Positions 1 through 64,000 of a stretch of 64,000 nt of DNA are shown here, piece after piece (the stretch's first letter is position 1; every line of letters starts with the position of its first letter). This DNA is from Proteiniphilum acetatigenes DSM 18083 (GTDB lineage: Bacteria; Bacteroidota; Bacteroidia; Bacteroidales; Dysgonomonadaceae), in NCBI RefSeq assembly GCF_000380985.1, contig NZ_KB905704.1, positions 1 to 64,000 on the forward strand, given 5' to 3'. The notes under the pieces are model-generated. The model worked only from the letters and a program-made list of their open reading frames with translations, was not told the origin of the DNA and did not search any database. The position numbers were made by a program, and so were the translations under genes.

Positions 1-2
1 AA

Positions 3-245
3 TCGCAGGCAAGGGACGTAGCAAAGCTATCGTTCAACTTTAATGCGTCTCTTACCTCAATAAACCTGGCAAAGGTGCTGGCAAAGGAGAAAGGCATCCC
101 CTTTTCGATGGCATCATGTAAAACAATGATACACAATGCCTACCTGCTTGAGCGATTTATTTGCGTGTCCGGCATTAAACCGAACAGAAGATTAAATGAT
201 AAACTTGTTAAAGAACTCGTGGAGTTTGCAGCCATTGCTGCATGA
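3..245 (+). CDS. Transposase C-terminal part (cut by window edge)
   Basis: An open frame enters from the left edge and ends at TGA 243-245, giving about 80 residues. The peptide contains FNASLTSINLAKVLAKEKG and LLERFICVSGIKPNRRLND, which resemble the extreme C-terminus of Bacteroidota IS4-type DDE transposases. The catalytic domain lies outside the window, so I cannot tell whether the element is intact. Downstream AT-rich DNA (246-400) probably includes the element's end, but I could not identify a terminal inverted repeat. The family assignment comes from memory of similar tails, not from a catalytic motif. Confidence 0.55.
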   Translation, partial: SQARDVAKLSFNFNASLTSINLAKVLAKEKGIPFSMASCKTMIHNAYLLERFICVSGIKPNRRLNDKLVKELVEFAAIAA

Positions 246-400
246 CTCATATAGTAAATTTTTAACGGACTATTGATATACAGTGTCGGAAGGAATTATA
301 ATATACGATGCTTCAAAGATAAATCTATAATGAAACGATTATTTGCCGCTTAGTTAGAGATGTTGTTTTAGGGAATGCAAAGGAATTTCACCTCTTATTA

Positions 401-432
401 TTTGGTAATTATATTTTTTTTATTTTCCTTTG
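401..432 (+). promoter_or_regulatory. Promoter of the ECF sigma gene (copy 1 of a duplicated promoter)
   Basis: TTTG (401-404) is followed after exactly 20 bp by TTCCTTTG (425-432). This fits the Bacteroidota -33 TTTG / -7 TAnnTTTG pattern, except that the -7 starts TT instead of TA. The blocks TTATTTGGT and TATTTTCCTTTGTT recur with the same spacing at 2276-2312, ahead of the lipoprotein operon. The sigma start codon lies 103 bp downstream. Confidence 0.55.
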
Positions 433-535
433 TTTTGATAAATTTAATTATAGAACATAAAATAAACGCTAAAATCATTTGCCTATAAGTCTTCTTTACT
501 CAATTGACATTACATAACAATTAAGAAGTAAAGCA

Positions 536-1129
536 ATGGACACTTTCTGCACGATGACCGATGAGGAATTGGTCGTTTCGTATGCCGACGGCAATGATTC
601 TGCGTTTGATCTGCTCCTTAGCCGGCATAAACAATCTCTTTACACTTACATCTTCTATACTCTTCGTGATCAGGGATTGGCCGAAGATATCTTCCAGGAG
701 ACTTTCATCAAAGCCATTACCACTATCAGACAAGGGCGATACACCGAAACAGGCAAATTTAAAGCATGGCTTACTCGTATTGCACATAATCTGATAATCG
801 ATTATTTCCGTCAGAGAAAGAATGAAAATACTATCTCTAATGATGACTATGAGATCGATCTGTTGAACAACCCTTCCCTGTGTGATGATACTGTAGAGAT
901 GAAAATGGTGAAAATACAGGTGCTCAATGATGTGAAGAAACTGATCGACTTTTTACCTGATGAACAACGTGAAGTGCTGGAGATGCGATATTACGGGAAT
1001 TTAAGTTTCAAGGAGATTGCTGATATCACCGGGGTGAGTATCAATACTGCTCTTGGTCGCATGCGTTATGCCATTCTCAACATGCGTAAACTGGTAACTG
1101 ATCACAAGATGATCTTAACGATCAACTGA
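536..1129 (+). CDS. ECF-type RNA polymerase sigma factor
   Basis: This 197-residue protein is an extracytoplasmic-function sigma-70 factor. Region 2 lies at roughly residues 20-90, with GLAEDIFQETFIKA as the 2.1-2.2 helix and the DNA-melting segment after it. Region 4 lies at roughly 130-185, with LPDEQREVLEMRYYGNLSF and a helix-turn-helix at KEIADITGVSINTALGRMR. No anti-sigma gene is adjacent. The next gene is convergent and only 13 bp away. Its promoter region is closely similar to that of the operon starting at 2486, so it may drive itself and that operon, although this is inference. The ATG at 536 is the first start in the frame and has only a weak purine-rich leader. Confidence 0.9.
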   Translation: MDTFCTMTDEELVVSYADGNDSAFDLLLSRHKQSLYTYIFYTLRDQGLAEDIFQETFIKAITTIRQGRYTETGKFKAWLTRIAHNLIIDYFRQRKNENTISNDDYEIDLLNNPSLCDDTVEMKMVKIQVLNDVKKLIDFLPDEQREVLEMRYYGNLSFKEIADITGVSINTALGRMRYAILNMRKLVTDHKMILTIN

Positions 1130-1142
1130 GATCACTTATCTT

Positions 1143-2036
1143 CTATCTTCCTGGTCTGAAGAGTAGCTCCAGTTTAGGTTGAGGGCGCATTTTACCGGAG
1201 AACATATCGCGCATCCATATCATACCGGCTTCCACACCCATGGTGGGTTTGAACCAGTGCTCCACAGAACCCCCGTAGTAAGGAGTGTTCATCATCGGTA
1301 ACATCGGCATGTCTGACTTGTTACTGTTTTGTAATACAGGCATCCCTCCATAAGCGTTGAGATACCAGTCATCGTTAAGCCGGTAGCGACCGTGAAGGTC
1401 GATCATTACAGCCGATTGGTTGAGAGAGAAATCATTTCTAGCCGTCTTCATATAGGTCAACCCTCCATCGAACATCAGGTTACGATTCACCTGGTAGCTG
1501 GCATCAATTCCTGCATTCCAGAGAGGCATCACATCGAAATTGGAGTTATAGCCACCGCTGACGCCCATCGTCAACGCAGGATTGATCGCATAGCGGGCCC
1601 CTGCATCCAATATATAGTAATAGCCTTTACCAAAAAAAGGAGTCTCCACCATACCGATGGTAGCCGATGAATGTAATAGCAGGTTGGAAGTTGGCATTGT
1701 GGTGGCAATAGCCGTGCGACTCTTACTATTGATGAAATCGGATGCGGCTCCGTGCCAGTGAATCGGAGGGAAGTTAGTCTCTTTATCCGAATGTTGTGGT
1801 TCCAGGGTGAACCGTTGGTAAGGAGTAAATTGCGGCAGAAGATTTTCTGCCGGATTCAGTCGGGGTAATCTTAACGGAAGCTGGCCGGATCTGAGAGAGT
1901 CGGCCTGTTTTGGCAATCCACCGACGATTCCGGTTTTCAGGTCCAGACTATCCTGCTTCACCGGGATATCCTGCGCAAAACTTTTCGTCTGAACGAAGAA
2001 AATGATTATCAGAAACGGAATATAAAAATGTTTCAT
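1143..2036 (-). CDS. Secreted, probably outer-membrane beta-barrel protein of unknown function
   Basis: This 297-residue protein has an N-terminal signal peptide (hydrophobic residues about 6-20, cleavage plausible after SFA). A proline-rich linker at about 60-110 is followed by alternating aromatic and polar strands from about 125 to the end (for example GVSGGYNSNFDVMPLWNAG). The pattern suggests a small outer-membrane barrel. I do not recognise a named family. The gene is convergent with the ECF sigma gene and has its own standard promoter (TATCTTTG on the minus strand at 2071-2078), so it is probably expressed independently. Confidence 0.6.
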   Translation of the reverse strand: MKHFYIPFLIIIFFVQTKSFAQDIPVKQDSLDLKTGIVGGLPKQADSLRSGQLPLRLPRLNPAENLLPQFTPYQRFTLEPQHSDKETNFPPIHWHGAASDFINSKSRTAIATTMPTSNLLLHSSATIGMVETPFFGKGYYYILDAGARYAINPALTMGVSGGYNSNFDVMPLWNAGIDASYQVNRNLMFDGGLTYMKTARNDFSLNQSAVMIDLHGRYRLNDDWYLNAYGGMPVLQNSNKSDMPMLPMMNTPYYGGSVEHWFKPTMGVEAGMIWMRDMFSGKMRPQPKLELLFRPGR

Positions 2037-2070
2037 ATAGCTTGCGGAGTTAAGAGTTATCCTGTTGGAA

Positions 2071-2078
2071 CAAAGATA
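2071..2078 (-). promoter_or_regulatory. Promoter -7 element for the gene at 1143-2036
   Basis: The minus strand reads TATCTTTG, an exact TAnnTTTG match, 35 bp upstream of the start codon. No clear -33 TTTG is present at the usual spacing. Confidence 0.5.
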
Positions 2079-2485
2079 GTAAAAATTTCAGGAAATCTTA
2101 TTTTCAAATTTATCTCTATTCTTAATTTATTATTCAAATAAATATATTCCGAGTGCTATTGCGTAATATGTAAACAATCACTGCTTCTCATTTGTTGTAT
2201 ACGATCGGTTATCAATTTCTTTACTACATTGGGTATCTCATATGTCATTAATTAATTGAATGAATTAATACAATTTTATTTGGTGATCAGTGCTTTTTTA
2301 TTTTCCTTTGTTATTGAAAAATAATAAATACTAAAATACTAAAAGCATTTTTCTAATGCTCTTTTTTTACAGGATATTAATTCTATAATGAAGTGCTAAA
2401 TAAGGCTTGCATTTAAAAATGGTTCTTTGTCCAGGAAAAACACAGAGACTCCTTTGACAGTTAGCCATCTTTTTAATTTACGGAC
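2079..2485. other. AT-rich intergenic region between divergent genes
   Basis: About 400 bp of AT-rich sequence without a coding frame. It holds the second copy of the duplicated promoter (2279-2310) and a 5' leader of about 170 bp before the start at 2486. I see no tRNA, terminator hairpin or known riboswitch in it. Confidence 0.6.
2279..2310 (+). promoter_or_regulatory. Promoter of the lipoprotein operon (copy 2 of the duplicated promoter)
   Basis: TTTG (2279-2282), 20 bp, then TTCCTTTG (2303-2310). Spacing and both boxes match the promoter at 401-432, and the flanks (TTATTTGGT on the left, TTTTTATTTTCCTTTGTT on the right) are also shared. The start codon at 2486 lies 175 bp downstream. Confidence 0.55.
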
Positions 2486-4387
2486 ATGAAGAAAATCGGG
2501 ATAATTTTTTTTCTTTTCTTTCATTTATTCTATTCGTGTGAATATGATAAAGATTTCATATATACGAATGAAATAACACCACCGGAAGATGACTTTAAAG
2601 TGGAGATAAATCTTTCCGATGTTAAACCAAACAGCACTCTATTTATTTACCAATACACCAAGGTCTCATTTGCCATTGACACAAAAGGACATGAAGTGCT
2701 CAATCAAACAATTACTATTGATGCCGATGCTTACATAGACAATAATAGTATTTATTTATATCCTTTAAACGATAATTCTGTCCGAAAACTGGTGTTCGAT
2801 ATAGAATTAAAAACCAATACAGGAAGTATTGCGGAGAAATTAGGTTATGAAAAGTATGTGGGCAGGTATGAATATGATGTGAAATTTGTCAAACTGGAAG
2901 AAGATTTTACTATCGACTTTCAGGGAGGGGTTTCAGACGAGGGATATTTACAATTACAGTGGAATGAGCCTGAATTTGACAATGCGACGTTTCAAAAATA
3001 TGAACTTACTTTCTTCAATAGTATTACTGATAAGCAAGAAACTTATATTATCACTGATCCGAAGCAAACTGGTTTTATTGATAAAAATTATGTTTGGGGC
3101 TATCGTGCCTATCAACTTACCGTGCATTATAAGAATAATGATGTGAATTATACATCAGCGAGGGAGAGCTATTTTACGCCTGCTTATTATGGTTCAGGTG
3201 GTGCGACAAAATTTAGTTATCAATATATTGACCATGAATGGATGAATGTCTCCTGGGAATATACCGGTTATAAGTGTAAATATTTGCTGGAAGTTGATGG
3301 AGATGGTACAAAAATAGAATGTGATGAAAATAAAAGGAATGCAAAGATACAACGTTTCAGATTCCCAATAGATCCGCAAAGATTCAAGCTTTACGTCATA
3401 CCTTATCATCTTCCGTATGAAGAATATAAGAAATGTCCCTTTATCGCTGCTGATTATAAATCGGAGGATGAACGTTACGTGGTGATTAAACCGCCTATGG
3501 CGTGGAATCTGGAGAGAGATGAGTACTATTTCATGGAAGACGGTCTGTTGAATATCTATTCTGTCTCCAATTTCAAGAAGAAAAGGGATTTATTGCTAAG
3601 ACCTGTTTATACGCTTGATCCCTCCGACCGTATTATCTTATCAACCACCCCTCTGACTTCACAAATTGCAATTTATAAACATACATATGGAGCCCCCCGT
3701 CCATTTTATGAAATTTATATCTACAATGTGAATAACTTTGAGGATCCGCTTCCTGTGAAAATCTTAAATCCATGGGAGGTCAATATTTTTATTGCGGACA
3801 ATTCCCGCTTATTTTTTAGAGATGGCGTGATAGATGACAATGGATACTATTTATATTCGTCTCTTTTTGTAGCTGATTCCAAAACAGGAGAAATAGTAGC
3901 AGAAAAAAAGATGGTAGAGGGATATGCCAAGATTGTAGGATCATATGATGGGAAATATATATGTGAATATTATGAAGATGGTTATCGCATATATAAATTT
4001 GAAAATGACGTTTTTATTCCACTCTATTCTTATCATAATACGGAGTATTCATATGAGGTTTGTCAGTTTAGTTACACCAATCCAAACGAGTTGATTTTAA
4101 GTGGAGGGAACGAGACTGTTGTGTTTGATGTGAGTACATTGAGGGAAAAATACAAAGTAGGTGGTCTGTTTATTGTTCAGGATCCCATAACAGGGAACTA
4201 TGCCTGTCTGGATGAATTCCATAATGAAAACTCTCTTCTCGCTATTTATGATAATACTTTTGACAGAATATTGACAAGAATACCCTTCAGTCAATATAAA
4301 TACCCTCATTATTTTATGAAGAACAGGTTGATTATCTATGGAGCAGGGTATGGTGCGGCACTGGATTTAACTGATTATATCAAATAG
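2486..4387 (+). CDS. Surface lipoprotein with C-terminal beta-propeller-like region (paralogue 1)
   Basis: This 633-residue protein starts with a lipoprotein signal (FHLFYSC; lipidated Cys near residue 18) followed by the acidic stretch EYDKD. Bacteroidota often use acidic residues after the Cys to send lipoproteins to the cell surface. Residues about 40-230 look like beta-sandwich/fibronectin-like modules (LQWNEPEFDNATFQKYELTF). From about 340 on, repeated strand patterns such as YDGKYICEYYEDGYRIYKF suggest a beta-propeller. The next gene, 2 bp downstream, is a clear paralogue: IAEKLGYEKYVGRYEYDV here corresponds to IAGKLGFENYIGKFEYTL there. It is the first gene of a three-gene operon. Function is unknown; a ligand-binding surface role is inferred. 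Confidence 0.65.
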   Translation: MKKIGIIFFLFFHLFYSCEYDKDFIYTNEITPPEDDFKVEINLSDVKPNSTLFIYQYTKVSFAIDTKGHEVLNQTITIDADAYIDNNSIYLYPLNDNSVRKLVFDIELKTNTGSIAEKLGYEKYVGRYEYDVKFVKLEEDFTIDFQGGVSDEGYLQLQWNEPEFDNATFQKYELTFFNSITDKQETYIITDPKQTGFIDKNYVWGYRAYQLTVHYKNNDVNYTSARESYFTPAYYGSGGATKFSYQYIDHEWMNVSWEYTGYKCKYLLEVDGDGTKIECDENKRNAKIQRFRFPIDPQRFKLYVIPYHLPYEEYKKCPFIAADYKSEDERYVVIKPPMAWNLERDEYYFMEDGLLNIYSVSNFKKKRDLLLRPVYTLDPSDRIILSTTPLTSQIAIYKHTYGAPRPFYEIYIYNVNNFEDPLPVKILNPWEVNIFIADNSRLFFRDGVIDDNGYYLYSSLFVADSKTGEIVAEKKMVEGYAKIVGSYDGKYICEYYEDGYRIYKFENDVFIPLYSYHNTEYSYEVCQFSYTNPNELILSGGNETVVFDVSTLREKYKVGGLFIVQDPITGNYACLDEFHNENSLLAIYDNTFDRILTRIPFSQYKYPHYFMKNRLIIYGAGYGAALDLTDYIK

Positions 4388-4389
4388 GG

Positions 4390-6321
4390 ATGAAAATAGA
4401 TTATTTAATTCTGTGCACAATCTTCTTATTCTTCGCTGCCTGCGAATATGATAGGGACGATGTATATTATGTGGATGTTCCGAAACCGGATGACAAGGAG
4501 ATCATACTTAATCTGGCTGATTTCCCTTCCGGTGCCACTCTCTATATTTACAAGAAAACAAAATTACATTATCAACTTTCCTTACCGGAAGGGCAAGTAT
4601 TAAAAAAACGGTTCAGTCTGAGTGGTGAAGAAATATATCCGATGGATGGTTATTTCGAATTCGTACCAACCGGCAATGTCCGGACTACAAAAAAACTGAC
4701 AGTTGATATAGAAGTGGATCCTCATTCTGAGAGTATTGCCGGTAAGCTGGGATTTGAAAACTATATAGGTAAATTTGAATATACGTTAGTTTTTATTCCT
4801 GATGCGGTGCTGCATCTCAACAATATTGTCCATCATAGAAATAAGGATGATTATTTTGAACTGACCTGGGACAAACCGGAGCTGGAACAATATACCGTAG
4901 ATAAATACAGGATAACCTATTATCACAATAACAAAACGTATGTAAAGGAGATTACCGACCCTCATGAAACAGGTTTTGTAGACAGTTTAGCCGTGTTCGG
5001 TGCGTTATATTACAGGATAGAAACATTCTTTAAAGAAGCTATAAGGGAACCTTGGGTAGATGTATATACAACGGTAATTGAATTTCCAAAAAATTCTATC
5101 CGGTTTGAATATACCGGAGTCAATTCAGGAAAAATATCATGGCCGAAGAACGAATATAAGTCCAGATATGCTTTTGCAACCGGTTACTACGGCGATATAG
5201 TATACGAGGGGGAGGAAAATTATTTCGAGATCGATGACCTGATAGAGTTTACGCGGGATAAAAACAATCTGTTCCCTTTTTCGCAAGGTGTCCTGTATGA
5301 ATTGTACGTTGTGCCTTTCGATACGAAGAGTATTAGTAAAGATGGGGCTTGGCCTATTCATTATGATGTGCTCTATTCTCCCAGTCTGATTACCATTGAA
5401 GACGGTTATTTGGATTTTCAAATTTGTACGGATACGCCAACGAATAGATTATTTGTCAGGAACGGGTATAACTTTTGGATTTATGATAAGGATGATTTAA
5501 AATTGTTAGACCAGGGAATCGTAGATGCGTTATCCATTTCATGGAATGGTCGGATTTTTTGCTCTGAGAAATCCTCATTGATAGTCATTCCCTCGAGTGG
5601 ATGTATCGAGTTAGTCAGCTATGATCTTAAAAACTATGAGAAGCTACAATTCGATAGGGAAGAAGAACTTACTTATCATGAAGCTTTCTTAGGTACCAAT
5701 GATGTGGTATTTATCAAAACCTATATGGATGTGGTGGATAGACTCCCGGGAGGGATCGAAGCGTTCGAGGGAAAACTGTTCGCGTATAGTCTGGAGACAC
5801 GTGAACTGATTGATTATCTTATTCTCCCCAACAAGAATGATCATGTTGCCGTTTCGAGAGATGGTAAATATGTGGCAATTTATTATAATTCCCATATAAA
5901 GAATGATGTTTCCGTGTATGAGTTTGGTGAAAACGGATTTTCATTGGTATACCAGGAAGATTTTCCGGTATACGGTCAAAGAGAAGATCCTAAGCGCATC
6001 AATTTTAATGAAAAAGAAACCAACCTGATGATTATCACTTTTGAAGAAGCCGGAGGACAAACCTATGTGGTGAATTTAAATGACGGTACGAAGAGTCAGA
6101 AAAGAACGGGTTTATATGTCGGTTCAGATCCATATACCGGTAACATCGTGACAGCTAATGGCTATTATTGTTCGATACATGATCAGACATTTACCAAAGA
6201 GCTTTTCGCACAGGAACGGACATATGTCAACTACCTTTTTAATAACTATTTCTTTACAACTGCCCATGGGGGAGTCTCCAAACTTCATTATTTAGATATC
6301 ACTAATTATTTAGAAAAATGA
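4390..6321 (+). CDS. Surface lipoprotein with C-terminal beta-propeller-like region (paralogue 2)
   Basis: This 643-residue paralogue of the preceding gene has the same architecture: a lipobox at LFFAAC, acidic residues EYDRDD after the Cys, beta-sandwich repeats (FELTWDKPELEQYTVDKYRI), then a propeller-like half with blade motifs (GKYVAIYYNSHIKNDVSVYE). Only two bases separate its ATG from the stop of paralogue 1, and its own stop overlaps the next start in an ATGA, so the three genes are very probably co-transcribed. The two proteins are clearly diverged, so the duplication is not recent. I do not know the ligand or role. Confidence 0.65.
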   Translation: MKIDYLILCTIFLFFAACEYDRDDVYYVDVPKPDDKEIILNLADFPSGATLYIYKKTKLHYQLSLPEGQVLKKRFSLSGEEIYPMDGYFEFVPTGNVRTTKKLTVDIEVDPHSESIAGKLGFENYIGKFEYTLVFIPDAVLHLNNIVHHRNKDDYFELTWDKPELEQYTVDKYRITYYHNNKTYVKEITDPHETGFVDSLAVFGALYYRIETFFKEAIREPWVDVYTTVIEFPKNSIRFEYTGVNSGKISWPKNEYKSRYAFATGYYGDIVYEGEENYFEIDDLIEFTRDKNNLFPFSQGVLYELYVVPFDTKSISKDGAWPIHYDVLYSPSLITIEDGYLDFQICTDTPTNRLFVRNGYNFWIYDKDDLKLLDQGIVDALSISWNGRIFCSEKSSLIVIPSSGCIELVSYDLKNYEKLQFDREEELTYHEAFLGTNDVVFIKTYMDVVDRLPGGIEAFEGKLFAYSLETRELIDYLILPNKNDHVAVSRDGKYVAIYYNSHIKNDVSVYEFGENGFSLVYQEDFPVYGQREDPKRINFNEKETNLMIITFEEAGGQTYVVNLNDGTKSQKRTGLYVGSDPYTGNIVTANGYYCSIHDQTFTKELFAQERTYVNYLFNNYFFTTAHGGVSKLHYLDITNYLEK

Positions 6322-7016
6322 GAAAATATATCTTCTTGACTATTGCGTTATTCTGTAGTGGATTATTACAGGCGCAACTTACCGTGGGTTATTCCGGCGG
6401 GTACTCCTCTTATGATACGGAAGCCATGAGAAGCATGATGAGAAGTATACAGGGAGGACCTCCCGCATCTATTATCGGTGCGAAAAATGTAGATAATTTT
6501 CCGGCACAAAATATAATTCATGTTATTGATATTGGTTATTTATTTCAACAACATGAATTTGGATTAAAGGGGGGCGGATACCACTCTACAGGTGGAAAAC
6601 TGTCTCTCAAAGATTATTCGGGAGAATATGCTAATAGGTTTATTGTGAATGGTGTCAGAGCCGGAGTGTATTATAAATATTACTTCTTTACCTATGAGAA
6701 CAGGCGGGGGAGGGAGCTCTTCTCTTTCTTTGGGGAGATATCTCCCGGTATATTTATGACTCAATTTAAAAACCGGGGATTTTTTATAGTGAATGATGAG
6801 GAACTGGATCGTTTTGATAAGATGTTTAATACATCCAGTTTTTCTCTTTTGAGCCAGATAGGAACTAAATATTACATTGCTGAAAATATAAATATACATA
6901 TTTCCATGGGTTATGATTTGGTTTCTAAGGCCGAATGGGAAGAATCTGCTTATAATTCCGCTTCGATCAATTGGAGTGGAGTAAGATTTACAGGGGGAGT
7001 AGGATTTTCTTTTTAG
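6318..7016 (+). CDS. Small outer-membrane beta-barrel protein
   Basis: This 232-residue protein has a Sec signal peptide (IFLTIALFCSGLLQAQ, cleavage after LQA) and ends in aromatic-rich strands, with a terminal Phe (VRFTGGVGFSF), typical of outer-membrane barrels. Alternating strands such as AGVYYKYYFFTYE and INIHISMGYDLVS support an 8- to 10-stranded barrel. Its ATG overlaps the stop of the upstream lipoprotein (ATGA), so it is translationally coupled to the two paralogues. A strong terminator follows. A barrel that anchors or exports the two lipoproteins, or signals with them, is inference. Confidence 0.65.
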   Translation: MRKYIFLTIALFCSGLLQAQLTVGYSGGYSSYDTEAMRSMMRSIQGGPPASIIGAKNVDNFPAQNIIHVIDIGYLFQQHEFGLKGGGYHSTGGKLSLKDYSGEYANRFIVNGVRAGVYYKYYFFTYENRRGRELFSFFGEISPGIFMTQFKNRGFFIVNDEELDRFDKMFNTSSFSLLSQIGTKYYIAENINIHISMGYDLVSKAEWEESAYNSASINWSGVRFTGGVGFSF

Positions 7017-7120
7017 GAACAGCTCTATGGATGAAATCATTGCCTTATTCCGGACGGGGTATTTAATAGGAGAAAAAGGCTATCGGGTAATTTAAATGGT
7101 AAACCCTTTGCTGTGATGAA

Positions 7121-7154
7121 ACAAAAAAAGCCGGCTTTACAACCGGCTTTTTTG
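7121..7154 (+). terminator. Rho-independent terminator of the lipoprotein operon
   Basis: AAAAAAGCCGG and CCGGCTTTTTT form a strong stem around a short loop, ending in a T run. It lies about 105 bp after the stop at 7016. The A-run on the left makes it potentially bidirectional. Confidence 0.85.
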
Positions 7155-8165
7155 TATATGGTAGGAGTTCAAATCGTTCTGTACTGAACGGTGCAGAAAC
7201 TGAAAATGTGTTCAATTGCCTGAGAAAATCTCAAACTCTGCAGAAACTGAAACTGGCTTAGAAAGTCAATTTTATGATTTCTACAGGGGTTTATACTTCA
7301 GAATGCGGATACTTCAAAAAACGTCTGAAACGGTGTTTGAAGCCGTTAAAGCTGTTCAGAGAAGTCTTGTATATCATTCAATTCGATAACATTAAATCGT
7401 TTGATACATAATTTTTCCGGATTGTGAAGCAGAATCAGTCATACGAATGTAATCATGTATTTCAACCCTCGAATTCTTACCGTCGGATTTTTTCCGGTTT
7501 GGAAAAGGCCGATGTAGTAAAAAATCAATGTTTGAGACCGGATTTTCATCCCTATTCCCGGAACTTACAAACTCTTGCATCTGTTTCCGGCGAGTTGGCT
7601 TGCCCGTGAAGGTTTACCTTTCAACCAAAATAGAATACAAAAGCAGTCACAAATTCTGCCTATGCCTGAAGATGTATCATTCGTCCGAGTCGGTCGCTAT
7701 TTTGCAACCACTTCCTTAAATATACAGATAAACTGCTATCAAGGGGGATCGCATAACGAAAAACTTATGGTTCATCCGATAGAAACATTCAATGTTTCAC
7801 ACTTCATGAACAAAGAGAAAAACAAACGGATTTGCCGATCTCTTGAATGAAACTCTTCCCGTTGTGTACAAAATGTCAATGAACTCCTATGTATGTCTTG
7901 TGTACGAAACTCGTACTTTTTATCTCTCATTGTTGTTCTGCAAATATAACATACCGGTCAAATAAATTGCAAATATTTTTGGTCGTTTTTATGAACAATT
8001 TCTCAACAGGTTATCAACAAGTTATTAACAGTGGTGTGCTGGATTGACAAAGAGTGGAAAAGTGGGAGAGTGGGGAGGTGAAAAGGTTGATGGGCTGACT
8101 TGATGATCCCGACAAGTCGGTAACTTGTTCCGATTTTTGGGGAAGTAGGTAACTGGTAATTTAAA
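7155..8165. other. Gene-poor kilobase, possibly decayed coding DNA
   Basis: No convincing gene. On the plus strand an unbroken frame from about 7534 to 7850 reads plausibly as the end of a protein (DRIFIPIPGTYKLLHLFPAS at its start), but it has no start and no family that I recognise. A basic 45-codon frame lies at 7274-7411 (KKRLKRCLKPLKLFREV). A 14-bp direct repeat TGCAGAAACTGAAA occurs at 7192-7205 and 7239-7252. Near the right end, octamer repeats (8054-8085) and a CCCGACAAGTCGG palindrome (8108-8120) belong to dispersed intergenic sequences seen elsewhere in the window. The region looks like a decaying remnant. Confidence 0.4.
8054..8085 (+). repeat. Degenerate octamer array (GTGGAAAG type)
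   Basis: Four imperfect 8-bp units: GTGGAAAA, GTGGGAGA, GTGGGGAG, GTGAAAAG. Related arrays occur at 11189-11205 and 60669-60693. As at 60708, the palindrome CCCGACAAGTCGG follows shortly afterwards (8108-8120). Confidence 0.6.
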
Positions 8166-8513
8166 TCAATGGTGTGCAGAAGTGAACTGCAATCCAACGA
8201 TCGAAATAATTAGCGTGCTAAGGAAAAATATTCTCCAGAAAGTGACCGGTTCCCTGAAAACCAGGATACCGAGAATAACCGTTCCTACAGCGCCGATGCC
8301 AGCCCAGACGGCATAGGCGGTTCCTGTCGGAATCGGGTGGGTGCCTCCCATCGATTTGAACAGTAAAAACATGCTTAGGCTCACGCAGATAAGAAATACC
8401 GCAAGCCACAGCCACATTTCTTTGCCTGATGTCTGTTGCATCTTTCCCAGGCTCATCGCAAAAATCGATTCGAAAACTCCTCCAATAATCAGGATTATCC
8501 AGTTAATATTCAT
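8166..8513 (-). CDS. Small multidrug resistance (SMR) family exporter
   Basis: This 115-residue protein has four transmembrane helices. Helix 1 carries the essential acidic residue (GGVFESIFA, Glu about residue 15), where SMR dimers bind substrate and protons. Helix 3 has the diagnostic GTAYAVWAGIGAVGT motif. The length is typical. Within SMR it could be a guanidinium exporter (Gdx/SugE type) or a quaternary-amine pump (EmrE type), and the sequence alone does not settle this. I see no guanidine riboswitch in the leader. A TACCTTTG box on the minus strand (8540-8547) is a plausible promoter. Confidence 0.88.
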   Translation of the reverse strand: MNINWIILIIGGVFESIFAMSLGKMQQTSGKEMWLWLAVFLICVSLSMFLLFKSMGGTHPIPTGTAYAVWAGIGAVGTVILGILVFREPVTFWRIFFLSTLIISIVGLQFTSAHH

Positions 8514-8539
8514 TTTATACGACTATAATTATTTCTGCC

Positions 8540-8547
8540 CAAAGGTA
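8540..8547 (-). promoter_or_regulatory. Promoter -7 element for the SMR gene
   Basis: The minus strand reads TACCTTTG, an exact TAnnTTTG match, 27 bp upstream of the SMR start. No matching -33 element is evident. Confidence 0.45.
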
Positions 8548-8637
8548 GCAAAAAACTTTCGTCCATAATTGTTTATTGCATTCAAAATAACTATATACAT
8601 TGCAGACATTTGGGATTATCGGCAATATACCGGAAAA

Positions 8638-9885
8638 CTACTCAAACCGGATGGACTTGGCGGGAGTGATTCTGGCGACCAGATAGGAGGGACCGATCAT
8701 CATCAGTAAGGAGACAACGAGCGTGCCGATATTAAGAAGAATAATATATAGCGGGTTGAGATCTACCGGTACTGCGGAGAGGTAATAGGTGGACGGATCA
8801 AGTGTTAGTACTTGAAATTCCTTCTGTACTATGCAGAAAATCAGAGCGATAATATTCCCCCATAACATCCCCTGTCCGATAAGAAAAGCAGAAAGGTAGA
8901 GAAAAACCTTGCGGATACTGAAATCCCTTGCTCCCATCGATTTCAACATGCCGATCATATTGGTACGTTCGAGGATGATGATAAGCAGGCCAGAGATCAT
9001 GGTGAAGCCCGATACTACCAACATGAGAATGATAATAACCCACACATTCATGTCGAGCAGATCGAGCCAGTTGAATATCATGGGATTGATATCCTTGATG
9101 GAACGGGTGTAAAGGGCGTTGCCGAGGCGGTCTTTATAGGATGCCATATCGAAGAAAAGATCCTGTGCAATCCTGTCGAGATTATTGTAATCGCGTACCA
9201 GCACTTCTATCCCGCTCACCATGTCGGTATCCCATCCATTAAGGGAAGAAAGCACATCATTCCCGACAATGACATAGAGCTTGTCGTAATCTTCAAAATT
9301 GGTACTGTAAATACCGCTAATATGAAACCGACGGGCACGGACAGGCTCCTGTACGAAATAACAGGTGAAACTGTCGCCCGTCTTGAGTCGTAGTTTGTCG
9401 GCAATCTCTTTTGAGATAATAGCCTGGTTATCCGTAACAGTATCACTAGATTGGAAGATAGTTCCCTCCAGTAAGTTTTTCCTGAAAAACTCCCAGTCAT
9501 ACTTTTCCGATACTCCTTTCAATACCACACCCATGAAATCATCGTCGGTCTTGATAATAGCCGGTTTGGTAATGAATTCCTGAAAGTGACGGATATCAGG
9601 GTTGGCAGTGAGTATGGACGCCAGTGTATCTGAGAATGCAATGGGGGAATGTTCATAGGACGAGTTGCTCTCAAAGGCGGTGATCTGGATATGGGAACCG
9701 AAACCCACCACCTTGGCACGTACCTCTTTTTTGAAGCCGACAATGATACATACTGCCACAATCATCACGGCCAGACCGAGCGCAATGCCGGCAATGGCAA
9801 TTTTGATGGCAGGCGATGAGACCCGTTTATCGTTCTTTTTATCGCCTTTGTAAATCCGCCTCGCTATAAAGAGCTCCGCATTCAT
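8638..9885 (-). CDS. LolC/LolE-like ABC transporter permease
   Basis: This 415-residue inner-membrane protein has one transmembrane helix near the N-terminus (AIAGIALGLAVMIVAVCII), a large periplasmic MacB-like domain, and three C-terminal helices of the FtsX fold. The topology matches LolC/LolE, which release lipoproteins from the inner membrane towards LolA. I chose the internal Met at 9885 (MNAELFIARRIYK), because this is the conserved start of Bacteroidota homologues; an upstream Met at 9912 is in frame. It overlaps the 3' end of the aminotransferase gene by 47 bp, so the two are probably translationally coupled. Its ATPase partner is not nearby. Confidence 0.85.
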   Translation of the reverse strand: MNAELFIARRIYKGDKKNDKRVSSPAIKIAIAGIALGLAVMIVAVCIIVGFKKEVRAKVVGFGSHIQITAFESNSSYEHSPIAFSDTLASILTANPDIRHFQEFITKPAIIKTDDDFMGVVLKGVSEKYDWEFFRKNLLEGTIFQSSDTVTDNQAIISKEIADKLRLKTGDSFTCYFVQEPVRARRFHISGIYSTNFEDYDKLYVIVGNDVLSSLNGWDTDMVSGIEVLVRDYNNLDRIAQDLFFDMASYKDRLGNALYTRSIKDINPMIFNWLDLLDMNVWVIIILMLVVSGFTMISGLLIIILERTNMIGMLKSMGARDFSIRKVFLYLSAFLIGQGMLWGNIIALIFCIVQKEFQVLTLDPSTYYLSAVPVDLNPLYIILLNIGTLVVSLLMMIGPSYLVARITPAKSIRFE

Positions 9886-11083
9886 GTTTATGGGTATGTG
9901 GATATGCTTCAAGTGCTTTTTCCAGCACTATGAGCGCATTGTTTAGGTCGTCTTTATTGAGCACATAAGCGATACGAACTTCATTTCTACCCAACCCGGG
10001 AGTGACATAGAAGCCGGATGCGGGTGCCATGAAAATGGTCTGACCCTGATAGCGGAAATCGGAGAGGCACCAAGCACAGAAAGCATCGGCATCATCAAGA
10101 GGGAGCTTTGCCAGGGTATAGAATGCTCCTTGTGGCATGGGGGAATAGACTCCGGGAATATTGTTCAGCCGTTCTATAAGGAAATCGCGGCGGCTCTTGT
10201 ACTCTTCGAAGTTATGCTGCATATATGCGCCATTTTCCTGTAACGATGCATTGGCGGCAATTTGTCCGATAAGGGGGGGGCTTAGACGTGCCTGGCAGAA
10301 TTTCATCACTGTGTCGTGTACCTTCCGGTTTTTAGTGATGAGTGCACCGATACGGATACCACATTCACTATATCTTTTGGATACCGAATCGATCAGTACC
10401 ACATTTTCTTCCACCTCTTTCAGGTGACAGGCAGAAATATAAGGTGTATCGTTATAGATGAATTCGCGGTACACCTCATCGGAAAAGAGGTAAAGATCAT
10501 ACTTTTTGACAAGTTGCCTTATCTGTTCCATTTCGTGGGGTGTGTAGACATAACCTGTGGGGTTATTGGGGTTGCAGATAAGGATCCCTTTGGTACGTTC
10601 ATTGATCAGTTTTTCAAATTCCTCTACCGGGGGAAGGGCAAATCCTGATTCCATGGTCGAGGGTATAGTGCGGATGACAGCTCCTGCAGAGATGGCAAAA
10701 GCCATGTAATTGGCATAGGCCGGTTCGGGGACGATGATCTCGTCATCCGGGTTGAGACAGGCCATAAATGCATAGAGTACTGCTTCCGATCCGCCAGCTG
10801 TGACTATGATCTCTTCAGGAGTGAGGTCGATATTAAATTCTTTATAATAACGAACCAGGTTCTCCCGATAGAATCGGTATCCGTCGCTGGGACTGTATTC
10901 CAACGTAGTACGGTCGATACTGCGAATAGCATCCAATGCCGAGACGGGGGAAGGGAGATCGGGCTGGCCAATATTGAGATGATACACCTTTACTCCTTCT
11001 GCTTTAGCTGCATCGGAGAGCGGTGCCAGTTTTCGTATGGGTGAGGGGGGCATCTGTATGCCCCGCTGGGATATATGCGGCAT
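9839..11083 (-). CDS. PLP-dependent class I/II aminotransferase
   Basis: This 414-residue cytoplasmic enzyme has fold-type I hallmarks: substrate-binding HLNIGQPDLPSP near residue 40, NPNNPTGY around 180, and the Schiff-base Lys in DSVSKRYSECGIRIG around 245, followed by the conserved Arg that contacts PLP phosphate. Such enzymes transfer amino groups between amino acids and 2-oxo acids. The subgroup resembles aspartate/alanine aminotransferases, but the substrate cannot be fixed from sequence. The start MPHISQRGIQMPPSPIRKL fits relatives. It overlaps the LolC/E-like permease downstream. Confidence 0.88.
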   Translation of the reverse strand: MPHISQRGIQMPPSPIRKLAPLSDAAKAEGVKVYHLNIGQPDLPSPVSALDAIRSIDRTTLEYSPSDGYRFYRENLVRYYKEFNIDLTPEEIIVTAGGSEAVLYAFMACLNPDDEIIVPEPAYANYMAFAISAGAVIRTIPSTMESGFALPPVEEFEKLINERTKGILICNPNNPTGYVYTPHEMEQIRQLVKKYDLYLFSDEVYREFIYNDTPYISACHLKEVEENVVLIDSVSKRYSECGIRIGALITKNRKVHDTVMKFCQARLSPPLIGQIAANASLQENGAYMQHNFEEYKSRRDFLIERLNNIPGVYSPMPQGAFYTLAKLPLDDADAFCAWCLSDFRYQGQTIFMAPASGFYVTPGLGRNEVRIAYVLNKDDLNNALIVLEKALEAYPHTHKHECGALYSEADLQRR

Positions 11084-11188
11084 AATATTCGCGTTACTTG
11101 TAACCTTTATAAATCTTTTTTCCTTATAACAGATATGGTGGCAAAGGTAATAAAAAAGTTGGAGTATACTCTATAAGGGAGTGATAAA

Positions 11189-11205
11189 GTGGAAAGGTGG
11201 AAAGG
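11189..11205 (+). repeat. Octamer repeat GTGGAAAG (two units)
   Basis: Two perfect tandem copies of GTGGAAAG lie in the 270-bp gap upstream of the aminotransferase. They match arrays at 8054 and 60669. The rest of the gap (11084-11355) shows no gene. Confidence 0.6.
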
Positions 11206-11355
11206 TTAGTGAAGAGTGAAAATGAAAAGTAGAAAGAACAAAGGGTGCTTTACAGACTTTTTGAATGATTAACACTTATATTATGGCCGGGTAAGCCATA
11301 TAAAAAGGATTATACGTAAGTTTGTCCCTTGAAATTAAAAAAAGAGAAAAGAAAA

Positions 11356-12144
11356 ATGACACGTAACACGATCTTAGTAGTGATTTTCGCACTTGCGGCC
11401 GGATTAGTCGCCTGTACGGGACAAAAAAGTGATCCGGATAAGTTCAGAAAAGGCTGGACCCTGGCATGGGAAGATAATTTTGATAGTAAAACAGGGCTGA
11501 CTGCCTGGTCGAAAATATCCAGGGGCAAACAACATATGAGCCGCTATATGAGTGATAACGAAGCACTCTATGTACTGGAAGATGGACTTCTTGTTCTCCG
11601 GGGAGTAGAGAATGCCGGGAATAATGCGGAAATTCCATTTCTTACCGGAGGTATTACCCGGCAAGGGGTGAAAAAGAACAGTGTAAGCAGGGTTGAAGTA
11701 AGGGCTCGCATGAATCCGGTAGCGGGGGCTGTACCGTTTGTTTCATTACTCCCTTCGGATGGAACCGGGAATATCGCTATCGATATCATGGAGCGGTATG
11801 GTTATGACGAGTTCATCTACCAGTCAGTTACCTCACAATATACCACCACAGAGGGGATGCCGGATAATCCGCCTTCCAGCGCATTGGTCGGTGTAAATCC
11901 CAATCAATTCCATACCTATGGGGTGGAGACCTATCCTGACAGTGTTGTGTTTTTTGTGGATAATAACCGTACTAAAAAATACCCACGTATCTTGACTGAT
12001 ATCCCGGGACAGTTCCCGTTCAATGACATGGATCTTGATCTGTTTATTGGGATCCGGCTCAATAAAGATACTGACTCTACTGAATTACCTGTAGATATGT
12101 TTATCGACTGGGTACGCTATTACGAACCGGAAACGAATAATTAA
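11356..12144 (+). CDS. GH16-fold lipoprotein lacking the catalytic nucleophile
   Basis: This 262-residue lipoprotein (lipobox GLVAC, Cys20) has a laminarinase-like concanavalin fold beginning [10 protein letters not shown], the usual GH16 opening. The catalytic motif of GH16 is E-x-D-x-x-E. Here residues 141-146 read AIDIME, so the nucleophile Glu is Ala141, while Asp143 and the acid/base Glu146 remain. The region that normally reads close to WPAFWMLP is also changed ([10 protein letters not shown]). The protein may therefore be a carbohydrate-binding relic and not a hydrolase. I chose the ATG at 11356, which directly precedes the signal peptide; an upstream TTG would add nine Lys-rich residues. 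The 3' end overlaps convergent queF by 44 bp. Confidence 0.75.
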
Positions 12145-12580
12145 AAAGTCGCTCTTCGGCTAGTTTTTCGTATTTGGTACCCTTCCGCCCATAATTGGCA
12201 TACGGATAGATACTGATGCCTCCACGGGGAGTGAAGATACCTGTCACCTCAATATATTTGGGATCCATCAGCCGGATCAGGTCTTTCATGATGATGTTCA
12301 CACAATCTTCATGAAAGGCTCCATGATTGCGAAAACTGAAAAGATAGAGCTTAAGGCTTTTGCTTTCCACCATCTTTATGTCGGGTATATAGTCGATGCG
12401 GATGGTAGCAAAATCGGGTTGGCCTGTGATAGGGCAGAGGCTGGTGAATTCCGGGCAGTCGAATGTAACCCAATAGTCGTTTCCCGGATGTTTATTGTCG
12501 AATGCTTCCAGCATCTCCGGTGCGTAATCTTGCTTGTATTCTGTTTTGCCACCCAGGTGGCTGAGTCCTTTGTGTTGCAT
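12101..12580 (-). CDS. queF: NADPH-dependent preQ0 reductase (7-cyano-7-deazaguanine reductase)
   Basis: This 159-residue enzyme of the T-fold family reduces the nitrile of preQ0 to the amine preQ1 in queuosine biosynthesis. The short unimodular form is seen. The catalytic Cys lies in [16 protein letters not shown], and the QueF signature follows as [21 protein letters not shown]. It lies 75 bp downstream of queC, whose product is its substrate, so the two probably form an operon. The C-terminal 14 codons overlap the convergent GH16-like gene. No preQ1 riboswitch is visible here. Confidence 0.95.
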
Positions 12581-12655
12581 AACCGTTGTTGTTTCTCGAA
12601 AAATCGAATATAATTTATAGGATTTAGGGTCGGCAGTGTATACCCGTCCAGTTAA

Positions 12656-13330
12656 TTACAGACTGTTTTCCCGTTCTGCTAAATATTCCTGCAATCCCTT
12701 GTTCCGTAACCGGCAGGCGGGACAATGGCCGCATCCTTCGGCCAGAATTCCGTTATAGCAGGTAAGGGTTTCATTTTTTACAATATCGAAAACACCCAGT
12801 TCATCAGCCAATCGCCATACCTCTTTCTTATTGCGCCACATAAGCGGCGTATGGATCACAAACTGGTTATCCATCGCGAGGTTGAGTGTGGCATTGGCTG
12901 AGCGGATAAAAGTATCCCGACAATCTGGATAACCGCTGTAATCGGCTTCTGATACCCCTGTTACTAAATGTTTGACTCCCTGTGCGTAGGCGAGAGTTGC
13001 AGCAAAAGTAAGAAACAGCAGGTTTCTGCCCGGAACAAAAGTATTAGGGTAAGAGCCGGCCGGTTGCTCTTCATCCATCTGTACGGAGAAATCGGTCAGT
13101 GAATTCGGTGCCAATCGGGAGATGATACCCGCATCCAATACTTGAAACGGAGTGCCGGCCATTTCAGCGATCCGTCGTGCATTTTCAACTTCCTGAGAGT
13201 GACGCTGTCCGTAGGTGAAACAGAGCGCGTAGGTGCGTCTGAATTGTTGTTTTGCCCAATAGAGGCAGGTCGTGGAGTCCTGTCCGCCCGAGAAGAGCAC
13301 AAGGGCATCCTGTTCTTGGTAATCTTTCAT
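12656..13330 (-). CDS. queC: 7-cyano-7-deazaguanine (preQ0) synthase
   Basis: This 224-residue ATP-dependent enzyme converts 7-carboxy-7-deazaguanine and ammonia to preQ0. The PP-loop is SGGQDSTTC (residues about 14-22). The zinc site uses the Cys cluster [15 protein letters not shown] near the C-terminus. The length is normal. Together with queF it supplies the last two free-base steps; queD, queE and tgt are not in the window. A TACCTTTG promoter and an 8-bp hairpin lie in its leader. Confidence 0.95.
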
Positions 13331-13366
13331 TGTTCTTTGTTTTTTATGTGGTACCTAAGCTACACA

Positions 13367-13396
13367 GAAAAGCGTTCGCTTTTCATTGCAAAGGTA
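13367..13396 (-). promoter_or_regulatory. queC promoter with adjacent palindrome
   Basis: On the minus strand TACCTTTG (13389-13396) is a -7 element. Four bases downstream GAAAAGCG-TT-CGCTTTTC (13367-13384) is an 8-bp perfect inverted repeat spanning the probable transcription start. It could be an operator or a leader hairpin. It does not match a known preQ1 riboswitch class by eye. Confidence 0.5.
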
Positions 13397-13593
13397 CGAA
13401 CGTTTTCGTTAAGTAAGTGCAGAACAAATTTATTTGACTTTGTCTTTTTCCTTCGCACCTCACCAAAACTCAAACAAGTTTGTTTTTTGGGTACCATCAA
13501 ATACATTCATTTCCTGTTTTACCCATGAAGGTTGATTTAACGATACTTTTTTACAGATAAGAGGTAAATCCCTGAACTACAATCTTAATAATT

Positions 13594-13640
13594 TTGTAAC
13601 ATTTTTGTAACTGCATTGTAACATCCATATCGTACTTTTG
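13594..13640 (+). promoter_or_regulatory. Pho box (three half-sites) and pstS promoter
   Basis: TTGTAAC occurs three times at exact 11-bp spacing: 13594-13600, 13605-13611, 13616-13622. One helical turn between direct half-sites is the way PhoB dimers bind in tandem. Ten bases after the last copy is TACTTTTG (13633-13640), a match to the -7 consensus TAnnTTTG. The array occupies the -35 region, as expected for an activator. The PhoB-type regulator is encoded in the same gene cluster. Confidence 0.85.
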
Positions 13641-13672
13641 TGCAAAATATCCGAAGGAGGACAATTTTATTG

Positions 13673-14734
13673 ATGCAACGATTATCTCAGCTTTTATTTC
13701 TGCTTGTTTTACTTATATCCTGTAACAACAATTCTGCCAATGTGGAAAAAGGTGGCTCAGGAATGTCTTTATCCGGTGCAGGTGCCACTTTTCCCTATCC
13801 TTATTACAATATTGTTTTTCGCGATTACATGCGATTGAACGGAGGTTTAAAGGTGAGCTATGGTGCCATTGGCAGCGGTGGAGGAATTCGCAGCCTGCGT
13901 GACCGCTCGGTGGACTTCGGTGCCAGCGACGCCTTTCTGAATAGTAAGGAAATCGCATCAATGAATGCGGAGGTGGTTCATATAGCAACCTGTATGGGCG
14001 GAGTAGTGATGGCTTATACCCTCGAAGGAGTGGATAGCCTCCGGTTGACAGGGCCTCTCGTTGCGGATATCTATTTGGGAAATATCAGAAAATGGAACGA
14101 TCCGAAACTCCAGGCTATCAATCCGGATGTGCCATTACCTGATCTGGATATCACCCCGGTGTACCGGTCGGACGGTAGCGGGACGACTTATAATTTTTCG
14201 GAATACCTGTCCATGGTGAGCCCCGATTGGGATAGTGTGATGGGAAAAGGAAAGGCCCTGAAATGGGAGGCGGGTATTGCGGCAAAAGGAAATCCCGGGG
14301 TAGCCGGTATTGTGCAGCAGACTGAAGGAGCCATCGGATATATCGGTTCGGAATATGCACTCACACTGAAGCTTCCGGTAGCCAAACTCAGGAATAAAGC
14401 AGGAAATTATGTAGATGCTACGCTTGAAACCATCTCTGCAGCCGCCAACGTAACGTTGCCCGACGATATGCGGGCGACAATTATTGATTCGGACGATCCG
14501 GATGCTTATCCTATCAGCCTTTTTACATGGATACTTGTTTATAAAGATCAGCAGTATGGCAACCGCACAAAAAAAGAAGCGGAGGCGCTTGTAGACATGC
14601 TTGGTTATATAATCAGCGACGGTGGACAAAAGGTGGCGGCACAGATAAACTATGCGCCTCTTTCTGCTCAAGCGATAGAGAAGACAAAAAAACTGATCGG
14701 TGAGATCCATTATGGCGGGGAGTTAATCAATTGA
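13673..14734 (+). CDS. pstS: Phosphate ABC transporter substrate-binding lipoprotein
   Basis: This 353-residue periplasmic phosphate-binding protein is a lipoprotein (LLVLLISC, Cys about residue 17). Phosphate-contact motifs are SGAGATFPYP, GSGGGIRSLRD and RSDGSGTTYNF. The start is ATG 13673: a strong AAGGAGG ribosome site lies at 13654-13660. An in-frame GTG at 13640 overlaps the promoter -7 box and cannot be the start. Its stop codon is part of a heptamer repeat that fills the gap to pstC. Expression should rise on phosphate starvation through the Pho box. Confidence 0.95.
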   Translation: MQRLSQLLFLLVLLISCNNNSANVEKGGSGMSLSGAGATFPYPYYNIVFRDYMRLNGGLKVSYGAIGSGGGIRSLRDRSVDFGASDAFLNSKEIASMNAEVVHIATCMGGVVMAYTLEGVDSLRLTGPLVADIYLGNIRKWNDPKLQAINPDVPLPDLDITPVYRSDGSGTTYNFSEYLSMVSPDWDSVMGKGKALKWEAGIAAKGNPGVAGIVQQTEGAIGYIGSEYALTLKLPVAKLRNKAGNYVDATLETISAAANVTLPDDMRATIIDSDDPDAYPISLFTWILVYKDQQYGNRTKKEAEALVDMLGYIISDGGQKVAAQINYAPLSAQAIEKTKKLIGEIHYGGELIN

Positions 14735-14790
14735 CAATTGACAATTGACAATTGACAATTGACAATTGATAATTGATAATTGATAATTGA
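14728..14790 (+). repeat. Heptanucleotide repeat at the pstS stop codon
   Basis: Six tandem CAATTGA units (14728-14769) are followed by three TAATTGA units (14770-14790). The pstS stop TGA is the end of the first unit. A second heptamer array of GTAATTA/TTAATTA units lies at 14888-14915, just before pstC. The 190-bp gap thus begins and ends with period-7 repeats inside an operon. Confidence 0.9.
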
Positions 14791-14923
14791 TAATTTGATG
14801 ATTTAACGATTTGATGATTCAGGGAGAAATTGCCAATATTTAGTCGAAATCAGAAATAATAAAAAATAAGAGGCTGTTAATCAATTTGTAATTAGTAATT
14901 ATTAATTAGTAATTATTAAATGA

Positions 14924-15781
14924 ATGAAAGATAAATTATTCCGGATAGTACTTTTCTTAGCGGCGTTAGTAATCCTGTTGCTTGCGGCAGGAATTATTTA
15001 TGCATTGGTGAGCCGTTCTGTAGAAGCTTTCGGTGAATATGGTATCTGGGGATTTGTAGCCAATGCTGAATGGGATCCCCGTTCGGCGACGGAAGAATAT
15101 GGTGCGCTCTCTTTTATCATGGGAACGCTCTATACTGCGTTTTTTTCCCTTTTGCTTTGTATTCCCTTTGCACTGGCAGTAGCTCTGTTCAACGGTGAAT
15201 ATTTTAAGGGTACCAAACTATCCTCTTTTGTGAGTTCCATTGTGGATCTGCTGGCCGGTATTCCCTCTATTGTGTATGGTTTATGGGGATTCTATACCGT
15301 TCGTCCCATTATCATAGAGATAGGAGTCAATGCACAGGGATTCGGTATATTTCTCTCATCAGTCGTATTGGCGATCATGATCATTCCTTATGCTTCGTCA
15401 CTAAGTGCTGAATTTCTGTCAATGGTTCCCAATAAGCTCAAAGAGGGGGCATATAGCCTTGGAGCCACACGGTTAGAGGTCGTGCAGCATATCAGTCTTC
15501 CTACCGCAGCATCGGGAATTGTAGCCTCCTTTATCCTGGCGTTGGGACGCGCCCTTGGTGAGACGATGGCGGTAACCATGCTGATTGGGAATACTAACAG
15601 GATACCGCAGGGATTGCGCGATACGGGAAATACCATGGCGAGTGTGATTGCCAACCAGTTTGGTGAAGCCGACGGGCTTAAACTAAGCGCATTGATCGCC
15701 ATCGGCCTGTTGCTGTTTATTATTACGGCACTCATCAATTTGATAGCCAAAATGGTAATGAAAAAGTTAGCGAGGACATGA
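14924..15781 (+). CDS. pstC: Phosphate ABC transporter permease PstC
   Basis: This 285-residue inner-membrane permease has about six helices and the coupling-loop motif EGAYSLGATRLEVVQHISLP, which contacts the ATPase PstB. It pairs with PstA to form the phosphate channel. It overlaps pstA by an ATGA. The ATG at 14924 follows the heptamer array directly, so its ribosome site is weak and AT-rich. Confidence 0.94.
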   Translation: MKDKLFRIVLFLAALVILLLAAGIIYALVSRSVEAFGEYGIWGFVANAEWDPRSATEEYGALSFIMGTLYTAFFSLLLCIPFALAVALFNGEYFKGTKLSSFVSSIVDLLAGIPSIVYGLWGFYTVRPIIIEIGVNAQGFGIFLSSVVLAIMIIPYASSLSAEFLSMVPNKLKEGAYSLGATRLEVVQHISLPTAASGIVASFILALGRALGETMAVTMLIGNTNRIPQGLRDTGNTMASVIANQFGEADGLKLSALIAIGLLLFIITALINLIAKMVMKKLART

Positions 15782-16653
15782 ACCATCATAAAATAACACA
15801 TACGGGATGGCGGAAAGGAAAGGATAAAACGACCTTTGTACTGGTTTGCCTTTTTTCACTGGTAGCCATGTTCCCTCTGTTCTTTATCTTGTGGGATGTG
15901 ATCTCGAAAGGATATAAGAATTTCAATTTGCGTCTCTTCACCGAGGTGACCCCTTCGTCGATGGATGCCATGCTGGCACGGGTGAACGGCGAGCCTATTC
16001 CCGGTGGGATATTGAACGGGATCACAGGTACGGTGCTGATCGTGGGAATGGCCATCCTCTTTTCGGTATTCCTGGGATTGTTTATCGGGATTTATCTTGC
16101 CGACAACAGGGGAAAACGGTTTGCAGGGGTGGTGAGTTATCTGACCGACCTGCTGCAGGGAATGCCCTCCATCGTCATCGGAATAATTGCTTATGCATGG
16201 ATAGTGAAGCCGCTGGGTGGTTATTCGGCCCTGGCCGGTAGTGTGGCGCTTACTATTATGATGCTGCCGATGATTGTACGTTCTACCGAAGAGACGCTGA
16301 AAATGTTACCTGTAGCCTATAAAGAGGCGGGACTTGCATTAGGATCGTCATACACCAGCGTGGTATTCAGGATATTAATCCCTTCCGGATTTGGAGGAAT
16401 CTTTACCGGTATACTCCTTGCCGTATCACGTGTGATGGGAGAGACCGCTCCACTGATGCTTACCGCACTCGGAGCGTCTGTAGTGAACTGGAAAGTGATG
16501 GAACCCACCAGTGCAATTCCACTGCTGATCTGGGATTTCTACAACGACCCGAACTTAGTAGATTTGATCTGGTCATCGTCGCTCCTTTTATTGATCGTAA
16601 TATTCCTGTTAAACTGGATAGCCAAAACTGTAGCACGTAAATGGAAAGTGTAA
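15778..16653 (+). CDS. pstA: Phosphate ABC transporter permease PstA
   Basis: This 291-residue permease is the partner of PstC. It has six helices and the EAA-type loop [20 protein letters not shown]. The segment [17 protein letters not shown] matches the conserved pore region of PstA/PstC. It overlaps pstC (ATGA) and pstB (13 bp), so the three proteins are translated as a coupled set. Confidence 0.94.
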
Positions 16654-17426
16654 AAATAGCAAACGGAAAGACTCCTGTTCTTCAATTGAAAGAGGTGTCG
16701 GTCTCCTATTCACCCGGCAGTTTTGCCGTGAATAAAGTGTCGACCAATATCTATCCCAATACCATCACCGCCATCATGGGGCCGTCGGGCTGCGGAAAGA
16801 GTACGCTTCTGCGTGCCATTAACCGTATGCATGATCTTTATCCCCATATCAAAACCACGGGTGAGATCATACTGAAAGGAAAAAATGTACTGGCAATGGA
16901 TCCTATGGAGGTACGCCGTATGGCGGGTATGGTGTTCCAACAGCCCAATCCTTTTCCTACGATGAGTATCTATGATAATGTGCTGGCCGGATACAAACTT
17001 AATGGCATCCGACTGAAAAAGCGGGAGAGAGACGAAATTGTAGAGCAAAGTCTGCAGAGTGTGGGACTGTGGGATGAAGTGAAGGACGTAATGACAAAAA
17101 GGGGATCTTTCCTCTCGGGAGGCCAGCAACAACGGCTTTGCATAGCCCGTGCGCTTGCTTTGAACCCTGAGGTATTACTGATGGATGAACCCACCTCGGC
17201 GCTCGATCCGATATCTACCAATAAGATTGAGGAGTTGCTGTTGCAACTGAAAAAGGATTTCACCATCATCATAGTGACCCATAATATGTCGCAGGCAGCA
17301 CGTATATCGGATAATTCCATGTTCATGTATTTGGGTGAGCTCGTGGAACATGGAAATACCACACAGATGTTTACCAAACCACAGAACAAACGTACAGAAG
17401 AGTATCTGACCGGTGTTTTTGGGTAA
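16641..17426 (+). CDS. pstB: Phosphate ABC transporter ATPase
   Basis: This 261-residue ATPase powers phosphate import. Walker A is [10 protein letters not shown] (residues about 49-58), the Q-loop VFQQPNPFP, the signature [15 protein letters not shown], Walker [14 protein letters not shown], and the switch His IIVTHNM. All catalytic residues are present. It is the last gene before a 146-bp gap with its own promoter signals for phoU. Confidence 0.96.
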
Positions 17427-17447
17427 GAGCACTTTAGTTAGATAATA

Positions 17448-17461
17448 CGGGGTCAACCCCG
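17448..17461 (+). promoter_or_regulatory. mRNA hairpin between pstB and phoU
   Basis: CGGGGTCAACCCCG forms a 5-bp GC stem with a 4-base loop 21 bases after the pstB stop. No T-run follows, so it is unlikely to terminate transcription. It could stabilise the upstream mRNA end and lower phoU readthrough. Confidence 0.45.
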
Positions 17462-17483
17462 AATATTGAAAACAACTAACGGA

Positions 17484-17526
17484 GTAAACGTTTACGTTGT
17501 GAGATAAAGAAAAATGAGTATTTTTG
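17484..17526 (+). promoter_or_regulatory. Internal promoter for phoU with a 12-bp palindrome
   Basis: TATTTTTG (17519-17526) matches TAnnTTTG, and a TTG at 17497-17499 sits at about the -33 distance. Immediately upstream GTAAACGTTTAC (17484-17495) is a perfect palindrome overlapping the -33 zone. This suggests that phoU-phoB can be transcribed separately from pst and repressed or activated there. Confidence 0.5.
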
Positions 17527-17572
17527 CCTGTTAGGAACAGGAGCATAGATTATCTTAAATAATGAGGGAACA

Positions 17573-18328
17573 ATGAACAGCGGGAACGAAAAAGGTAATG
17601 CCCCATACGTGAGGGGAATCAAAGACAACTATATAGATCAGTTGCATGGTGATTTCCAGTTGATTTCGGAAATTGTACTGACACAGATAAAACTGGCTTC
17701 TGATCTGGTTCGGGATAATCGTAACAAAGAGATCATTCCCCAGTTGAAACGGAATGAGAAATTGATTAATTCGCTGGATGTCACTATCAAGGAAAAAGTG
17801 ATTAACGCCATCATGCTTTTTACACCCCGGGCTTCTGATTTGCGCCGACTGATGGCCTATCACGATATGACTATTTCGATGGAGCGGGTGGGCGATCTGA
17901 TCGAGAATATTGCTTTCGCATTGGAAGGAATAGATTTTTCGTTGGCTGGATTCGAGAAATATAAAAAACCTATCGATAAGATGTTTGTGCAGACAGACAA
18001 GATGCTGAAAAATGCACTTTTTGCCTTTACCGGTGTGAGCAATGAAATGGCGTACGATACCATACAGATGGACGATAAGGTAGATAAACTGGAACGGAAA
18101 ATCGAACGTCAACTGGCGGAAGATTTCCAGAACGAAGTACAGAGTTCGCAGTCACTGGTAAATATTATGAACCTCAACAGTATCTCTTACTATCTGGAAC
18201 GTATTGGTGATAAGGCGGTGGATATAGCTGAATCGGCTGTATATGTGATCGAGGGAAGAGATATCCGCCATGTGAAAGAATCCAAAAAACCGGTAGCCGG
18301 TGAAAAATCAGGAGATGAAGCAAGATGA
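17573..18328 (+). CDS. phoU: Phosphate signalling protein PhoU
   Basis: This 251-residue helical protein has two PhoU repeats of three helices each. The metal-binding E-x-x-x-D motifs are visible as ERVGDLIENI (residues about 103-112) and ERIGDKAVDI (about 206-215). PhoU damps the Pst transporter and PhoR kinase when phosphate is plentiful. The C-terminal 20 residues are a charged tail beyond the fold. It overlaps the phoB start by ATGA. Confidence 0.94.
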   Translation: MNSGNEKGNAPYVRGIKDNYIDQLHGDFQLISEIVLTQIKLASDLVRDNRNKEIIPQLKRNEKLINSLDVTIKEKVINAIMLFTPRASDLRRLMAYHDMTISMERVGDLIENIAFALEGIDFSLAGFEKYKKPIDKMFVQTDKMLKNALFAFTGVSNEMAYDTIQMDDKVDKLERKIERQLAEDFQNEVQSSQSLVNIMNLNSISYYLERIGDKAVDIAESAVYVIEGRDIRHVKESKKPVAGEKSGDEAR

Positions 18329-19029
18329 AAGGTAGAATTTTAGTTGTTGACGACGAAAAGGATATCTGCGATATCCTGCAATTCAATCTGGAGAACGAGG
18401 GATATATCGTAGATGTAGCCCATTCAGGAGAGGACGCATTGGAGATGATCACCGATATACATGAGGTTATTATCCTCGATGTGATGATGGGTGGAATTTC
18501 CGGGTTTAAAGTGGCCGAAAAATTACGAAAGTCGGGAAATTTCGTGCCGATTATTTTCCTTACGGCCAAGAATACTGAGAACGATATGCTGACCGGCTTT
18601 TCATTAGGGGGAGATGATTATATAGCTAAACCATTCTCGGTGAAAGAAGTTCTTGTCCGTGTAAAAGCATTGCTCAAACGTAGTGCACTCACTAAAATGA
18701 CGCCGGCCGAGCCTATACCGACCGACTGGAGCTATAAAGGATTAAATATTGATCTGCAGGGCAACCGTGTGACCATCGACGGAAATGAGGTATCACTCAC
18801 TAAAAAAGAGTTTGAAATCCTTTCTCTGCTGGCACGGACATCGCCTAATTTGCTTACCCGCACGGAAATACTGAACAGCGTATGGGGTGAGAACGAGTTT
18901 GTGCTCGACCGTACTGTCGATGTGCATATCACTCGCCTGAGAAAGAAGCTGGGAGATTATGCAGGTATTATTGTAAATCGCTCCGGATTCGGTTATTATC
19001 TGAATATCGACGCTAAAGACGAAGACTAA
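18325..19029 (+). CDS. phoB: PhoB-like response regulator
   Basis: This 234-residue OmpR-family regulator has a receiver domain (acid pocket VVDDEKD, phosphoacceptor Asp52 in IILDVMMGG, Thr in FLTAKN, Lys in DDYIAKPF) and a C-terminal winged helix (KKEFEILSLLARTSPNLLTR to the end). Its place after phoU and before a PhoR-type kinase, with a Pho box ahead of pstS, supports PhoB. It is translationally coupled to phoU. Confidence 0.9.
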   Translation: MKGRILVVDDEKDICDILQFNLENEGYIVDVAHSGEDALEMITDIHEVIILDVMMGGISGFKVAEKLRKSGNFVPIIFLTAKNTENDMLTGFSLGGDDYIAKPFSVKEVLVRVKALLKRSALTKMTPAEPIPTDWSYKGLNIDLQGNRVTIDGNEVSLTKKEFEILSLLARTSPNLLTRTEILNSVWGENEFVLDRTVDVHITRLRKKLGDYAGIIVNRSGFGYYLNIDAKDED

Positions 19030-19125
19030 TTCAATGATTTGATAATTAACTGATGTGCTAATGTGCCAATATCAATTTGGACAATTGGTAATTGACAATT
19101 TGTCCTGGCTCTAAATTTTAGTCGT

Positions 19126-20883
19126 ATGAGACGAAAAGTATCTTTTAAAACTCGTATCTTACTTAACTTCTCAGTGATCATAGGGCTTTTCACTGTGGGG
19201 ATTATCCTGTTTGAACAGCAACAGTTCAAAAATGAACGTACACTCAGTCTGGAGCGTACACTTGAGAATAATGCCGATATTGTGTACCGGTATCTCAACG
19301 AGAATAGCATTGATTTGCAAAAGGAGCCGGAACGGGTGGGGGAACTGTTACGCTATATGCCCTCTGATGTGCGTTTTACCATTATAAACTGGGAGGGACG
19401 AGTACTCTACGACAACTTTTTGGATGTCCGTAAGATGGAGAACCATCTGAAACGTCCCGAAGTACAGAAATCGATTGGTTTTGGAAATGGGTCGAATATC
19501 CGTATATCGGATAGTGATAATATCAAATATCTCTATTATTCCAAAAAATACAATGAAGGTTATTTTATCCGGTTAGCGGTTCCGTATAATGTGCAACTGC
19601 AATCATTTATCAATTCCGGGAGTTCGTTTATCATATATATCCTTCTCTTTTTCGTGGTGTGTATACTGATGATGCTCTATTTCTCCAACCGATTTTCCAG
19701 ATCGTTGAAAGAGTTAAGAGAATTTTCGTTGAACGTTAGAAATGATGTTAAGATACCGGCCAGTTTCGTTTTTGCCGATGATGAGGTGGGAGAGGTGAGT
19801 GCCGATATTGTGGAAAACTACAACCTGTTGCAGGAAAATCGACGTAAATTGGCGGCTGAGCGTGAGAAACTGCTGCAGCATTTTCAACTTTCTGAAGAGG
19901 GGATCGCCATTTTTTCAAAAGATCGGAGAGAGATCTATGCTAACTCCCATTTCCTGCAGTTCCTGAATATTATTCTCGACAATCCTACTCTGGAGCCCGA
20001 ACTGCTTTTCGATGATCCTGTTTTTGGAGAGTTTGTCGATTTTATCAATGTACATCCGCGAGAGGGTAACATGTTCTCGAAACGGATTGAGAAAAGCGGC
20101 AGACAATTCAATGTGCGGATCATCATTTTCGAGGATGAGAGTTTTGAATTTTATATCAGTGATATTACCAAATCGGAAAAAACACGTCTGCTCAAGCAGG
20201 AAATGACCAATAATATCGCGCATGAGTTACGTACTCCGGTCACCAGTATCCGCGGTTATCTGGAGACTATTCTCAATCTCTATGATTATGATGAAGAAAA
20301 CAGTGAACGTATTCGTGGATTTCTGGACAGGGCTTATACACAGACTATCCGCCTTTCGGAATTGATACAGGATATCAGTATGCTGACCAAGATCGAAGAG
20401 GCACCCGACCGGTTCGAACTGGAACAGGTGCGGATGAATGAGTTGTTGAACGAGTTGTCCAATGATCTGGCTGACAAGCTGAATGAGAATAAGGATAATT
20501 TCCTGGTGAATGTAAACGATAATGTGGTGATCTACGGTAGTCGTACGCTCCTCTATTCAATCTTCCGGAATCTGATCGAAAATGCCATCTCCTATGGTGG
20601 GGAAAATATCGATATCGTAGTGCGTTGCTATAACGAAAATGAGAATACTTACTTCTTTGAATTTTACGATACCGGTATCGGTGTTGATGAAAAACATCTT
20701 GTACGTATCTTTGAACGCTTTTACCGGGTGAACGAAGGGAGAACCCGTAAGACAGGTGGCTCGGGACTGGGACTCTCCGTCGTAAGGAATGCCGTCCTGT
20801 TCCATAAGGGAAGCATTGTAGCAAAAAATCGTCCCGAAGGAGGACTGCACTTCCTTATGACTTTTCCGAAATTCCTACAATAA
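19126..20883 (+). CDS. phoR: PhoR-like sensor histidine kinase
   Basis: This 585-residue inner-membrane kinase has a helix at about 12-28, a periplasmic sensor of about 135 residues, and a second helix at about 167-187. A HAMP-like/linker segment and a divergent PAS region follow, then the DHp domain with His366 in HELRTPVTSIRGY. The ATPase domain has the N box LIENAISYG, the G1 box FYDTGIGV and the G2 box GGSGLGLS. The gap from phoB is 96 bp and contains heptamer repeats (19080-19100). The large periplasmic domain is unlike the tiny one of enterobacterial PhoR, as is usual in Bacteroidota. Confidence 0.88.
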   Translation: MRRKVSFKTRILLNFSVIIGLFTVGIILFEQQQFKNERTLSLERTLENNADIVYRYLNENSIDLQKEPERVGELLRYMPSDVRFTIINWEGRVLYDNFLDVRKMENHLKRPEVQKSIGFGNGSNIRISDSDNIKYLYYSKKYNEGYFIRLAVPYNVQLQSFINSGSSFIIYILLFFVVCILMMLYFSNRFSRSLKELREFSLNVRNDVKIPASFVFADDEVGEVSADIVENYNLLQENRRKLAAEREKLLQHFQLSEEGIAIFSKDRREIYANSHFLQFLNIILDNPTLEPELLFDDPVFGEFVDFINVHPREGNMFSKRIEKSGRQFNVRIIIFEDESFEFYISDITKSEKTRLLKQEMTNNIAHELRTPVTSIRGYLETILNLYDYDEENSERIRGFLDRAYTQTIRLSELIQDISMLTKIEEAPDRFELEQVRMNELLNELSNDLADKLNENKDNFLVNVNDNVVIYGSRTLLYSIFRNLIENAISYGGENIDIVVRCYNENENTYFFEFYDTGIGVDEKHLVRIFERFYRVNEGRTRKTGGSGLGLSVVRNAVLFHKGSIVAKNRPEGGLHFLMTFPKFLQ

Positions 20884-20914
20884 ACCCCAAAAGTTAGAAG
20901 AACTCTTGGGGTTT
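20882..20914 (+). terminator. Terminator of the pst-pho operon
   Basis: AAACCCCAA (20882-20890) pairs with TTGGGGTTT (20906-20914). The inner AAGTT/AACTC bases extend the stem around the loop AGAAG. The stem begins inside the phoR stop codon. With no downstream gene in the same direction, it probably ends both this operon and the convergent one. Confidence 0.75.
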
Positions 20915-20984
20915 ATTTCAATATTATTCCTGCTGTTTTGAATTAATAGCTGTTCGGGAATAATATGCTATCTTTAACACTGCA

Positions 20985-22535
20985 TTATTGCTGTACAATT
21001 ATTTTCAATTTAGTAGTTCTACCGTAGAGTTTCGTTACTCCTTCGTATACAAATCCCGGCAGGTTAGGACCTGTATAATGAGCAGAGGCTCCAGGAGTAG
21101 TACCTCCGGTGATTGGATCGGCTATCTTACAACCGTCATCGCTGGTTGCATCCGTATCGTCTGCGGCCTCAATAACTTTCATGATACCCAGTTTATCCTC
21201 TGATCCGTTAACTACCCGTCTGAAAGCAATGTATGTACCGGAGGTAATTTCCAGACTACAATTTCCGCTGGCTCCGGCATTAGTCCGCTGTCTCAATATT
21301 CTATTGGCATCATTGTTGACCATAGTAGGAGTAACATAACTATCCAAAGCAGATAAAGCTTCGAATGTTTCCCAGTTTCCGGTGGTTGTTTCAAAGAAAT
21401 TATCCAGATCCAGGGTAGCAGCTTCTTCCTGGGAAAGGATTCTAAATCCGATAGCATTTTTTGTCATGCCGCCGAGCCAGTCCGTATCAACCTGTCGTCC
21501 TACCGGACCTCCACTTAAACGAGCAGCGCTAACGTATGCGAAGCCTCTGCTGCCAACCGGTACCCGATCGGAATTTCTCCAGATATTGACAAAAGCAAAG
21601 TCAATACTTCCGGAAGGAGCATCTACTGCTTCTTTCAGTGTCACTACATTTTTTATCTCATTACCTACCTGAATTCCTTCTATTGAGAACAGGTAAGGCT
21701 GTGTAGGGATTACTCCGGCGTTAGACATAATTTCCCATTCAGGAGCCATTTCAAAATCCTCAAATATAAGCGCCCTGCCTTCCGGTATACCGGTGATTGA
21801 TTTGATGTCTGTATATGCTGTTGTTCTAAATCCCTCTTTATCGGTCACAACCACACTGATAGCATCTGCCCTTTCATCGTCCACCGTGATATCGAAACTG
21901 AAACTCTTCTCTGTTTCAGAGGAACCAACTTCAATTATCCCAGGCGTAGACAATTCCAGATAAGGAGTTTTTCTAACCAGTGCATAGGTAATGGATGCCA
22001 GATCTTCGGCAGATGAGGTGGCTCCTTCAATAGTTACCGACTCATTAAGTTCAAGCTGGTCGATTTCCGATGGGTTGAGTGTAACCCTTGGCGGTATTCC
22101 TTTGAGTTTTTCTACCACGATAGGAGTAATGGTTGTTTTTGTATAAATATCGGTAGCAAATATGCCTATCGCTGTTGTCGACGCATCGGAGAGAGATATA
22201 TTCAGAGAGAAATCTAATTCATTCGGGAAACTATCGAGTATTTGAAAGACCCTGTTATTTCTGCTTATTTCTTCATATCCGACATCAGCATTGCCTTTGA
22301 GCAATGTAATATAGATGTCGCGTAATCCATTGCTGGATTCAATACTCCCAGTTACCATCTGGGTTTGTTGGAATAAGGCTTCTTCCAATGATGTGGGAGA
22401 GGTAATATTTACTACCGGTGGCGGATAAGCATTATCGTCGGTATAATCCACAGCGACCTCCCCATCGCTACAGGTGGCAAATATAGCCAGACTCAATGCC
22501 AATAGCGTATAAATTATCTGTTTACACCTTTTCAT
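20985..22535 (-). CDS. Lipoprotein with Ig-like domains, SusCD-associated, unknown function
   Basis: This 516-residue lipoprotein (lipobox IFATC) begins with Ig-like beta-sandwich domains (VNITSPTSLEEAL, residues about 40-260). A C-terminal beta-rich domain starting near GRALIFEDFEMAPEWEI could be a ligand-binding jelly roll. It is the last gene of the SusCD operon, the position where surface glycan-binding proteins of the SusE/SusF type usually sit. I do not recognise a precise family, and the ligand is unknown. Confidence 0.6.
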   Translation of the reverse strand: MKRCKQIIYTLLALSLAIFATCSDGEVAVDYTDDNAYPPPVVNITSPTSLEEALFQQTQMVTGSIESSNGLRDIYITLLKGNADVGYEEISRNNRVFQILDSFPNELDFSLNISLSDASTTAIGIFATDIYTKTTITPIVVEKLKGIPPRVTLNPSEIDQLELNESVTIEGATSSAEDLASITYALVRKTPYLELSTPGIIEVGSSETEKSFSFDITVDDERADAISVVVTDKEGFRTTAYTDIKSITGIPEGRALIFEDFEMAPEWEIMSNAGVIPTQPYLFSIEGIQVGNEIKNVVTLKEAVDAPSGSIDFAFVNIWRNSDRVPVGSRGFAYVSAARLSGGPVGRQVDTDWLGGMTKNAIGFRILSQEEAATLDLDNFFETTTGNWETFEALSALDSYVTPTMVNNDANRILRQRTNAGASGNCSLEITSGTYIAFRRVVNGSEDKLGIMKVIEAADDTDATSDDGCKIADPITGGTTPGASAHYTGPNLPGFVYEGVTKLYGRTTKLKIIVQQ

Positions 22536-22629
22536 ATTATGTTTGTTTTTTAATTGTTTATATTCTATTTTAATGCCTGGATAACCACGATCTGATCTGT
22601 ATTATCCTATTGATAATCCTGTTTTTATC

Positions 22630-23397
22630 CTATAGGAACTCTACCTGTAACAGGAAGTTTTTTATATTTCCGCTGACCGACCCTTCGGTGAAATCCCGGA
22701 ACTTCCATTTCATAGAGCCGAACAGATAAATAGCATATTCACTATTCCTGTCGGAATTCTCTATTATTTCCAATGTATATGAGCCGTCGGTCAGTGTGGA
22801 AATTATGGATTCCAGAGTAGGTACCAGGTTTCTCCTGATCGTACCGGTTACCAGAGTCGAAGATGTTTGGGCCGATCTGAACAGGTTCGCAGAAACTGAT
22901 ATCTGATTTTCGGAGTCAAAAGAGAGGAGCGCCGTGCGAACTGTAAGACCTTGCTTAATTTCAACAGCAATCGGTATCATTCTGCATACATCTGCAACAA
23001 CTGTTTGTTCCATTTCCGGAACAGGTTTCTCATATAATACAACGCTCCCTCTGTATTCCGTTTCTGTTGTTGAAACAGGAACGAAAATAGGAAATCGTTC
23101 GGCTGAAACGGCAATATTGGCTCCCGGGTTAATCCTTGGGGTTTCATAAGTGACATTAGCCCTGTCCAGTATAATAACATGGCTGTCGTTTCCTTTTATT
23201 GCCGAACTCACTGCATTGTAATTGTTCGTAGTATAGGGATTATTACCCGTTAAATCGGAAACAAACGTCACTCTTGCCGTTCGCGTTTTATCCCATTCTG
23301 TCCCGGGTTCCGGCTCTACATTATCGTTTCCTGAGCAACCGGTTATTAGAAAACAGAAGAACGAAGCAATCAGGTATAAATTGATTTGTTTCTTCAT
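22630..23397 (-). CDS. Lipoprotein in the SusCD operon, unknown function
   Basis: This 255-residue lipoprotein (lipobox LITGC) has a beta-rich body with no cysteines outside the signal and one more near the middle. No recognised catalytic motif is present. It sits between the phosphatase-like enzyme (9 bp gap) and the 516-residue lipoprotein, so it is probably co-expressed and exposed at the surface. A fimbrillin-like or substrate-binding fold is possible, but I cannot show either. Confidence 0.55.
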   Translation of the reverse strand: MKKQINLYLIASFFCFLITGCSGNDNVEPEPGTEWDKTRTARVTFVSDLTGNNPYTTNNYNAVSSAIKGNDSHVIILDRANVTYETPRINPGANIAVSAERFPIFVPVSTTETEYRGSVVLYEKPVPEMEQTVVADVCRMIPIAVEIKQGLTVRTALLSFDSENQISVSANLFRSAQTSSTLVTGTIRRNLVPTLESIISTLTDGSYTLEIIENSDRNSEYAIYLFGSMKWKFRDFTEGSVSGNIKNFLLQVEFL

Positions 23398-23406
23398 AAC
23401 ATCTAC

Positions 23407-24180
23407 TTATTGAAGTTCAACCTCTGCTAACATGGCACAATGGTCTGTTATTGCTGCGCTATTAGATAATACCTGGTATGATTTGACATTCCATTTATCC
23501 GTTGGTTTGGCGAAGATGTAATCTATCTTGCTGGCTGGATTGGAAGCCGGAAATGTAGCAAAATTATTACATACCCTTTTCCATGATGCCATCCCGGTAC
23601 TTATTGCCGTCTCACTGGGAAATGCGTTGAAATCACCTGCCAGTAAAGTAGGAAGAGAGGTTCCTATAGCGACATTCAATTGCTGTACCATAGATTGTCT
23701 TACACCATCGGTCGAGTGATCCAGGTGGGTTACTGCCATACGTACTTTCTCCCCTGTATCGGGTAGGATTACATCAATAAATAAGACAGTGCGCATTTCC
23801 TTCATTTCGCTGGCGTTGCCGGTCAGTTGTGTATTGGATATTTTTTCAATAGGATATTTGGAGAGTATGGCTACTCCATATTCTCCCTGGGAATATGCGA
23901 TTGCGCGTCCAAAAGCTGAAAAATATCCAGTTTCCGCTGCCAGTTCCGTTGTAAAATCCCGGAATCCGTTTCGTGCTGTTTTGTAATCTATTTCCTGTAA
24001 CATCACGAAATCAGGGTTATACTGTTCTATATAATCTGCAAAGGGGGCAGCATTGTATCCGGCCATTTGTCCGGACATCCGGGTATTGATGTTCAATACC
24101 CGGATAGTGGTTTGTGATGTCAATGTCCCACATGCTAGTAATAACAATAAGGAACACACTATATATTTTAATTCATTCAT
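23407..24180 (-). CDS. Secreted endonuclease/exonuclease/phosphatase family protein
   Basis: This 257-residue protein of the DNase I-like (EEP) fold follows a hydrophobic signal (LLLLLACGTLTSQ). Catalytic signatures are in order: IRVLNINTR with the metal-site Asn, LQEIDY (Glu63), THLDH with the general-base-type His, GDFNAFP, SKIDYIF, and TDHCAML near the end. The fold hydrolyses phosphodiesters or phosphomonoesters in nucleic acids, inositol phosphates or sphingomyelin; the substrate is not clear. I chose the Met at 24180 because it gives a clean signal peptide and a 23-bp gap from susD. An upstream start would overlap susD. Confidence 0.85.
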   Translation of the reverse strand: MNELKYIVCSLLLLLACGTLTSQTTIRVLNINTRMSGQMAGYNAAPFADYIEQYNPDFVMLQEIDYKTARNGFRDFTTELAAETGYFSAFGRAIAYSQGEYGVAILSKYPIEKISNTQLTGNASEMKEMRTVLFIDVILPDTGEKVRMAVTHLDHSTDGVRQSMVQQLNVAIGTSLPTLLAGDFNAFPSETAISTGMASWKRVCNNFATFPASNPASKIDYIFAKPTDKWNVKSYQVLSNSAAITDHCAMLAEVELQ

Positions 24181-24203
24181 TATCGAGTACAATTTTAGTT
24201 TGA

Positions 24204-25979
24204 TTAGTCCTCCCATCCAGGGTTATTTGGCCGCAGATTCGGATTCAGTTCCATTTGCCTGTAGGGAAGGGAGAATAGATAATTTTTAGGATTTTCAAAA
24301 ACACGGGAATCATCGAAAATAAGAAATCCATTCTCGTCGAATTTCGTGCTGGATGTGAATACTGACTGATCATAGGCATAATCCCTGCGGATACCTTTTA
24401 AGATTCCCATTTCCTGCCGTTCGGGAGTTTCAGATTTGTCCACTCCCAATTCATATCCTTGTTCCCATCTTACCAGATCGAACCAGCGATGTCCTTCCAT
24501 AAAAAGTTCCACACGGCGTTCGCGTTGTAATTCCGTTTTCAGATCCAGGCCATTGGCGTCCAGTTCGCTCAGTACCATTCTTTTCATACCCACTCTGTCT
24601 CTGAGGAGATTGATGGTTTCGTCTATTACGCTTTGATTAAGGCTCCCCAGATTATACATAGCCTCTGCATAATTCAGAAGTACTTCTCCGTAACGAATGA
24701 GAATAATATCATTATCATCCTGATTGTAAATCGGAACTTTCGAAGGCTCACAATATTTCAGGCAGTAATATCCTGTGTAAGTTACGGCACCTCTACCGTC
24801 GTTATTGAATTTGGGAGATCTGAAAATGTTCGTTCTGGAAGCGTCTTCGTCAGGATTGGTCGTACCTCTGCCGTCCACTCTTCCGTGCCATTTGTCGTAG
24901 CCGGGATATACGATGGATTGTTTGAGTCTGGGATCACGGTTTACAAATACACTGTCGTAAGCGCTGTATGCTGGTGTATAGGTACCGTTTCCTTTATATA
25001 ATGGCGATTTGTAGATCGGTAATCCGTCAATACATAAGTAGCTGTCAACGAGGGATTTTGTCGGATTGAAACGAATGATCTGATCGGGTACCTGTAATTC
25101 CCTGCTTAAATTATGTCGGGTCGGATTGGAGAGTTCAAAATTATATACATACGACAAGATGGCTTCTTTGTTGTTTGCATTTCTGGAAGCCCTTCCTATA
25201 AACGTGAACAGATCAAAATAATCCTGGTTCGGACGGCCTGTGGAATAAAGCTGATGATAGGCGAATCGCCCGCCGGGCATCAACTCTTTGGCGGCATCCC
25301 TTGCTCTTTCCCAGCGTTTGTTTTGTAATGCCACACGCGACTCAAATGCCTTTGCAGCAGCACCAGAGATACGTCCGAAGTCGGTAGTTGCAGGGGCAAT
25401 ATGTGGAGGTAAACTTTCAGCTGCTTCACTTAACTCATCCAACATAAAGTCGACGATTGTTTCCCTCGATGTCCTAGGAGCCATCATGGCATCATCTCCT
25501 GCATTTACGGGTTCTGTCACAAAAGGAACATCACCCCAGAAACTGGTAAGATAGAAATAAAGGAGCGCCCTTAGAAAACGGACTTCTCCGGCATATCTCT
25601 CTAATATTTCGGGATCTACCGTTGTAGCTCTCGTGTAATTATTGAGGAAGTGGTTACATCTTCTTAACTGTCTGTAAGAATCCCGGAAACGGGTATTCAA
25701 CGTACTGAAATCGGATCCGTACAATCCACTGCCTATTTGCCGCCACCCACTCATCGTATACCAGGGAGCATTGTCACTCAGCCCTTCCGACATATTGATG
25801 GGCAAGTCCTTTCCTACCAAAGCCCAATAACAGGCATTTGCAGCGTTCTTTACCTGTAGTTCCGATTCCCAGAAGTTTTCGTCAGAGAGTTCATCCAAAG
25901 GCGCTCTTTCCAGAAAACTGTCGTTGCAGGAGAAAAGAAACGGGAATAAAGCCAGTATCAATAATATATTTTTTTTCAT
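24204..25979 (-). CDS. SusD/RagB-family surface substrate-binding lipoprotein
   Basis: This 591-residue lipoprotein (lipobox FLFSC) is a SusD homologue: the mature start NDSFLERAPLDELSDENFW is typical, TPR-like helices fill the first half (FLRALLYFYLTSFWGDVPFV), and the C-terminal motif RRVELFMEGHRWFDLVRW is diagnostic. SusD caps the SusC barrel and delivers ligand. It lies 30 bp downstream of susC. Confidence 0.95.
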   Translation of the reverse strand: MKKNILLILALFPFLFSCNDSFLERAPLDELSDENFWESELQVKNAANACYWALVGKDLPINMSEGLSDNAPWYTMSGWRQIGSGLYGSDFSTLNTRFRDSYRQLRRCNHFLNNYTRATTVDPEILERYAGEVRFLRALLYFYLTSFWGDVPFVTEPVNAGDDAMMAPRTSRETIVDFMLDELSEAAESLPPHIAPATTDFGRISGAAAKAFESRVALQNKRWERARDAAKELMPGGRFAYHQLYSTGRPNQDYFDLFTFIGRASRNANNKEAILSYVYNFELSNPTRHNLSRELQVPDQIIRFNPTKSLVDSYLCIDGLPIYKSPLYKGNGTYTPAYSAYDSVFVNRDPRLKQSIVYPGYDKWHGRVDGRGTTNPDEDASRTNIFRSPKFNNDGRGAVTYTGYYCLKYCEPSKVPIYNQDDNDIILIRYGEVLLNYAEAMYNLGSLNQSVIDETINLLRDRVGMKRMVLSELDANGLDLKTELQRERRVELFMEGHRWFDLVRWEQGYELGVDKSETPERQEMGILKGIRRDYAYDQSVFTSSTKFDENGFLIFDDSRVFENPKNYLFSLPYRQMELNPNLRPNNPGWED

Positions 25980-26009
25980 ACGATTATTTTTATTTTTACA
26001 TTATTGTGT

Positions 26010-29000
26010 TTAATGAAGAGTAATATTTACGCCGAAAACAAATGTCTTGATTTGCGGATAGTTTCCTCCACCCTGAATCGGTCTTTCGGGATCGGCCGAA
26101 GAAAAATAATTCGTAAGCGTCAGTAAATTATCGGCAGATGTATATATCCGGCACCGATCGACATTGATTTTCTGAGTTAGTTTGACCGGAAGCGTATATC
26201 CTAATTGTATATTCTTTAACCGGAGATAGGCCGCATTTTCCATCCAGAAAGTAGAAAAGCGCTGGTTGTAGCTCTGATTGTATGTGAAGCGCGGATAAGC
26301 TGCATTGGGATTGGGATTGGATGCCTGATACCGATCGGCATGGAACCATTGTGGATAGGTCGACTGGTCAGTGAATGCATGGCGGGCAGGTCCGTAAATA
26401 TATCCGTCTACTTTTCCTACTCCCTGAAACAGGAAACTGAAATCGAATCCCTTGTACCCCATGTTCCCCTTAAAAGAGTAAGTATAGCGGGGAATGGAAC
26501 TACCTACCACTTTCCGGTCATTATCAAGATCAATGACACCGTCACCATCCAGGTCCTTGTACTTTATATCACCTGGTTGTACCAATCCGGCGTCTCCCGA
26601 CATGATGGGGAATTTGGGATTTTCATATCTCCCTGAAACAGGATTGTATTTTTCAAAATCAGTTGGCACGGCAATTCCGTCGGCAACCAATCCGTAAAGG
26701 GCCTGATTGGGATAACCGACCATAGTAATATTATCAGATCCGATAATGGAGCCTTCCCATTCGGTAATTTTATTTTTCACATCTGCCAGCATAAATGTGG
26801 CTCCATAGGTGAAATCTGTTCCTATACGGTCTTGCCAGCCAATCTCAAGTTCCCAGCCTTTGTTTTGCATTTCTCCTCCGTTTTCATCCATGACCGAGGG
26901 AAATCCACCTACGGCGGGCAACTCTCTCTGGTATATCATTCGCCGGGTTTTACGTATATAGTAATCTCCGGTAAAAGTTAAACGGTTGTTCAAGAAGTTG
27001 GCATCAATCCCGATATTGGTTGTATGCAGCATTTCCCATAACAGATTGGGGTTACCGATATAGGTTTCGGCATACCCGTCGTTGGCCACAGTACCTATGG
27101 TGGGAACAGTAACACTGGCGATACGGGACATATATGGATAGTTGTCCGATCCGGTTGAGAACTGATTACCTAATATACCCCATGAGGCACGGACTTTCAA
27201 TTGATCTATATGATCCTTTGTAGAACTCATAAACTCTTCTTCGGAAATACGCCACGCCCCTGAGAATGAGGGAAACCATTCCGCCCTGTTCCTTTTGATG
27301 AAGCGGGAGGTAAGATCATACCGCAGGTTGGCTTCCAATAAATAACGTTCCTTGAAATTGTAATTGATACGTCCAAATCCGGAACGCATTGCCCAATGGT
27401 TGGCTGTTGCGCTGTTAGCTTGAGAATCAGGTGAACCAAAGTCAAGGATTGGGTCTTTTTCCGTGATCAGGTTTCTTCTGAGAGCATTGAACTGGTCGGC
27501 TCTCTGCCATTCCTGTTGAAATCCAAGCATCGCGTTGAGAGAGTGATCGCCGATAGTTAATTCATAATCGGTTTGTGCGAATAGAGTTTGGCTTAAGGTA
27601 CGATAGTCTCTGTTTTCTATAGAGTTAGGGGTGTTCGTTGTGTACCAGATGTCATTCGTTTCCGGATAGTAGAAATGAATGGTCTTACTTAACAGGTTTC
27701 TGAAACTGTTTGACTGGCGTGTGATATAATTGGCCGAAGCGGTCCATCCTCTGAGAATATCTACTTTTACTGTGAAATTACCTGTAAATTCCTGTGAAGA
27801 GAATTGTTGCCCACCTCCGTCGGTAAGATAGGCTACCTGATTGCTTTGTCCGCCCCCGTAACCCCATCGGCCATCAGTAAAGTGCACAGGTACGGTGGGT
27901 CGTGTCCGCATAGCGTTATACAATACACCTCCGGTAAGGTCGAAAGACGCATTTGGTGCAGAGAATTGGCGGTCAATATAGCCCATATTAGCTGTAATAT
28001 CGAAACGGTTGGCTACTCTTGTATTGAGTTTTAACCTGATATTGTGCCGGTTTGTATGTGTAGATTTGCCCACGGTCAAACCCTCCTGATTCAGGTAACC
28101 GTAAGAAAGCAGATAGCCCATATTTCGTGCTTTCCCGTCGATACTGGCATTCAGGTTGTATTGCGGAGCTGATGATAAAAATGTTGCGTCAATCCAGTTG
28201 GTGTTAGCATAATAATTGGGATCTGTTCCGTCAATGGCTTTCTGAATATCTTCCGGTGTATAATTCTGAATGCCTCCCACATTTGCCTGAGCCTCATTTT
28301 CCCATGCCATGAATGTAGGGCTGTCAGCCATTTTTGGGAGCTTGGTGGGTGTTTGCACGGCATAATATGTGTCAATGTTGATACGTGGTGCACGTTCGTT
28401 CCCCGATATGTTTTTTGTTGTAATCAGGATAACTCCGTTGGCGGCCCTGTTCCCATAGATAGCTGCAGAAGCAGCATCCTTTAATACTGAGATGCTTTCG
28501 ATATCGTTCGGATTGATGATGTTCATATCTCCTTCCGCACCATCGATCAATACAAGGGGATTATTGTTGCCTCTTGAGCCGACCCCCCGGATCTGTATCG
28601 TAGCATTGGATTGCCCCGGTAATCCTCCGTTTGCATTGGCTGTAACAGTCATCCCAGGCACAAGTCCCTGTAAACCGGTAGATACATTGGCTATCGGTCT
28701 CTTTATCAGGTCTTCAGATGAGATTACACCTACAGATCCTGTCAAATTAACTTTTCGTTGTGTACCATACCCAACCACAACCACCTCATCGAGTAATTCG
28801 GAATCTTCATTCAATACGATGTCTATCGTGCTCCGGCCGTTACGAGGTATTTCCTGGGCAGTATATCCAATATAAGAAAATATGATCACGGCATCGGTAG
28901 GAACGGATAAAGAATACCGGCCGTCTATATCGGTCACAGTTCCGTTGGAAGTCCCTTTTTCTACAATATTTACACCGATAAGTGGCTCATTATGTATATC

Positions 29001-29390
29001 TGTTACACGTCCGGAGAGAACAGACACCGGCTGTGTTTGTTCCGGTTCGGGTTCTGCCTGCTTATTTCGAACAACGAGGTAATGGTTATTATTCCTCTTC
29101 TCATATGTAAATTCCGATTGGCTCAGTGATTTATACAGCCACTCTTCCATATTATTGGTTTCAGCATCAAATGCAGGAGCTTCTTCATTCTGAATCTCTG
29201 TAGCATTGTATGATACGGATTGCCCTGTAGTTTTTCCAATTTCATTGAGTCGCTCCAATCTGTGTATCATCGACTCGGCAGGAAAACTACTGACATTCTG
29301 TACAGTGGCAGACAAATTTCCAATACTCACCCAACACAATATCACGACTGAGAGGGTGATCCTACGCATTTCATCCATTTTAATTCCCAT
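26010..29390 (-). CDS. SusC-like TonB-dependent receptor with STN domain
   Basis: This 1126-residue outer-membrane importer has, in order, a signal peptide, an STN (secretin/TonB short) domain at about 40-110, a carboxypeptidase-regulatory-like domain at about 122-195 (SGRVTDIHNEPLIGVNIVEK), the TonB box and plug from about 200 (DEVVVVGYGTQRKVNLTGSV), and a 22-strand barrel. The STN domain marks receptors that signal to a FecR anti-sigma protein in the periplasm, and that gene lies just 9 bp upstream. The imported ligand is unknown. Confidence 0.95.
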   Translation of the reverse strand: MGIKMDEMRRITLSVVILCWVSIGNLSATVQNVSSFPAESMIHRLERLNEIGKTTGQSVSYNATEIQNEEAPAFDAETNNMEEWLYKSLSQSEFTYEKRNNNHYLVVRNKQAEPEPEQTQPVSVLSGRVTDIHNEPLIGVNIVEKGTSNGTVTDIDGRYSLSVPTDAVIIFSYIGYTAQEIPRNGRSTIDIVLNEDSELLDEVVVVGYGTQRKVNLTGSVGVISSEDLIKRPIANVSTGLQGLVPGMTVTANANGGLPGQSNATIQIRGVGSRGNNNPLVLIDGAEGDMNIINPNDIESISVLKDAASAAIYGNRAANGVILITTKNISGNERAPRINIDTYYAVQTPTKLPKMADSPTFMAWENEAQANVGGIQNYTPEDIQKAIDGTDPNYYANTNWIDATFLSSAPQYNLNASIDGKARNMGYLLSYGYLNQEGLTVGKSTHTNRHNIRLKLNTRVANRFDITANMGYIDRQFSAPNASFDLTGGVLYNAMRTRPTVPVHFTDGRWGYGGGQSNQVAYLTDGGGQQFSSQEFTGNFTVKVDILRGWTASANYITRQSNSFRNLLSKTIHFYYPETNDIWYTTNTPNSIENRDYRTLSQTLFAQTDYELTIGDHSLNAMLGFQQEWQRADQFNALRRNLITEKDPILDFGSPDSQANSATANHWAMRSGFGRINYNFKERYLLEANLRYDLTSRFIKRNRAEWFPSFSGAWRISEEEFMSSTKDHIDQLKVRASWGILGNQFSTGSDNYPYMSRIASVTVPTIGTVANDGYAETYIGNPNLLWEMLHTTNIGIDANFLNNRLTFTGDYYIRKTRRMIYQRELPAVGGFPSVMDENGGEMQNKGWELEIGWQDRIGTDFTYGATFMLADVKNKITEWEGSIIGSDNITMVGYPNQALYGLVADGIAVPTDFEKYNPVSGRYENPKFPIMSGDAGLVQPGDIKYKDLDGDGVIDLDNDRKVVGSSIPRYTYSFKGNMGYKGFDFSFLFQGVGKVDGYIYGPARHAFTDQSTYPQWFHADRYQASNPNPNAAYPRFTYNQSYNQRFSTFWMENAAYLRLKNIQLGYTLPVKLTQKINVDRCRIYTSADNLLTLTNYFSSADPERPIQGGGNYPQIKTFVFGVNITLH

Positions 29391-29399
29391 AATTTTGTC

Positions 29400-30434
29400 C
29401 TATTTAATCAATTCAACTCTGTTGTTATTTCTTTTATAATGCACATTATATAATTTACATATTGTGGTAAGTACTTCTTCTTGTGGTGTGTTTAAAGTAA
29501 ATGATGTTACTATCCTTTCGTTGTCATTTACAGCATGATCGTAGATCAGGGTAATATTAAATGCCTGTTTCAGCCTGAAAGCAACTTCCCTGATGGTTGC
29601 CTGTTCCAGCATAATTGTTCCCGACCGCCATGCAGATATGTTTCCGGCATCTGTTTTACCGGCTACAAACTCGTTATTCCCGTTTTTGACAGAGACTTTA
29701 TAATCCGGATCCAGGATAATTTTATTCTCTTTTTCATCATATACCTGTACCCGGCCCGTATTGACCGAGATTACCTGTTCTTCCAATTGGGCATATGCTC
29801 TTATATTGAAAGAAGTACCTAATACCTGTGTACTGATTCCATTGGGAGTGTGAACGATAAAAGGCCGGCTTGCCTCTTTTTTCACATCGAAGAATGCTTC
29901 TCCTTCATCCAGCCATATTTCACGGGTATGAGCATTAAATTTCCCTTGTCGCAGACTGATAGTCGTTGCCTGATTGAGGAAAATGGTAGAGCCGTCGGCC
30001 AGTACGATCTTTTTCATTTCGTTACCGGTTGTAAATTGTTTCTCAACCACGGAAAACTCCGACGGTATCACTGTTGTATCTGTATGGGATGGATCTTTGG
30101 TGAACGGGAATGTCAATAAGATAAGAAGCATGGCAATTGCGGCGGCACTGCCTCCTATAACTAAAGGAATATGCCGTATAGGCTTTCCTTTGGAATATTG
30201 GGAGGTCCCGATCTTTTTCATGATTTGTTTCCGGTTCCTTGTGATGGCCTTCTTTAACCCCTTGTCGGTTAATCTTCTTATTCCTCTAGCCGGTTCATAA
30301 GACTGCTTTAATAACTCTATAACATTTTTCTCCTTTTGAGTAGTTTCATTGTTATGAATGCGCCGAAGAAAATATTTTAATAAAAATTTTTCTTCATTAT
30401 TTTTTTCAGGCAACTTATCTTTATCCATATTCAT
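29400..30434 (-). CDS. FecR-family anti-sigma factor
   Basis: This 344-residue protein has a cytoplasmic N-terminal sigma-binding part (about 1-85), one membrane helix (GGSAAAIAMLLILLTF, about 94-112), a periplasmic FecR domain (about 130-225, DGSTIFLNQATTISL and LDEGEAFFDVKKEASRPFIV), and a C-terminal STN-like DUF4974 domain (FNITLIYDHAVNDNERIV). It should hold the divergent ECF sigma factor (30699) until the SusC receptor binds ligand. It is the first gene of the operon running through susC, susD, the EEP enzyme and two lipoproteins. Confidence 0.93.
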   Translation of the reverse strand: MNMDKDKLPEKNNEEKFLLKYFLRRIHNNETTQKEKNVIELLKQSYEPARGIRRLTDKGLKKAITRNRKQIMKKIGTSQYSKGKPIRHIPLVIGGSAAAIAMLLILLTFPFTKDPSHTDTTVIPSEFSVVEKQFTTGNEMKKIVLADGSTIFLNQATTISLRQGKFNAHTREIWLDEGEAFFDVKKEASRPFIVHTPNGISTQVLGTSFNIRAYAQLEEQVISVNTGRVQVYDEKENKIILDPDYKVSVKNGNNEFVAGKTDAGNISAWRSGTIMLEQATIREVAFRLKQAFNITLIYDHAVNDNERIVTSFTLNTPQEEVLTTICKLYNVHYKRNNNRVELIK

Positions 30435-30698
30435 TTTTCGGTTCTTTCTTATATATATTACGGAATTGAGAGTTTGTTTTTCCCTGACTTTTTGGTTAAT
30501 AAAACTTAATGTGTTTTTTGATTTATCTCATAATGTTTATTATTGTGACGATTATGGACTGACCATTTTTCGATGAATGAAAAAATAGTAACATTTTTGT
30601 AATTTTTTCGTAGTAAAAACTTAATGCGGTTTATCTTCCTTTTTATGGATGAAATAATGTTTCTTTGTAGTGAAATCAGATGCAGTTAAGGAGACCCT

Positions 30699-31319
30699 AT
30701 GATTAAAAAGACGGATTATTTTTTGCTTGGGTTAATTTCGGAAAAGGATCGGAAAGCTTTTGCTTTGCTCTATGACCGTTATATCAAACTAATCTATAAA
30801 TTTGTTTACCAGGCATTGAACGATCAGGAGCGAACAGACGATCTTATTCAGGAATTCTGGATGAAGGTGTGGGAAGATCCCTCTTTCCTGAAGTGTAATG
30901 AGCAGGGGTCAGTACAATCCTATATGTTGAGAAACCTTCGTTTCAGAGTGCTGGATGTGTATCGGGAAACATTGAAAAATATGATCTCCATAGATCAATT
31001 GGAAGAAACTATGGAGTTTAACTATCAGGATATTACTGCCGGACTGGATGAAAGAGAGTTATTACTGGTAATTCGTGAAGCATTGGATAAACAGCCCTAT
31101 GTAGTGCGGAAAACATTCTGGTTGCGGATTAATGACTGGTCGGTGGAAGAAACTGCAAAAATGTTGTCCGTGAGCAAAAAAACAGTATACAATAAATATT
31201 CGGAATCGCTGTCGATTGTGAGATCGCATCTGAAAAACAATCATCCTGAACTGATCGAAGATTTTAATTCGGCCTTAAACGGCAAAAAGATATTTTCATT
31301 GCGTACCCTCTTTTTCTGA
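30699..31319 (+). CDS. ECF sigma factor of the SusCD locus
   Basis: This 206-residue ECF sigma factor has region 2 at about 20-90 (LYDRYIKLIYKFVYQAL, DDLIQEFWMKVWED) and region 4 at about 120-180 (WSVEETAKMLSVSKKTVYNK). It is divergent from the FecR gene and should activate the FecR-susCD operon when the anti-sigma protein releases it. A good ribosome site TTAAGGAGA lies upstream of the ATG. The 264-bp divergent region carries an 11-bp direct repeat AAAACTTAATG at 30501 and 30616, possibly a recognition or operator sequence. Confidence 0.92.
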   Translation: MIKKTDYFLLGLISEKDRKAFALLYDRYIKLIYKFVYQALNDQERTDDLIQEFWMKVWEDPSFLKCNEQGSVQSYMLRNLRFRVLDVYRETLKNMISIDQLEETMEFNYQDITAGLDERELLLVIREALDKQPYVVRKTFWLRINDWSVEETAKMLSVSKKTVYNKYSESLSIVRSHLKNNHPELIEDFNSALNGKKIFSLRTLFF

Positions 31320-31352
31320 CGGTTGCTCTCTTGCTTTGAACCTTTATCGTCG

Positions 31353-31360
31353 TATCTTTG
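31353..31360 (+). promoter_or_regulatory. nfo promoter -7 element
   Basis: TATCTTTG, an exact TAnnTTTG match, ends 20 bp before the nfo start codon. Confidence 0.55.
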
Positions 31361-31380
31361 TTCATTAAAATAAAATAATC

Positions 31381-32223
31381 ATGAAATTTATCGGAGCTCA
31401 TATCAGCGCATCGGGCGGTGTGGAAAACGCCCCTCTTAACGCGTATGCCATCGGGGCAAAAGCGTTTGCCTTCTTTACCAAGAATCAACGGCAGTGGTTT
31501 GCCTCACCCTATACTCAACAGAATATCGACCTTTTCAAATCGCGTTGTGAAGAACTGGGTTACTCCCCCAATCACATTCTGCCTCACAGCAGTTACCTGA
31601 TTAATCTGGGACATCCCGAAGAGGAGGGACTTAACAAATCGAGAGCTGCTTTTAATGATGAGATGAAGCGGTGTGAACAGTTGGGAATCAACCGGCTTAA
31701 CTTTCATCCGGGAAGCCACCTGAACAAGATACCGATCGATGCCTGCCTCGACAGGATTGCCGAGTCGATCAACATAGCGCTTGAAAAGACTCATGGAGTA
31801 ACAGCGGTCATCGAGAATACCGCCGGGCAGGGAACCAACCTCGGATATACATTTGAGCAGATTGCCCATATTATTGATAAGGTAGAAGACAAAAGTAGAG
31901 TAGGGGTTTGCCTCGATACTGCACATACCCTCGCTTCAGGTTACGAGATCAGAACCAGGGACGGTTATGATATGACATTCAACCTGTTCGAACAGATAGT
32001 GGGTTGCCATTATTTAAAAGGGATGCATATCAACGATTCGAAGAAAGAACTGGCTTCGCGCGTAGACCGGCATGACAGCCTCGGGAAGGGCTTGATGACT
32101 ATGGATCTGTTCTCATTTATCGTGAACGACCCCAGGCTCGACGACCTGCCGTTAATCCTTGAAACCCCCGATGAATCGCTTTGGGCAGAAGAGATAAAAC
32201 TGCTCTATTCGCTGCAGAAATAA
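31381..32223 (+). CDS. nfo: Endonuclease IV (AP endonuclease)
   Basis: This 280-residue TIM-barrel enzyme cleaves 5' of abasic sites in base-excision repair. Metal-binding signatures typical of Nfo are visible: GAHISASGG at the start, [35 protein letters not shown], and LILETPDE near the end. All three-zinc-site ligands appear present. The length is typical. It has its own promoter and no operon partner. Confidence 0.96.
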
Positions 32224-32440
32224 TTTTAGTCTAACCTTCTCTCATCCACAAAATAAATCCCTCCGTTGCCGGCATGCCATTCGGGTATCACGGAGGTTCT
32301 CACCGTCGTCCTCATCTCCTGATTAATCTGATCTCCAGATTGGTGCCCTCTTTATTTCGTTTTCCAAAAGAATTTATTCTTACCTTTGATGGCGATTACC
32401 AGGGAAAGAGGTAAAGATTATAAAATATACCATCAATCTT

Positions 32441-34515
32441 ATGAAACGAGTACTATCCATTTTGTGTGTTGTTTTTTCTGTATTATTCCTGCAAGCGCAG
32501 AGTTTTTCCGGAATAGTTACGGATGAAGAGAATAATCCTCTCGAGTTTGTGAATGTAGCCTTGTTCACTTTACCCGACTCGGCATTGATTACAGGAACAG
32601 TTTCCGACCAAAACGGGGAGTTTACTCTCAACCTGAACGGAAATAGCGGTAAGGATTTGTTCCTCCAGTTCTCTTTTATCGGGTATAAAACTAAAACTGT
32701 GGAAGCAAAGCCGCAGCAAACCATCGTGATGGAAGACGATGCGGTGCTGTTAGGTGAAGTGGTAGTCAAAGGTGATCTTCCGAAGATCAGGTTGAGAAAT
32801 GATGCATTGGTGACTACTGTACAAAATTCGGTACTAAGCAAAGCCGGAACCGGTAACGATGTACTTAAAAGGCTGCCCTTGCTGACCGGAGATAAAGGTG
32901 TATTTTCTGTCTTCGGGAAGGGAGATGCAAAAATCTATATCAACAACCGTGAAATGCGTGACGAATCGGAGTTGGACAACCTCAATTCGGAAGATATAAA
33001 AGAAGTGGAGATCATTACCAATCCGGGTGCTCAATACGATGCGTCGGTAAAAGCGATAATTCGCATTGCAACAGTAAAGAAAGCGGGCGACGGTTTCAGT
33101 TTCGATGTGCGTTCGAGCTACTGGCAATCACAAAACAGCGATTTGACTGAACAGTTTAATCTGAATTACCGAAAAAACGGCTGGGACGTATTCGGAACGT
33201 TTTACTACAACCGCAATGCATGGATACAGGACAGCAAAATACGTCAAAATACATTTGTGGATACACTCTGGACACAGGAAAACACGCTCTATATAACCGG
33301 TGTTAACGAGGTTTTGCGTGGGATTGCAGGAGTGAATTACGAAATTTCGCCCAAACATTATGCAGGAATAAAATATACACTTTCGGGATATCCCTCCTCA
33401 GGACACACTTCAACACTCAATAGTACGGTGCTCGCCGATGGTGTTTACTACGATGAATGGAACAGTATAGAAAAAAAGAATGATCATAATAAACCGGCAC
33501 ACACCGCGAAGATGATTACCGAAACGAGGAAAATATTGTTGCTGCATCAAACACAACTATTAAAGAACGGAACAACAGCTTTTTCGTGGAATATTCCCGC
33601 TCCATTCCTATTGGACAGTTGGGCGTCGGGCTGCGTTATGAAAACGTCCGTTCCGATTATTTCAGTAACGATGTAAAAATGGAAGAGCAGAGCCGGCGGT
33701 ACGACCAATGGTTTCCCAACTTCTCTTTTTCCACAAAACTGAAAGAAGTGAATATGCAGGCAAGTTACACTGCCAAAACCAAACGTCCGAGCTACCGCCA
33801 ACTGAGTAGTAATGTCTTTTACGGCAACCGTTTTCTGTTACAAACGGGTAATCCGTATCTAAAGCCGTCGGTTATCCACGATGTAACGTTGGTTAGCACG
33901 TGGAAATTCGTGCAGTTTATGGCAAGCTATAAAAATGAAAAGGACGCGGTTATTTATTGGACAGAGCAGATGGAAGAAAATCCGGCAATATCCGTCCTTG
34001 CCTATCGTAATCTGGAAAAACTGCCGAACTTTACCGCTTTTCTTACCCTTTCACCCACGTTCGGTGTCTGGTCGCCCCAGTTGAGCGGAGGATTTATCAA
34101 GCAGTGGGTTACTATCACAAGTAGCGATAAGCCGGTTAAGTTGAATAAACCGTTGCCTATCGCTTCACTCAATAATTCGTTCCGTTTTCCCAACGAATTT
34201 ATTCTGACGCTCGATGCCAACTATCAGGGAAAGGGGGATGTGCAAAATGTGTATCTAACCGAGCACCGGTTGCGAGTAAATCTTGGAGTTACCAAATCGT
34301 TTTACGACAACCGCCTTCGCGTGGAACTGAAAGGACATGATCTGTTCAGAGGTCAAAAGGATGGCAATCTTTTGTATAACGACCGGATGGAACTGTACCA
34401 AGTGAACCGCTACGATAGCCGAGAAATTGAACTAACTGTACGCTATAACTTCAATTCAGCCAGAAGCAAGTACAAAGGGACCGGTGCCGGCAATACCGAA
34501 ATTAACCGGTTATAG
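32441..34515 (+). pseudogene. TonB-dependent outer-membrane receptor, disrupted by an internal deletion/frameshift
   Basis: The first part (32441 to about 33500) encodes a signal peptide, a carboxypeptidase-regulatory domain (SGIVTDEENNPLEFVNVALF), a plug and early barrel strands. The frame then changes: homology continues in another frame from about 33493 (REDDYRNEENIVAASNTT, then VEYSRSIPIGQLGVGLRYE) to the normal C-terminus at 34515. In this family (outer-membrane beta-barrel type 3) a segment of roughly 75-100 residues normally separates the two joined motifs, so part of the barrel appears deleted as well as out of frame. The remaining 3' half is intact, suggesting a fairly recent event. 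A TACCTTTG promoter lies at 32381-32388. Confidence 0.8.
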
Positions 34516-34575
34516 AAATAATTACAAAAGGATAACAATAAGAATAATGAATATAAATTGAAATGATAATATTCC

Positions 34576-35223
34576 CTATGGTTTTCTGAAATAAGTCTCT
34601 TTTTTCACATATACCAAAGTGTCGTTTTCCCTAAGTTCGCTTTTAAGATAATCGAGATCGAGGTAATTGGCGTCAGTTGTACCTCTTGTAATACTTGAAG
34701 ATTTAATAAAAATATTATAGGTGGATATGATAAATCCTCCTTCGGTCAGTTTACCTTGTAAAGTGGCATGAAGATCTGCTTCTTTTCCGCTTACAACAGC
34801 AAGTCCCATTTCAGTATAGGGGGCAAATTTCACTACCTCTCCCAGATTTCTCGGTATTAAAAAGAGGCTGTCGTTTTTTATACTTATTTGCATGGAGGTA
34901 TCCAGACAGGTAGGACAAATAACTCTGGCCGTATTTCCTTTTCCCAGAAGAATGGTGTTAAATCGTATTGTGGGTTCTCTCAGCACATCTACCCTGGGTT
35001 CCATATCTACAATATAAATATTGCCCATCTTACCGGCAGGGCCGGTTACTTTTATTGAACTTCCGTCAATTTCCTTGTTATCTGTAATAGCATAGATATC
35101 TGAAATATCCTGTTTATAAGGCTTGTATATTCCAGGCTCATACGCGAGATTCAGATCCTCTTCAGTACAGGAAGATATTATCACTGTAACGAAGATTATA
35201 AAAACAAAATGTATATTCTTCAT
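34576..35223 (-). CDS. Lipoprotein of unknown function
   Basis: This 215-residue lipoprotein (lipobox VIISSC, then TEEDLN) is beta-rich with a C-V/I-C-P-T-C segment (RVICPTCLDTS) in the middle. I chose the Met at 35223 because it starts directly at a signal peptide; an upstream in-frame Met would add 32 unlikely residues. The domain layout (an N-terminal Ig-like module and a C-terminal lipocalin- or adhesin-like module) recalls Bacteroidota surface-adhesion proteins, but I cannot assign a family. It stands alone between the receptor pseudogene and cutC. Confidence 0.6.
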   Translation of the reverse strand: MKNIHFVFIIFVTVIISSCTEEDLNLAYEPGIYKPYKQDISDIYAITDNKEIDGSSIKVTGPAGKMGNIYIVDMEPRVDVLREPTIRFNTILLGKGNTARVICPTCLDTSMQISIKNDSLFLIPRNLGEVVKFAPYTEMGLAVVSGKEADLHATLQGKLTEGGFIISTYNIFIKSSSITRGTTDANYLDLDYLKSELRENDTLVYVKKETYFRKP

Positions 35224-35425
35224 ATGATTAAGACTAATTATTTTCGATGTTATCCATGATCTATAAAAAATAATATTCGACCTGAAAAATATCTTATGGT
35301 ACAAAAATAATAATAACATATAACAGTATAAACTATATGTATATATTTTTTATCTGATACACCTCTATATTTTACAGAAAACGGTTACTTTAACCCTTTC
35401 CGGATTTATTATAAGCAGACCGGCA

Positions 35426-36181
35426 TTATTGTTTTAGCTTTTCTAATGCAGCCACTGTTTTACGGACCAATTCGGAATTGGTAACCTGTTGTGCGTATTC
35501 CTCGATCATCACCATGGTACCTCCCATTTTAATATTGGGATTGCGGTAGATCATGCCACTCTCCACCGGTTTTCTTGCCGAAAGATGAAATTCTTTAGCG
35601 CCGGTCTCCCTTGCAATAGCGGCTATATTATCCATATTGATACCACTGCCGGGCATAATGATGATACGATCTCCTGCATGTTGTACCAACTCTTTCAGGA
35701 GCGGGATACCTTGCTCTGCCTGTTGCCGTTGTCCCGAAGTGAGTATCCTGTGACATCCTAAGGAGATAATTTTCTCCAGACTGTTGAATGGATCGCGGCA
35801 CATATCGAATGCACGGTGAAAGGTGACACTCATACCATCGGCAGCTTCGATCAACTCCCGATTACGTTCCATATCTACTTCCCCCTCTGCCGTCAGACAG
35901 CCGATCACTACACCGTCAACCCCTAATTGGCGGGCTATCTCGATATCTTTCAACATGATTTTATGTTCCAATGACGAATAAAGAAAGTCGCCGCTTCGAG
36001 GACGGATGATCACGTTCAGTTTGATATCTAATAACTCTCTTGCCATGGCAATATCGCCATATGAAGGGGTCGTTCCACCTTCGGGTATGGCTGCACAAAG
36101 TTCTACACGATAAGCACCTCCCCTTTGTGCTTCTAAACAACTGGCGACAGAGTTGGCACAGATTTCCAATTTATAATTCAT
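35426..36181 (-). CDS. cutC: CutC-family protein
   Basis: This 251-residue cytoplasmic TIM-barrel protein has CutC signatures: CANSVASCLEAQRGGAYRVE, EGGTTPSYG, NVIIRPRSGDF, TFHRAFDM and ILTSGQRQQA. CutC was named for copper tolerance, but its enzymatic role is not established. A minus-strand TATCTTTG (36252-36259) about 70 bp upstream is a good promoter. No copper genes are nearby. Confidence 0.93.
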   Translation of the reverse strand: MNYKLEICANSVASCLEAQRGGAYRVELCAAIPEGGTTPSYGDIAMARELLDIKLNVIIRPRSGDFLYSSLEHKIMLKDIEIARQLGVDGVVIGCLTAEGEVDMERNRELIEAADGMSVTFHRAFDMCRDPFNSLEKIISLGCHRILTSGQRQQAEQGIPLLKELVQHAGDRIIIMPGSGINMDNIAAIARETGAKEFHLSARKPVESGMIYRNPNIKMGGTMVMIEEYAQQVTNSELVRKTVAALEKLKQ

Positions 36182-36411
36182 ATTTCAAAGACTTTTATCC
36201 TGTGTTATTGGATTGTTTTGTAAGCAATCTATTGATATATTTAAAATATTTCAAAGATACAAAATTAACGGGAACTCAGCTATTGGGATGTTTCTCACGA
36301 TCCGACAGAATAGCAAAATCTGTAAAATCCAATGTGAAATATCTGATATATAGATAACAGCTATGCATTATCAATATCTTCAATGATTACATGAGCACTT
36401 TTTTCATTATC

Positions 36412-36436
36412 GATTGTTAGATATATATTAACAATC
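36412..36436 (+). promoter_or_regulatory. Inverted repeat upstream of the ferritin-like gene
   Basis: GATTGTTA (36412-36419) and TAACAATC (36429-36436) form perfect 8-bp arms with a 9-bp AT spacer, ending 14 bp before the start codon. It could be a repressor site or a leader hairpin controlling translation. It does not match the PerR or Fur consensus that I know. Confidence 0.5.
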
Positions 36437-36450
36437 TAAAAAAAACAGTT

Positions 36451-36861
36451 ATGAGTACAGCAACAGCAAAACAATCTAAGGCAAAAACAAGTACCGTTAA
36501 CAAAGAAATCGGAACTTTTATTGGAGAACTCTTTTCATTTAATAACAGTTTGAAACTTTATCACTGGCATGTAACAGGCGAAGGTAGTTATGCCCAACAC
36601 ATTGCACTGGATCAGGCTATAGCCGCTTTAACGGATCTACTTGACCGTATTACTGAAACCACCTATGCATTAAAGGGCGATTTGAATATCGTGGTTCCCC
36701 AAACTTCTGTTCCGGGAGATATCGTAAAACACGTTTCGGGCTTCTACGAATATGTAGAATCCAAACGTGAATTGTTTACCGAGGATTTTTCGGAATCGAT
36801 CCTCGACGATATCCAGGAAGCTATTCAACAACTTCTTTTTCGGCTTGTCAGATTACAATAA
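36451..36861 (+). CDS. Dps/ferritin-like protein (DUF5856 type)
   Basis: This 136-residue helical protein has the ferritin-like pattern NNSLKLYHWHVTGEGSYAQHIALDQAIAAL split over the first two helices (Trp-His and His-x-x-x-Asp positions resemble Dps ferroxidase residues), then TDLLDRITETTYALKG. It is shorter than classic Dps (about 155-165) and carries a basic Ser/Thr/Lys-rich N-tail, which in Dps proteins binds DNA. A role in iron storage or oxidative stress is inferred. It is monocistronic, with an inverted repeat before it and a terminator after it. Confidence 0.7.
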   Translation: MSTATAKQSKAKTSTVNKEIGTFIGELFSFNNSLKLYHWHVTGEGSYAQHIALDQAIAALTDLLDRITETTYALKGDLNIVVPQTSVPGDIVKHVSGFYEYVESKRELFTEDFSESILDDIQEAIQQLLFRLVRLQ

Positions 36862-36880
36862 CCAAAACCGTAAAAATGAA

Positions 36881-36915
36881 AAAAGTGGAGAGCGGCTTTG
36901 TCCGCTCTTTTTTAT
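36881..36915 (+). terminator. Rho-independent terminator after the ferritin-like gene
   Basis: AGAGCGG (36889-36895) pairs with CCGCTCT (36902-36908) around CTTTGT and is followed by a T run. An A-rich left flank pairs with the T run. Confidence 0.85.
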
Positions 36916-37043
36916 TTTCTGACTTATGTTTGTTTATTTATGTATATTATAAAACATACTCTATTCTGCTGAGCGTATTATTATTTTTTCTATCTTTATG
37001 TTATCCTTTTGGGAAATGAATACTTTTTAAGATAATCTATAAA

Positions 37044-37952
37044 ATGGCTACTATAAAAATCAACAACAACCTGTTTTTTGTAATTTCTCTTTTATTGGTT
37101 TCACTGCTTTTCTTACACAGTTGTAAGACCAAGGAGGGTGAGGAGAATTATATTAAATTTAAAAAGCTTAGGGATACGCATCAATATTTTGCTTACAAAG
37201 GAGATAGTTCAATACTGGTAAGTGGGCACAGAGGCGGGCGTGAGGCTGGATATCCGGAAAATAGCATTGAAGGATTCCAGCATGTATTGAGCCAAATGCC
37301 TGCTTTCTTCGAGGTAGATCCCCGCCTGACCAAAGATAGTATTATTGTACTTATGCATGATGCCACACTGGACAGGACTACTGATGCGACCGGCAATCTC
37401 TCCGATTATACCTTCTCCGAACTACAATCGGTAAGGTTAAAAGATCATGAGGGAAATGTCACTTCCGCCAAAATACCCACACTCGAAGAAGTGATCAAAT
37501 GGAGTAAAGGCAAGACCGTAGTCAATCTTGATAAGAAAGATGTACCGCTTCATATGATTGTGGAGTTAATCAAGAAGCACAAGGCGGAAAAGCATGTAAT
37601 GCTTACAGTACACACCGGAGCACAGGCAAGATATTATTCCGACAGATTACCGGGAATCATGTTGTCAATATTCGCAAGGAATGACGAAGAATTCGAAGAT
37701 ATTGCTATTTCGGGTGTTCCCTGGGAAAACATGATTGCTTATGTAGGACAGACGATTAACGACTCCAACAGACATATTGTCGAACAGTTACGGGCCAAAG
37801 GTGTCAGATGTATGGTGTCATACGCTCCATCACTCGATCGGCTAAGAACAGCCGAGGAAAGAGAGTCTGCCTACAGACAAGCAATCAGGATAAGTCCCGA
37901 CATCATTGAGTCAGACTATCCGGTTGAAGTATGGAAGGTACTGAAGGATTGA
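37044..37952 (+). CDS. Glycerophosphodiester phosphodiesterase family lipoprotein
   Basis: This 302-residue exported lipoprotein (lipobox FLHSC, Cys27) has the GDPD TIM barrel. Catalytic His62-Arg63 lie in SGHRGG, Glu72-Asn73 in PENSIEGF, metal ligands Glu90 and Asp92 in FFEVDPR, and the second catalytic His105 in MHDATLDRTTDATG. It would cleave glycerophosphodiesters to glycerol 3-phosphate and an alcohol in the periplasm or at the surface. No Pho box is seen upstream, so phosphate control is not indicated. Confidence 0.9.
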   Translation: MATIKINNNLFFVISLLLVSLLFLHSCKTKEGEENYIKFKKLRDTHQYFAYKGDSSILVSGHRGGREAGYPENSIEGFQHVLSQMPAFFEVDPRLTKDSIIVLMHDATLDRTTDATGNLSDYTFSELQSVRLKDHEGNVTSAKIPTLEEVIKWSKGKTVVNLDKKDVPLHMIVELIKKHKAEKHVMLTVHTGAQARYYSDRLPGIMLSIFARNDEEFEDIAISGVPWENMIAYVGQTINDSNRHIVEQLRAKGVRCMVSYAPSLDRLRTAEERESAYRQAIRISPDIIESDYPVEVWKVLKD

Positions 37953-38230
37953 TGCCCAGTCTCCTCTTATCTTTTCCTGTTTCGTATAAATGCTGAGGTA
38001 TGTACTTTTGTAATATTTGTAACGTTACCTGTTATTCCTGAAAAATTCAATAAATTTAGACTATTTGGGTCACCTTCGCTCCTCGATTTTCAATTCTCGC
38101 AACGACATATTCAAGTAAACTTAGTTGTTTTCTACGCTCAACAGAGGCAAAACTTGTTTTACCGCTGTATTCGCTTATCGAAAACATTCCAGGCAAGCTT
38201 GTCTTCTGCCCGTATTGCTTAACGAAATAG

Positions 38231-38431
38231 TTATTCCTTTATTAAACTACCCAGGAATCCCCCGATCAATCCTCCGTAGGTGCAATTTACCCAGCACACG
38301 GAAGAGAGTGGGAGAGTGCCGTAATATATCCCCCAATAATACCAGTATATGTAACCGATAATTACTCCTGATAACATACAAGCGAATACGAACCAGTTTA
38401 ATTTGATGAATGAATTTATTTGTTTTATCAT
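38231..38431 (-). CDS. Small membrane protein (DUF6132-like)
   Basis: This 66-residue protein has two hydrophobic segments (FVFACMLSGVIIGYIYWYYWG and YGGLIGGFLGSLI) around a short loop with two cysteines. It resembles the DUF6132 family of Bacteroidota, which commonly has a GCxxGTCPI loop; here the loop reads GIYYGTLPLSSVCWVNC, so the pattern is altered. The Met at 38431 is preferred because AGGA lies just upstream; another ATG at 38443 lacks one. It is next to a thioredoxin-fold gene on the same strand, 56 bp away. Confidence 0.6.
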   Translation of the reverse strand: MIKQINSFIKLNWFVFACMLSGVIIGYIYWYYWGIYYGTLPLSSVCWVNCTYGGLIGGFLGSLIKE

Positions 38432-38487
38432 TTTTCCTGACATAAAGATTGTTTCTTGTTGTTATTTGATTCATCTTAAGAACTTAT

Positions 38488-38925
38488 CTATGCATATTTT
38501 CTCATTCTTTGAACGATACTTGTTAGATTTTCATAGGATATCACTCCCATGATTCTTTTTATTTCTTTATTCCCCTTAAAAACCAATATATTAGGAACGC
38601 CGGAGACATTATATTCATAAAAAGATCCCGGGTTTTTACTTACGTCTATGGCGTAGAAAGAAAGCGGTTCCTGATTACTTTCAATCAGTTTTTCAATATT
38701 AAATCGCACTTTTTCACAGAGTTCCGAATTACTGTCATGGAAAAACACAAAATAGAGTTCTTCATTATTCAGTTCGATCTCCTCAAGTTCAATTAAATTC
38801 GTATTCACTGATGCCAATGGCATTTGTTTAACCTTGACCTCTGCAACAACAGTAGTCAGAATATAAAATATCGCTATTGCAATGACAAAATGCCATGGAT
38901 CAAGTTTAAAAACATGCTTCGACAT
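38488..38925 (-). CDS. Membrane-anchored thioredoxin-fold protein with an incomplete active site
   Basis: This 145-residue protein has one N-terminal membrane helix (DPWHFVIAIAIFYILTTVV) and a thioredoxin-like domain: YFVFFHDSNSELCEKVRFNI is the active-site region, FYAIDVSKNPG the next strand, and VSGVPNILVFKGNK the cis-Pro loop. The active site reads S-E-L-C instead of C-x-x-C, so the N-terminal nucleophilic Cys is missing and dithiol redox chemistry is unlikely. The Met at 38925 is chosen because it precedes the anchor; a far upstream Met would add 77 residues that overlap the lpxA gene. Confidence 0.7.
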   Translation of the reverse strand: MSKHVFKLDPWHFVIAIAIFYILTTVVAEVKVKQMPLASVNTNLIELEEIELNNEELYFVFFHDSNSELCEKVRFNIEKLIESNQEPLSFYAIDVSKNPGSFYEYNVSGVPNILVFKGNKEIKRIMGVISYENLTSIVQRMRKYA

Positions 38926-39019
38926 ATTCGATATTTTATTACAATGGATTATTAAAGACTTACTTATATATATCCGATTATCAATGATTAATCTGCATTC
39001 AGTGGTGATCGTAATTGGT

Positions 39020-39832
39020 CTAATGTGATAGAACAGGTATATCTTTACTGTCATGTTCGGGATGCCCTTTAATAATTCCGCGTGAAGAGCTGCGGACGAA
39101 AAGTAAAATATCATCGCGTTCTTTTGTGGCCGGAAATTCGGCTTCAATGCGCTCAAGGGCTTGCGATGTATTCATCCCCATCAAATAAAGATAACGGTAA
39201 ATATTCCGGATGTTTTCTATCTGTCCGTTGGTATAATTCCGTCGTCGCAATCCCACGGAATTGATGCCTATATATGAAACGGGGTCGCGTCCCGCTTTTA
39301 CGAAAGGAGGTATATCTTTGTTTATCTTCGATCCCCCCTGGATCATCACATGCGAACCGATATGCGTAAACTGATGAACCAAAATACCGCCGCTTAAGAT
39401 AGCATGATCGTCAATAACAACTTCTCCTGCCAGTTGTGTCGTATTGGCCATGATGATATTGTTGCCCAGTATACAATCGTGTGCGACATGGCAGTAAGCC
39501 ATTATCAGACAATTATTCCCGATAATGGTTTTGCCTTTGGCAATGGTTCCCCTGTTGATAGTCGCGAATTCCCGTATGGTCGTATTGTCGCCGATAAGGG
39601 CAAGCGTCTCTTCTCCCCTGAATTTAAGGTCTTGGGGAATGGCGCCTATCACTGCTCCGGGAAAGATATGGCAGTTTTTACCGATTCGTGTACCTTCCAT
39701 AATTCTCACGTTGGAACCGATACGGGTTCCCTCTCCGATAACCACATTTTTATCGATGGTGACAAATGGCTCTATCTCGACCGTTGGCGCAATATTTGCG
39801 TCGGGATGAATGTAGGCTAAAGGTTGTTTCAT
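39020..39832 (-). CDS. lpxA: Acyl-ACP--UDP-N-acetylglucosamine O-acyltransferase
   Basis: This 270-residue enzyme catalyses the first step of lipid A synthesis in the cytoplasm. The N-terminal left-handed parallel beta-helix shows hexapeptide repeats (IGSNVRIMEGTRIGKNCHIF). The catalytic His is in YCHVAHDCILG, and the conserved stretch GGSKINKDIPPFVKAG follows. The C-terminal helical part ends normally. I chose the Met at 39832, as homologues begin close to PLAYIHP; a second Met lies 8 codons upstream. It is not next to lpxD or fabZ here. Confidence 0.92.
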   Translation of the reverse strand: MKQPLAYIHPDANIAPTVEIEPFVTIDKNVVIGEGTRIGSNVRIMEGTRIGKNCHIFPGAVIGAIPQDLKFRGEETLALIGDNTTIREFATINRGTIAKGKTIIGNNCLIMAYCHVAHDCILGNNIIMANTTQLAGEVVIDDHAILSGGILVHQFTHIGSHVMIQGGSKINKDIPPFVKAGRDPVSYIGINSVGLRRRNYTNGQIENIRNIYRYLYLMGMNTSQALERIEAEFPATKERDDILLFVRSSSRGIIKGHPEHDSKDIPVLSH

Positions 39833-39895
39833 TTTTTTGTTTGTTTTCTCTTTCATGTCGTTTTTTTAATCCAATTTTAAAGTATACGATATTGA

Positions 39896-42800
39896 TTAAA
39901 ATATTTGAAAGGATAGATCAGTTTTTTTACCTGTGTTACGGGTTATAAATGCCTTTGCCTGTTCGGCAATCGCGTATACTACCGGTACCACCACCAGCGA
40001 AAGCAGCATTGAACTGAGCAGCCCGCCGATCAGCACCCATCCCATACCACTCTTCCATTCGCTTCCTGTACCGTGCGACAGGGCAATAGGCATCATCCCG
40101 ATCACCGTGGAGATCGCGGTCATCACGATAGGACGGAGCCGGAGTTGTACTGCCTGTGTCAGCGCATCGTGGGTGTTTTTCCCTTCCCTGCGCAGGTGAT
40201 TGGTAAAGTCGACCACCAGAATGGCATTCTTAAGTACCAGCCCTACCAGCATAATAATACCGAGCAGACTGAAAATGCTAAGCGCCTGTCCTGTCAGTGC
40301 CAGTGCCAGCAAAGCGCCGATAATGGAAAGCGGAATGGAGAACAGTACCACGAAAGGATGCAGGAAACTCTCGTACAATGCCACCATGATCAGGTAGGCC
40401 AGTACGATGGCGATCAGCAAAGCTGTGCCGAGGCTGCCGAATGCATCTTCCTGATATTTGAATTCCCCTTCGGGTAGCCAGGTAACCCCTTCCGGAAGAT
40501 CCGTTTTTTCGAGAAAGGAGATAACATCGTTTCCGACATCTCCCACGGCTCGCCCCAGGGCCTGTGATTCGAGCATTACCGACGATATACGCCCGTAGCG
40601 CTCGAGTTGCGACGTTCCGGTTTCTTCGGTGACGGAAGCAAATTGTTTGAGTTTCACCGTTTGTCCGGCAACATTCATAAATGTCAGGTTCTCCACATCG
40701 CGGATGGATTGCCGGTTAAAAGCGTCGAGACGCACGTTGATATCGTACTCAAAATTTTCGCTTTGGAATTTGCTGTCGCTGTTTCCGCTAAAGGAGGTGT
40801 AGATGGTGGCGCCCACCGTTTCGGGCGATAATCCTAACCGTGCCATTTTTTCCTTATCCGGCCTGATCACCACTTCGGGGTTTCCGCTTTCAATGCTTAG
40901 TTTGACATTGTTCGTGCCCGGTATTTCACTGATATGTCTGCGCATTTGTTCGGCAAAGGCCATCAGGGTATCCGTATCCGGTGACTGAAAAACGATCTGG
41001 ATCGGCGCTTCATCGGCACCTCCGACAAGGCTTACCACAGCCGACTCTACTTTCACATCGGTAAAGGTTTCATTCAGTTCATTCTCCAGCCTTTTCACAA
41101 AAACATTCGACGAAATGTCCCGTCTTGTCTTATCCACCAGTTTGATATTGATCTCGGACTGATAATTGCCGCTTTGCGTTGCGAGGAACCCCGATCCGCT
41201 GCCAATAGATGAATAAATCCCGATTACTTCGGGTTTTTTACTGATGGCCTCTTCTATCCTGCGTGTCATCAGGTTGTTCTGTTCGATGGTGTAATTTTTC
41301 GGATATTCCACTTTCACAATGCATTCGCCCGTGTCGCCTATATTCATCAACTCGCTGCCGATAAAACCGCCGGCGAGTAGCATCAGTGAACCGGCAAACA
41401 GCAGGATTGCGACGACCATTGTGATCCATTTGCGGCGCAACGACCATTGAAGAAGCTGTTGGATGGCATTCGAGAAGGCGGTCATTCCTTTTTCGAAACC
41501 GCCGATGATCCGGGCCCATCCTGTCTTCCGGTCGAGGGTTTCGAGTTTGGAGAAACGCGAGGTAAGCAGGGGAACGACAGTAAAGGCCACCAACAGGCTT
41601 ATCGATATCGAAATAACGATCACCATGGCAAACGGTGCGATCACCGGCGATATAATGCTTTGGGACAGTGCAACAGGAAAGAACACCACCACGAGCACCA
41701 GGGTAATGGATATTACGCTTAACCCGATTTCCCGTATACCGTCGACGGTTGCCCGCAAACGGCTTTTCCCCATTTCCAGGTGGCGGTATATATTTTCGAG
41801 TACCACGATGGCATCGTCGATCAGCGTTCCGATCACCAGCGAAAGTGCCAGCAGCGTGAGCAGGTTGAGGGTGTATCCCAGCAGTTCCATCCCGATGAAG
41901 GTGGAAATAATGGACAAGGGTACGGCGACCATCACGATAACGGCATTACGTATGCTATGCAGGAAAAAAAGCATGACGAATGTTACCAGGATAACAGCCA
42001 GTATCAGGTCGAACTGTACCGAGTCGGCAGCATCGATGATGATCAGCGAACCATCCTGCGGAATAGAGAACTGCATGTTCGATGCAGCATAACGGTTCTC
42101 GAGTGATGTGATCTCTTCCTTTATTGCATCGCATACGGCAACAGTATTGGCTCCGTCCTGTTTTTTGATCTGGATACCTACGGCCGGTTCACCGTTCACA
42201 CGATACAGGGTGCCGGCATCCTTCTCCGTGTCGATGATCTCGGCTATATCCTTCAGTTTTACCCGAGAACCGTCACTCCGTCCGGTGATCACCAGATCGG
42301 CGATTTCCTGTATCTGCGTGAATTTTGCAGACATACGTAACATGGTTTGGTTGCGGTCTGTCGTGATCTTTCCCGCGGGAAAATCGAGATTCGAAGCCTG
42401 AATGGCATTTACCACCTGCAGGATGGATAAATTGTAATTATCCAGTTTATCGTGATCCACGTTGACCTGTATTTCCCGTTCCGATGTTCCCAGAAAATCG
42501 ATCTCAGCCACTCCTTCTATTTTTGCGAATGCCGGTTTTATGCGGTAATTCAATTCATCGAACAGTTCTGTTGCGGGCATATCGGCCCTCACGCTCAGCA
42601 CCATGACCGGCAGGGCGTTTACCGACAGTTTCGTGACGGTAGGTTCCAATGCCTGGGGCGGCAACAGGCTGCGGGCTGCCTGGATTTTCCGTACCGCATC
42701 GTTCACGATGGGATCGACGTCGGCATTGATTTGCAGTGTAACCATCACGATGGAAACGCCTTCCTGCGAGATGGCACGGATGACGTCGATACTGGGTAAT

Positions 42801-43018
42801 CCCGAAAGAGCTTCCTCGATAGGTTTGGACACGCTGTTCTCCACTTCAACGGAACCTGCACCGGGATATGCGGTTACCACCGTAAAGACCGGCGAGCTGA
42901 AGTCGGGTATCAGTTCATATTTCAGTGACCGGTAGCTCAATATACCCAGGAATGCGAGCACGGTAAACACGACGATCACAAGGGTGGGGCGTTTTACAGA
43001 TAATTCCGATAGATTCAT
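39896..43018 (-). CDS. RND efflux pump inner-membrane transporter (AcrB/HAE-1 type)
   Basis: This 1040-residue permease has twelve membrane helices and two large periplasmic loops. N-terminal SVKRPTLVIVVF and the porter motifs are typical, and the proton-relay Asp pair lies in GTLIDDAIVVLENIYRH (TM4), which indicates a proton-driven drug/organic exporter and not a heavy-metal CusA type. It works with the membrane-fusion protein (12 bp upstream) and the TolC-like channel. TetR operators precede the operon. The substrate is unknown. Confidence 0.94.
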   Translation of the reverse strand: MNLSELSVKRPTLVIVVFTVLAFLGILSYRSLKYELIPDFSSPVFTVVTAYPGAGSVEVENSVSKPIEEALSGLPSIDVIRAISQEGVSIVMVTLQINADVDPIVNDAVRKIQAARSLLPPQALEPTVTKLSVNALPVMVLSVRADMPATELFDELNYRIKPAFAKIEGVAEIDFLGTSEREIQVNVDHDKLDNYNLSILQVVNAIQASNLDFPAGKITTDRNQTMLRMSAKFTQIQEIADLVITGRSDGSRVKLKDIAEIIDTEKDAGTLYRVNGEPAVGIQIKKQDGANTVAVCDAIKEEITSLENRYAASNMQFSIPQDGSLIIIDAADSVQFDLILAVILVTFVMLFFLHSIRNAVIVMVAVPLSIISTFIGMELLGYTLNLLTLLALSLVIGTLIDDAIVVLENIYRHLEMGKSRLRATVDGIREIGLSVISITLVLVVVFFPVALSQSIISPVIAPFAMVIVISISISLLVAFTVVPLLTSRFSKLETLDRKTGWARIIGGFEKGMTAFSNAIQQLLQWSLRRKWITMVVAILLFAGSLMLLAGGFIGSELMNIGDTGECIVKVEYPKNYTIEQNNLMTRRIEEAISKKPEVIGIYSSIGSGSGFLATQSGNYQSEINIKLVDKTRRDISSNVFVKRLENELNETFTDVKVESAVVSLVGGADEAPIQIVFQSPDTDTLMAFAEQMRRHISEIPGTNNVKLSIESGNPEVVIRPDKEKMARLGLSPETVGATIYTSFSGNSDSKFQSENFEYDINVRLDAFNRQSIRDVENLTFMNVAGQTVKLKQFASVTEETGTSQLERYGRISSVMLESQALGRAVGDVGNDVISFLEKTDLPEGVTWLPEGEFKYQEDAFGSLGTALLIAIVLAYLIMVALYESFLHPFVVLFSIPLSIIGALLALALTGQALSIFSLLGIIMLVGLVLKNAILVVDFTNHLRREGKNTHDALTQAVQLRLRPIVMTAISTVIGMMPIALSHGTGSEWKSGMGWVLIGGLLSSMLLSLVVVPVVYAIAEQAKAFITRNTGKKTDLSFQIF

Positions 43019-43029
43019 TGTGATGATTT

Positions 43030-44094
43030 TTATTGGTTTAGGATTCTTATTTTACTGCCGTCCTCTAAATTGATTTGTCCGGAGAGGACGATCCTGTCGG
43101 TTTCCGTTACACCTTCCGTTATCAGTACTTCGGCTTCGTTCAGTGTCCGGCCTTTTACCTGTTTGGAGATTACGGTATCTCCTTGGACGATAAAGATCTT
43201 TCCGTCCCTGACACTGCCAACAACGCATTTGCGGGGAATCACAAGTCCTTCGTTATCGGTATCACTCGTGAAGACGGCTTTTCCGCTCATTCCTGCCCGC
43301 AATAATCCGCTGGGATTGTTCAATTCCATTTCTACCTTGTAGCGTCCCGAGAGATCCGGTACGGTACTTATGCCGCGGATGTTCCCCGTGAAAGAATTTT
43401 CCGGAGACGCATCAATGAAGATTTCGGCTTTCCGTTCCCTGCCGAGCGTCCGCACGTCTTCCTCCGCCATATTTACCGTGAACACCATCCTATCCTGTTC
43501 TGCGATCGTGAATATCGGAATGGAAGGCAACAGGGTTGTACCTTTTTCTACCAGGCGGTTTGCAATCACCCCATTGACAGGAGAGCGGATAGTGGTATTC
43601 TCCAATTGCTTTTTCGATGCCGTGAATTGGGTCTGCGCATCCCGGTATTTCAGTTTTACAGCTTCCAGTTGTTGTTGTGTCACAGCTTCGCCTTCCGCCA
43701 GACTGTCATAACGTGCCAGATCTTTTTCCGCATGTTCCAGGTTGGTTTTCGCCAGTTGGAACTGACTTTCTACCAATTCTTTTTCCACCGTAACAAGAAT
43801 TTGTCCGGCGTACACTTTATCCCCGATATTCCCATTGACCGACAATACTTTACCGGATGTTTCGGAAAGGATTGTGATTTCGGATCCGGAGGTCAATACA
43901 CCGTTTTCCGTAACGTGTTGCGAAGTACCTTGTCTCTCCGGGGGAATAACTTCCACCGGGACGACCATGCTGTATTGTTGCATGGCTTGCAGTTCGTTGT
44001 CTAACCGTTTCTTGTTGTTGACCAGTTGAAGGATTCCCAAAGCTGCTATAGCAATAATAATCCCTATCACGGCATACTTTTTAATTTGCTTCAT
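43030..44094 (-). CDS. RND efflux membrane-fusion (periplasmic adaptor) protein
   Basis: This 354-residue adaptor has an N-terminal membrane anchor, a biotinyl-lipoyl half motif (GKVLSVNGNIGDKVYAGQIL), an alpha-hairpin at about 95-165 (QLAKTNLEHAEKDLARYDSL), the second lipoyl half (IRSPVNGVIANRLVEKGTTL), then beta-barrel and membrane-proximal domains. The Met at 44094 starts the anchor; a Met eight codons upstream lies in repeat DNA. Same operon as the pump. Confidence 0.93.
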   Translation of the reverse strand: MKQIKKYAVIGIIIAIAALGILQLVNNKKRLDNELQAMQQYSMVVPVEVIPPERQGTSQHVTENGVLTSGSEITILSETSGKVLSVNGNIGDKVYAGQILVTVEKELVESQFQLAKTNLEHAEKDLARYDSLAEGEAVTQQQLEAVKLKYRDAQTQFTASKKQLENTTIRSPVNGVIANRLVEKGTTLLPSIPIFTIAEQDRMVFTVNMAEEDVRTLGRERKAEIFIDASPENSFTGNIRGISTVPDLSGRYKVEMELNNPSGLLRAGMSGKAVFTSDTDNEGLVIPRKCVVGSVRDGKIFIVQGDTVISKQVKGRTLNEAEVLITEGVTETDRIVLSGQINLEDGSKIRILNQ

Positions 44095-44400
44095 ATGTTT
44101 GTTTATTAAAAAATTCAAGATTCAAAATTCAAGATTTGACTACGTCGATTTTCAATTCAGATTTCAAATTTGACTATGTCGATTGAAAAGCAATTCATAA
44201 TTTGGCTTACACCGATTGTTAATCCAAAATTCCACTTTTCTGATTTACAATTAGTAATTAGTAATTTGTCATTGGTAATTTTCAATTTTAACTCCATTGA
44301 TTTTCTGTCGTCACTCGGCATAGTACAAGCAAGCTTGCCTCTGCCCTCATTCCTAAGAAAATTCAACTGTCAATTTTCAATTATCAATTATCAAAAGCAT
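44095..44400 (-). repeat. Heptamer-rich gap between the TolC-like and adaptor genes
   Basis: This gap has three period-7 arrays: ATTCAAG-type at 44113-44140, TAATTAG-type at 44248-44282, and TCAATTA-type at 44370-44397. The last array encodes the final codons and the stop (complement of 44377-44379) of the TolC-like gene. A 17-bp direct repeat ATTTGACTAyGTCGATT occurs at 44134-44150 and 44168-44184. No gene is visible between the flanking genes. Confidence 0.8.
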
Positions 44401-45729
44401 TTCCCCTTTCACTTTCTTCATCTCCACTTCAGCATTTTTCAGTTGCATCAATGCATTAGAGTAGGAGAGGTGTGCTTCGGTGAGTTCGTTCTCCGACATC
44501 ATCAGATCGGACAGCGAAACAACCTGTTGCCGGTATCCCTGTAAACTGACGTCGTAAATCTCTTCCGCGACCTGTATGTTCTTTTCCTGCCGGCGCAGTA
44601 TTTCCAGACTGTTCTTATACTGGTTCAGGGCATCGACAAGTTCTTTGGAGAAATATTCCAGTTGGTTTTCCCGTGCGTTCCTCAATTGCATCAATTCCAG
44701 ATCGTATTGTTTTATTTTCGATCGTTTTTCAAAACCGTCGAAAAGCGGGATAGTCAGGTTGATACCCACAAATCCGACCCTGAAGAATTTATCATTTCCT
44801 TCTTTGAAAAAATCGAATTCGTTACGTTGTCCCTGATAATAGAATTCTCCGAAGCCGGTCAATGTCGGCAGATAGGATTGCCGGATCGATTTCCGGGTAA
44901 GTCCGGTTATTTCGATCTGTTTATCCAGTACCTGCAGTTCCGTTCTCTCCGGAAGCCCAGTCTTGTGGAACAGGTCAACCAGCATATTCTCCTGCGACAA
45001 AGCAAAGGTGTCGGACAAAACCACTTCTGTCTCCATGGGTAACCCGATAAGATACTTCAACAGTCCTAATTGGTTGCTATATAGCTGATCCAGATTGTCT
45101 ATCTGGGTTTGCAGGTTGTCTGCGGCTACTGATACCCTGGAATGATCGGTTTTCCGGATAAGATCGTTCCTGCTTTGCAATTCGGTGATCCCGAGCAGGC
45201 GATCCATATTCTTTTTGCTTGCCTCCAGGAGTGAGATCTGTTCACGGGTGGCCTGGCATAAATAGTATAACTGTGACACCTGGAAAATAATTTCTTCTTT
45301 TTTCTGTTGCAGGTCTAACTCACTCAGCGTTTCCATCTGCCGGGCAAGCTTCAGCGAAGTAAAATAACTTTGACTGTATAGCAGTTGTGTCGCCCTGAAA
45401 CCATTTGACCAATCGAATTTAGTCCCTATTTCCACCGGTATCAAACCTGTTTGTCCGAAAATCTCGCCGGGAATGATCAGTTTCGGGATAGCGTAATAAT
45501 AGCTGAAACTGCTATAGGCTTCCAACTGCGGATACAATTTGCTTTCGGCTTCCCGTAAGCGATAGCGTGCTTTCTGCTGCTCCAGCGCAGCATTCTGTAC
45601 ATTCACATTTTCCTCAATCCCCAATAGGCAGGATTGTTTTAACGACAGCGACATCTTTGCGTCCTGTCCCGATAGCTGTATTACGACGAAAATAAACAGC
45701 ATTGTTAGGATTTTCTTTTTTGTAATCAT
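44377..45729 (-). CDS. TolC-like outer-membrane efflux channel
   Basis: This 450-residue outer-membrane efflux protein has a signal peptide (LFIFVVIQLSGQ), two repeats of long coiled-coil helices (LGIEENVNVQNAALEQQKAR; NARENQLEYFSKELVDALNQ) and beta strands (FRVGFVGINLTIPLFDG). It completes the tripartite pump with the adaptor and RND protein. It is the first gene of the efflux operon, with a TetR operator 21 bp before its start. The last codons run into a heptamer repeat. Confidence 0.93.
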   Translation of the reverse strand: MITKKKILTMLFIFVVIQLSGQDAKMSLSLKQSCLLGIEENVNVQNAALEQQKARYRLREAESKLYPQLEAYSSFSYYYAIPKLIIPGEIFGQTGLIPVEIGTKFDWSNGFRATQLLYSQSYFTSLKLARQMETLSELDLQQKKEEIIFQVSQLYYLCQATREQISLLEASKKNMDRLLGITELQSRNDLIRKTDHSRVSVAADNLQTQIDNLDQLYSNQLGLLKYLIGLPMETEVVLSDTFALSQENMLVDLFHKTGLPERTELQVLDKQIEITGLTRKSIRQSYLPTLTGFGEFYYQGQRNEFDFFKEGNDKFFRVGFVGINLTIPLFDGFEKRSKIKQYDLELMQLRNARENQLEYFSKELVDALNQYKNSLEILRRQEKNIQVAEEIYDVSLQGYRQQVVSLSDLMMSENELTEAHLSYSNALMQLKNAEVEMKKVKGEMLLIIDN

Positions 45730-45749
45730 CTTCTTTTTTTTGTTTTGAA

Positions 45750-45763
45750 ACCGACCAGTCGGT
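45750..45763. promoter_or_regulatory. TetR-type operator 1 (efflux operon)
   Basis: ACCGAC-CA-GTCGGT is a perfect inverted repeat with a 2-bp centre, 21 bp upstream of the TolC-like start. The same 14-mer recurs at 45869-45882. Confidence 0.8.
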
Positions 45764-45868
45764 ATGTTGTTGTGGATAATATATCGTCGTCCGGATCATT
45801 TGTTTCTATTTATTATTTATATAGTGAGAAAATACAGAGTTAGTAAACTCGATTAATTATATATTAAA

Positions 45869-45882
45869 ACCGACCAGTCGGT
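45869..45882. promoter_or_regulatory. TetR-type operator 2 (efflux operon)
   Basis: Second exact copy of ACCGAC-CA-GTCGGT, 119 bp from the first, with shared flanks (AAA before, ATrTT after). A degenerate third site (AACGACCATCCGGT) lies at 45902-45915, near the end of the tetR gene. Confidence 0.75.
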
Positions 45883-45934
45883 ATATTATAGGTGAAAATA
45901 AAACGACCATCCGGTTTATTATATTGTAAAAAAA

Positions 45935-46534
45935 TTATACTTTCAGATCGTTATACAATCCATTCCAAAGTGCCAATAACTCATCCTTTAAATCCTTGAT
46001 TTGCCCTTGCATAATAAGGCGCTGGCCGATGCCATCGCTGACGTAGACAAACAGTTTGGCTATTTGCATCGCGGACATTGAACTTTTGATCTCTCCGCGC
46101 TCCATGGCCAATTGTATCACATTTTCCCATGCGGATAATTCCCTGTTATGGAGTTGCCTTACCTGTTCCTTAAAACCCGGGAAGAGGTTTATCGCATCAA
46201 ATGTCAGGGTAATATAAGTGAGATCGTCTTCATCATTTGTATCTTCGAGGAACTCTTTTAGTTGCATGAATTTTTTGTAACTGCTGTCGATATAGTTATG
46301 ATAAAATTCATAAAGAGAATTTTTACTGAATTTGTCAAAGTCTATATTGAGCATTCTGATATATGTTTCTACTATTTCGAAAAAAAGGCTTTCCTTACTG
46401 GGAAAATAATGATAGAATGCCCCTTTGGAGAGTCCGGTACTTTCCACTATCTCTTTCATCGTTACAGCTTTGAAGCTTTTCTGCAGAAAAAGAGCCGTCG
46501 CCTTTTTTATTATATGTTCTCTCGATCCATGCAT
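45935..46534 (-). CDS. TetR-family regulator of the efflux operon
   Basis: This 199-residue repressor has an N-terminal helix-turn-helix (AFTLF-type region ATALFLQKSFKAVTMKEIVESTGLSKGAFYHYFPSKE split here: VTMKEIVESTGLSKGAFYHY is the DNA-reading part, residues about 25-45) and a C-terminal ligand-binding helical domain. It lies directly upstream of the efflux operon in the same direction, with three operator-like palindromes between them. I chose the ATG at 46534; the longer frame would start at a TTG inside the promoter. A degenerate operator overlapping its own promoter suggests autorepression. Confidence 0.9.
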   Translation of the reverse strand: MHGSREHIIKKATALFLQKSFKAVTMKEIVESTGLSKGAFYHYFPSKESLFFEIVETYIRMLNIDFDKFSKNSLYEFYHNYIDSSYKKFMQLKEFLEDTNDEDDLTYITLTFDAINLFPGFKEQVRQLHNRELSAWENVIQLAMERGEIKSSMSAMQIAKLFVYVSDGIGQRLIMQGQIKDLKDELLALWNGLYNDLKV

Positions 46535-46537
46535 ATA

Positions 46538-46563
46538 AACCGACTGTTTGGTCTGCAAATATA
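46538..46563 (-). promoter_or_regulatory. tetR promoter with an overlapping operator half-site
   Basis: On the minus strand TATATTTG (46556-46563) is an exact -7 element. Just downstream, over the probable start point, the sequence contains the operator half-site GTCGGT (complement of ACCGAC at 46539-46544) opposite a degenerate second half. This layout supports weak autorepression. Confidence 0.6.
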
Positions 46564-46752
46564 TATATTATTTTTAAATAAACATACAATAAACTGTTTT
46601 TTTGTAAAAAATAATGGAAAAATTAAAGATTGCTATTACTCTTCGTTCCAATTGGAGGGTAAAGAACTGCATTATTGGGTGCTGTCCTTTTTTGCTCGTT
46701 TGTCTATATGTGTGTACAGACAAATTCATCCTCCAATATGGCGGGTTACTAA

Positions 46753-47175
46753 TTAATCTACTATGCAATCCCGAACCTGAACCCTGTCCCAAAATTTTGC
46801 ATATTCTGAAGCTGCTTTGACATGCTCCGGGTGTGTTTCATAATTATTAATATCCTCCATATTCTTAAACGTAATTATCAGGTTGTAGCTAAAGGTATTG
46901 TCTGTCACTTCTCTTTTTGTAGTAGGCGCAGGTTTTCCATAAACAAGTGAGCTGACACCTGGTATTTTCTTGAGTAAATCAAAGAAGGTAAGAAACTGCT
47001 TCTCCTCTTGTTCAGTTAAATTGGGTTTTAACCAAAAATATACGGAATGAATAATTGTTCCTTTTTGGTTTTGCTCATTTGCAGGCGATGCAAGCAACTT
47101 ATTTGTGGATGTCGCTGCTAAACCGATTACTGTTCCAGTAACCAGTGTTTTTTCAATAAACTTTCTTCTTTTCAT
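46753..47175 (-). CDS. Exported Dabb (stress-responsive alpha/beta barrel) domain protein
   Basis: This 140-residue protein has a twin-arginine-like N-terminus (MKRRKFIEKTLVTGTVIGLA) and then a single Dabb ferredoxin-like domain (IIHSVYFWLKPNLTEQEEKQ to the C-terminus, with THPEHVKAASEY near the end). Dabb proteins are small dimeric barrels of mixed function. The Met at 47175 starts the signal; an upstream Met would add 24 residues. It is divergent from the osmC-hut operon. Confidence 0.8.
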   Translation of the reverse strand: MKRRKFIEKTLVTGTVIGLAATSTNKLLASPANEQNQKGTIIHSVYFWLKPNLTEQEEKQFLTFFDLLKKIPGVSSLVYGKPAPTTKREVTDNTFSYNLIITFKNMEDINNYETHPEHVKAASEYAKFWDRVQVRDCIVD

Positions 47176-47290
47176 TTTTTCTTGATTTTTAAAAGTTTTC
47201 TCCTGTTTCCATGCAATACAAATATAGCTATTTCCCATCAGGTTCATCCAATTTTTAATAAATAATTCGTCCAGAGTCTATTCATCTATT

Positions 47291-47321
47291 GATCTTTTCC
47301 TGACGTGGCCCGGAAAAGATC
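47291..47321 (+). promoter_or_regulatory. Perfect inverted repeat upstream of the osmC-hut operon
   Basis: GATCTTTTCC (47291-47300) and GGAAAAGATC (47312-47321) are perfect 10-bp arms with an 11-bp spacer. A nested TGACG/CGTCA pair (47301-47305 and 47321-47325) overlaps it. It lies about 85 bp upstream of the osmC -7 box in the divergent region, a good place for a regulator site. It could also form an RNA hairpin if transcribed. Confidence 0.55.
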
Positions 47322-47403
47322 GTCAGAAACGACTTGTTCCATTACCTGTCAGGGCTACTTTAGCTCCTTTCCTGAAGGAATTCGTTATCTATACTTTTTT
47401 TCG

Positions 47404-47411
47404 TATTTTTG
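47404..47411 (+). promoter_or_regulatory. Promoter -7 element of the osmC-hut operon
   Basis: TATTTTTG matches TAnnTTTG and ends 22 bp before the osmC start codon. A -33 TTTG is not evident. Confidence 0.5.
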
Positions 47412-47433
47412 CGTATCCTTTATTTTATCCTAT

Positions 47434-47910
47434 ATGATTGCTAAAGAGCATATATACAATGTAACAGTCCGATGGACGGGCAACAATGGAACCGGGACAT
47501 CGGATTATCGGTCTTACACGCGAAATCACATTATTTCGGCAAGAAACAAACCTGAGATTCCGGGCTCGTCAGATCCGGTTTTTCGGGGCGACGACACAAA
47601 GTATAATCCCGAAGAACTTTTGTTGGCTTCACTGTCAGGTTGTCATATGTTGTGGTTTCTGCATTTCTGTGCCGATAGCGGAGTTGTGGTCGTCGATTAT
47701 GTGGATAATCCCTTAGGAATCATGATTGAGATGGCGAACGGTGGAGGAAAGTTCAAAGAGGTTACCCTTCAACCTGTGATAACCGTTAGCAGAGAGGTAT
47801 CACCGGATATAATAGAAGTATTACATCAAAAAGCCCATGAACATTGTTTTATCGCTAATTCGGTCAGTTTTCCGGTAAAGCATCGTACTACAATAAAAAT
47901 ATTTGTATGA
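47434..47910 (+). CDS. OsmC-family peroxiredoxin-like protein
   Basis: This 158-residue protein has the OsmC fold. Peroxidatic and resolving cysteines fit Cys70 in SLSGCHMLWFLHFCADSG and Cys79 or the later Cys in HEHCFIANSVSFPV. OsmC proteins reduce organic hydroperoxides. The ATG at 47434 directly follows the promoter; upstream in-frame codons are not conserved-looking. Its stop overlaps the hutU start (ATGA), so it is the first gene of the histidine-degradation operon, an unusual neighbour. Whether it protects the pathway or uses a pathway-linked substrate is unknown. Confidence 0.87.
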   Translation: MIAKEHIYNVTVRWTGNNGTGTSDYRSYTRNHIISARNKPEIPGSSDPVFRGDDTKYNPEELLLASLSGCHMLWFLHFCADSGVVVVDYVDNPLGIMIEMANGGGKFKEVTLQPVITVSREVSPDIIEVLHQKAHEHCFIANSVSFPVKHRTTIKIFV

Positions 47911-49889
47911 AAATAACCTTACCTAATCAATTGCCCCCATATCCTGTATTCCGGGAAGGAATCCGCCGTGCACCCGACCGTGGATTCAGCCTGACAAGCA
48001 GCCAGACAAAAATTGCGTTGCAAAATGCGCTGCGTTATATTCCCACAGAACTGCATCAACAATTAGCCCCTGAGTTTCTGGAAGAACTAAAAATGCGGGG
48101 CAGGATATACGGTTACCGCTATCGTCCCGAAGGAGACCTGAAAGCCAAACCCATCGATCAGTATAAAGGGAAATGTGTGGAAGGAAAAGCCTTTCAGGTG
48201 ATGATCGATAATAATCTTTGTTTCGATATTGCACTCTATCCCTATGAACTGGTCACGTACGGCGAAACCGGACAGGTATGCCAGAACTGGATGCAGTATC
48301 GGCTGATCAAAATGTATCTGGAAGAATTGACGCAGGAGCAGACATTAGTGGTCGAGAGCGGGCATCCGCTGGGACTGTTCAGGTCGAAGCCGGATGCACC
48401 CCGGGTGATCATCACCAACTCGATGATGGTGGGTATATTTGATAACCTGGCGGATTGGGAAATCGCTGCACAGATGGGAGTAGCCAACTACGGGCAGATG
48501 ACTGCCGGCGGATGGATGTATATCGGCCCTCAGGGTATCGTCCATGGCACATTTAATACGCTGTTGAATGCAGGGCGGTTGAAACTGGGCATTCCGCAGG
48601 ACGGTGATCTGCGGGGACTACTGTTTGTCTCCTCCGGGCTGGGTGGGATGAGCGGTGCGCAACCCAAAGCGGCCGATATTACCGGTGCAGTTTCTCTTAT
48701 TGCCGAGGTGGATATGTCGCGTATTGAAACACGTCACTCGCAAGGTTGGGTGCAACGGATTACGGACAATTTAGCAGAAGCATTCCGTTGGGCAGACGAC
48801 GCGATCAAATGTAAAGAACCACTTTCCGTCGCTTATCACGGAAATATTGTCGATCTGCTGGAATTTGCGGAAAAGCACAATATCCATATAGAACTACTGA
48901 GCGACCAGACCTCATGTCACGAACCCTACACAGGCGGTTATTGTCCCGCCGGTGTCACCTTTGAAGAGCGTACCCGTTTGTTGCATGAAGACCGGTCCAG
49001 ATTCAGGGAATTGGTAGATGCATCGCTCCGGCGCCATTTCTATGTGATTCGGAAATTGGTAAACAGAGGTACTTATTTCTTCGACTATGGGAATTCTTTT
49101 ATGAAAGCGGTCTATGATGCCGGAGTGAAAGAGATATCGAAGAACGGCAGGGACGAGAAAGAGGGTTTTATCTGGCCTTCCTATGTGGAGGATATTATGG
49201 GGCCCGAATTGTTTGACTATGGCTATGGCCCTTTCCGTTGGGTCTGCCTGAGTGGAAAGCAGGAAGATCTTGCCAGGACCGACCGCGCTGCGATGGAGTG
49301 CATCGATCCGAACCGGCGTGGGCAGGATCGTGATAATTGGATATGGATTCGTGATGCGGAGAAAAACCGGCTGGTAGTCGGTACGCAAGCGCGTATTCTT
49401 TATCAGGATGCAGAGGGTCGATTAAAAATCGCCTTGAAATTCAACGAGATGGTGCGTAATGGAGAGATCGGTCCTGTGATGCTGGGACGTGACCATCACG
49501 ATGTGAGTGGGACGGATTCTCCATTCAGGGAGACCGCTAATATCAAGGATGGCAGCAACGTGATGGCCGATATGGCAGTACAGTGCTTTGCCGGCAATGC
49601 AGCCCGAGGCATGAGCCTGGTAGCACTGCACAACGGTGGGGGAGTCGGTATCGGAAAAGCGATCAATGGCGGTTTCGGAATGGTCTGTGACGGCAGTGAG
49701 AGGGTAGATGAGATCCTGCGTTCGGCCATGTTCTGGGACGTGATGGGAGGTGTTGCGCGTCGTTCCTGGGCCCGTAACCCCAATGCGATTAGTACCGTGA
49801 AGGCGTTCAACAGTACACATGCGGACGGATATCGTATCACCGAACCTTATCTGGCGGATGATGAGTTACTGGATGATATCATTTTATAA
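47907..49889 (+). CDS. hutU: Urocanate hydratase
   Basis: This 660-residue NAD+-dependent enzyme converts urocanate to imidazolonepropionate. It is the long form (about 660-680 residues, as in many Bacteroidota and animals), not the 550-residue proteobacterial form. NAD-binding features appear around GLGGMSGAQPKAADITG, with GGWMYIGPQGIVHGTF before it and NGGGVGIGKAINGGFGMV near the C-terminus. The start overlaps osmC. It is followed by ftcD after about 105 bp. Confidence 0.95.
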   Translation: MKITLPNQLPPYPVFREGIRRAPDRGFSLTSSQTKIALQNALRYIPTELHQQLAPEFLEELKMRGRIYGYRYRPEGDLKAKPIDQYKGKCVEGKAFQVMIDNNLCFDIALYPYELVTYGETGQVCQNWMQYRLIKMYLEELTQEQTLVVESGHPLGLFRSKPDAPRVIITNSMMVGIFDNLADWEIAAQMGVANYGQMTAGGWMYIGPQGIVHGTFNTLLNAGRLKLGIPQDGDLRGLLFVSSGLGGMSGAQPKAADITGAVSLIAEVDMSRIETRHSQGWVQRITDNLAEAFRWADDAIKCKEPLSVAYHGNIVDLLEFAEKHNIHIELLSDQTSCHEPYTGGYCPAGVTFEERTRLLHEDRSRFRELVDASLRRHFYVIRKLVNRGTYFFDYGNSFMKAVYDAGVKEISKNGRDEKEGFIWPSYVEDIMGPELFDYGYGPFRWVCLSGKQEDLARTDRAAMECIDPNRRGQDRDNWIWIRDAEKNRLVVGTQARILYQDAEGRLKIALKFNEMVRNGEIGPVMLGRDHHDVSGTDSPFRETANIKDGSNVMADMAVQCFAGNAARGMSLVALHNGGGVGIGKAINGGFGMVCDGSERVDEILRSAMFWDVMGGVARRSWARNPNAISTVKAFNSTHADGYRITEPYLADDELLDDIIL

Positions 49890-49994
49890 TAACGCGTGGA
49901 AATACGTAAAATTATCACTACATTTGCCTAGGCTTGATTGAAAATAAAATCAGATCAATATAGAGAAGAAAACAATTCAGATCAGTACCAAATT

Positions 49995-50891
49995 ATGAAC
50001 AAAATCATGGAGTGCGTTCCCAATTTCAGTGAGGGACGCGACAAACAAAAAATTGAAAAAATAGCGGATGCATTCCGGGATAAAGAAGGAGTCAAACTAT
50101 TGGATTACAGCGGTGATGCGGATCATAACCGGTCAGTGATCACCGTTGCAGGCGAACCGGAAGCATTGAAAAACGCGGTGATCGAAGCGATAGGACGAGC
50201 AGTGGAGTTGATCGACCTTACACAACACCACGGCCAGCATCCCCGCATGGGAGCAGTGGATGTGGTACCCTTCATCCCGATTAAGAATGTGACGATGGAG
50301 GAGGCAATAGCACTATCGAAAGAGATGGCACAAACGGTGGGAGAGAGATTTGGCCTGCCGGTTTATCTATATGAAAAGTCAGCTTCTGCAATTCACCGTG
50401 AAAATCTTTCCGCCGTACGTAAAGGAGAATTTGAAGGATTGTCCGATAAGATGAAGCTCCCGGAATGGATACCCGATTTCGGTCCTTCCGAACCGCATCC
50501 TACGGCCGGAGCCGTGGCTATTGGCGCACGTATGCCGTTGGTGGCCTATAATGTGAACCTGGGCACAAATAATCTGGAGATCGCGATCGCCATCAGTAAA
50601 AAAGTACGCCATATCGGCGGAGGATTACGGTTCTGTAAAGCGATGGGCGTGGCACTGGAAGATCGTGGTATCACACAAGTCTCGATGAACCTGACCGACT
50701 ACACCAAAACGGCTATTTACCGAGCTCACGAACTGGTACGCATTGAAGCACAACGCTATGGTGTACCCGTGGTGGGCGCCGAGGTGATCGGCCTTGTACC
50801 CATGGAAGCACTGGTCGACTCCGCCGCTTATTACCTGGGGCTTGAGAATTTCTCCGTCAGCCAGGTGCTTGAAGCACGGTTAATGGAATGA
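49995..50891 (+). CDS. ftcD: Glutamate formimidoyltransferase
   Basis: This 298-residue enzyme transfers the formimino group from N-formimino-glutamate to tetrahydrofolate. It matches the N-terminal domain of vertebrate FTCD only: MNKIMECVPNFSEGRD at the start, TQHHGQHPRMGAVDVVPFIP with the catalytic His residues, and ARMPLVAYNVNLGTNN. The cyclodeaminase activity is encoded separately at 52837. I chose the ATG at 49995, which begins the conserved domain; a TTG 19 codons upstream gives a non-conserved tail. A TACATTTG box (49919-49926) may be an internal promoter. It overlaps hutI (ATGA). Confidence 0.94.
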   Translation: MNKIMECVPNFSEGRDKQKIEKIADAFRDKEGVKLLDYSGDADHNRSVITVAGEPEALKNAVIEAIGRAVELIDLTQHHGQHPRMGAVDVVPFIPIKNVTMEEAIALSKEMAQTVGERFGLPVYLYEKSASAIHRENLSAVRKGEFEGLSDKMKLPEWIPDFGPSEPHPTAGAVAIGARMPLVAYNVNLGTNNLEIAIAISKKVRHIGGGLRFCKAMGVALEDRGITQVSMNLTDYTKTAIYRAHELVRIEAQRYGVPVVGAEVIGLVPMEALVDSAAYYLGLENFSVSQVLEARLME

Positions 50892-52147
50892 CACGAATGG
50901 AAATGAATAACCTGATCATAAAAAATGCCGCCCAGGTAGTTACTTGCAGCGGTTTTGAAGGAAAACGGGGCAGGGAGATGTCTGACTTGCAGGTGATTGA
51001 AGGCGGGACGGTGATCGTGACCGGCGGTGTTATCTCGCATGTCCTGCAACCGGGTGAACCGATTTCCGTAAACGAAAGCGACTACCGGATTCTCCATGCC
51101 GAAGGCAAGGCATTACTTCCCGGATTTGTAGATCCGCATACCCATTTCGTGTTCGGTGGATACCGGGAGGAGGAATTCTCGTGGCGGATGCGTGGCGAAA
51201 GCTATATGGATATTATGAACAAGGGTGGGGGTATTGTAAATACGACCCGTGCCACGCGGGAAGCGACGGAAGAAGAGTTGATAGAATCCGGCATGCAGCG
51301 GCTCGATGCGATGATGCGGCTGGGCATTACCACAGTGGAAGGAAAGAGCGGATACGGGCTTGACAGGGATACCGAACTAAAACAGCTCCATGTGATGCGC
51401 CGCCTGAATGAAACCCATCCGATGGATATCATGCCAACCTTTATGGGAGCACATGCTGTACCGGAGGAATGGAAAGGTAAAGAGGGTGAATTTATAGATT
51501 TCAATATCAGGGAGATGTTCCCGCTTGTGTCACGGGAGCAATTGGCAGAAGCGGTCGATATCTTCTGTGAGAAAGGAGTTTTCTCTGTAGAACAGTCGCG
51601 CCGCTACCTGATGGCTGCACGGGAGCATGGTTTTCTGTTGAAGATGCACGCCGACGAGATAGTACCTTTGGGTGGTGCTGAACTTGCTGCGGAGCTGCAT
51701 TGCGTCTCTGCCGATCATCTCTTGCAGGCATCGGATGAAGGGATCCAAGCCCTGGCCGAAGCAGGTGTAGTCGCTACCTTATTGCCTCTCACTGCCTTTT
51801 CGTTGCGTGAAGAATATGCCCGGGGCCGGGAGATGATTGATGCGGGCTGCATAGTGGCGCTGGCCACGGATCTCAACCCGGGAAGTTCGTTCACTGCATC
51901 GGTACCATTACTCTTCGCTATCGCCTGTATCTATATGCAACTGTCGCCCGAAGAGGCAGTCACCGCTTTTACCATCAACAGTGCGGCGGCCCTCAACCGC
52001 GCAGACCGTATCGGCAGCATCGATGTGGGTAAGCAGGGAGACCTGGTATTGCTACAATTCCCTTCCTATAAATTCCTGCCCTATCATGTGGGGATGAATA
52101 TTGTGGAGACGGTAATAAAAAGAGGAAGTATTGTAATTAAAAATTAA
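50888..52147 (+). CDS. hutI: Imidazolonepropionase
   Basis: This 419-residue metal-dependent amidohydrolase opens imidazolone-5-propionate to N-formimino-glutamate. Metal ligands are visible: HTH in GFVDPHTHFVFGG, His in LKMHADEI, His in SADHLL, and Asp in ATDLNPGS. The substrate loop GKSGYGLD is present. Its TAA stop (52145-52147) lies at the edge of the inverted heptamer arm of an inserted element, so the last residues may have been altered by the insertion. Confidence 0.95.
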   Translation: MTRMEMNNLIIKNAAQVVTCSGFEGKRGREMSDLQVIEGGTVIVTGGVISHVLQPGEPISVNESDYRILHAEGKALLPGFVDPHTHFVFGGYREEEFSWRMRGESYMDIMNKGGGIVNTTRATREATEEELIESGMQRLDAMMRLGITTVEGKSGYGLDRDTELKQLHVMRRLNETHPMDIMPTFMGAHAVPEEWKGKEGEFIDFNIREMFPLVSREQLAEAVDIFCEKGVFSVEQSRRYLMAAREHGFLLKMHADEIVPLGGAELAAELHCVSADHLLQASDEGIQALAEAGVVATLLPLTAFSLREEYARGREMIDAGCIVALATDLNPGSSFTASVPLLFAIACIYMQLSPEEAVTAFTINSAAALNRADRIGSIDVGKQGDLVLLQFPSYKFLPYHVGMNIVETVIKRGSIVIKN

Positions 52148-52573
52148 GAATGAAGAATGAAGAATGAAATATGGCTGATTCCGTATTGAAAATAAAAAGT
52201 TATCAGTTTGCTCTTCAAATAATTCAACTGGTGAAGAATTTACAAAAAGAGCAAAATGAATATATTTTGAGTCGCCAGATAATGAAGAGTGGAACAGCTA
52301 TTGGAGCTTTAATTAGAGAAGCAGAATTTGCACAAAGTAAGTCTGATTTTATTCATAAAATGAGTATCGCTTTAAAGGAAGCCAATGAGACTATTTACTG
52401 GATTTCTCTTTTGAAAGATTTATCCTATATTGACAATGATACCTTTATACCGATGAATTCTAACTGTAATGAATTAATAGCTTTACTCGTCTCGATAATA
52501 AAAACATCAAAGAAAAATTTAAAAAACTAAACATATCATTCTTCATTCTTCATTCTTCATTCTTCATTCTTAA
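52144..52573. mobile_element. Candidate insertion: four-helix-bundle gene bounded by inverted heptamer arms
   Basis: A 25-bp sequence at 52144-52168 (TTAA followed by three GAATGAA units) is repeated perfectly in inverse orientation at 52549-52573, and the right arm has two more heptamer units. Between them lies a single gene, 52171-52530. The element separates hutI from the cyclodeaminase gene. The left arm contains the hutI stop. No transposase is encoded, so mobility would need help in trans, or the arms may have grown by slippage. Confidence 0.5.
52171..52530 (+). CDS. Four-helix-bundle protein (S23/IVP, Avd-like)
   Basis: This 119-residue all-helical protein belongs to the four-helix-bundle family first known from intervening sequences of 23S rRNA genes (S23/IVP) and related to Avd of diversity-generating retroelements. 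Typical features are SYQFALQIIQLVKNL, LSRQIMKSGTAIGALIREAE and KANET-like EANETIYWISLLKD. Such proteins form basic pentamers that bind nucleic acid. Here it is not in an rRNA gene, and no reverse transcriptase or variable-repeat pair is visible. It has no link with histidine metabolism and is enclosed by inverted repeats. Confidence 0.85.
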   Translation: MADSVLKIKSYQFALQIIQLVKNLQKEQNEYILSRQIMKSGTAIGALIREAEFAQSKSDFIHKMSIALKEANETIYWISLLKDLSYIDNDTFIPMNSNCNELIALLVSIIKTSKKNLKN

Positions 52574-52575
52574 CT

Positions 52576-52782
52576 CAAGTTTCGCATGTAAATTTGGGAT
52601 GTATGCAACTAAAGTGGAGACATTTAGATATTTTGTGGGGACCCATAGGTCGAAGTGAGAGTAAAAAGAGTAGCTGTCTGAGCGAAGCGAGTTCTACTCT
52701 TTTAACGAACGAGAGCTACAATGGGTCATAAAATATCGTCAGACGAATGCTTTAGTTGCAATTCTATAACTTACGAAACTTG
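52576..52782. repeat. 207-bp imperfect palindrome (MITE-like or structured RNA)
   Basis: Matching inverted blocks share one centre near 52683: CAAGTTTCG (52576) with CGAAACTTG (52774); TGCAACTAAAG (52604) with CTTTAGTTGCA (52750); GATATTTT (52627) with AAAATATC (52730); GACCCAT (52640) with ATGGGTC (52721); AAAAGAGTAG (52664) with CTACTCTTTT (52694). The loop contains GAGCGAAGCGAG. The gap 52531-52836 has no gene. The right side continues into heptamers ATTCACT/ATTCATT (52794-52821). This could be a non-autonomous element, or could fold as an mRNA hairpin affecting downstream hut genes. Confidence 0.7.
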
Positions 52783-52836
52783 AATTCTTAATTATTCACT
52801 ATTCATTATTCATTATTCACTTTTAACTTTCAAAAT

Positions 52837-53463
52837 ATGAAACTACAGGATTTAACTTTAAAAGAATTTCTTGAAAAAACCGCGGCCAATGAAGCTCTTC
52901 CTGGCGGCGGCAGTTCTTCGGCATTGAATGCCGCTATCGCTTCTGCATTGACCGGGATGATGGCCAACCTGACTGTCGGTAAGAAAAATTATACCGATGT
53001 AGAAGAACTAATGAAAAAGACTGTTGAAGAGATGGAGGAGAACAGATTACACTTTATCAACGATATAGATCGTGATGCGGATGCATACAGTTTGGTGATG
53101 GATGCCTACAAACTGCCCAAAGAGACGGATGAGCAAAAAAAACTGCGCAGCAAAAAAATTCAGGAAGCAATGAAGGTCGCTTCACTCGTCCCGATGGAAG
53201 TAGCGGAACGCGCACATAAAATGTTCGATACCGTCATTGAAACGATCCGGAAAGGAAATAAAAATGCCGTGACTGACGGGATGGTCGGTCTGATGGCTTG
53301 CCGTACTGCCATTATGGGAGCGCTCCTTAATGTCCGTATCAATCTGAGTGGTATTAATGATACGATGTTTGTCGAAGAGTTAAAAGATAAATGTGATAGG
53401 ATTGAAAAAGATGCTATTACCAGGGAAAACAAAATGATCGATTGGGTGAAATCTATAATTTAA
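52837..53463 (+). CDS. Formiminotetrahydrofolate cyclodeaminase-family protein
   Basis: This 208-residue helical protein matches the C-terminal domain of FTCD (FchA-like): LPGGGSSSALNAAIASALTG is the diagnostic folate-binding segment, followed by DRDADAYSLVMDAYKLPK. It should release ammonia from 5-formimino-THF to give 5,10-methenyl-THF. In vertebrates it is fused to the transferase; here it is a separate gene two genes away from ftcD. A methenyl-THF cyclohydrolase activity is an alternative for this family, but the hut context favours cyclodeaminase. Confidence 0.9.
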   Translation: MKLQDLTLKEFLEKTAANEALPGGGSSSALNAAIASALTGMMANLTVGKKNYTDVEELMKKTVEEMEENRLHFINDIDRDADAYSLVMDAYKLPKETDEQKKLRSKKIQEAMKVASLVPMEVAERAHKMFDTVIETIRKGNKNAVTDGMVGLMACRTAIMGALLNVRINLSGINDTMFVEELKDKCDRIEKDAITRENKMIDWVKSII

Positions 53464-53611
53464 TGGAGTAAAACGGACCTGGAAACAAAGATTTCATGCA
53501 TCGAATAAAGTAAAATAACCATATGAAACGAGCATGATAATTGTTCTCACATAAGAACATGACTAAAAGCGAGTTCCATATGACACCATTGAAAATAATA
53601 GTTTTAGTCAT

Positions 53612-55111
53612 ATGAAAAATATTTATTTTATCGGGAAAGGAGAGCTCTCGCTGGATGATCTGAAATGGATCATTACCGAAAATATTAAGGTGGAACTGGC
53701 ACCTGAAGCCAAAGAGCGGATACAGAAATGCCGCGATTATCTTGATAAGAAAATGGAAAACCAAACCGGACCGATCTATGGGATCACTACGGGATTTGGC
53801 TCATTGTATAACCGTACTATTTCAAATGACGACCTGAGCACACTCCAGGAGAACCTGGTGAAATCACATGCTTGCAGCGTGGGTGAAGAGGTGCCACCGT
53901 TGATCGTCAAACTGATGTTCCTGCTTAAAGCATACGCCCTCTCTCTGGGTTATAGCGGGGTACAGGTGGTGACGGTGCAACGGATGCTCGACCTGTTCAA
54001 CAATGATATCCTACCCATCGTGTACGACAAAGGTTCGCTGGGCGCTTCAGGTGACCTTGCTCCGCTTGCTAATCTCTTCCTGCCTTTGATCGGTGTAGGT
54101 GATGTTTTCTACAAAGGAAAGAAACAGGATATCGGTGTGGTACTCGATGAATTCGGTTGGAAACCGATTCGGTTAAAGAGTAAAGAGGGATTGGCGCTGT
54201 TGAACGGTACACAGTTCATGTCAGCCCACGGCGTATATGCCATCCTGAAGGCAGAGCGACTTTCAAAACGGGCCGACCTGATCTCCGCCATGTCGCTCGA
54301 TGCATACGACGGCCATATCGAACCGTTCGAAGAGAAATTACAACTTATCCGTCCTCATCAGGGGCAGTTGGAAACAGGTAGAAATATACGCAGGTTCCTG
54401 GAAGGGAGCGCCATCATCTCCGGGAAAAAGAAACATCTGCAGGATCCGTACTCTTTCCGTTGTGTACCGCAGGTACATGGTGCTACCAAAGATGCCATCA
54501 ATTATGTAAAATCGGTTGTGGTTACAGAGATAAACTCTGTAACCGACAATCCTACCATTTTTCCGGATGACGACGAGATCATTTCGGGTGGGAATTTTCA
54601 CGGACAACCCCTGGCCGTGGCTTTCGATTTTCTGGCCATCGCCCTGGCAGAACTGGGAAATATATCTGAACGGCGTACCGCCCAGCTTATCCTCGGCAAA
54701 CGGGAACTTCCCGAGTTCCTGGTAGCCAATCCCGGCCTTAACTCGGGCTTTATGATCCCTCAATATGTGGCGGCATCGGTGGTGAGCCAGAATAAGATGT
54801 ACAGCTATGCCGCAAGTACCGACTCGATTGTCTCTTCCAACGGGCAGGAAGATCATGTGAGCATGGGGGCCACCTCGGCTGTCAAACTGCTCAAAGTGAT
54901 GGATAATCTCGATATCATTCTTTCCATTGAGCTGATGAATGCGGCACAGGCAATGGAATTCAGGCGCCCCCTTAAATCTTCCCCGTTGATAGAAAAGATA
55001 CTGAAAGCTTATCGCAAAGAAGTGCCTTTTATCGATGAAGATATTGTGATGTATAAAGAAATACGAAAAACGACCTCATTTCTTAACCGGTTAGAGGTCG
55101 ATGATATTTAA
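53612..55111 (+). CDS. hutH: Histidine ammonia-lyase
   Basis: This 499-residue enzyme removes ammonia from L-histidine to give urocanate, the first step of the pathway. The MIO cofactor forms from Ala145-Ser146-Gly147 in GSLGASGDLAPLANLF. Other signatures: GITTGFGSLYN, QDPYSFRCVPQVHGATKD and NPTIF. The length is standard. It lies 148 bp after the cyclodeaminase gene; that gap has a GTTCT/AGAAC hairpin and three CATATG sites but no gene. Confidence 0.96.
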   Translation: MKNIYFIGKGELSLDDLKWIITENIKVELAPEAKERIQKCRDYLDKKMENQTGPIYGITTGFGSLYNRTISNDDLSTLQENLVKSHACSVGEEVPPLIVKLMFLLKAYALSLGYSGVQVVTVQRMLDLFNNDILPIVYDKGSLGASGDLAPLANLFLPLIGVGDVFYKGKKQDIGVVLDEFGWKPIRLKSKEGLALLNGTQFMSAHGVYAILKAERLSKRADLISAMSLDAYDGHIEPFEEKLQLIRPHQGQLETGRNIRRFLEGSAIISGKKKHLQDPYSFRCVPQVHGATKDAINYVKSVVVTEINSVTDNPTIFPDDDEIISGGNFHGQPLAVAFDFLAIALAELGNISERRTAQLILGKRELPEFLVANPGLNSGFMIPQYVAASVVSQNKMYSYAASTDSIVSSNGQEDHVSMGATSAVKLLKVMDNLDIILSIELMNAAQAMEFRRPLKSSPLIEKILKAYRKEVPFIDEDIVMYKEIRKTTSFLNRLEVDDI

Positions 55112-55169
55112 ACAACCTGCCGGATGAAAAACAGAGACTGGTTTTTTCCGATAAATGATGAAGATTAAC

Positions 55170-55177
55170 TATATTTG
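55170..55177 (+). promoter_or_regulatory. Possible promoter -7 element of the MFS gene
   Basis: TATATTTG, an exact TAnnTTTG match, lies 38 bp before the MFS start codon. It would allow transcription separate from hutH. Confidence 0.45.
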
Positions 55178-55215
55178 TCTCTTCAAAAAAACAGACATCA
55201 AAAAATAACAAGAAA

Positions 55216-56601
55216 ATGGTAGAAAAAATAAGACAATCGCTCAGAGATTCTGCAGCGGCAAGGTGGTCTGCACTTTTCATTGTCTCCTTCACAATGATGT
55301 GCGGATATTTCTTAACAGATATCATGGCTCCGCTGGCCGGACTGCTGGAGGCACAACTGGGATGGACCCGGGCAGAGTACGGTACATTTACCAGTTCATA
55401 TGGTTGGTTCAATATTTTCCTGTTGATGCTTATCCTGGGAGGTATCATCCTCGATAAACTGGGAGTCAGGCTTACAGGAGTGGGTGCTGCTTCAGTGATG
55501 GTTATTGGTACAGCGCTCAAATATTGGGCTGTATCTACAGAGTCGCTGCGCGGTATGACCCTGTTTGGGCTGGATGCCCAGGTTTTTTGGGCCAGTATCG
55601 GATTTGCCATTTTTGCCGTAGGGGTTGAGGTGGCCGGTATCACCGTGTCGAAGATTATTGTGAAATGGTTTAAGGGAAAAGAGTTGGCTACCGCTATGGG
55701 AATGCAGGTGGCAATGGCCCGGATCGGTACTGCGCTTGCACTGGGATTCTCTGTGCCGATTGCCAAAGCAACAGGTATAATAGATGTATCCCGCCCGGTA
55801 TTAGTAGCGTTGATCGGACTCTGCATCGGGTTGATAGCTTTCTTTGCCTATATGGTGATGGACAGGAAGCTGGATGCGTCGGAAGCTACGGATGATGCTG
55901 AAGAGAAGAATCCGGAAGACGAATTCAAAGTCTCTGATATCGGGAAAATATTAAATAACAGGGGATGGTGGTATATCGCCCTCTTGTGCGTTTTGTTCTA
56001 TTCTGCTGTTTTTCCCTTTCTCAAATATGCAACTGACCTGATGGTGAATAAATTCGGTGTGGCAGAAGACCTGGCCGGAATGATACCTATGTTGCTGCCC
56101 TTCGGGAATATCCTGCTGACACCCTTGTTCGGGGGGATTTACGATAAAAAAGGGAAAGGAGCTACCATTATGATCATCGGTTCATTACTGCTGATATTGG
56201 TACATGCACTTTTCTCCATACCCGGTTTGAACAGTTGGGTCTTTGCGATGGTACTGGTAGTGATCCTGGGAATTGCTTTTTCACTGGTACCCTCGGCCAT
56301 GTGGCCTTCAGTTCCCAAAATTGTACCCGAGAAACGATTGGGTACCGCTTACTCCCTTATCTTCTGGGTACAGAACTGGGGATTGGCAGGAGTGCCTCTG
56401 TTGATCGGTTGGGTGCTTGAGAAATATTGTATTACCGGACAAACTGTCCGCGACGGACTTACTGTGAATACTTACGATTATACATTACCAATGATGATTT
56501 TTACCGGATTTGGTATACTGGCGTTGGTTGTAGCCTTCTTGTTGAAAGCGGAAGACAAGCGGAAAGGGTATGGCTTAGAGTCGCCTAATATCCAGAAATA
56601 G
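55216..56601 (+). CDS. MFS transporter, candidate histidine or histidine-peptide carrier
   Basis: This 461-residue protein has 12 predicted helices in two bundles joined by a charged cytoplasmic loop (ATDDAEEKNPEDEFKV, about residues 222-240). The segment ILDKLGVRLTG after helix 2 is the MFS motif A position, and YDKKGKGATIM is its counterpart in the second half. The sequence recalls the MFSD1-like branch, some of which move dipeptides, but I cannot prove the substrate. Its place directly after hutH, on the same strand, suggests uptake of histidine, urocanate or His-containing peptides. Confidence 0.75.
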   Translation: MVEKIRQSLRDSAAARWSALFIVSFTMMCGYFLTDIMAPLAGLLEAQLGWTRAEYGTFTSSYGWFNIFLLMLILGGIILDKLGVRLTGVGAASVMVIGTALKYWAVSTESLRGMTLFGLDAQVFWASIGFAIFAVGVEVAGITVSKIIVKWFKGKELATAMGMQVAMARIGTALALGFSVPIAKATGIIDVSRPVLVALIGLCIGLIAFFAYMVMDRKLDASEATDDAEEKNPEDEFKVSDIGKILNNRGWWYIALLCVLFYSAVFPFLKYATDLMVNKFGVAEDLAGMIPMLLPFGNILLTPLFGGIYDKKGKGATIMIIGSLLLILVHALFSIPGLNSWVFAMVLVVILGIAFSLVPSAMWPSVPKIVPEKRLGTAYSLIFWVQNWGLAGVPLLIGWVLEKYCITGQTVRDGLTVNTYDYTLPMMIFTGFGILALVVAFLLKAEDKRKGYGLESPNIQK

Positions 56602-56643
56602 CAGTAAGATGAAAAAGTGATCCGGTGATAATATTACAATTCG

Positions 56644-56684
56644 AACGGCTTCTACCCTAATTTATCTGGTTGGTAGAAGCCGTT
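56644..56684 (+). terminator. Strong hairpin ending the hut-MFS cluster
   Basis: AACGGCTTCTACC (56644-56656) pairs perfectly with GGTAGAAGCCGTT (56672-56684), a 13-bp stem with a 15-base loop. It lacks a clear T run, so it may act as a terminator of weak class or as an mRNA 3' stabiliser. It also separates the convergent TPR gene. Confidence 0.65.
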
Positions 56685-56744
56685 GATTTATAAAAAATGA
56701 GTGGAGCCAATGAAACTGCCTGCAGGAAGGCTGAATCAAATTTA

Positions 56745-58466
56745 TCAATGGGTAATACTGGATGAAGATACCAATTGCACATCGGCATATTGCCACGCTT
56801 TGTCAAAATCAGATTTGACTGATTGTGCCTGAACATCCTTCTTCTGCAATACTAATGCATTATACAATCCTATCAAAGCCCAGCCATTTTTTTTCCATAT
56901 TTGCAGATCTTCACGATATACCTTTTCCGCCTCTTTATATTTCCCGGCTTTGAGAAGTACTGCACCCAAATGATGCCTGACAGAGAAAAACCAGTCGGGG
57001 GGCTCATTATAGTTGAGATTATCTTCTGTTTGCACCGCCTTTTTGAGTAAAGAAACAGAGGTCTCGAATTGACCTCGTTTGGCAGCTATTTCTCCTGCTA
57101 ATACCTTTTCAGCGATTTGTACAAGGTCTGCTGTAGTATTGATACCCCAAACTGTTATCTCTTCCAAAGAAGTATCTGCAGCCAATATTTTCAGTGTCTC
57201 TAATTCCTTCTGAGCATTCGGCAAATCATTGGTGCCCAGATAGGCCATACCCCGTGCATAATGCCATATCGCCTGAGGATATAAAAGATCTTTTTCAGGC
57301 TGGGGTATGGAGAAGATAGTATCCCACATCGCAAATTTTACGGCAATATAATAAGGGATGATATAATAATGCTGTAATGTTCCCCATCCCGGTTGATTCA
57401 TAATATCGGTAGCCGTATGCTCCTGCACTTTTTCCGCAGCCTTCCAGGCTAATTGAGAGTTGCCTTCAAGCGCGGCGGTTGCTGCCAGAAAGTGCCAATT
57501 ATGCGGATAATAGGTGAGCGGATAAACGCCTTGTGCATGATAGGCCGTGGTGTATAAGCTATCCACTTCTACAGCCCGCTGATTGGCAAGTGTGCCGAGA
57601 TGATAATCGCCGGTACTGATATAGATATGGGAAGGCATATGTACCAGATGTCCTGCCCCTGGGACCAATGTGTCCAGTAATCTCGCGCTGGGCAGTGCCT
57701 TTTCGGGAGTAGCGGAGGATTCCAGCGCATGAATATAGAAGTGATGCGCTCCCGGATGCATCGGATGGGTTTGTATCAGGTGTTCCAGTACGGCAATCAG
57801 CTCCGGTGTCCATGCTTTAGGCTTTTTGGTATGCTTTTCATATAGATCCCAGGGATGGAGATCCATTAATGATTCGGCGTAAAGAGCACCAATGTCAGGG
57901 TCGGAAGAATATTGCTCATAAACTTTTTTCATCGCTTCAGCATAAGCAATATCAAGATAGCTTCTGTCGTCAGGTGCTTTTGCTTCGTACCGTGTTGCCA
58001 AAGCATTGATCAGAGAAATCTCCATGGGAGTGCAGTTTTTGGAGAGGGATAAAGCTTTGAGCGCCGCTTCGTAAGCAGGCTGATAATTATTTTCTTCCAT
58101 TGCGGCGTTATAGTTGGGGCCAAGGACATAGGCATAACCCCAGTATGCCATGGCGCAGGTGGAATCTAAGCGGCTGGCTTCATAAAATGATCTTGCTGCT
58201 TCCGCATGGTTGAATGAATACGAGAGCATCATTCCCTGATTAAAATAGGCCTGAGCCTCTTCGCTGCTAGTTGATATTTTGAAGTCGATACCATCTAATC
58301 CTTTGAACATCGGCGCTTTTTTGCCTGAGGTGTACCACTCATTGTCGGTTGTTTGGGTGCTATGACAACCGGTCATTACGGATGTTTTTTCTTTTACCTC
58401 CTCCTTTTTGTTATTACACGAGAGGATAAGTAAAACCGAAAGCACGAGGAATGGAAATCTGATCAT
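56745..58466 (-). CDS. TPR-repeat lipoprotein
   Basis: This 573-residue lipoprotein (lipobox LILSC) is largely helical with tetratricopeptide-like repeats, for example AQAYFNQGMMLSYSFNHAEA (about residues 70-90) and the C-terminal LLKAGKYKEAEKVYREDL. Conserved PGAGHLVHMPSHIYI and HPMHPGAHHFYIH stretches, rich in His, resemble a family of Bacteroidota and proteobacterial TPR proteins of unknown activity. A metal-binding role for the His clusters is possible. It is convergent with the MFS gene and on the same strand as the sigma/anti-sigma pair, but 194 bp away from it. Confidence 0.75.
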   Translation of the reverse strand: MIRFPFLVLSVLLILSCNNKKEEVKEKTSVMTGCHSTQTTDNEWYTSGKKAPMFKGLDGIDFKISTSSEEAQAYFNQGMMLSYSFNHAEAARSFYEASRLDSTCAMAYWGYAYVLGPNYNAAMEENNYQPAYEAALKALSLSKNCTPMEISLINALATRYEAKAPDDRSYLDIAYAEAMKKVYEQYSSDPDIGALYAESLMDLHPWDLYEKHTKKPKAWTPELIAVLEHLIQTHPMHPGAHHFYIHALESSATPEKALPSARLLDTLVPGAGHLVHMPSHIYISTGDYHLGTLANQRAVEVDSLYTTAYHAQGVYPLTYYPHNWHFLAATAALEGNSQLAWKAAEKVQEHTATDIMNQPGWGTLQHYYIIPYYIAVKFAMWDTIFSIPQPEKDLLYPQAIWHYARGMAYLGTNDLPNAQKELETLKILAADTSLEEITVWGINTTADLVQIAEKVLAGEIAAKRGQFETSVSLLKKAVQTEDNLNYNEPPDWFFSVRHHLGAVLLKAGKYKEAEKVYREDLQIWKKNGWALIGLYNALVLQKKDVQAQSVKSDFDKAWQYADVQLVSSSSITH

Positions 58467-58660
58467 GTCAATCAGTTTGAATGATTAATATGTTGGAAAA
58501 ATAAGCATAACACCATTCGGACTGGCATTCAGTCGTTTGGCGGGAAGAAATACTGTGATTTACATCTATTTAATTCAACAACTGTTCATGGATAATTGTT
58601 TGTCGGGGTATCTGGTTTTATTGTTGTTTTGATTCTTTTAGTGGTCGAAAACTGTGATTA

Positions 58661-59923
58661 TTAAGGCAGTTCAATTTGTAAGGTTACTTTTCTGTTTGTT
58701 TTCGACCAGAGCGGAGAACCCAGTAGAAGTCTTTTTATTTCGCTTTCCAGTGCAGGGCAGGAATTTTCTCTGATGTCGATATGTGCCGGCCGTCCCATCG
58801 GATCTATAAAAAATTCGACAGCAATTATAATTTTTTGTCCTGCACATATTTCTTTATCGTAATTTTTGGTAAAATAGTTCCTGAATTCTTCTTCACCAAA
58901 TGTTGTCGTATCTTTTATAGCTGAAACAGCACCTACAACGGTTGCCTTCTTTTGTGTTCCAAAAGCAACGATAACAACTTCGTTCAGCGCCATGTCATCG
59001 GCTTTCATCATGATATCTCCCGCATTTTCTATTAATGGAATACTGGAATTTTTCATACCGATATATGAGGCAATAAGCTCTTTTTGTTCGTCTTTCGGAA
59101 TGAATAATTGAAAATTACCTTCCATATCGGAAACGGTGCCGGTGAGGGTATTGGGGATATGAACCGTAACGCCCGGGATCGGTTCGCCGGTCTCATCCAC
59201 TATGCGCCCCGAGACGAATAGTCTGTCAGGTTGTAGAGTGGATTTTGATATGCCCCTGATTCGTATGGTTTTATCCTGTTCCTGTTGTGACACTGTAACC
59301 CCTGCAGCACGTCCGGCCAATGCTTCTGTAATCTCTTTTAAGGGTGCTTCGAGAGTTGTTTTTTCACTTACATGCTGAGCGGTTGACAGCCGTATCTCTT
59401 TATCCGGAACAGGTTCAATTTCTTCAGCGACCGATTCAATGATTTCGACCTCCGGTTTAACGGGCGCGACCGTCGATGCAACGGTTTTCCCGGAAGTCTC
59501 TTTGCGAACCGGGTCCGGAGTAGTTGCCCTTGAGATGTTTTTTTCTTCTTTTTCCGGGTGTTCGGCGATCAATATCGTATCTTTTTGAAGAGAAGGAGTT
59601 TTATTCTCTTTCCGTTGTTGAATGATATCGGAGGATGCCATGGGTATTTCCTTTTCCGTATAGGGTCTGTCAAGCAGGAGGGGAGTACCGATAAGTAATA
59701 CGATCACAGCTGCTGCAGCCCATAACCACAACCGTCTATGGACACGTTTCTGAGGAGAAGAAACCCGTTTTTCCAGGTCTTCGGTCGCAGCCATATGGTC
59801 TCCCTCTACCGAATCGAACCCGTCGATGGCATCCTGCAGAAAAGGATCGTCCATGGCTTTACGTTCCAGTTGGTTGGCTTCCTTCCCCTGCCGTTGTCCA
59901 CGTATGTAATCTTTTAAATTCAC
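58661..59923 (-). CDS. Anti-sigma/TonB hybrid with a SusC-like middle domain
   Basis: This 420-residue protein has an unusual order. A cytoplasmic N-terminus (about 1-65, ERKAMDDPFLQDAIDGF) resembles Bacteroidota anti-sigma/TonB proteins; then come one membrane helix (LWLWAAAAVIVLLIGTPLLL, about 65-85) and a long charged periplasmic linker. A short plug-like piece (ALAGRAAGVTVSQQ) precedes a carboxypeptidase-regulatory domain (SGRIVDETGEPIPGVTVHIP, about 238-315), a TonB-box-like motif (VVIVAFGTQKK), and a TonB C-terminal-type domain (DPMGRPAHIDIRENSCPALE). The ECF sigma gene lies 81 bp upstream. It probably holds that sigma factor and reads a periplasmic signal. Confidence 0.75.
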   Translation of the reverse strand: MNLKDYIRGQRQGKEANQLERKAMDDPFLQDAIDGFDSVEGDHMAATEDLEKRVSSPQKRVHRRLWLWAAAAVIVLLIGTPLLLDRPYTEKEIPMASSDIIQQRKENKTPSLQKDTILIAEHPEKEEKNISRATTPDPVRKETSGKTVASTVAPVKPEVEIIESVAEEIEPVPDKEIRLSTAQHVSEKTTLEAPLKEITEALAGRAAGVTVSQQEQDKTIRIRGISKSTLQPDRLFVSGRIVDETGEPIPGVTVHIPNTLTGTVSDMEGNFQLFIPKDEQKELIASYIGMKNSSIPLIENAGDIMMKADDMALNEVVIVAFGTQKKATVVGAVSAIKDTTTFGEEEFRNYFTKNYDKEICAGQKIIIAVEFFIDPMGRPAHIDIRENSCPALESEIKRLLLGSPLWSKTNRKVTLQIELP

Positions 59924-60004
59924 ATTGTTTATCGTTACCTTCCGCAGGTTTTATTTATCAGGCCTGCAATTCTTTACGCATTATAACTGAACGTTAATAA
60001 AAGC

Positions 60005-60577
60005 CTACTCAATTTTCAATACCCGCCTAATACAGTTTTTCAAATTCCGCTTTCCGTTCTGAATATAACTTTTCACTTTTTCGAGTGTATATCCCGTAAT
60101 GAAAACGATGTCGGCATACGATTTGTTTTCGTAATAAAAATATTCGATGCTCTTTCGTTGTTCTTCCCCCAATTCGTTCATACAGAATATCAACGCCGAT
60201 TCTTCTTCATTCGATTTCTCCTTATCTAATAGAGTAAAAAAATCGCCGTTTTCCATAATTGTATCGTCAATATTTACAAAAGACGATTGTTTTGCTTTCC
60301 GTAAACGCAGCAGGCAATGATTCTTCGCTACGCTATAAAGCCATGTATGGAAATTCTGTATATCATACCGTTTGATTTTCTGTGAAACTTCTTCAAACAG
60401 ATCCATCACGGCATCCTGCGCATCACTTTCATTACCAAGATATTTCAGGCATAATCCATATACCATCGGGATATAGCGGCGGTACAACTCGCTAAAGCAG
60501 ACCGGTTGTTCTTCTTTCTGGCAAAGTGCAAACAATTCATCGTTCGATAGGGTCGTTATTTTCCGCCTGTTTTTCAA
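60005..60577 (-). CDS. ECF sigma factor
   Basis: This 190-residue ECF sigma factor has region 2 (FSELYRRYIPMVYGLCLKYL, SDAQDAVMDLFEEV) and region 4 (NELGEEQRKSIEYFYYENKS, then YADIVFITGYTLEKVKSYIQ). It is upstream of the anti-sigma/TonB hybrid gene. The only initiation codon before region 2 in this frame is TTG at 60577; an upstream ATG runs into a stop. A minus-strand TAATTTTG (60611-60618) is a likely promoter. It may also control the divergent VWA gene, which is inference. Confidence 0.88.
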   Translation of the reverse strand: MKNRRKITTLSNDELFALCQKEEQPVCFSELYRRYIPMVYGLCLKYLGNESDAQDAVMDLFEEVSQKIKRYDIQNFHTWLYSVAKNHCLLRLRKAKQSSFVNIDDTIMENGDFFTLLDKEKSNEEESALIFCMNELGEEQRKSIEYFYYENKSYADIVFITGYTLEKVKSYIQNGKRNLKNCIRRVLKIE

Positions 60578-60668
60578 TTCGTTGCCTGTTCATTCATAAA
60601 AAATACTTTGCAAAATTAAAAAATTATTCGTTCGGTTATGGAATTCCGGGCACAATTGTATCTATAAA

Positions 60669-60720
60669 GTGGAAAGGTGGAAGAGTGGAAAGGTATAATT
60701 GAATGAGCCCGACAAGTCGG
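60669..60720 (+). repeat. Octamer array plus palindrome (dispersed intergenic element)
   Basis: GTGGAAAG, GTGGAAGA, GTGGAAAG (60669-60692) is followed by CCCGACAAGTCGG (60708-60720). The same pair of motifs occurs at 8054-8120. It lies in the divergent region between the sigma gene and the VWA gene. Confidence 0.65.
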
Positions 60721-60782
60721 GAAGTAGTGATAGTGAATTGAATCCTTTAATCAGTAAAATCAGTAAATCTGCAAATCAATAA

Positions 60783-62687
60783 ATGAATAAAGTTATGAAG
60801 ACAACAGTTAAAAGAATCAGTTTGATGCTCCTTGCAGTGGTTATGTCGTTAGCGGTTTTCGCCCAGGAGATGGAAGTGAAGGGACGGGTATATGATGCCC
60901 AGGGGAAATTAGCGTTGTCCGGTGTCACCGTTATGGAGAAAGGGACAAAAAAGGGAATTTTTACGGATATGAATGGTGAATTCAGCATCAGGACCGGAAA
61001 AGGTAAAATACTGCAATTTCAGTATATCGGTTATAAGCCAAAAGAGGTGAAAGTGGAGAGTGAATGGATAGAAGTGTATTTGCAGCAAGAGGTGGCGCTA
61101 TTGGAAGAGGTGACGGTCGTGGCTTTTGGAAAACAGAAAAAGGAAAATCTGGTTGGAGCAGCAGTTACATTAGTGCGAGGCGGGACACCCGGTATCCTCG
61201 TGCGGGGAACGGTCCGGGAAGCCGGAGCGTACCTATTCCCATATCCTGTTATTGTGCGTGACGTCAATACCGAAGAGTATGAGTCTTTTAAAGAGAATCG
61301 TTTTCTTTCGACTGTAAAGCAACCGCTTTCCACCTTTTCACTCGATGTGGATGCTGCTTCCTACGGCAATATCCGCCGCATGATCAATCAGGGACAGATG
61401 CCACCAAAAGATGCAGTACGGGTTGAAGAGATGATCAATTATTTCAGTTATGACTATCCGCAGCCTACAGATGGCCATCCGGTAAAGATCGTTACCGAAA
61501 CGACAGTCTGCCCGTGGAATAAAGAACATCGACTGCTGCGTATCGGTGTGAAAGCAAAGGAAATTCCTTCGGAGACATTGCCGGCAAGCAATTTTATTTT
61601 TTTGATCGATGTCTCAGGATCGATGTTCAGTGCCGATAAATTACCGCTCGTGAAGTCATCGATGAAACTGCTGGTGAATAACCTACGGCCGCAGGACCGC
61701 GTCGCGATCGTTACCTATGCCGGAGCGGCGGGTGAAGCATTATCCCCGACAAGCGGCGTCGATAAGCAGAAGATCATCGATGCACTGGAGAATCTTCAGG
61801 CCGGTGGTTCTACCGCCGGGGGAGCAGGGATCCAACTGGCATACAAGATTGCCGAAAAGAATTTTGTGAAAGACGGGAATAACCGGGTGATCTTATGTAC
61901 CGACGGTGATTTTAACGTAGGTGTTTCCAGCACGGACGGATTGGAGTCGTTGATTGAAACCAAACGGAAAAGCGGTATCTTCCTGACCGTTCTCGGGTAT
62001 GGAATGGGGAATTACAAGGATAACAAACTCCAGATCCTGGCACAGAAGGGCAATGGCAATCATGCCTATATCGATAATCTGCAGGAGGCCAATAAGGTGC
62101 TTGTGAATGAATTCGGCAGTACGATGTACGCTGTGGCAAAAGACGTGAAGATACAGGTGGAATTCAACCCCGCGTTCGTCAATGCCTACCGCCTGATCGG
62201 TTACGAAAGCAGGCTGCTTGAAGATGAAGATTTCAATGACGACCTCAAAGATGCGGGTGAACTGGGACCCGGGCATACAGTGACGGCGCTGTATGAAATA
62301 GTCCCTGTCGGTGTGGAAGCTCCGGTAGGTAAGATAGATCCTTTGAAATACCAGTCTCCGGAAAAAGAGGCTCCCACCTCCAAATTCTCCAACAACAACG
62401 AGTTGTTGACTGTGAAACTTCGTTACAAGAACCCGGACGAAGATACGAGCCGTAAATTAGAAGTCCCTGTATTGGCAAACGCGATGAATGCAGAGGTGTC
62501 GGGAGACCTGAACTTCATTATGTCGGTCGCCATGTTTGGTCACTTGCTGCGCGATTCCGATTTCAAAGAAGACGCTTCTTATGCAAAAGTCCTCGAATTG
62601 GCCCGTAAAGGATTGAATGATGATCCGAACGGCTACCGCCGCGAGTTTATACGGTTGGTGGAAACGGTACAGCAGTTGGAGAAATGA
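60783..62687 (+). CDS. YfbK-type VWA-domain protein with a SusC-like N-terminal domain
   Basis: This 634-residue exported protein has a signal peptide (LLAVVMSLAVFAQ), a carboxypeptidase-regulatory domain (VKGRVYDAQGKLALSGVTVM, about 30-95) and a TonB-box/plug-start motif (EEVTVVAFGKQKKENLVGA) with no barrel after it. Next is the VWF-N region (STFSLDVDAASYGNIRRMIN), a VWA domain with an intact MIDAS (Asp276 in IDVSGSM; CTDGDFN) and a C-terminal DUF3520-type region (GELGPGHTVTALYEIVPVG). VWA domains bind proteins through a metal ion. The start may also be the Met at 60795. The gene is divergent from the sigma factor and followed by a serpin. Confidence 0.85.
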   Translation: MNKVMKTTVKRISLMLLAVVMSLAVFAQEMEVKGRVYDAQGKLALSGVTVMEKGTKKGIFTDMNGEFSIRTGKGKILQFQYIGYKPKEVKVESEWIEVYLQQEVALLEEVTVVAFGKQKKENLVGAAVTLVRGGTPGILVRGTVREAGAYLFPYPVIVRDVNTEEYESFKENRFLSTVKQPLSTFSLDVDAASYGNIRRMINQGQMPPKDAVRVEEMINYFSYDYPQPTDGHPVKIVTETTVCPWNKEHRLLRIGVKAKEIPSETLPASNFIFLIDVSGSMFSADKLPLVKSSMKLLVNNLRPQDRVAIVTYAGAAGEALSPTSGVDKQKIIDALENLQAGGSTAGGAGIQLAYKIAEKNFVKDGNNRVILCTDGDFNVGVSSTDGLESLIETKRKSGIFLTVLGYGMGNYKDNKLQILAQKGNGNHAYIDNLQEANKVLVNEFGSTMYAVAKDVKIQVEFNPAFVNAYRLIGYESRLLEDEDFNDDLKDAGELGPGHTVTALYEIVPVGVEAPVGKIDPLKYQSPEKEAPTSKFSNNNELLTVKLRYKNPDEDTSRKLEVPVLANAMNAEVSGDLNFIMSVAMFGHLLRDSDFKEDASYAKVLELARKGLNDDPNGYRREFIRLVETVQQLEK

Positions 62688-62777
62688 TCTGAAAAAGTAA
62701 TTCTGTCCATCAATAATATCCGTAAAGAATGTAGTGATATTGTTCGAATAATTAGTCTGATATTCTAAATTTGTAAA

Positions 62778-64000
62778 ATGAATGTGATGAATAATCAAAT
62801 ATCGTTTAGAATAGTTACGGTCATATGTGTATTGTTGACTGTTATGTATACTTCCTGCTTATATGCACAAGGAACGGAGCGGAGAGTCTCGGGAACTATA
62901 ACCGACCCGTCAGGCAGAAGAGTGATAGGGGGAACTGTTACTGTAAAGGGAACAACCAGGGGGACCGTATCAGATATTGATGGAAAATATGCTGTGATGG
63001 TTCCTGAAGGCGCGATTTTACAATTTTCTTACCTTGGTCTGGAGAGCCGGGAGATTGCTGTAGAAAATCGGTCAGTGATAGACATTGTGATGGAGGAAGG
63101 AGATTTGATGAAAGGAATAGAGCCTGCAAAACCTGTGAATTTGACCGGACGGCAACGTGAAAAAGCAAATGCTGACAATGAATTGGGCTTTAAAATGTTC
63201 AGGGAAGTTTCAAAGTTGCAGGGTGCCAATACATTCTTTTCCCCTTTTAGCCTTAATCAGGTGATAGGGATACTCTATAATGGATCTTCCGGCAATACCC
63301 GTATGGAAATAGCTAAAATGATTAATGTAAGCAATCTTCCTGAATCCGAGTTCAATGAGTATTATCGGACAATATCACAGCAATTATTGAAGGTTGATCC
63401 GACTACTGAAATCGCGATTACCAATGCCATCTGGTACCGTAACAATTTTCAGGTGAAAGAGGCTTTTATCGGAACCGGAAAAAAATATTTTGATGCAGAT
63501 ATAGAAGCGATCGATTTCAATGATCCAAAAGCAACTGGCATTATCAACAATTGGTGTCGCGATAAAACGAGAGGAAGAATCAACAATATCGCTGTCAATC
63601 CGTACGGAGCTGATATGATCCTGACAAATGCCATCTATTTTAAAAGTAAATGGCAAAGGGATAAAAAATTTGATAAGGAGAAAACTAAACCGGATGATTT
63701 TACTAAAAGTGATAACATAAAGAGGCGGGTAAATATGATGGAGCAGACTACCAACCTGCCTTATTATGCCGATCAATATTTACAATGTGTTGAAATGCCA
63801 TACGGAAACGAGGCATTTAGCATGATAGCTATTCTTCCACCTGAAAATGGGAGTATCGACCAGTTAATTGACCATCTGGGTAACATGAAATGGGATCTTG
63901 TCGTGAACGAGATGGAGGAGGAGAGAGTGTGGTTGAAAATGCCGCGGTTCAGAATAGAATGTCAACTCCCGCTCAATCAACCGTTGACAAATGCCGGAAT
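62778..64000 (+). CDS. Serpin with a SusC-like N-terminal domain (3' end outside window)
   Basis: An open frame runs from ATG 62778 to the right edge (407 codons, no stop). Signal peptide (VICVLLTVMYTSCLYAQ), then a carboxypeptidase-regulatory domain (VSGTITDPSGRRVIGGTVTV, about 36-110). A serpin domain starts near 130: NTFFSPFSLNQVIGILYNG, NNWCRDKTRGRINNI, ILTNAIYFKSKWQ, CVEMPYGNEAFSMIAILP and VWLKMPRFRIE match serpin landmarks in order. The reactive-centre loop, which would show the target protease, lies beyond the edge. Met 62787 is an alternative start, because a TAAATTTG box (62766-62773) lies very close. It is 90 bp after the VWA gene. Confidence 0.88.
   Translation, partial: MNVMNNQISFRIVTVICVLLTVMYTSCLYAQGTERRVSGTITDPSGRRVIGGTVTVKGTTRGTVSDIDGKYAVMVPEGAILQFSYLGLESREIAVENRSVIDIVMEEGDLMKGIEPAKPVNLTGRQREKANADNELGFKMFREVSKLQGANTFFSPFSLNQVIGILYNGSSGNTRMEIAKMINVSNLPESEFNEYYRTISQQLLKVDPTTEIAITNAIWYRNNFQVKEAFIGTGKKYFDADIEAIDFNDPKATGIINNWCRDKTRGRINNIAVNPYGADMILTNAIYFKSKWQRDKKFDKEKTKPDDFTKSDNIKRRVNMMEQTTNLPYYADQYLQCVEMPYGNEAFSMIAILPPENGSIDQLIDHLGNMKWDLVVNEMEEERVWLKMPRFRIECQLPLNQPLTNAG

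Follow-up and report, generated by a model that had tools for sequence, protein, structure and literature searches.

A four-helix-bundle gene between inverted heptamer arms in a hut operon, a likely cassette of the rRNA intervening-sequence type

Introduction

The intervening sequence (IVS) of 23S rRNA is the nearest known kind of element to the cassette described here, with inverted termini enclosing an open reading frame of the same protein family. In the IVS of Coxiella, as described in PMC4990558, three tandem heptamers lie ahead of the S23p start, the termini form a 28-bp stem, and excision by RNase III was shown. IVP is also contained in rRNA insertions of the CPR (PMC11270868) and is named, as 23S rRNA IVP, in a figure legend on CRISPR (PMC10910872), and the Avd protein of diversity-generating retroelements represents a related four-helix family (PMC10053308). 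Proteins of the PF05635 family occur widely, and their function is uncharacterised.

Tandem 7-nt intergenic arrays are known in Xanthomonas, Nostoc and Beggiatoaceae (PMC4692102, PMC4679880), with 70-75 convergent pairs in Xanthomonas. Term searches found neither S23 nor four-helix in PMC4692102, and the terms four helix, intervening and 23S were absent from PMC4679880. Within the titles and abstract beginnings of the open-licence PMC literature, no paper was found that links inverted heptamer arms with IVP genes of the free-standing kind.

The cassette between hutI and the cyclodeaminase gene

The window, which is the whole stretch of 64,000 nucleotides from Proteiniphilum acetatigenes DSM 18083 that was analysed, carries the cassette at the hutI/cyclodeaminase junction and not in an rRNA gene (Table 1). 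An earlier sequence-only reading had described 25-bp perfect inverted arms of GAATGAA/TTCATTC units around one gene, and this description proved exact: the perfect parts of the two arms are reverse complements over all 25 nt, the pair extends to 37 nt at 89% identity (52137-52173 / 52537-52573), and the 119-aa reading frame is the sole gene enclosed. The IVP/Avd-like four-helix identity proposed in that reading was confirmed with 90.4 bits against PF05635 (23S_rRNA_IVP, cut-off 33.8) and 103.1 bits against TIGR02436. Folded as RNA, the arms gave a z of -3.9, and PADLOC returned no match.

Table 1. Features of the cassette and its neighbours in the window
Feature	Position	Strand	Remarks
hutI-like amidohydrolase gene	50888-52147	+	stop codon 52145-52147
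Upstream arm, heptamer array	52135-52168		perfect 25-nt part 52144-52168; contains the hutI stop codon
Four-helix-bundle gene (23S_rRNA_IVP / TIGR02436), 119 aa	52171-52530	+	profile matches PF05635, TIGR02436
Downstream arm, inverted TTCATTC heptamer array	52536-52571		perfect part 52549-52573
Remainder of downstream array, beyond the 210-nt hairpin element	52793-52819		array uninterrupted in G010
Cyclodeaminase gene	52837-53463	+	

Inverted arms around four-helix genes

The arm test compared 200 nt on either side of each PF05635 match, and a score of at least 12 was taken as the threshold. In the order-level set, a non-random collection that joined the top-scoring matches with selected multi-copy genomes and from which 7 of 123 loci were dropped for N or short flanks, inverted arms were found at 87 of 116 four-helix loci, against 324 of 13340 mispaired flanks and 12 of 328 flanks mispaired within the same genome. 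When direct rather than inverted similarity was counted, the figure was 21 of these 116 loci. One genus subgroup (L070, L072, L073) has direct, not inverted, repeat arrays around the gene. A comparison with control genes gave scores of at least 12 at 42 of 61 four-helix loci versus 3 of 293 control genes, none of them among the 77 controls under 600 bp; the controls came from 400 kb taken from 20 genomes.

The same arrangement extends well beyond the order. Among named loci from about 18 phyla, a count read off record titles, arms were present at 57 of 79 versus 115 of 6162 mispaired flanks, these loci being the best 80 of 584 selected by protein similarity alone, with one dropped for N or short flanks. 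Plasmid loci showed arms at 15 of 16 versus 16 of 236 mispaired (16 of 43 records, with the same regions counted twice in L299/L300 and L293/L294). A four-helix gene between locus-specific inverted arms is therefore a general design, of which the window copy is one case.

Chance, by which a small gene would merely fall between common intergenic heptamer arrays, has in its favour that such arrays are frequent: in the 400 kb of control DNA, 15 tracts had a period of 7 or 8, and other arrays lie within the window itself. However, only a single inverted pair occurred among those 15 tracts, and the excess of locus-matched over mispaired inverted pairs, together with the near absence of such pairs around control genes, refutes chance for the paired arms and leaves it with virtually no probability. 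The tie between gene and arms that the sequence-only reading had drawn stands in part. Arms fell below the threshold at 29 of 116 order-level loci and 22 of 79 named loci, and arrays without the four-helix gene are common, some of them sitting at gene-less alleles; in its favour, inverted pairs are rare away from the gene. The expectation that other copies in the same genome would also lie between inverted arrays was borne out at four of six PF05635 places (arm scores 36, 26, 23 and 18) and not at the other two, both scoring 9.

Arm units and their link to the protein

Each locus has a private repeat unit that is common to both its arms. The best period was 7 in 76, 8 in 38 and another value in 9 of 123 armed loci after removal of 11 close orthologs, and mean self-identity of the arms was 0.58 at lag 7, 0.43 at lag 8 and 0.58 at lag 14, compared with 0.23-0.29 at the remaining lags from 3 to 15. 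The upstream arm was rich in purines in 106 cases, even in 4 and poor in 13. The median arm is 31 nt long, with median gaps of 31 nt from arm to start codon and 15 nt from stop codon to arm (75 order-level loci) and a median arm-to-arm distance of 488 bp.

The period follows the protein tree with 19 changes versus a shuffled mean of 28.7 (none of 300 shuffles was as low), on a weakly resolved tree in which 60 of 101 branches are unresolved. Arm similarity also correlates with protein identity (Mantel r 0.13, p 0.001) and climbs above 60% identity, the mean being 16.6 for pairs at 70% or more (10 pairs), 8.0 at 60-70% (63 pairs) and about 5 below that. For example, L003 of G000 and L081 of G043 encode proteins that are 71% identical and have similar arms amid different neighbours. 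Since repeat unit and period change along with the protein, the protein may well recognise its own arms. A G-U wobble excess was absent from the arms (115 wobble-compatible versus 125 incompatible transitions), so they give no sign of selection on an RNA stem.

The four-helix protein and reverse transcriptases

Values of dN/dS were 0.05-0.30 in 9 of 11 ortholog pairs, with one at 0.67 and one undefined, most pairs having few differences; these values indicate that the four-helix protein is maintained under purifying selection. The solved relatives 2rld and 2gsc, the latter being XCC0516, contain five chains each and the Xanthomonas protein is termed a homopentamer in PMC4990558. The protein is probably a pentameric ring, which may recognise its own arm unit.

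As a retroelement part, the gene would encode an Avd-like protein partnered with a reverse transcriptase that acts in trans. PF05635 is indeed Avd-like (PMC10053308), the genome has three RVT_1 matches (contigs 14 and 17, the window being on contig 13), and four-helix genes are slightly more numerous in genomes with RVT_1 (mean copy number 4.5 versus 3.4 without). But the contig of the window gave no RVT_1 match, so that an adjacent reverse transcriptase is absent, and of the 59 genomes that gave no RVT_1 match, 40 have the gene, one of them in 18 copies. On these counts a reverse transcriptase as a requirement is not supported, and a retroelement origin is very improbable.

Direction and host context

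Among 107 cassettes with both neighbours assigned, 84 had both on the strand of the four-helix gene and 4 had both on the opposite strand, compared with 145 and 21 of 263 control genes in the same test. This agreement in direction fits a passenger of host transcription: a cassette that lies mostly inside transcription units and in the same direction would be carried by the host's transcripts. Selection after insertion would yield the same bias.

The rRNA-gene setting is represented by L301 alone, on plasmid AZO_p2 of Azospirillum lipoferum, where the gene lies within 23S rRNA with an arm score of 21. On the cyanobacterial plasmids L289, L292 and L297, cassettes occur between cas6 and cas4 or between cas10 and a cmr3-type gene. 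One four-helix query against phages gave no match.

Alleles without the gene and movement of the cassette

Four sites were compared across relatives, with 18 of 26 loci at the hutI-cyclodeaminase site and, at each of the others, 30 loci out of at least 35 to 37 genomes with a match. The hutI-cyclodeaminase site was occupied by the gene in 2 of 18 loci (the own genome and G010), the L002 site in 3 of 30 (the G007 copy being a 27-bit fragment only), the L001 site in 6 of 30 and the MGS site of G006 in 1 of 30. The empty-site counts are upper bounds, because the upstream sequence contains N, is short or differs at several loci (L020, L022, L030, L031, L311, L314, L318, L331, L334, L373, L383). 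The empty site that the sequence-only reading had proposed to look for at the hutI junction therefore exists, and the three other sites are likewise variable. At the L001 site, G007 retains by eye no more than one arm and the opening codons of the gene. Over the three sites named first, 4 of 67 gene-less loci had a tract of period 7 or 8 in the last 250 nt, and 6 of 11 gene-bearing loci had such a tract.

That insertion requires a pre-existing heptamer hairpin was considered and rejected, as there are gene-less alleles whose junctions are short and array-free, such as G012 for L002 and G045 for L001. Two cassettes, L002 of G000 and L074 of G006, are 80% identical, share AGAA-type units and occupy different sites, each of which is gene-free in the genome of the other. 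No target duplication was seen by eye, in a comparison of filled and empty alleles from different species. Among 123 loci, no cassette pair within one genome exceeded 71% identity, and neither a mechanism of movement nor recent multiplication was found.

These observations bear on a DNA transposon whose terminal inverted repeats would be the arms, with a transposase supplied in trans and the four-helix protein as an accessory. Its inverted ends, the presence and absence at sites and the similar cassettes at separate sites all agree with such an element; yet the ends vary by locus even within one genome, as the few mispaired matches there indicate (units are shared between close relatives), near-identical copies elsewhere and a target duplication were not found, and the direction bias is strong, which makes a transposon unlikely. 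A resident regulator, an ordinary operon member whose protein binds leader and trailer repeats and controls itself or the operon, would account for the purifying selection, the arrays near the start and stop codons and the shared direction. Most relatives, however, are without the gene at the four sites, the host operons are unrelated and the design also occurs within 23S rRNA, so that we regard this explanation as improbable. The earlier interpretation of a small gene-bearing mobile or repeat-propagated unit is supported in that presence and absence and the similar cassettes at different sites point to movement; a fixed terminal repeat is not part of the picture, as the unit differs from locus to locus.

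The 210-nt hairpin element and other repeat arrays

The downstream heptamer array of the window is interrupted by a 210-nt hairpin element (52574-52786), which has 35 BLAST places in the genome, mostly partial, and an RNA fold z of -6.3, whereas the downstream array of the relative G010 is continuous and without this element. The hairpin was considered as a component of the cassette and rejected, since no heptamer flanks were seen by eye around 18 of the 35 copies. A search of 52000-53000 against Rfam gave two matches only, both far under the gathering score, and the hairpin is without an Rfam family. In the orthologous cassette of G010, an integrase-core insertion (rve_3, 43 bits) lies within the upstream heptamer array (L195 1703-2884).

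Further heptamer arrays without the four-helix gene occur in the window at 14728-14795, 14883-14915 and 44370-44394. Gene-free pairs of inward-pointing heptamers were observed at L128 (18246-18316), L398 and L402 and may be remnants or gene-less forms. A tie between GGGAATC arrays and a four-helix gene was rejected: an 18-base pattern for these arrays occurred in 1 of 369 genomes, with the four-helix gene at none of 9 loci, several of which overlap.

Interpretation

Taken together, the cassette is likely to be protein-coding, of the IVS type and rarely moving, and to insert into operons and rRNA genes. It would measure about 0.5 kb, with two arrays of 7- or 8-nt units pointing inward from either side of one PF05635 gene, would be present or absent as one whole at any given site, and would lie mostly between same-direction genes of one transcription unit, depending on host transcription in the manner of 23S rRNA intervening sequences. 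Unit and period would be particular to each lineage, co-changing with the protein, and this correlation suggests that the protein binds the arms; the transcript may then fold and be cut at the arms, and gene and arms may move, rarely, as a single unit.

More tentatively, such cassettes may be selfish passengers of operons throughout bacteria, rRNA intervening sequences being a special case, in which a ring protein reads its own arm unit. The orphan heptamer arrays of cyanobacteria, Bacteroidota and Xanthomonas would then be left by decayed cassettes, and the CRISPR-linked listing of 23S rRNA IVP would be explained by cassettes that ride in cas operons. If true, rRNA intervening sequences, hut and cas operon passengers and orphan heptamer arrays would be united in a single picture. 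The architecture, with its locus-specific inverted 7- and 8-mers, insertion in the direction of host transcription and gene-less alleles, makes the function of PF05635 testable, and it warns against taking the operon neighbourhood of a four-helix gene as functional linkage.

Comparison with known systems

In contrast to Avd systems, the contig of the window is without RVT_1 and the gene is common in genomes free of it. The window cassette differs from the 23S rRNA IVS in lying between protein genes, and the Azospirillum locus L301 is like the IVS in placing the gene within 23S rRNA, between arms such as those of the free-standing cassettes.
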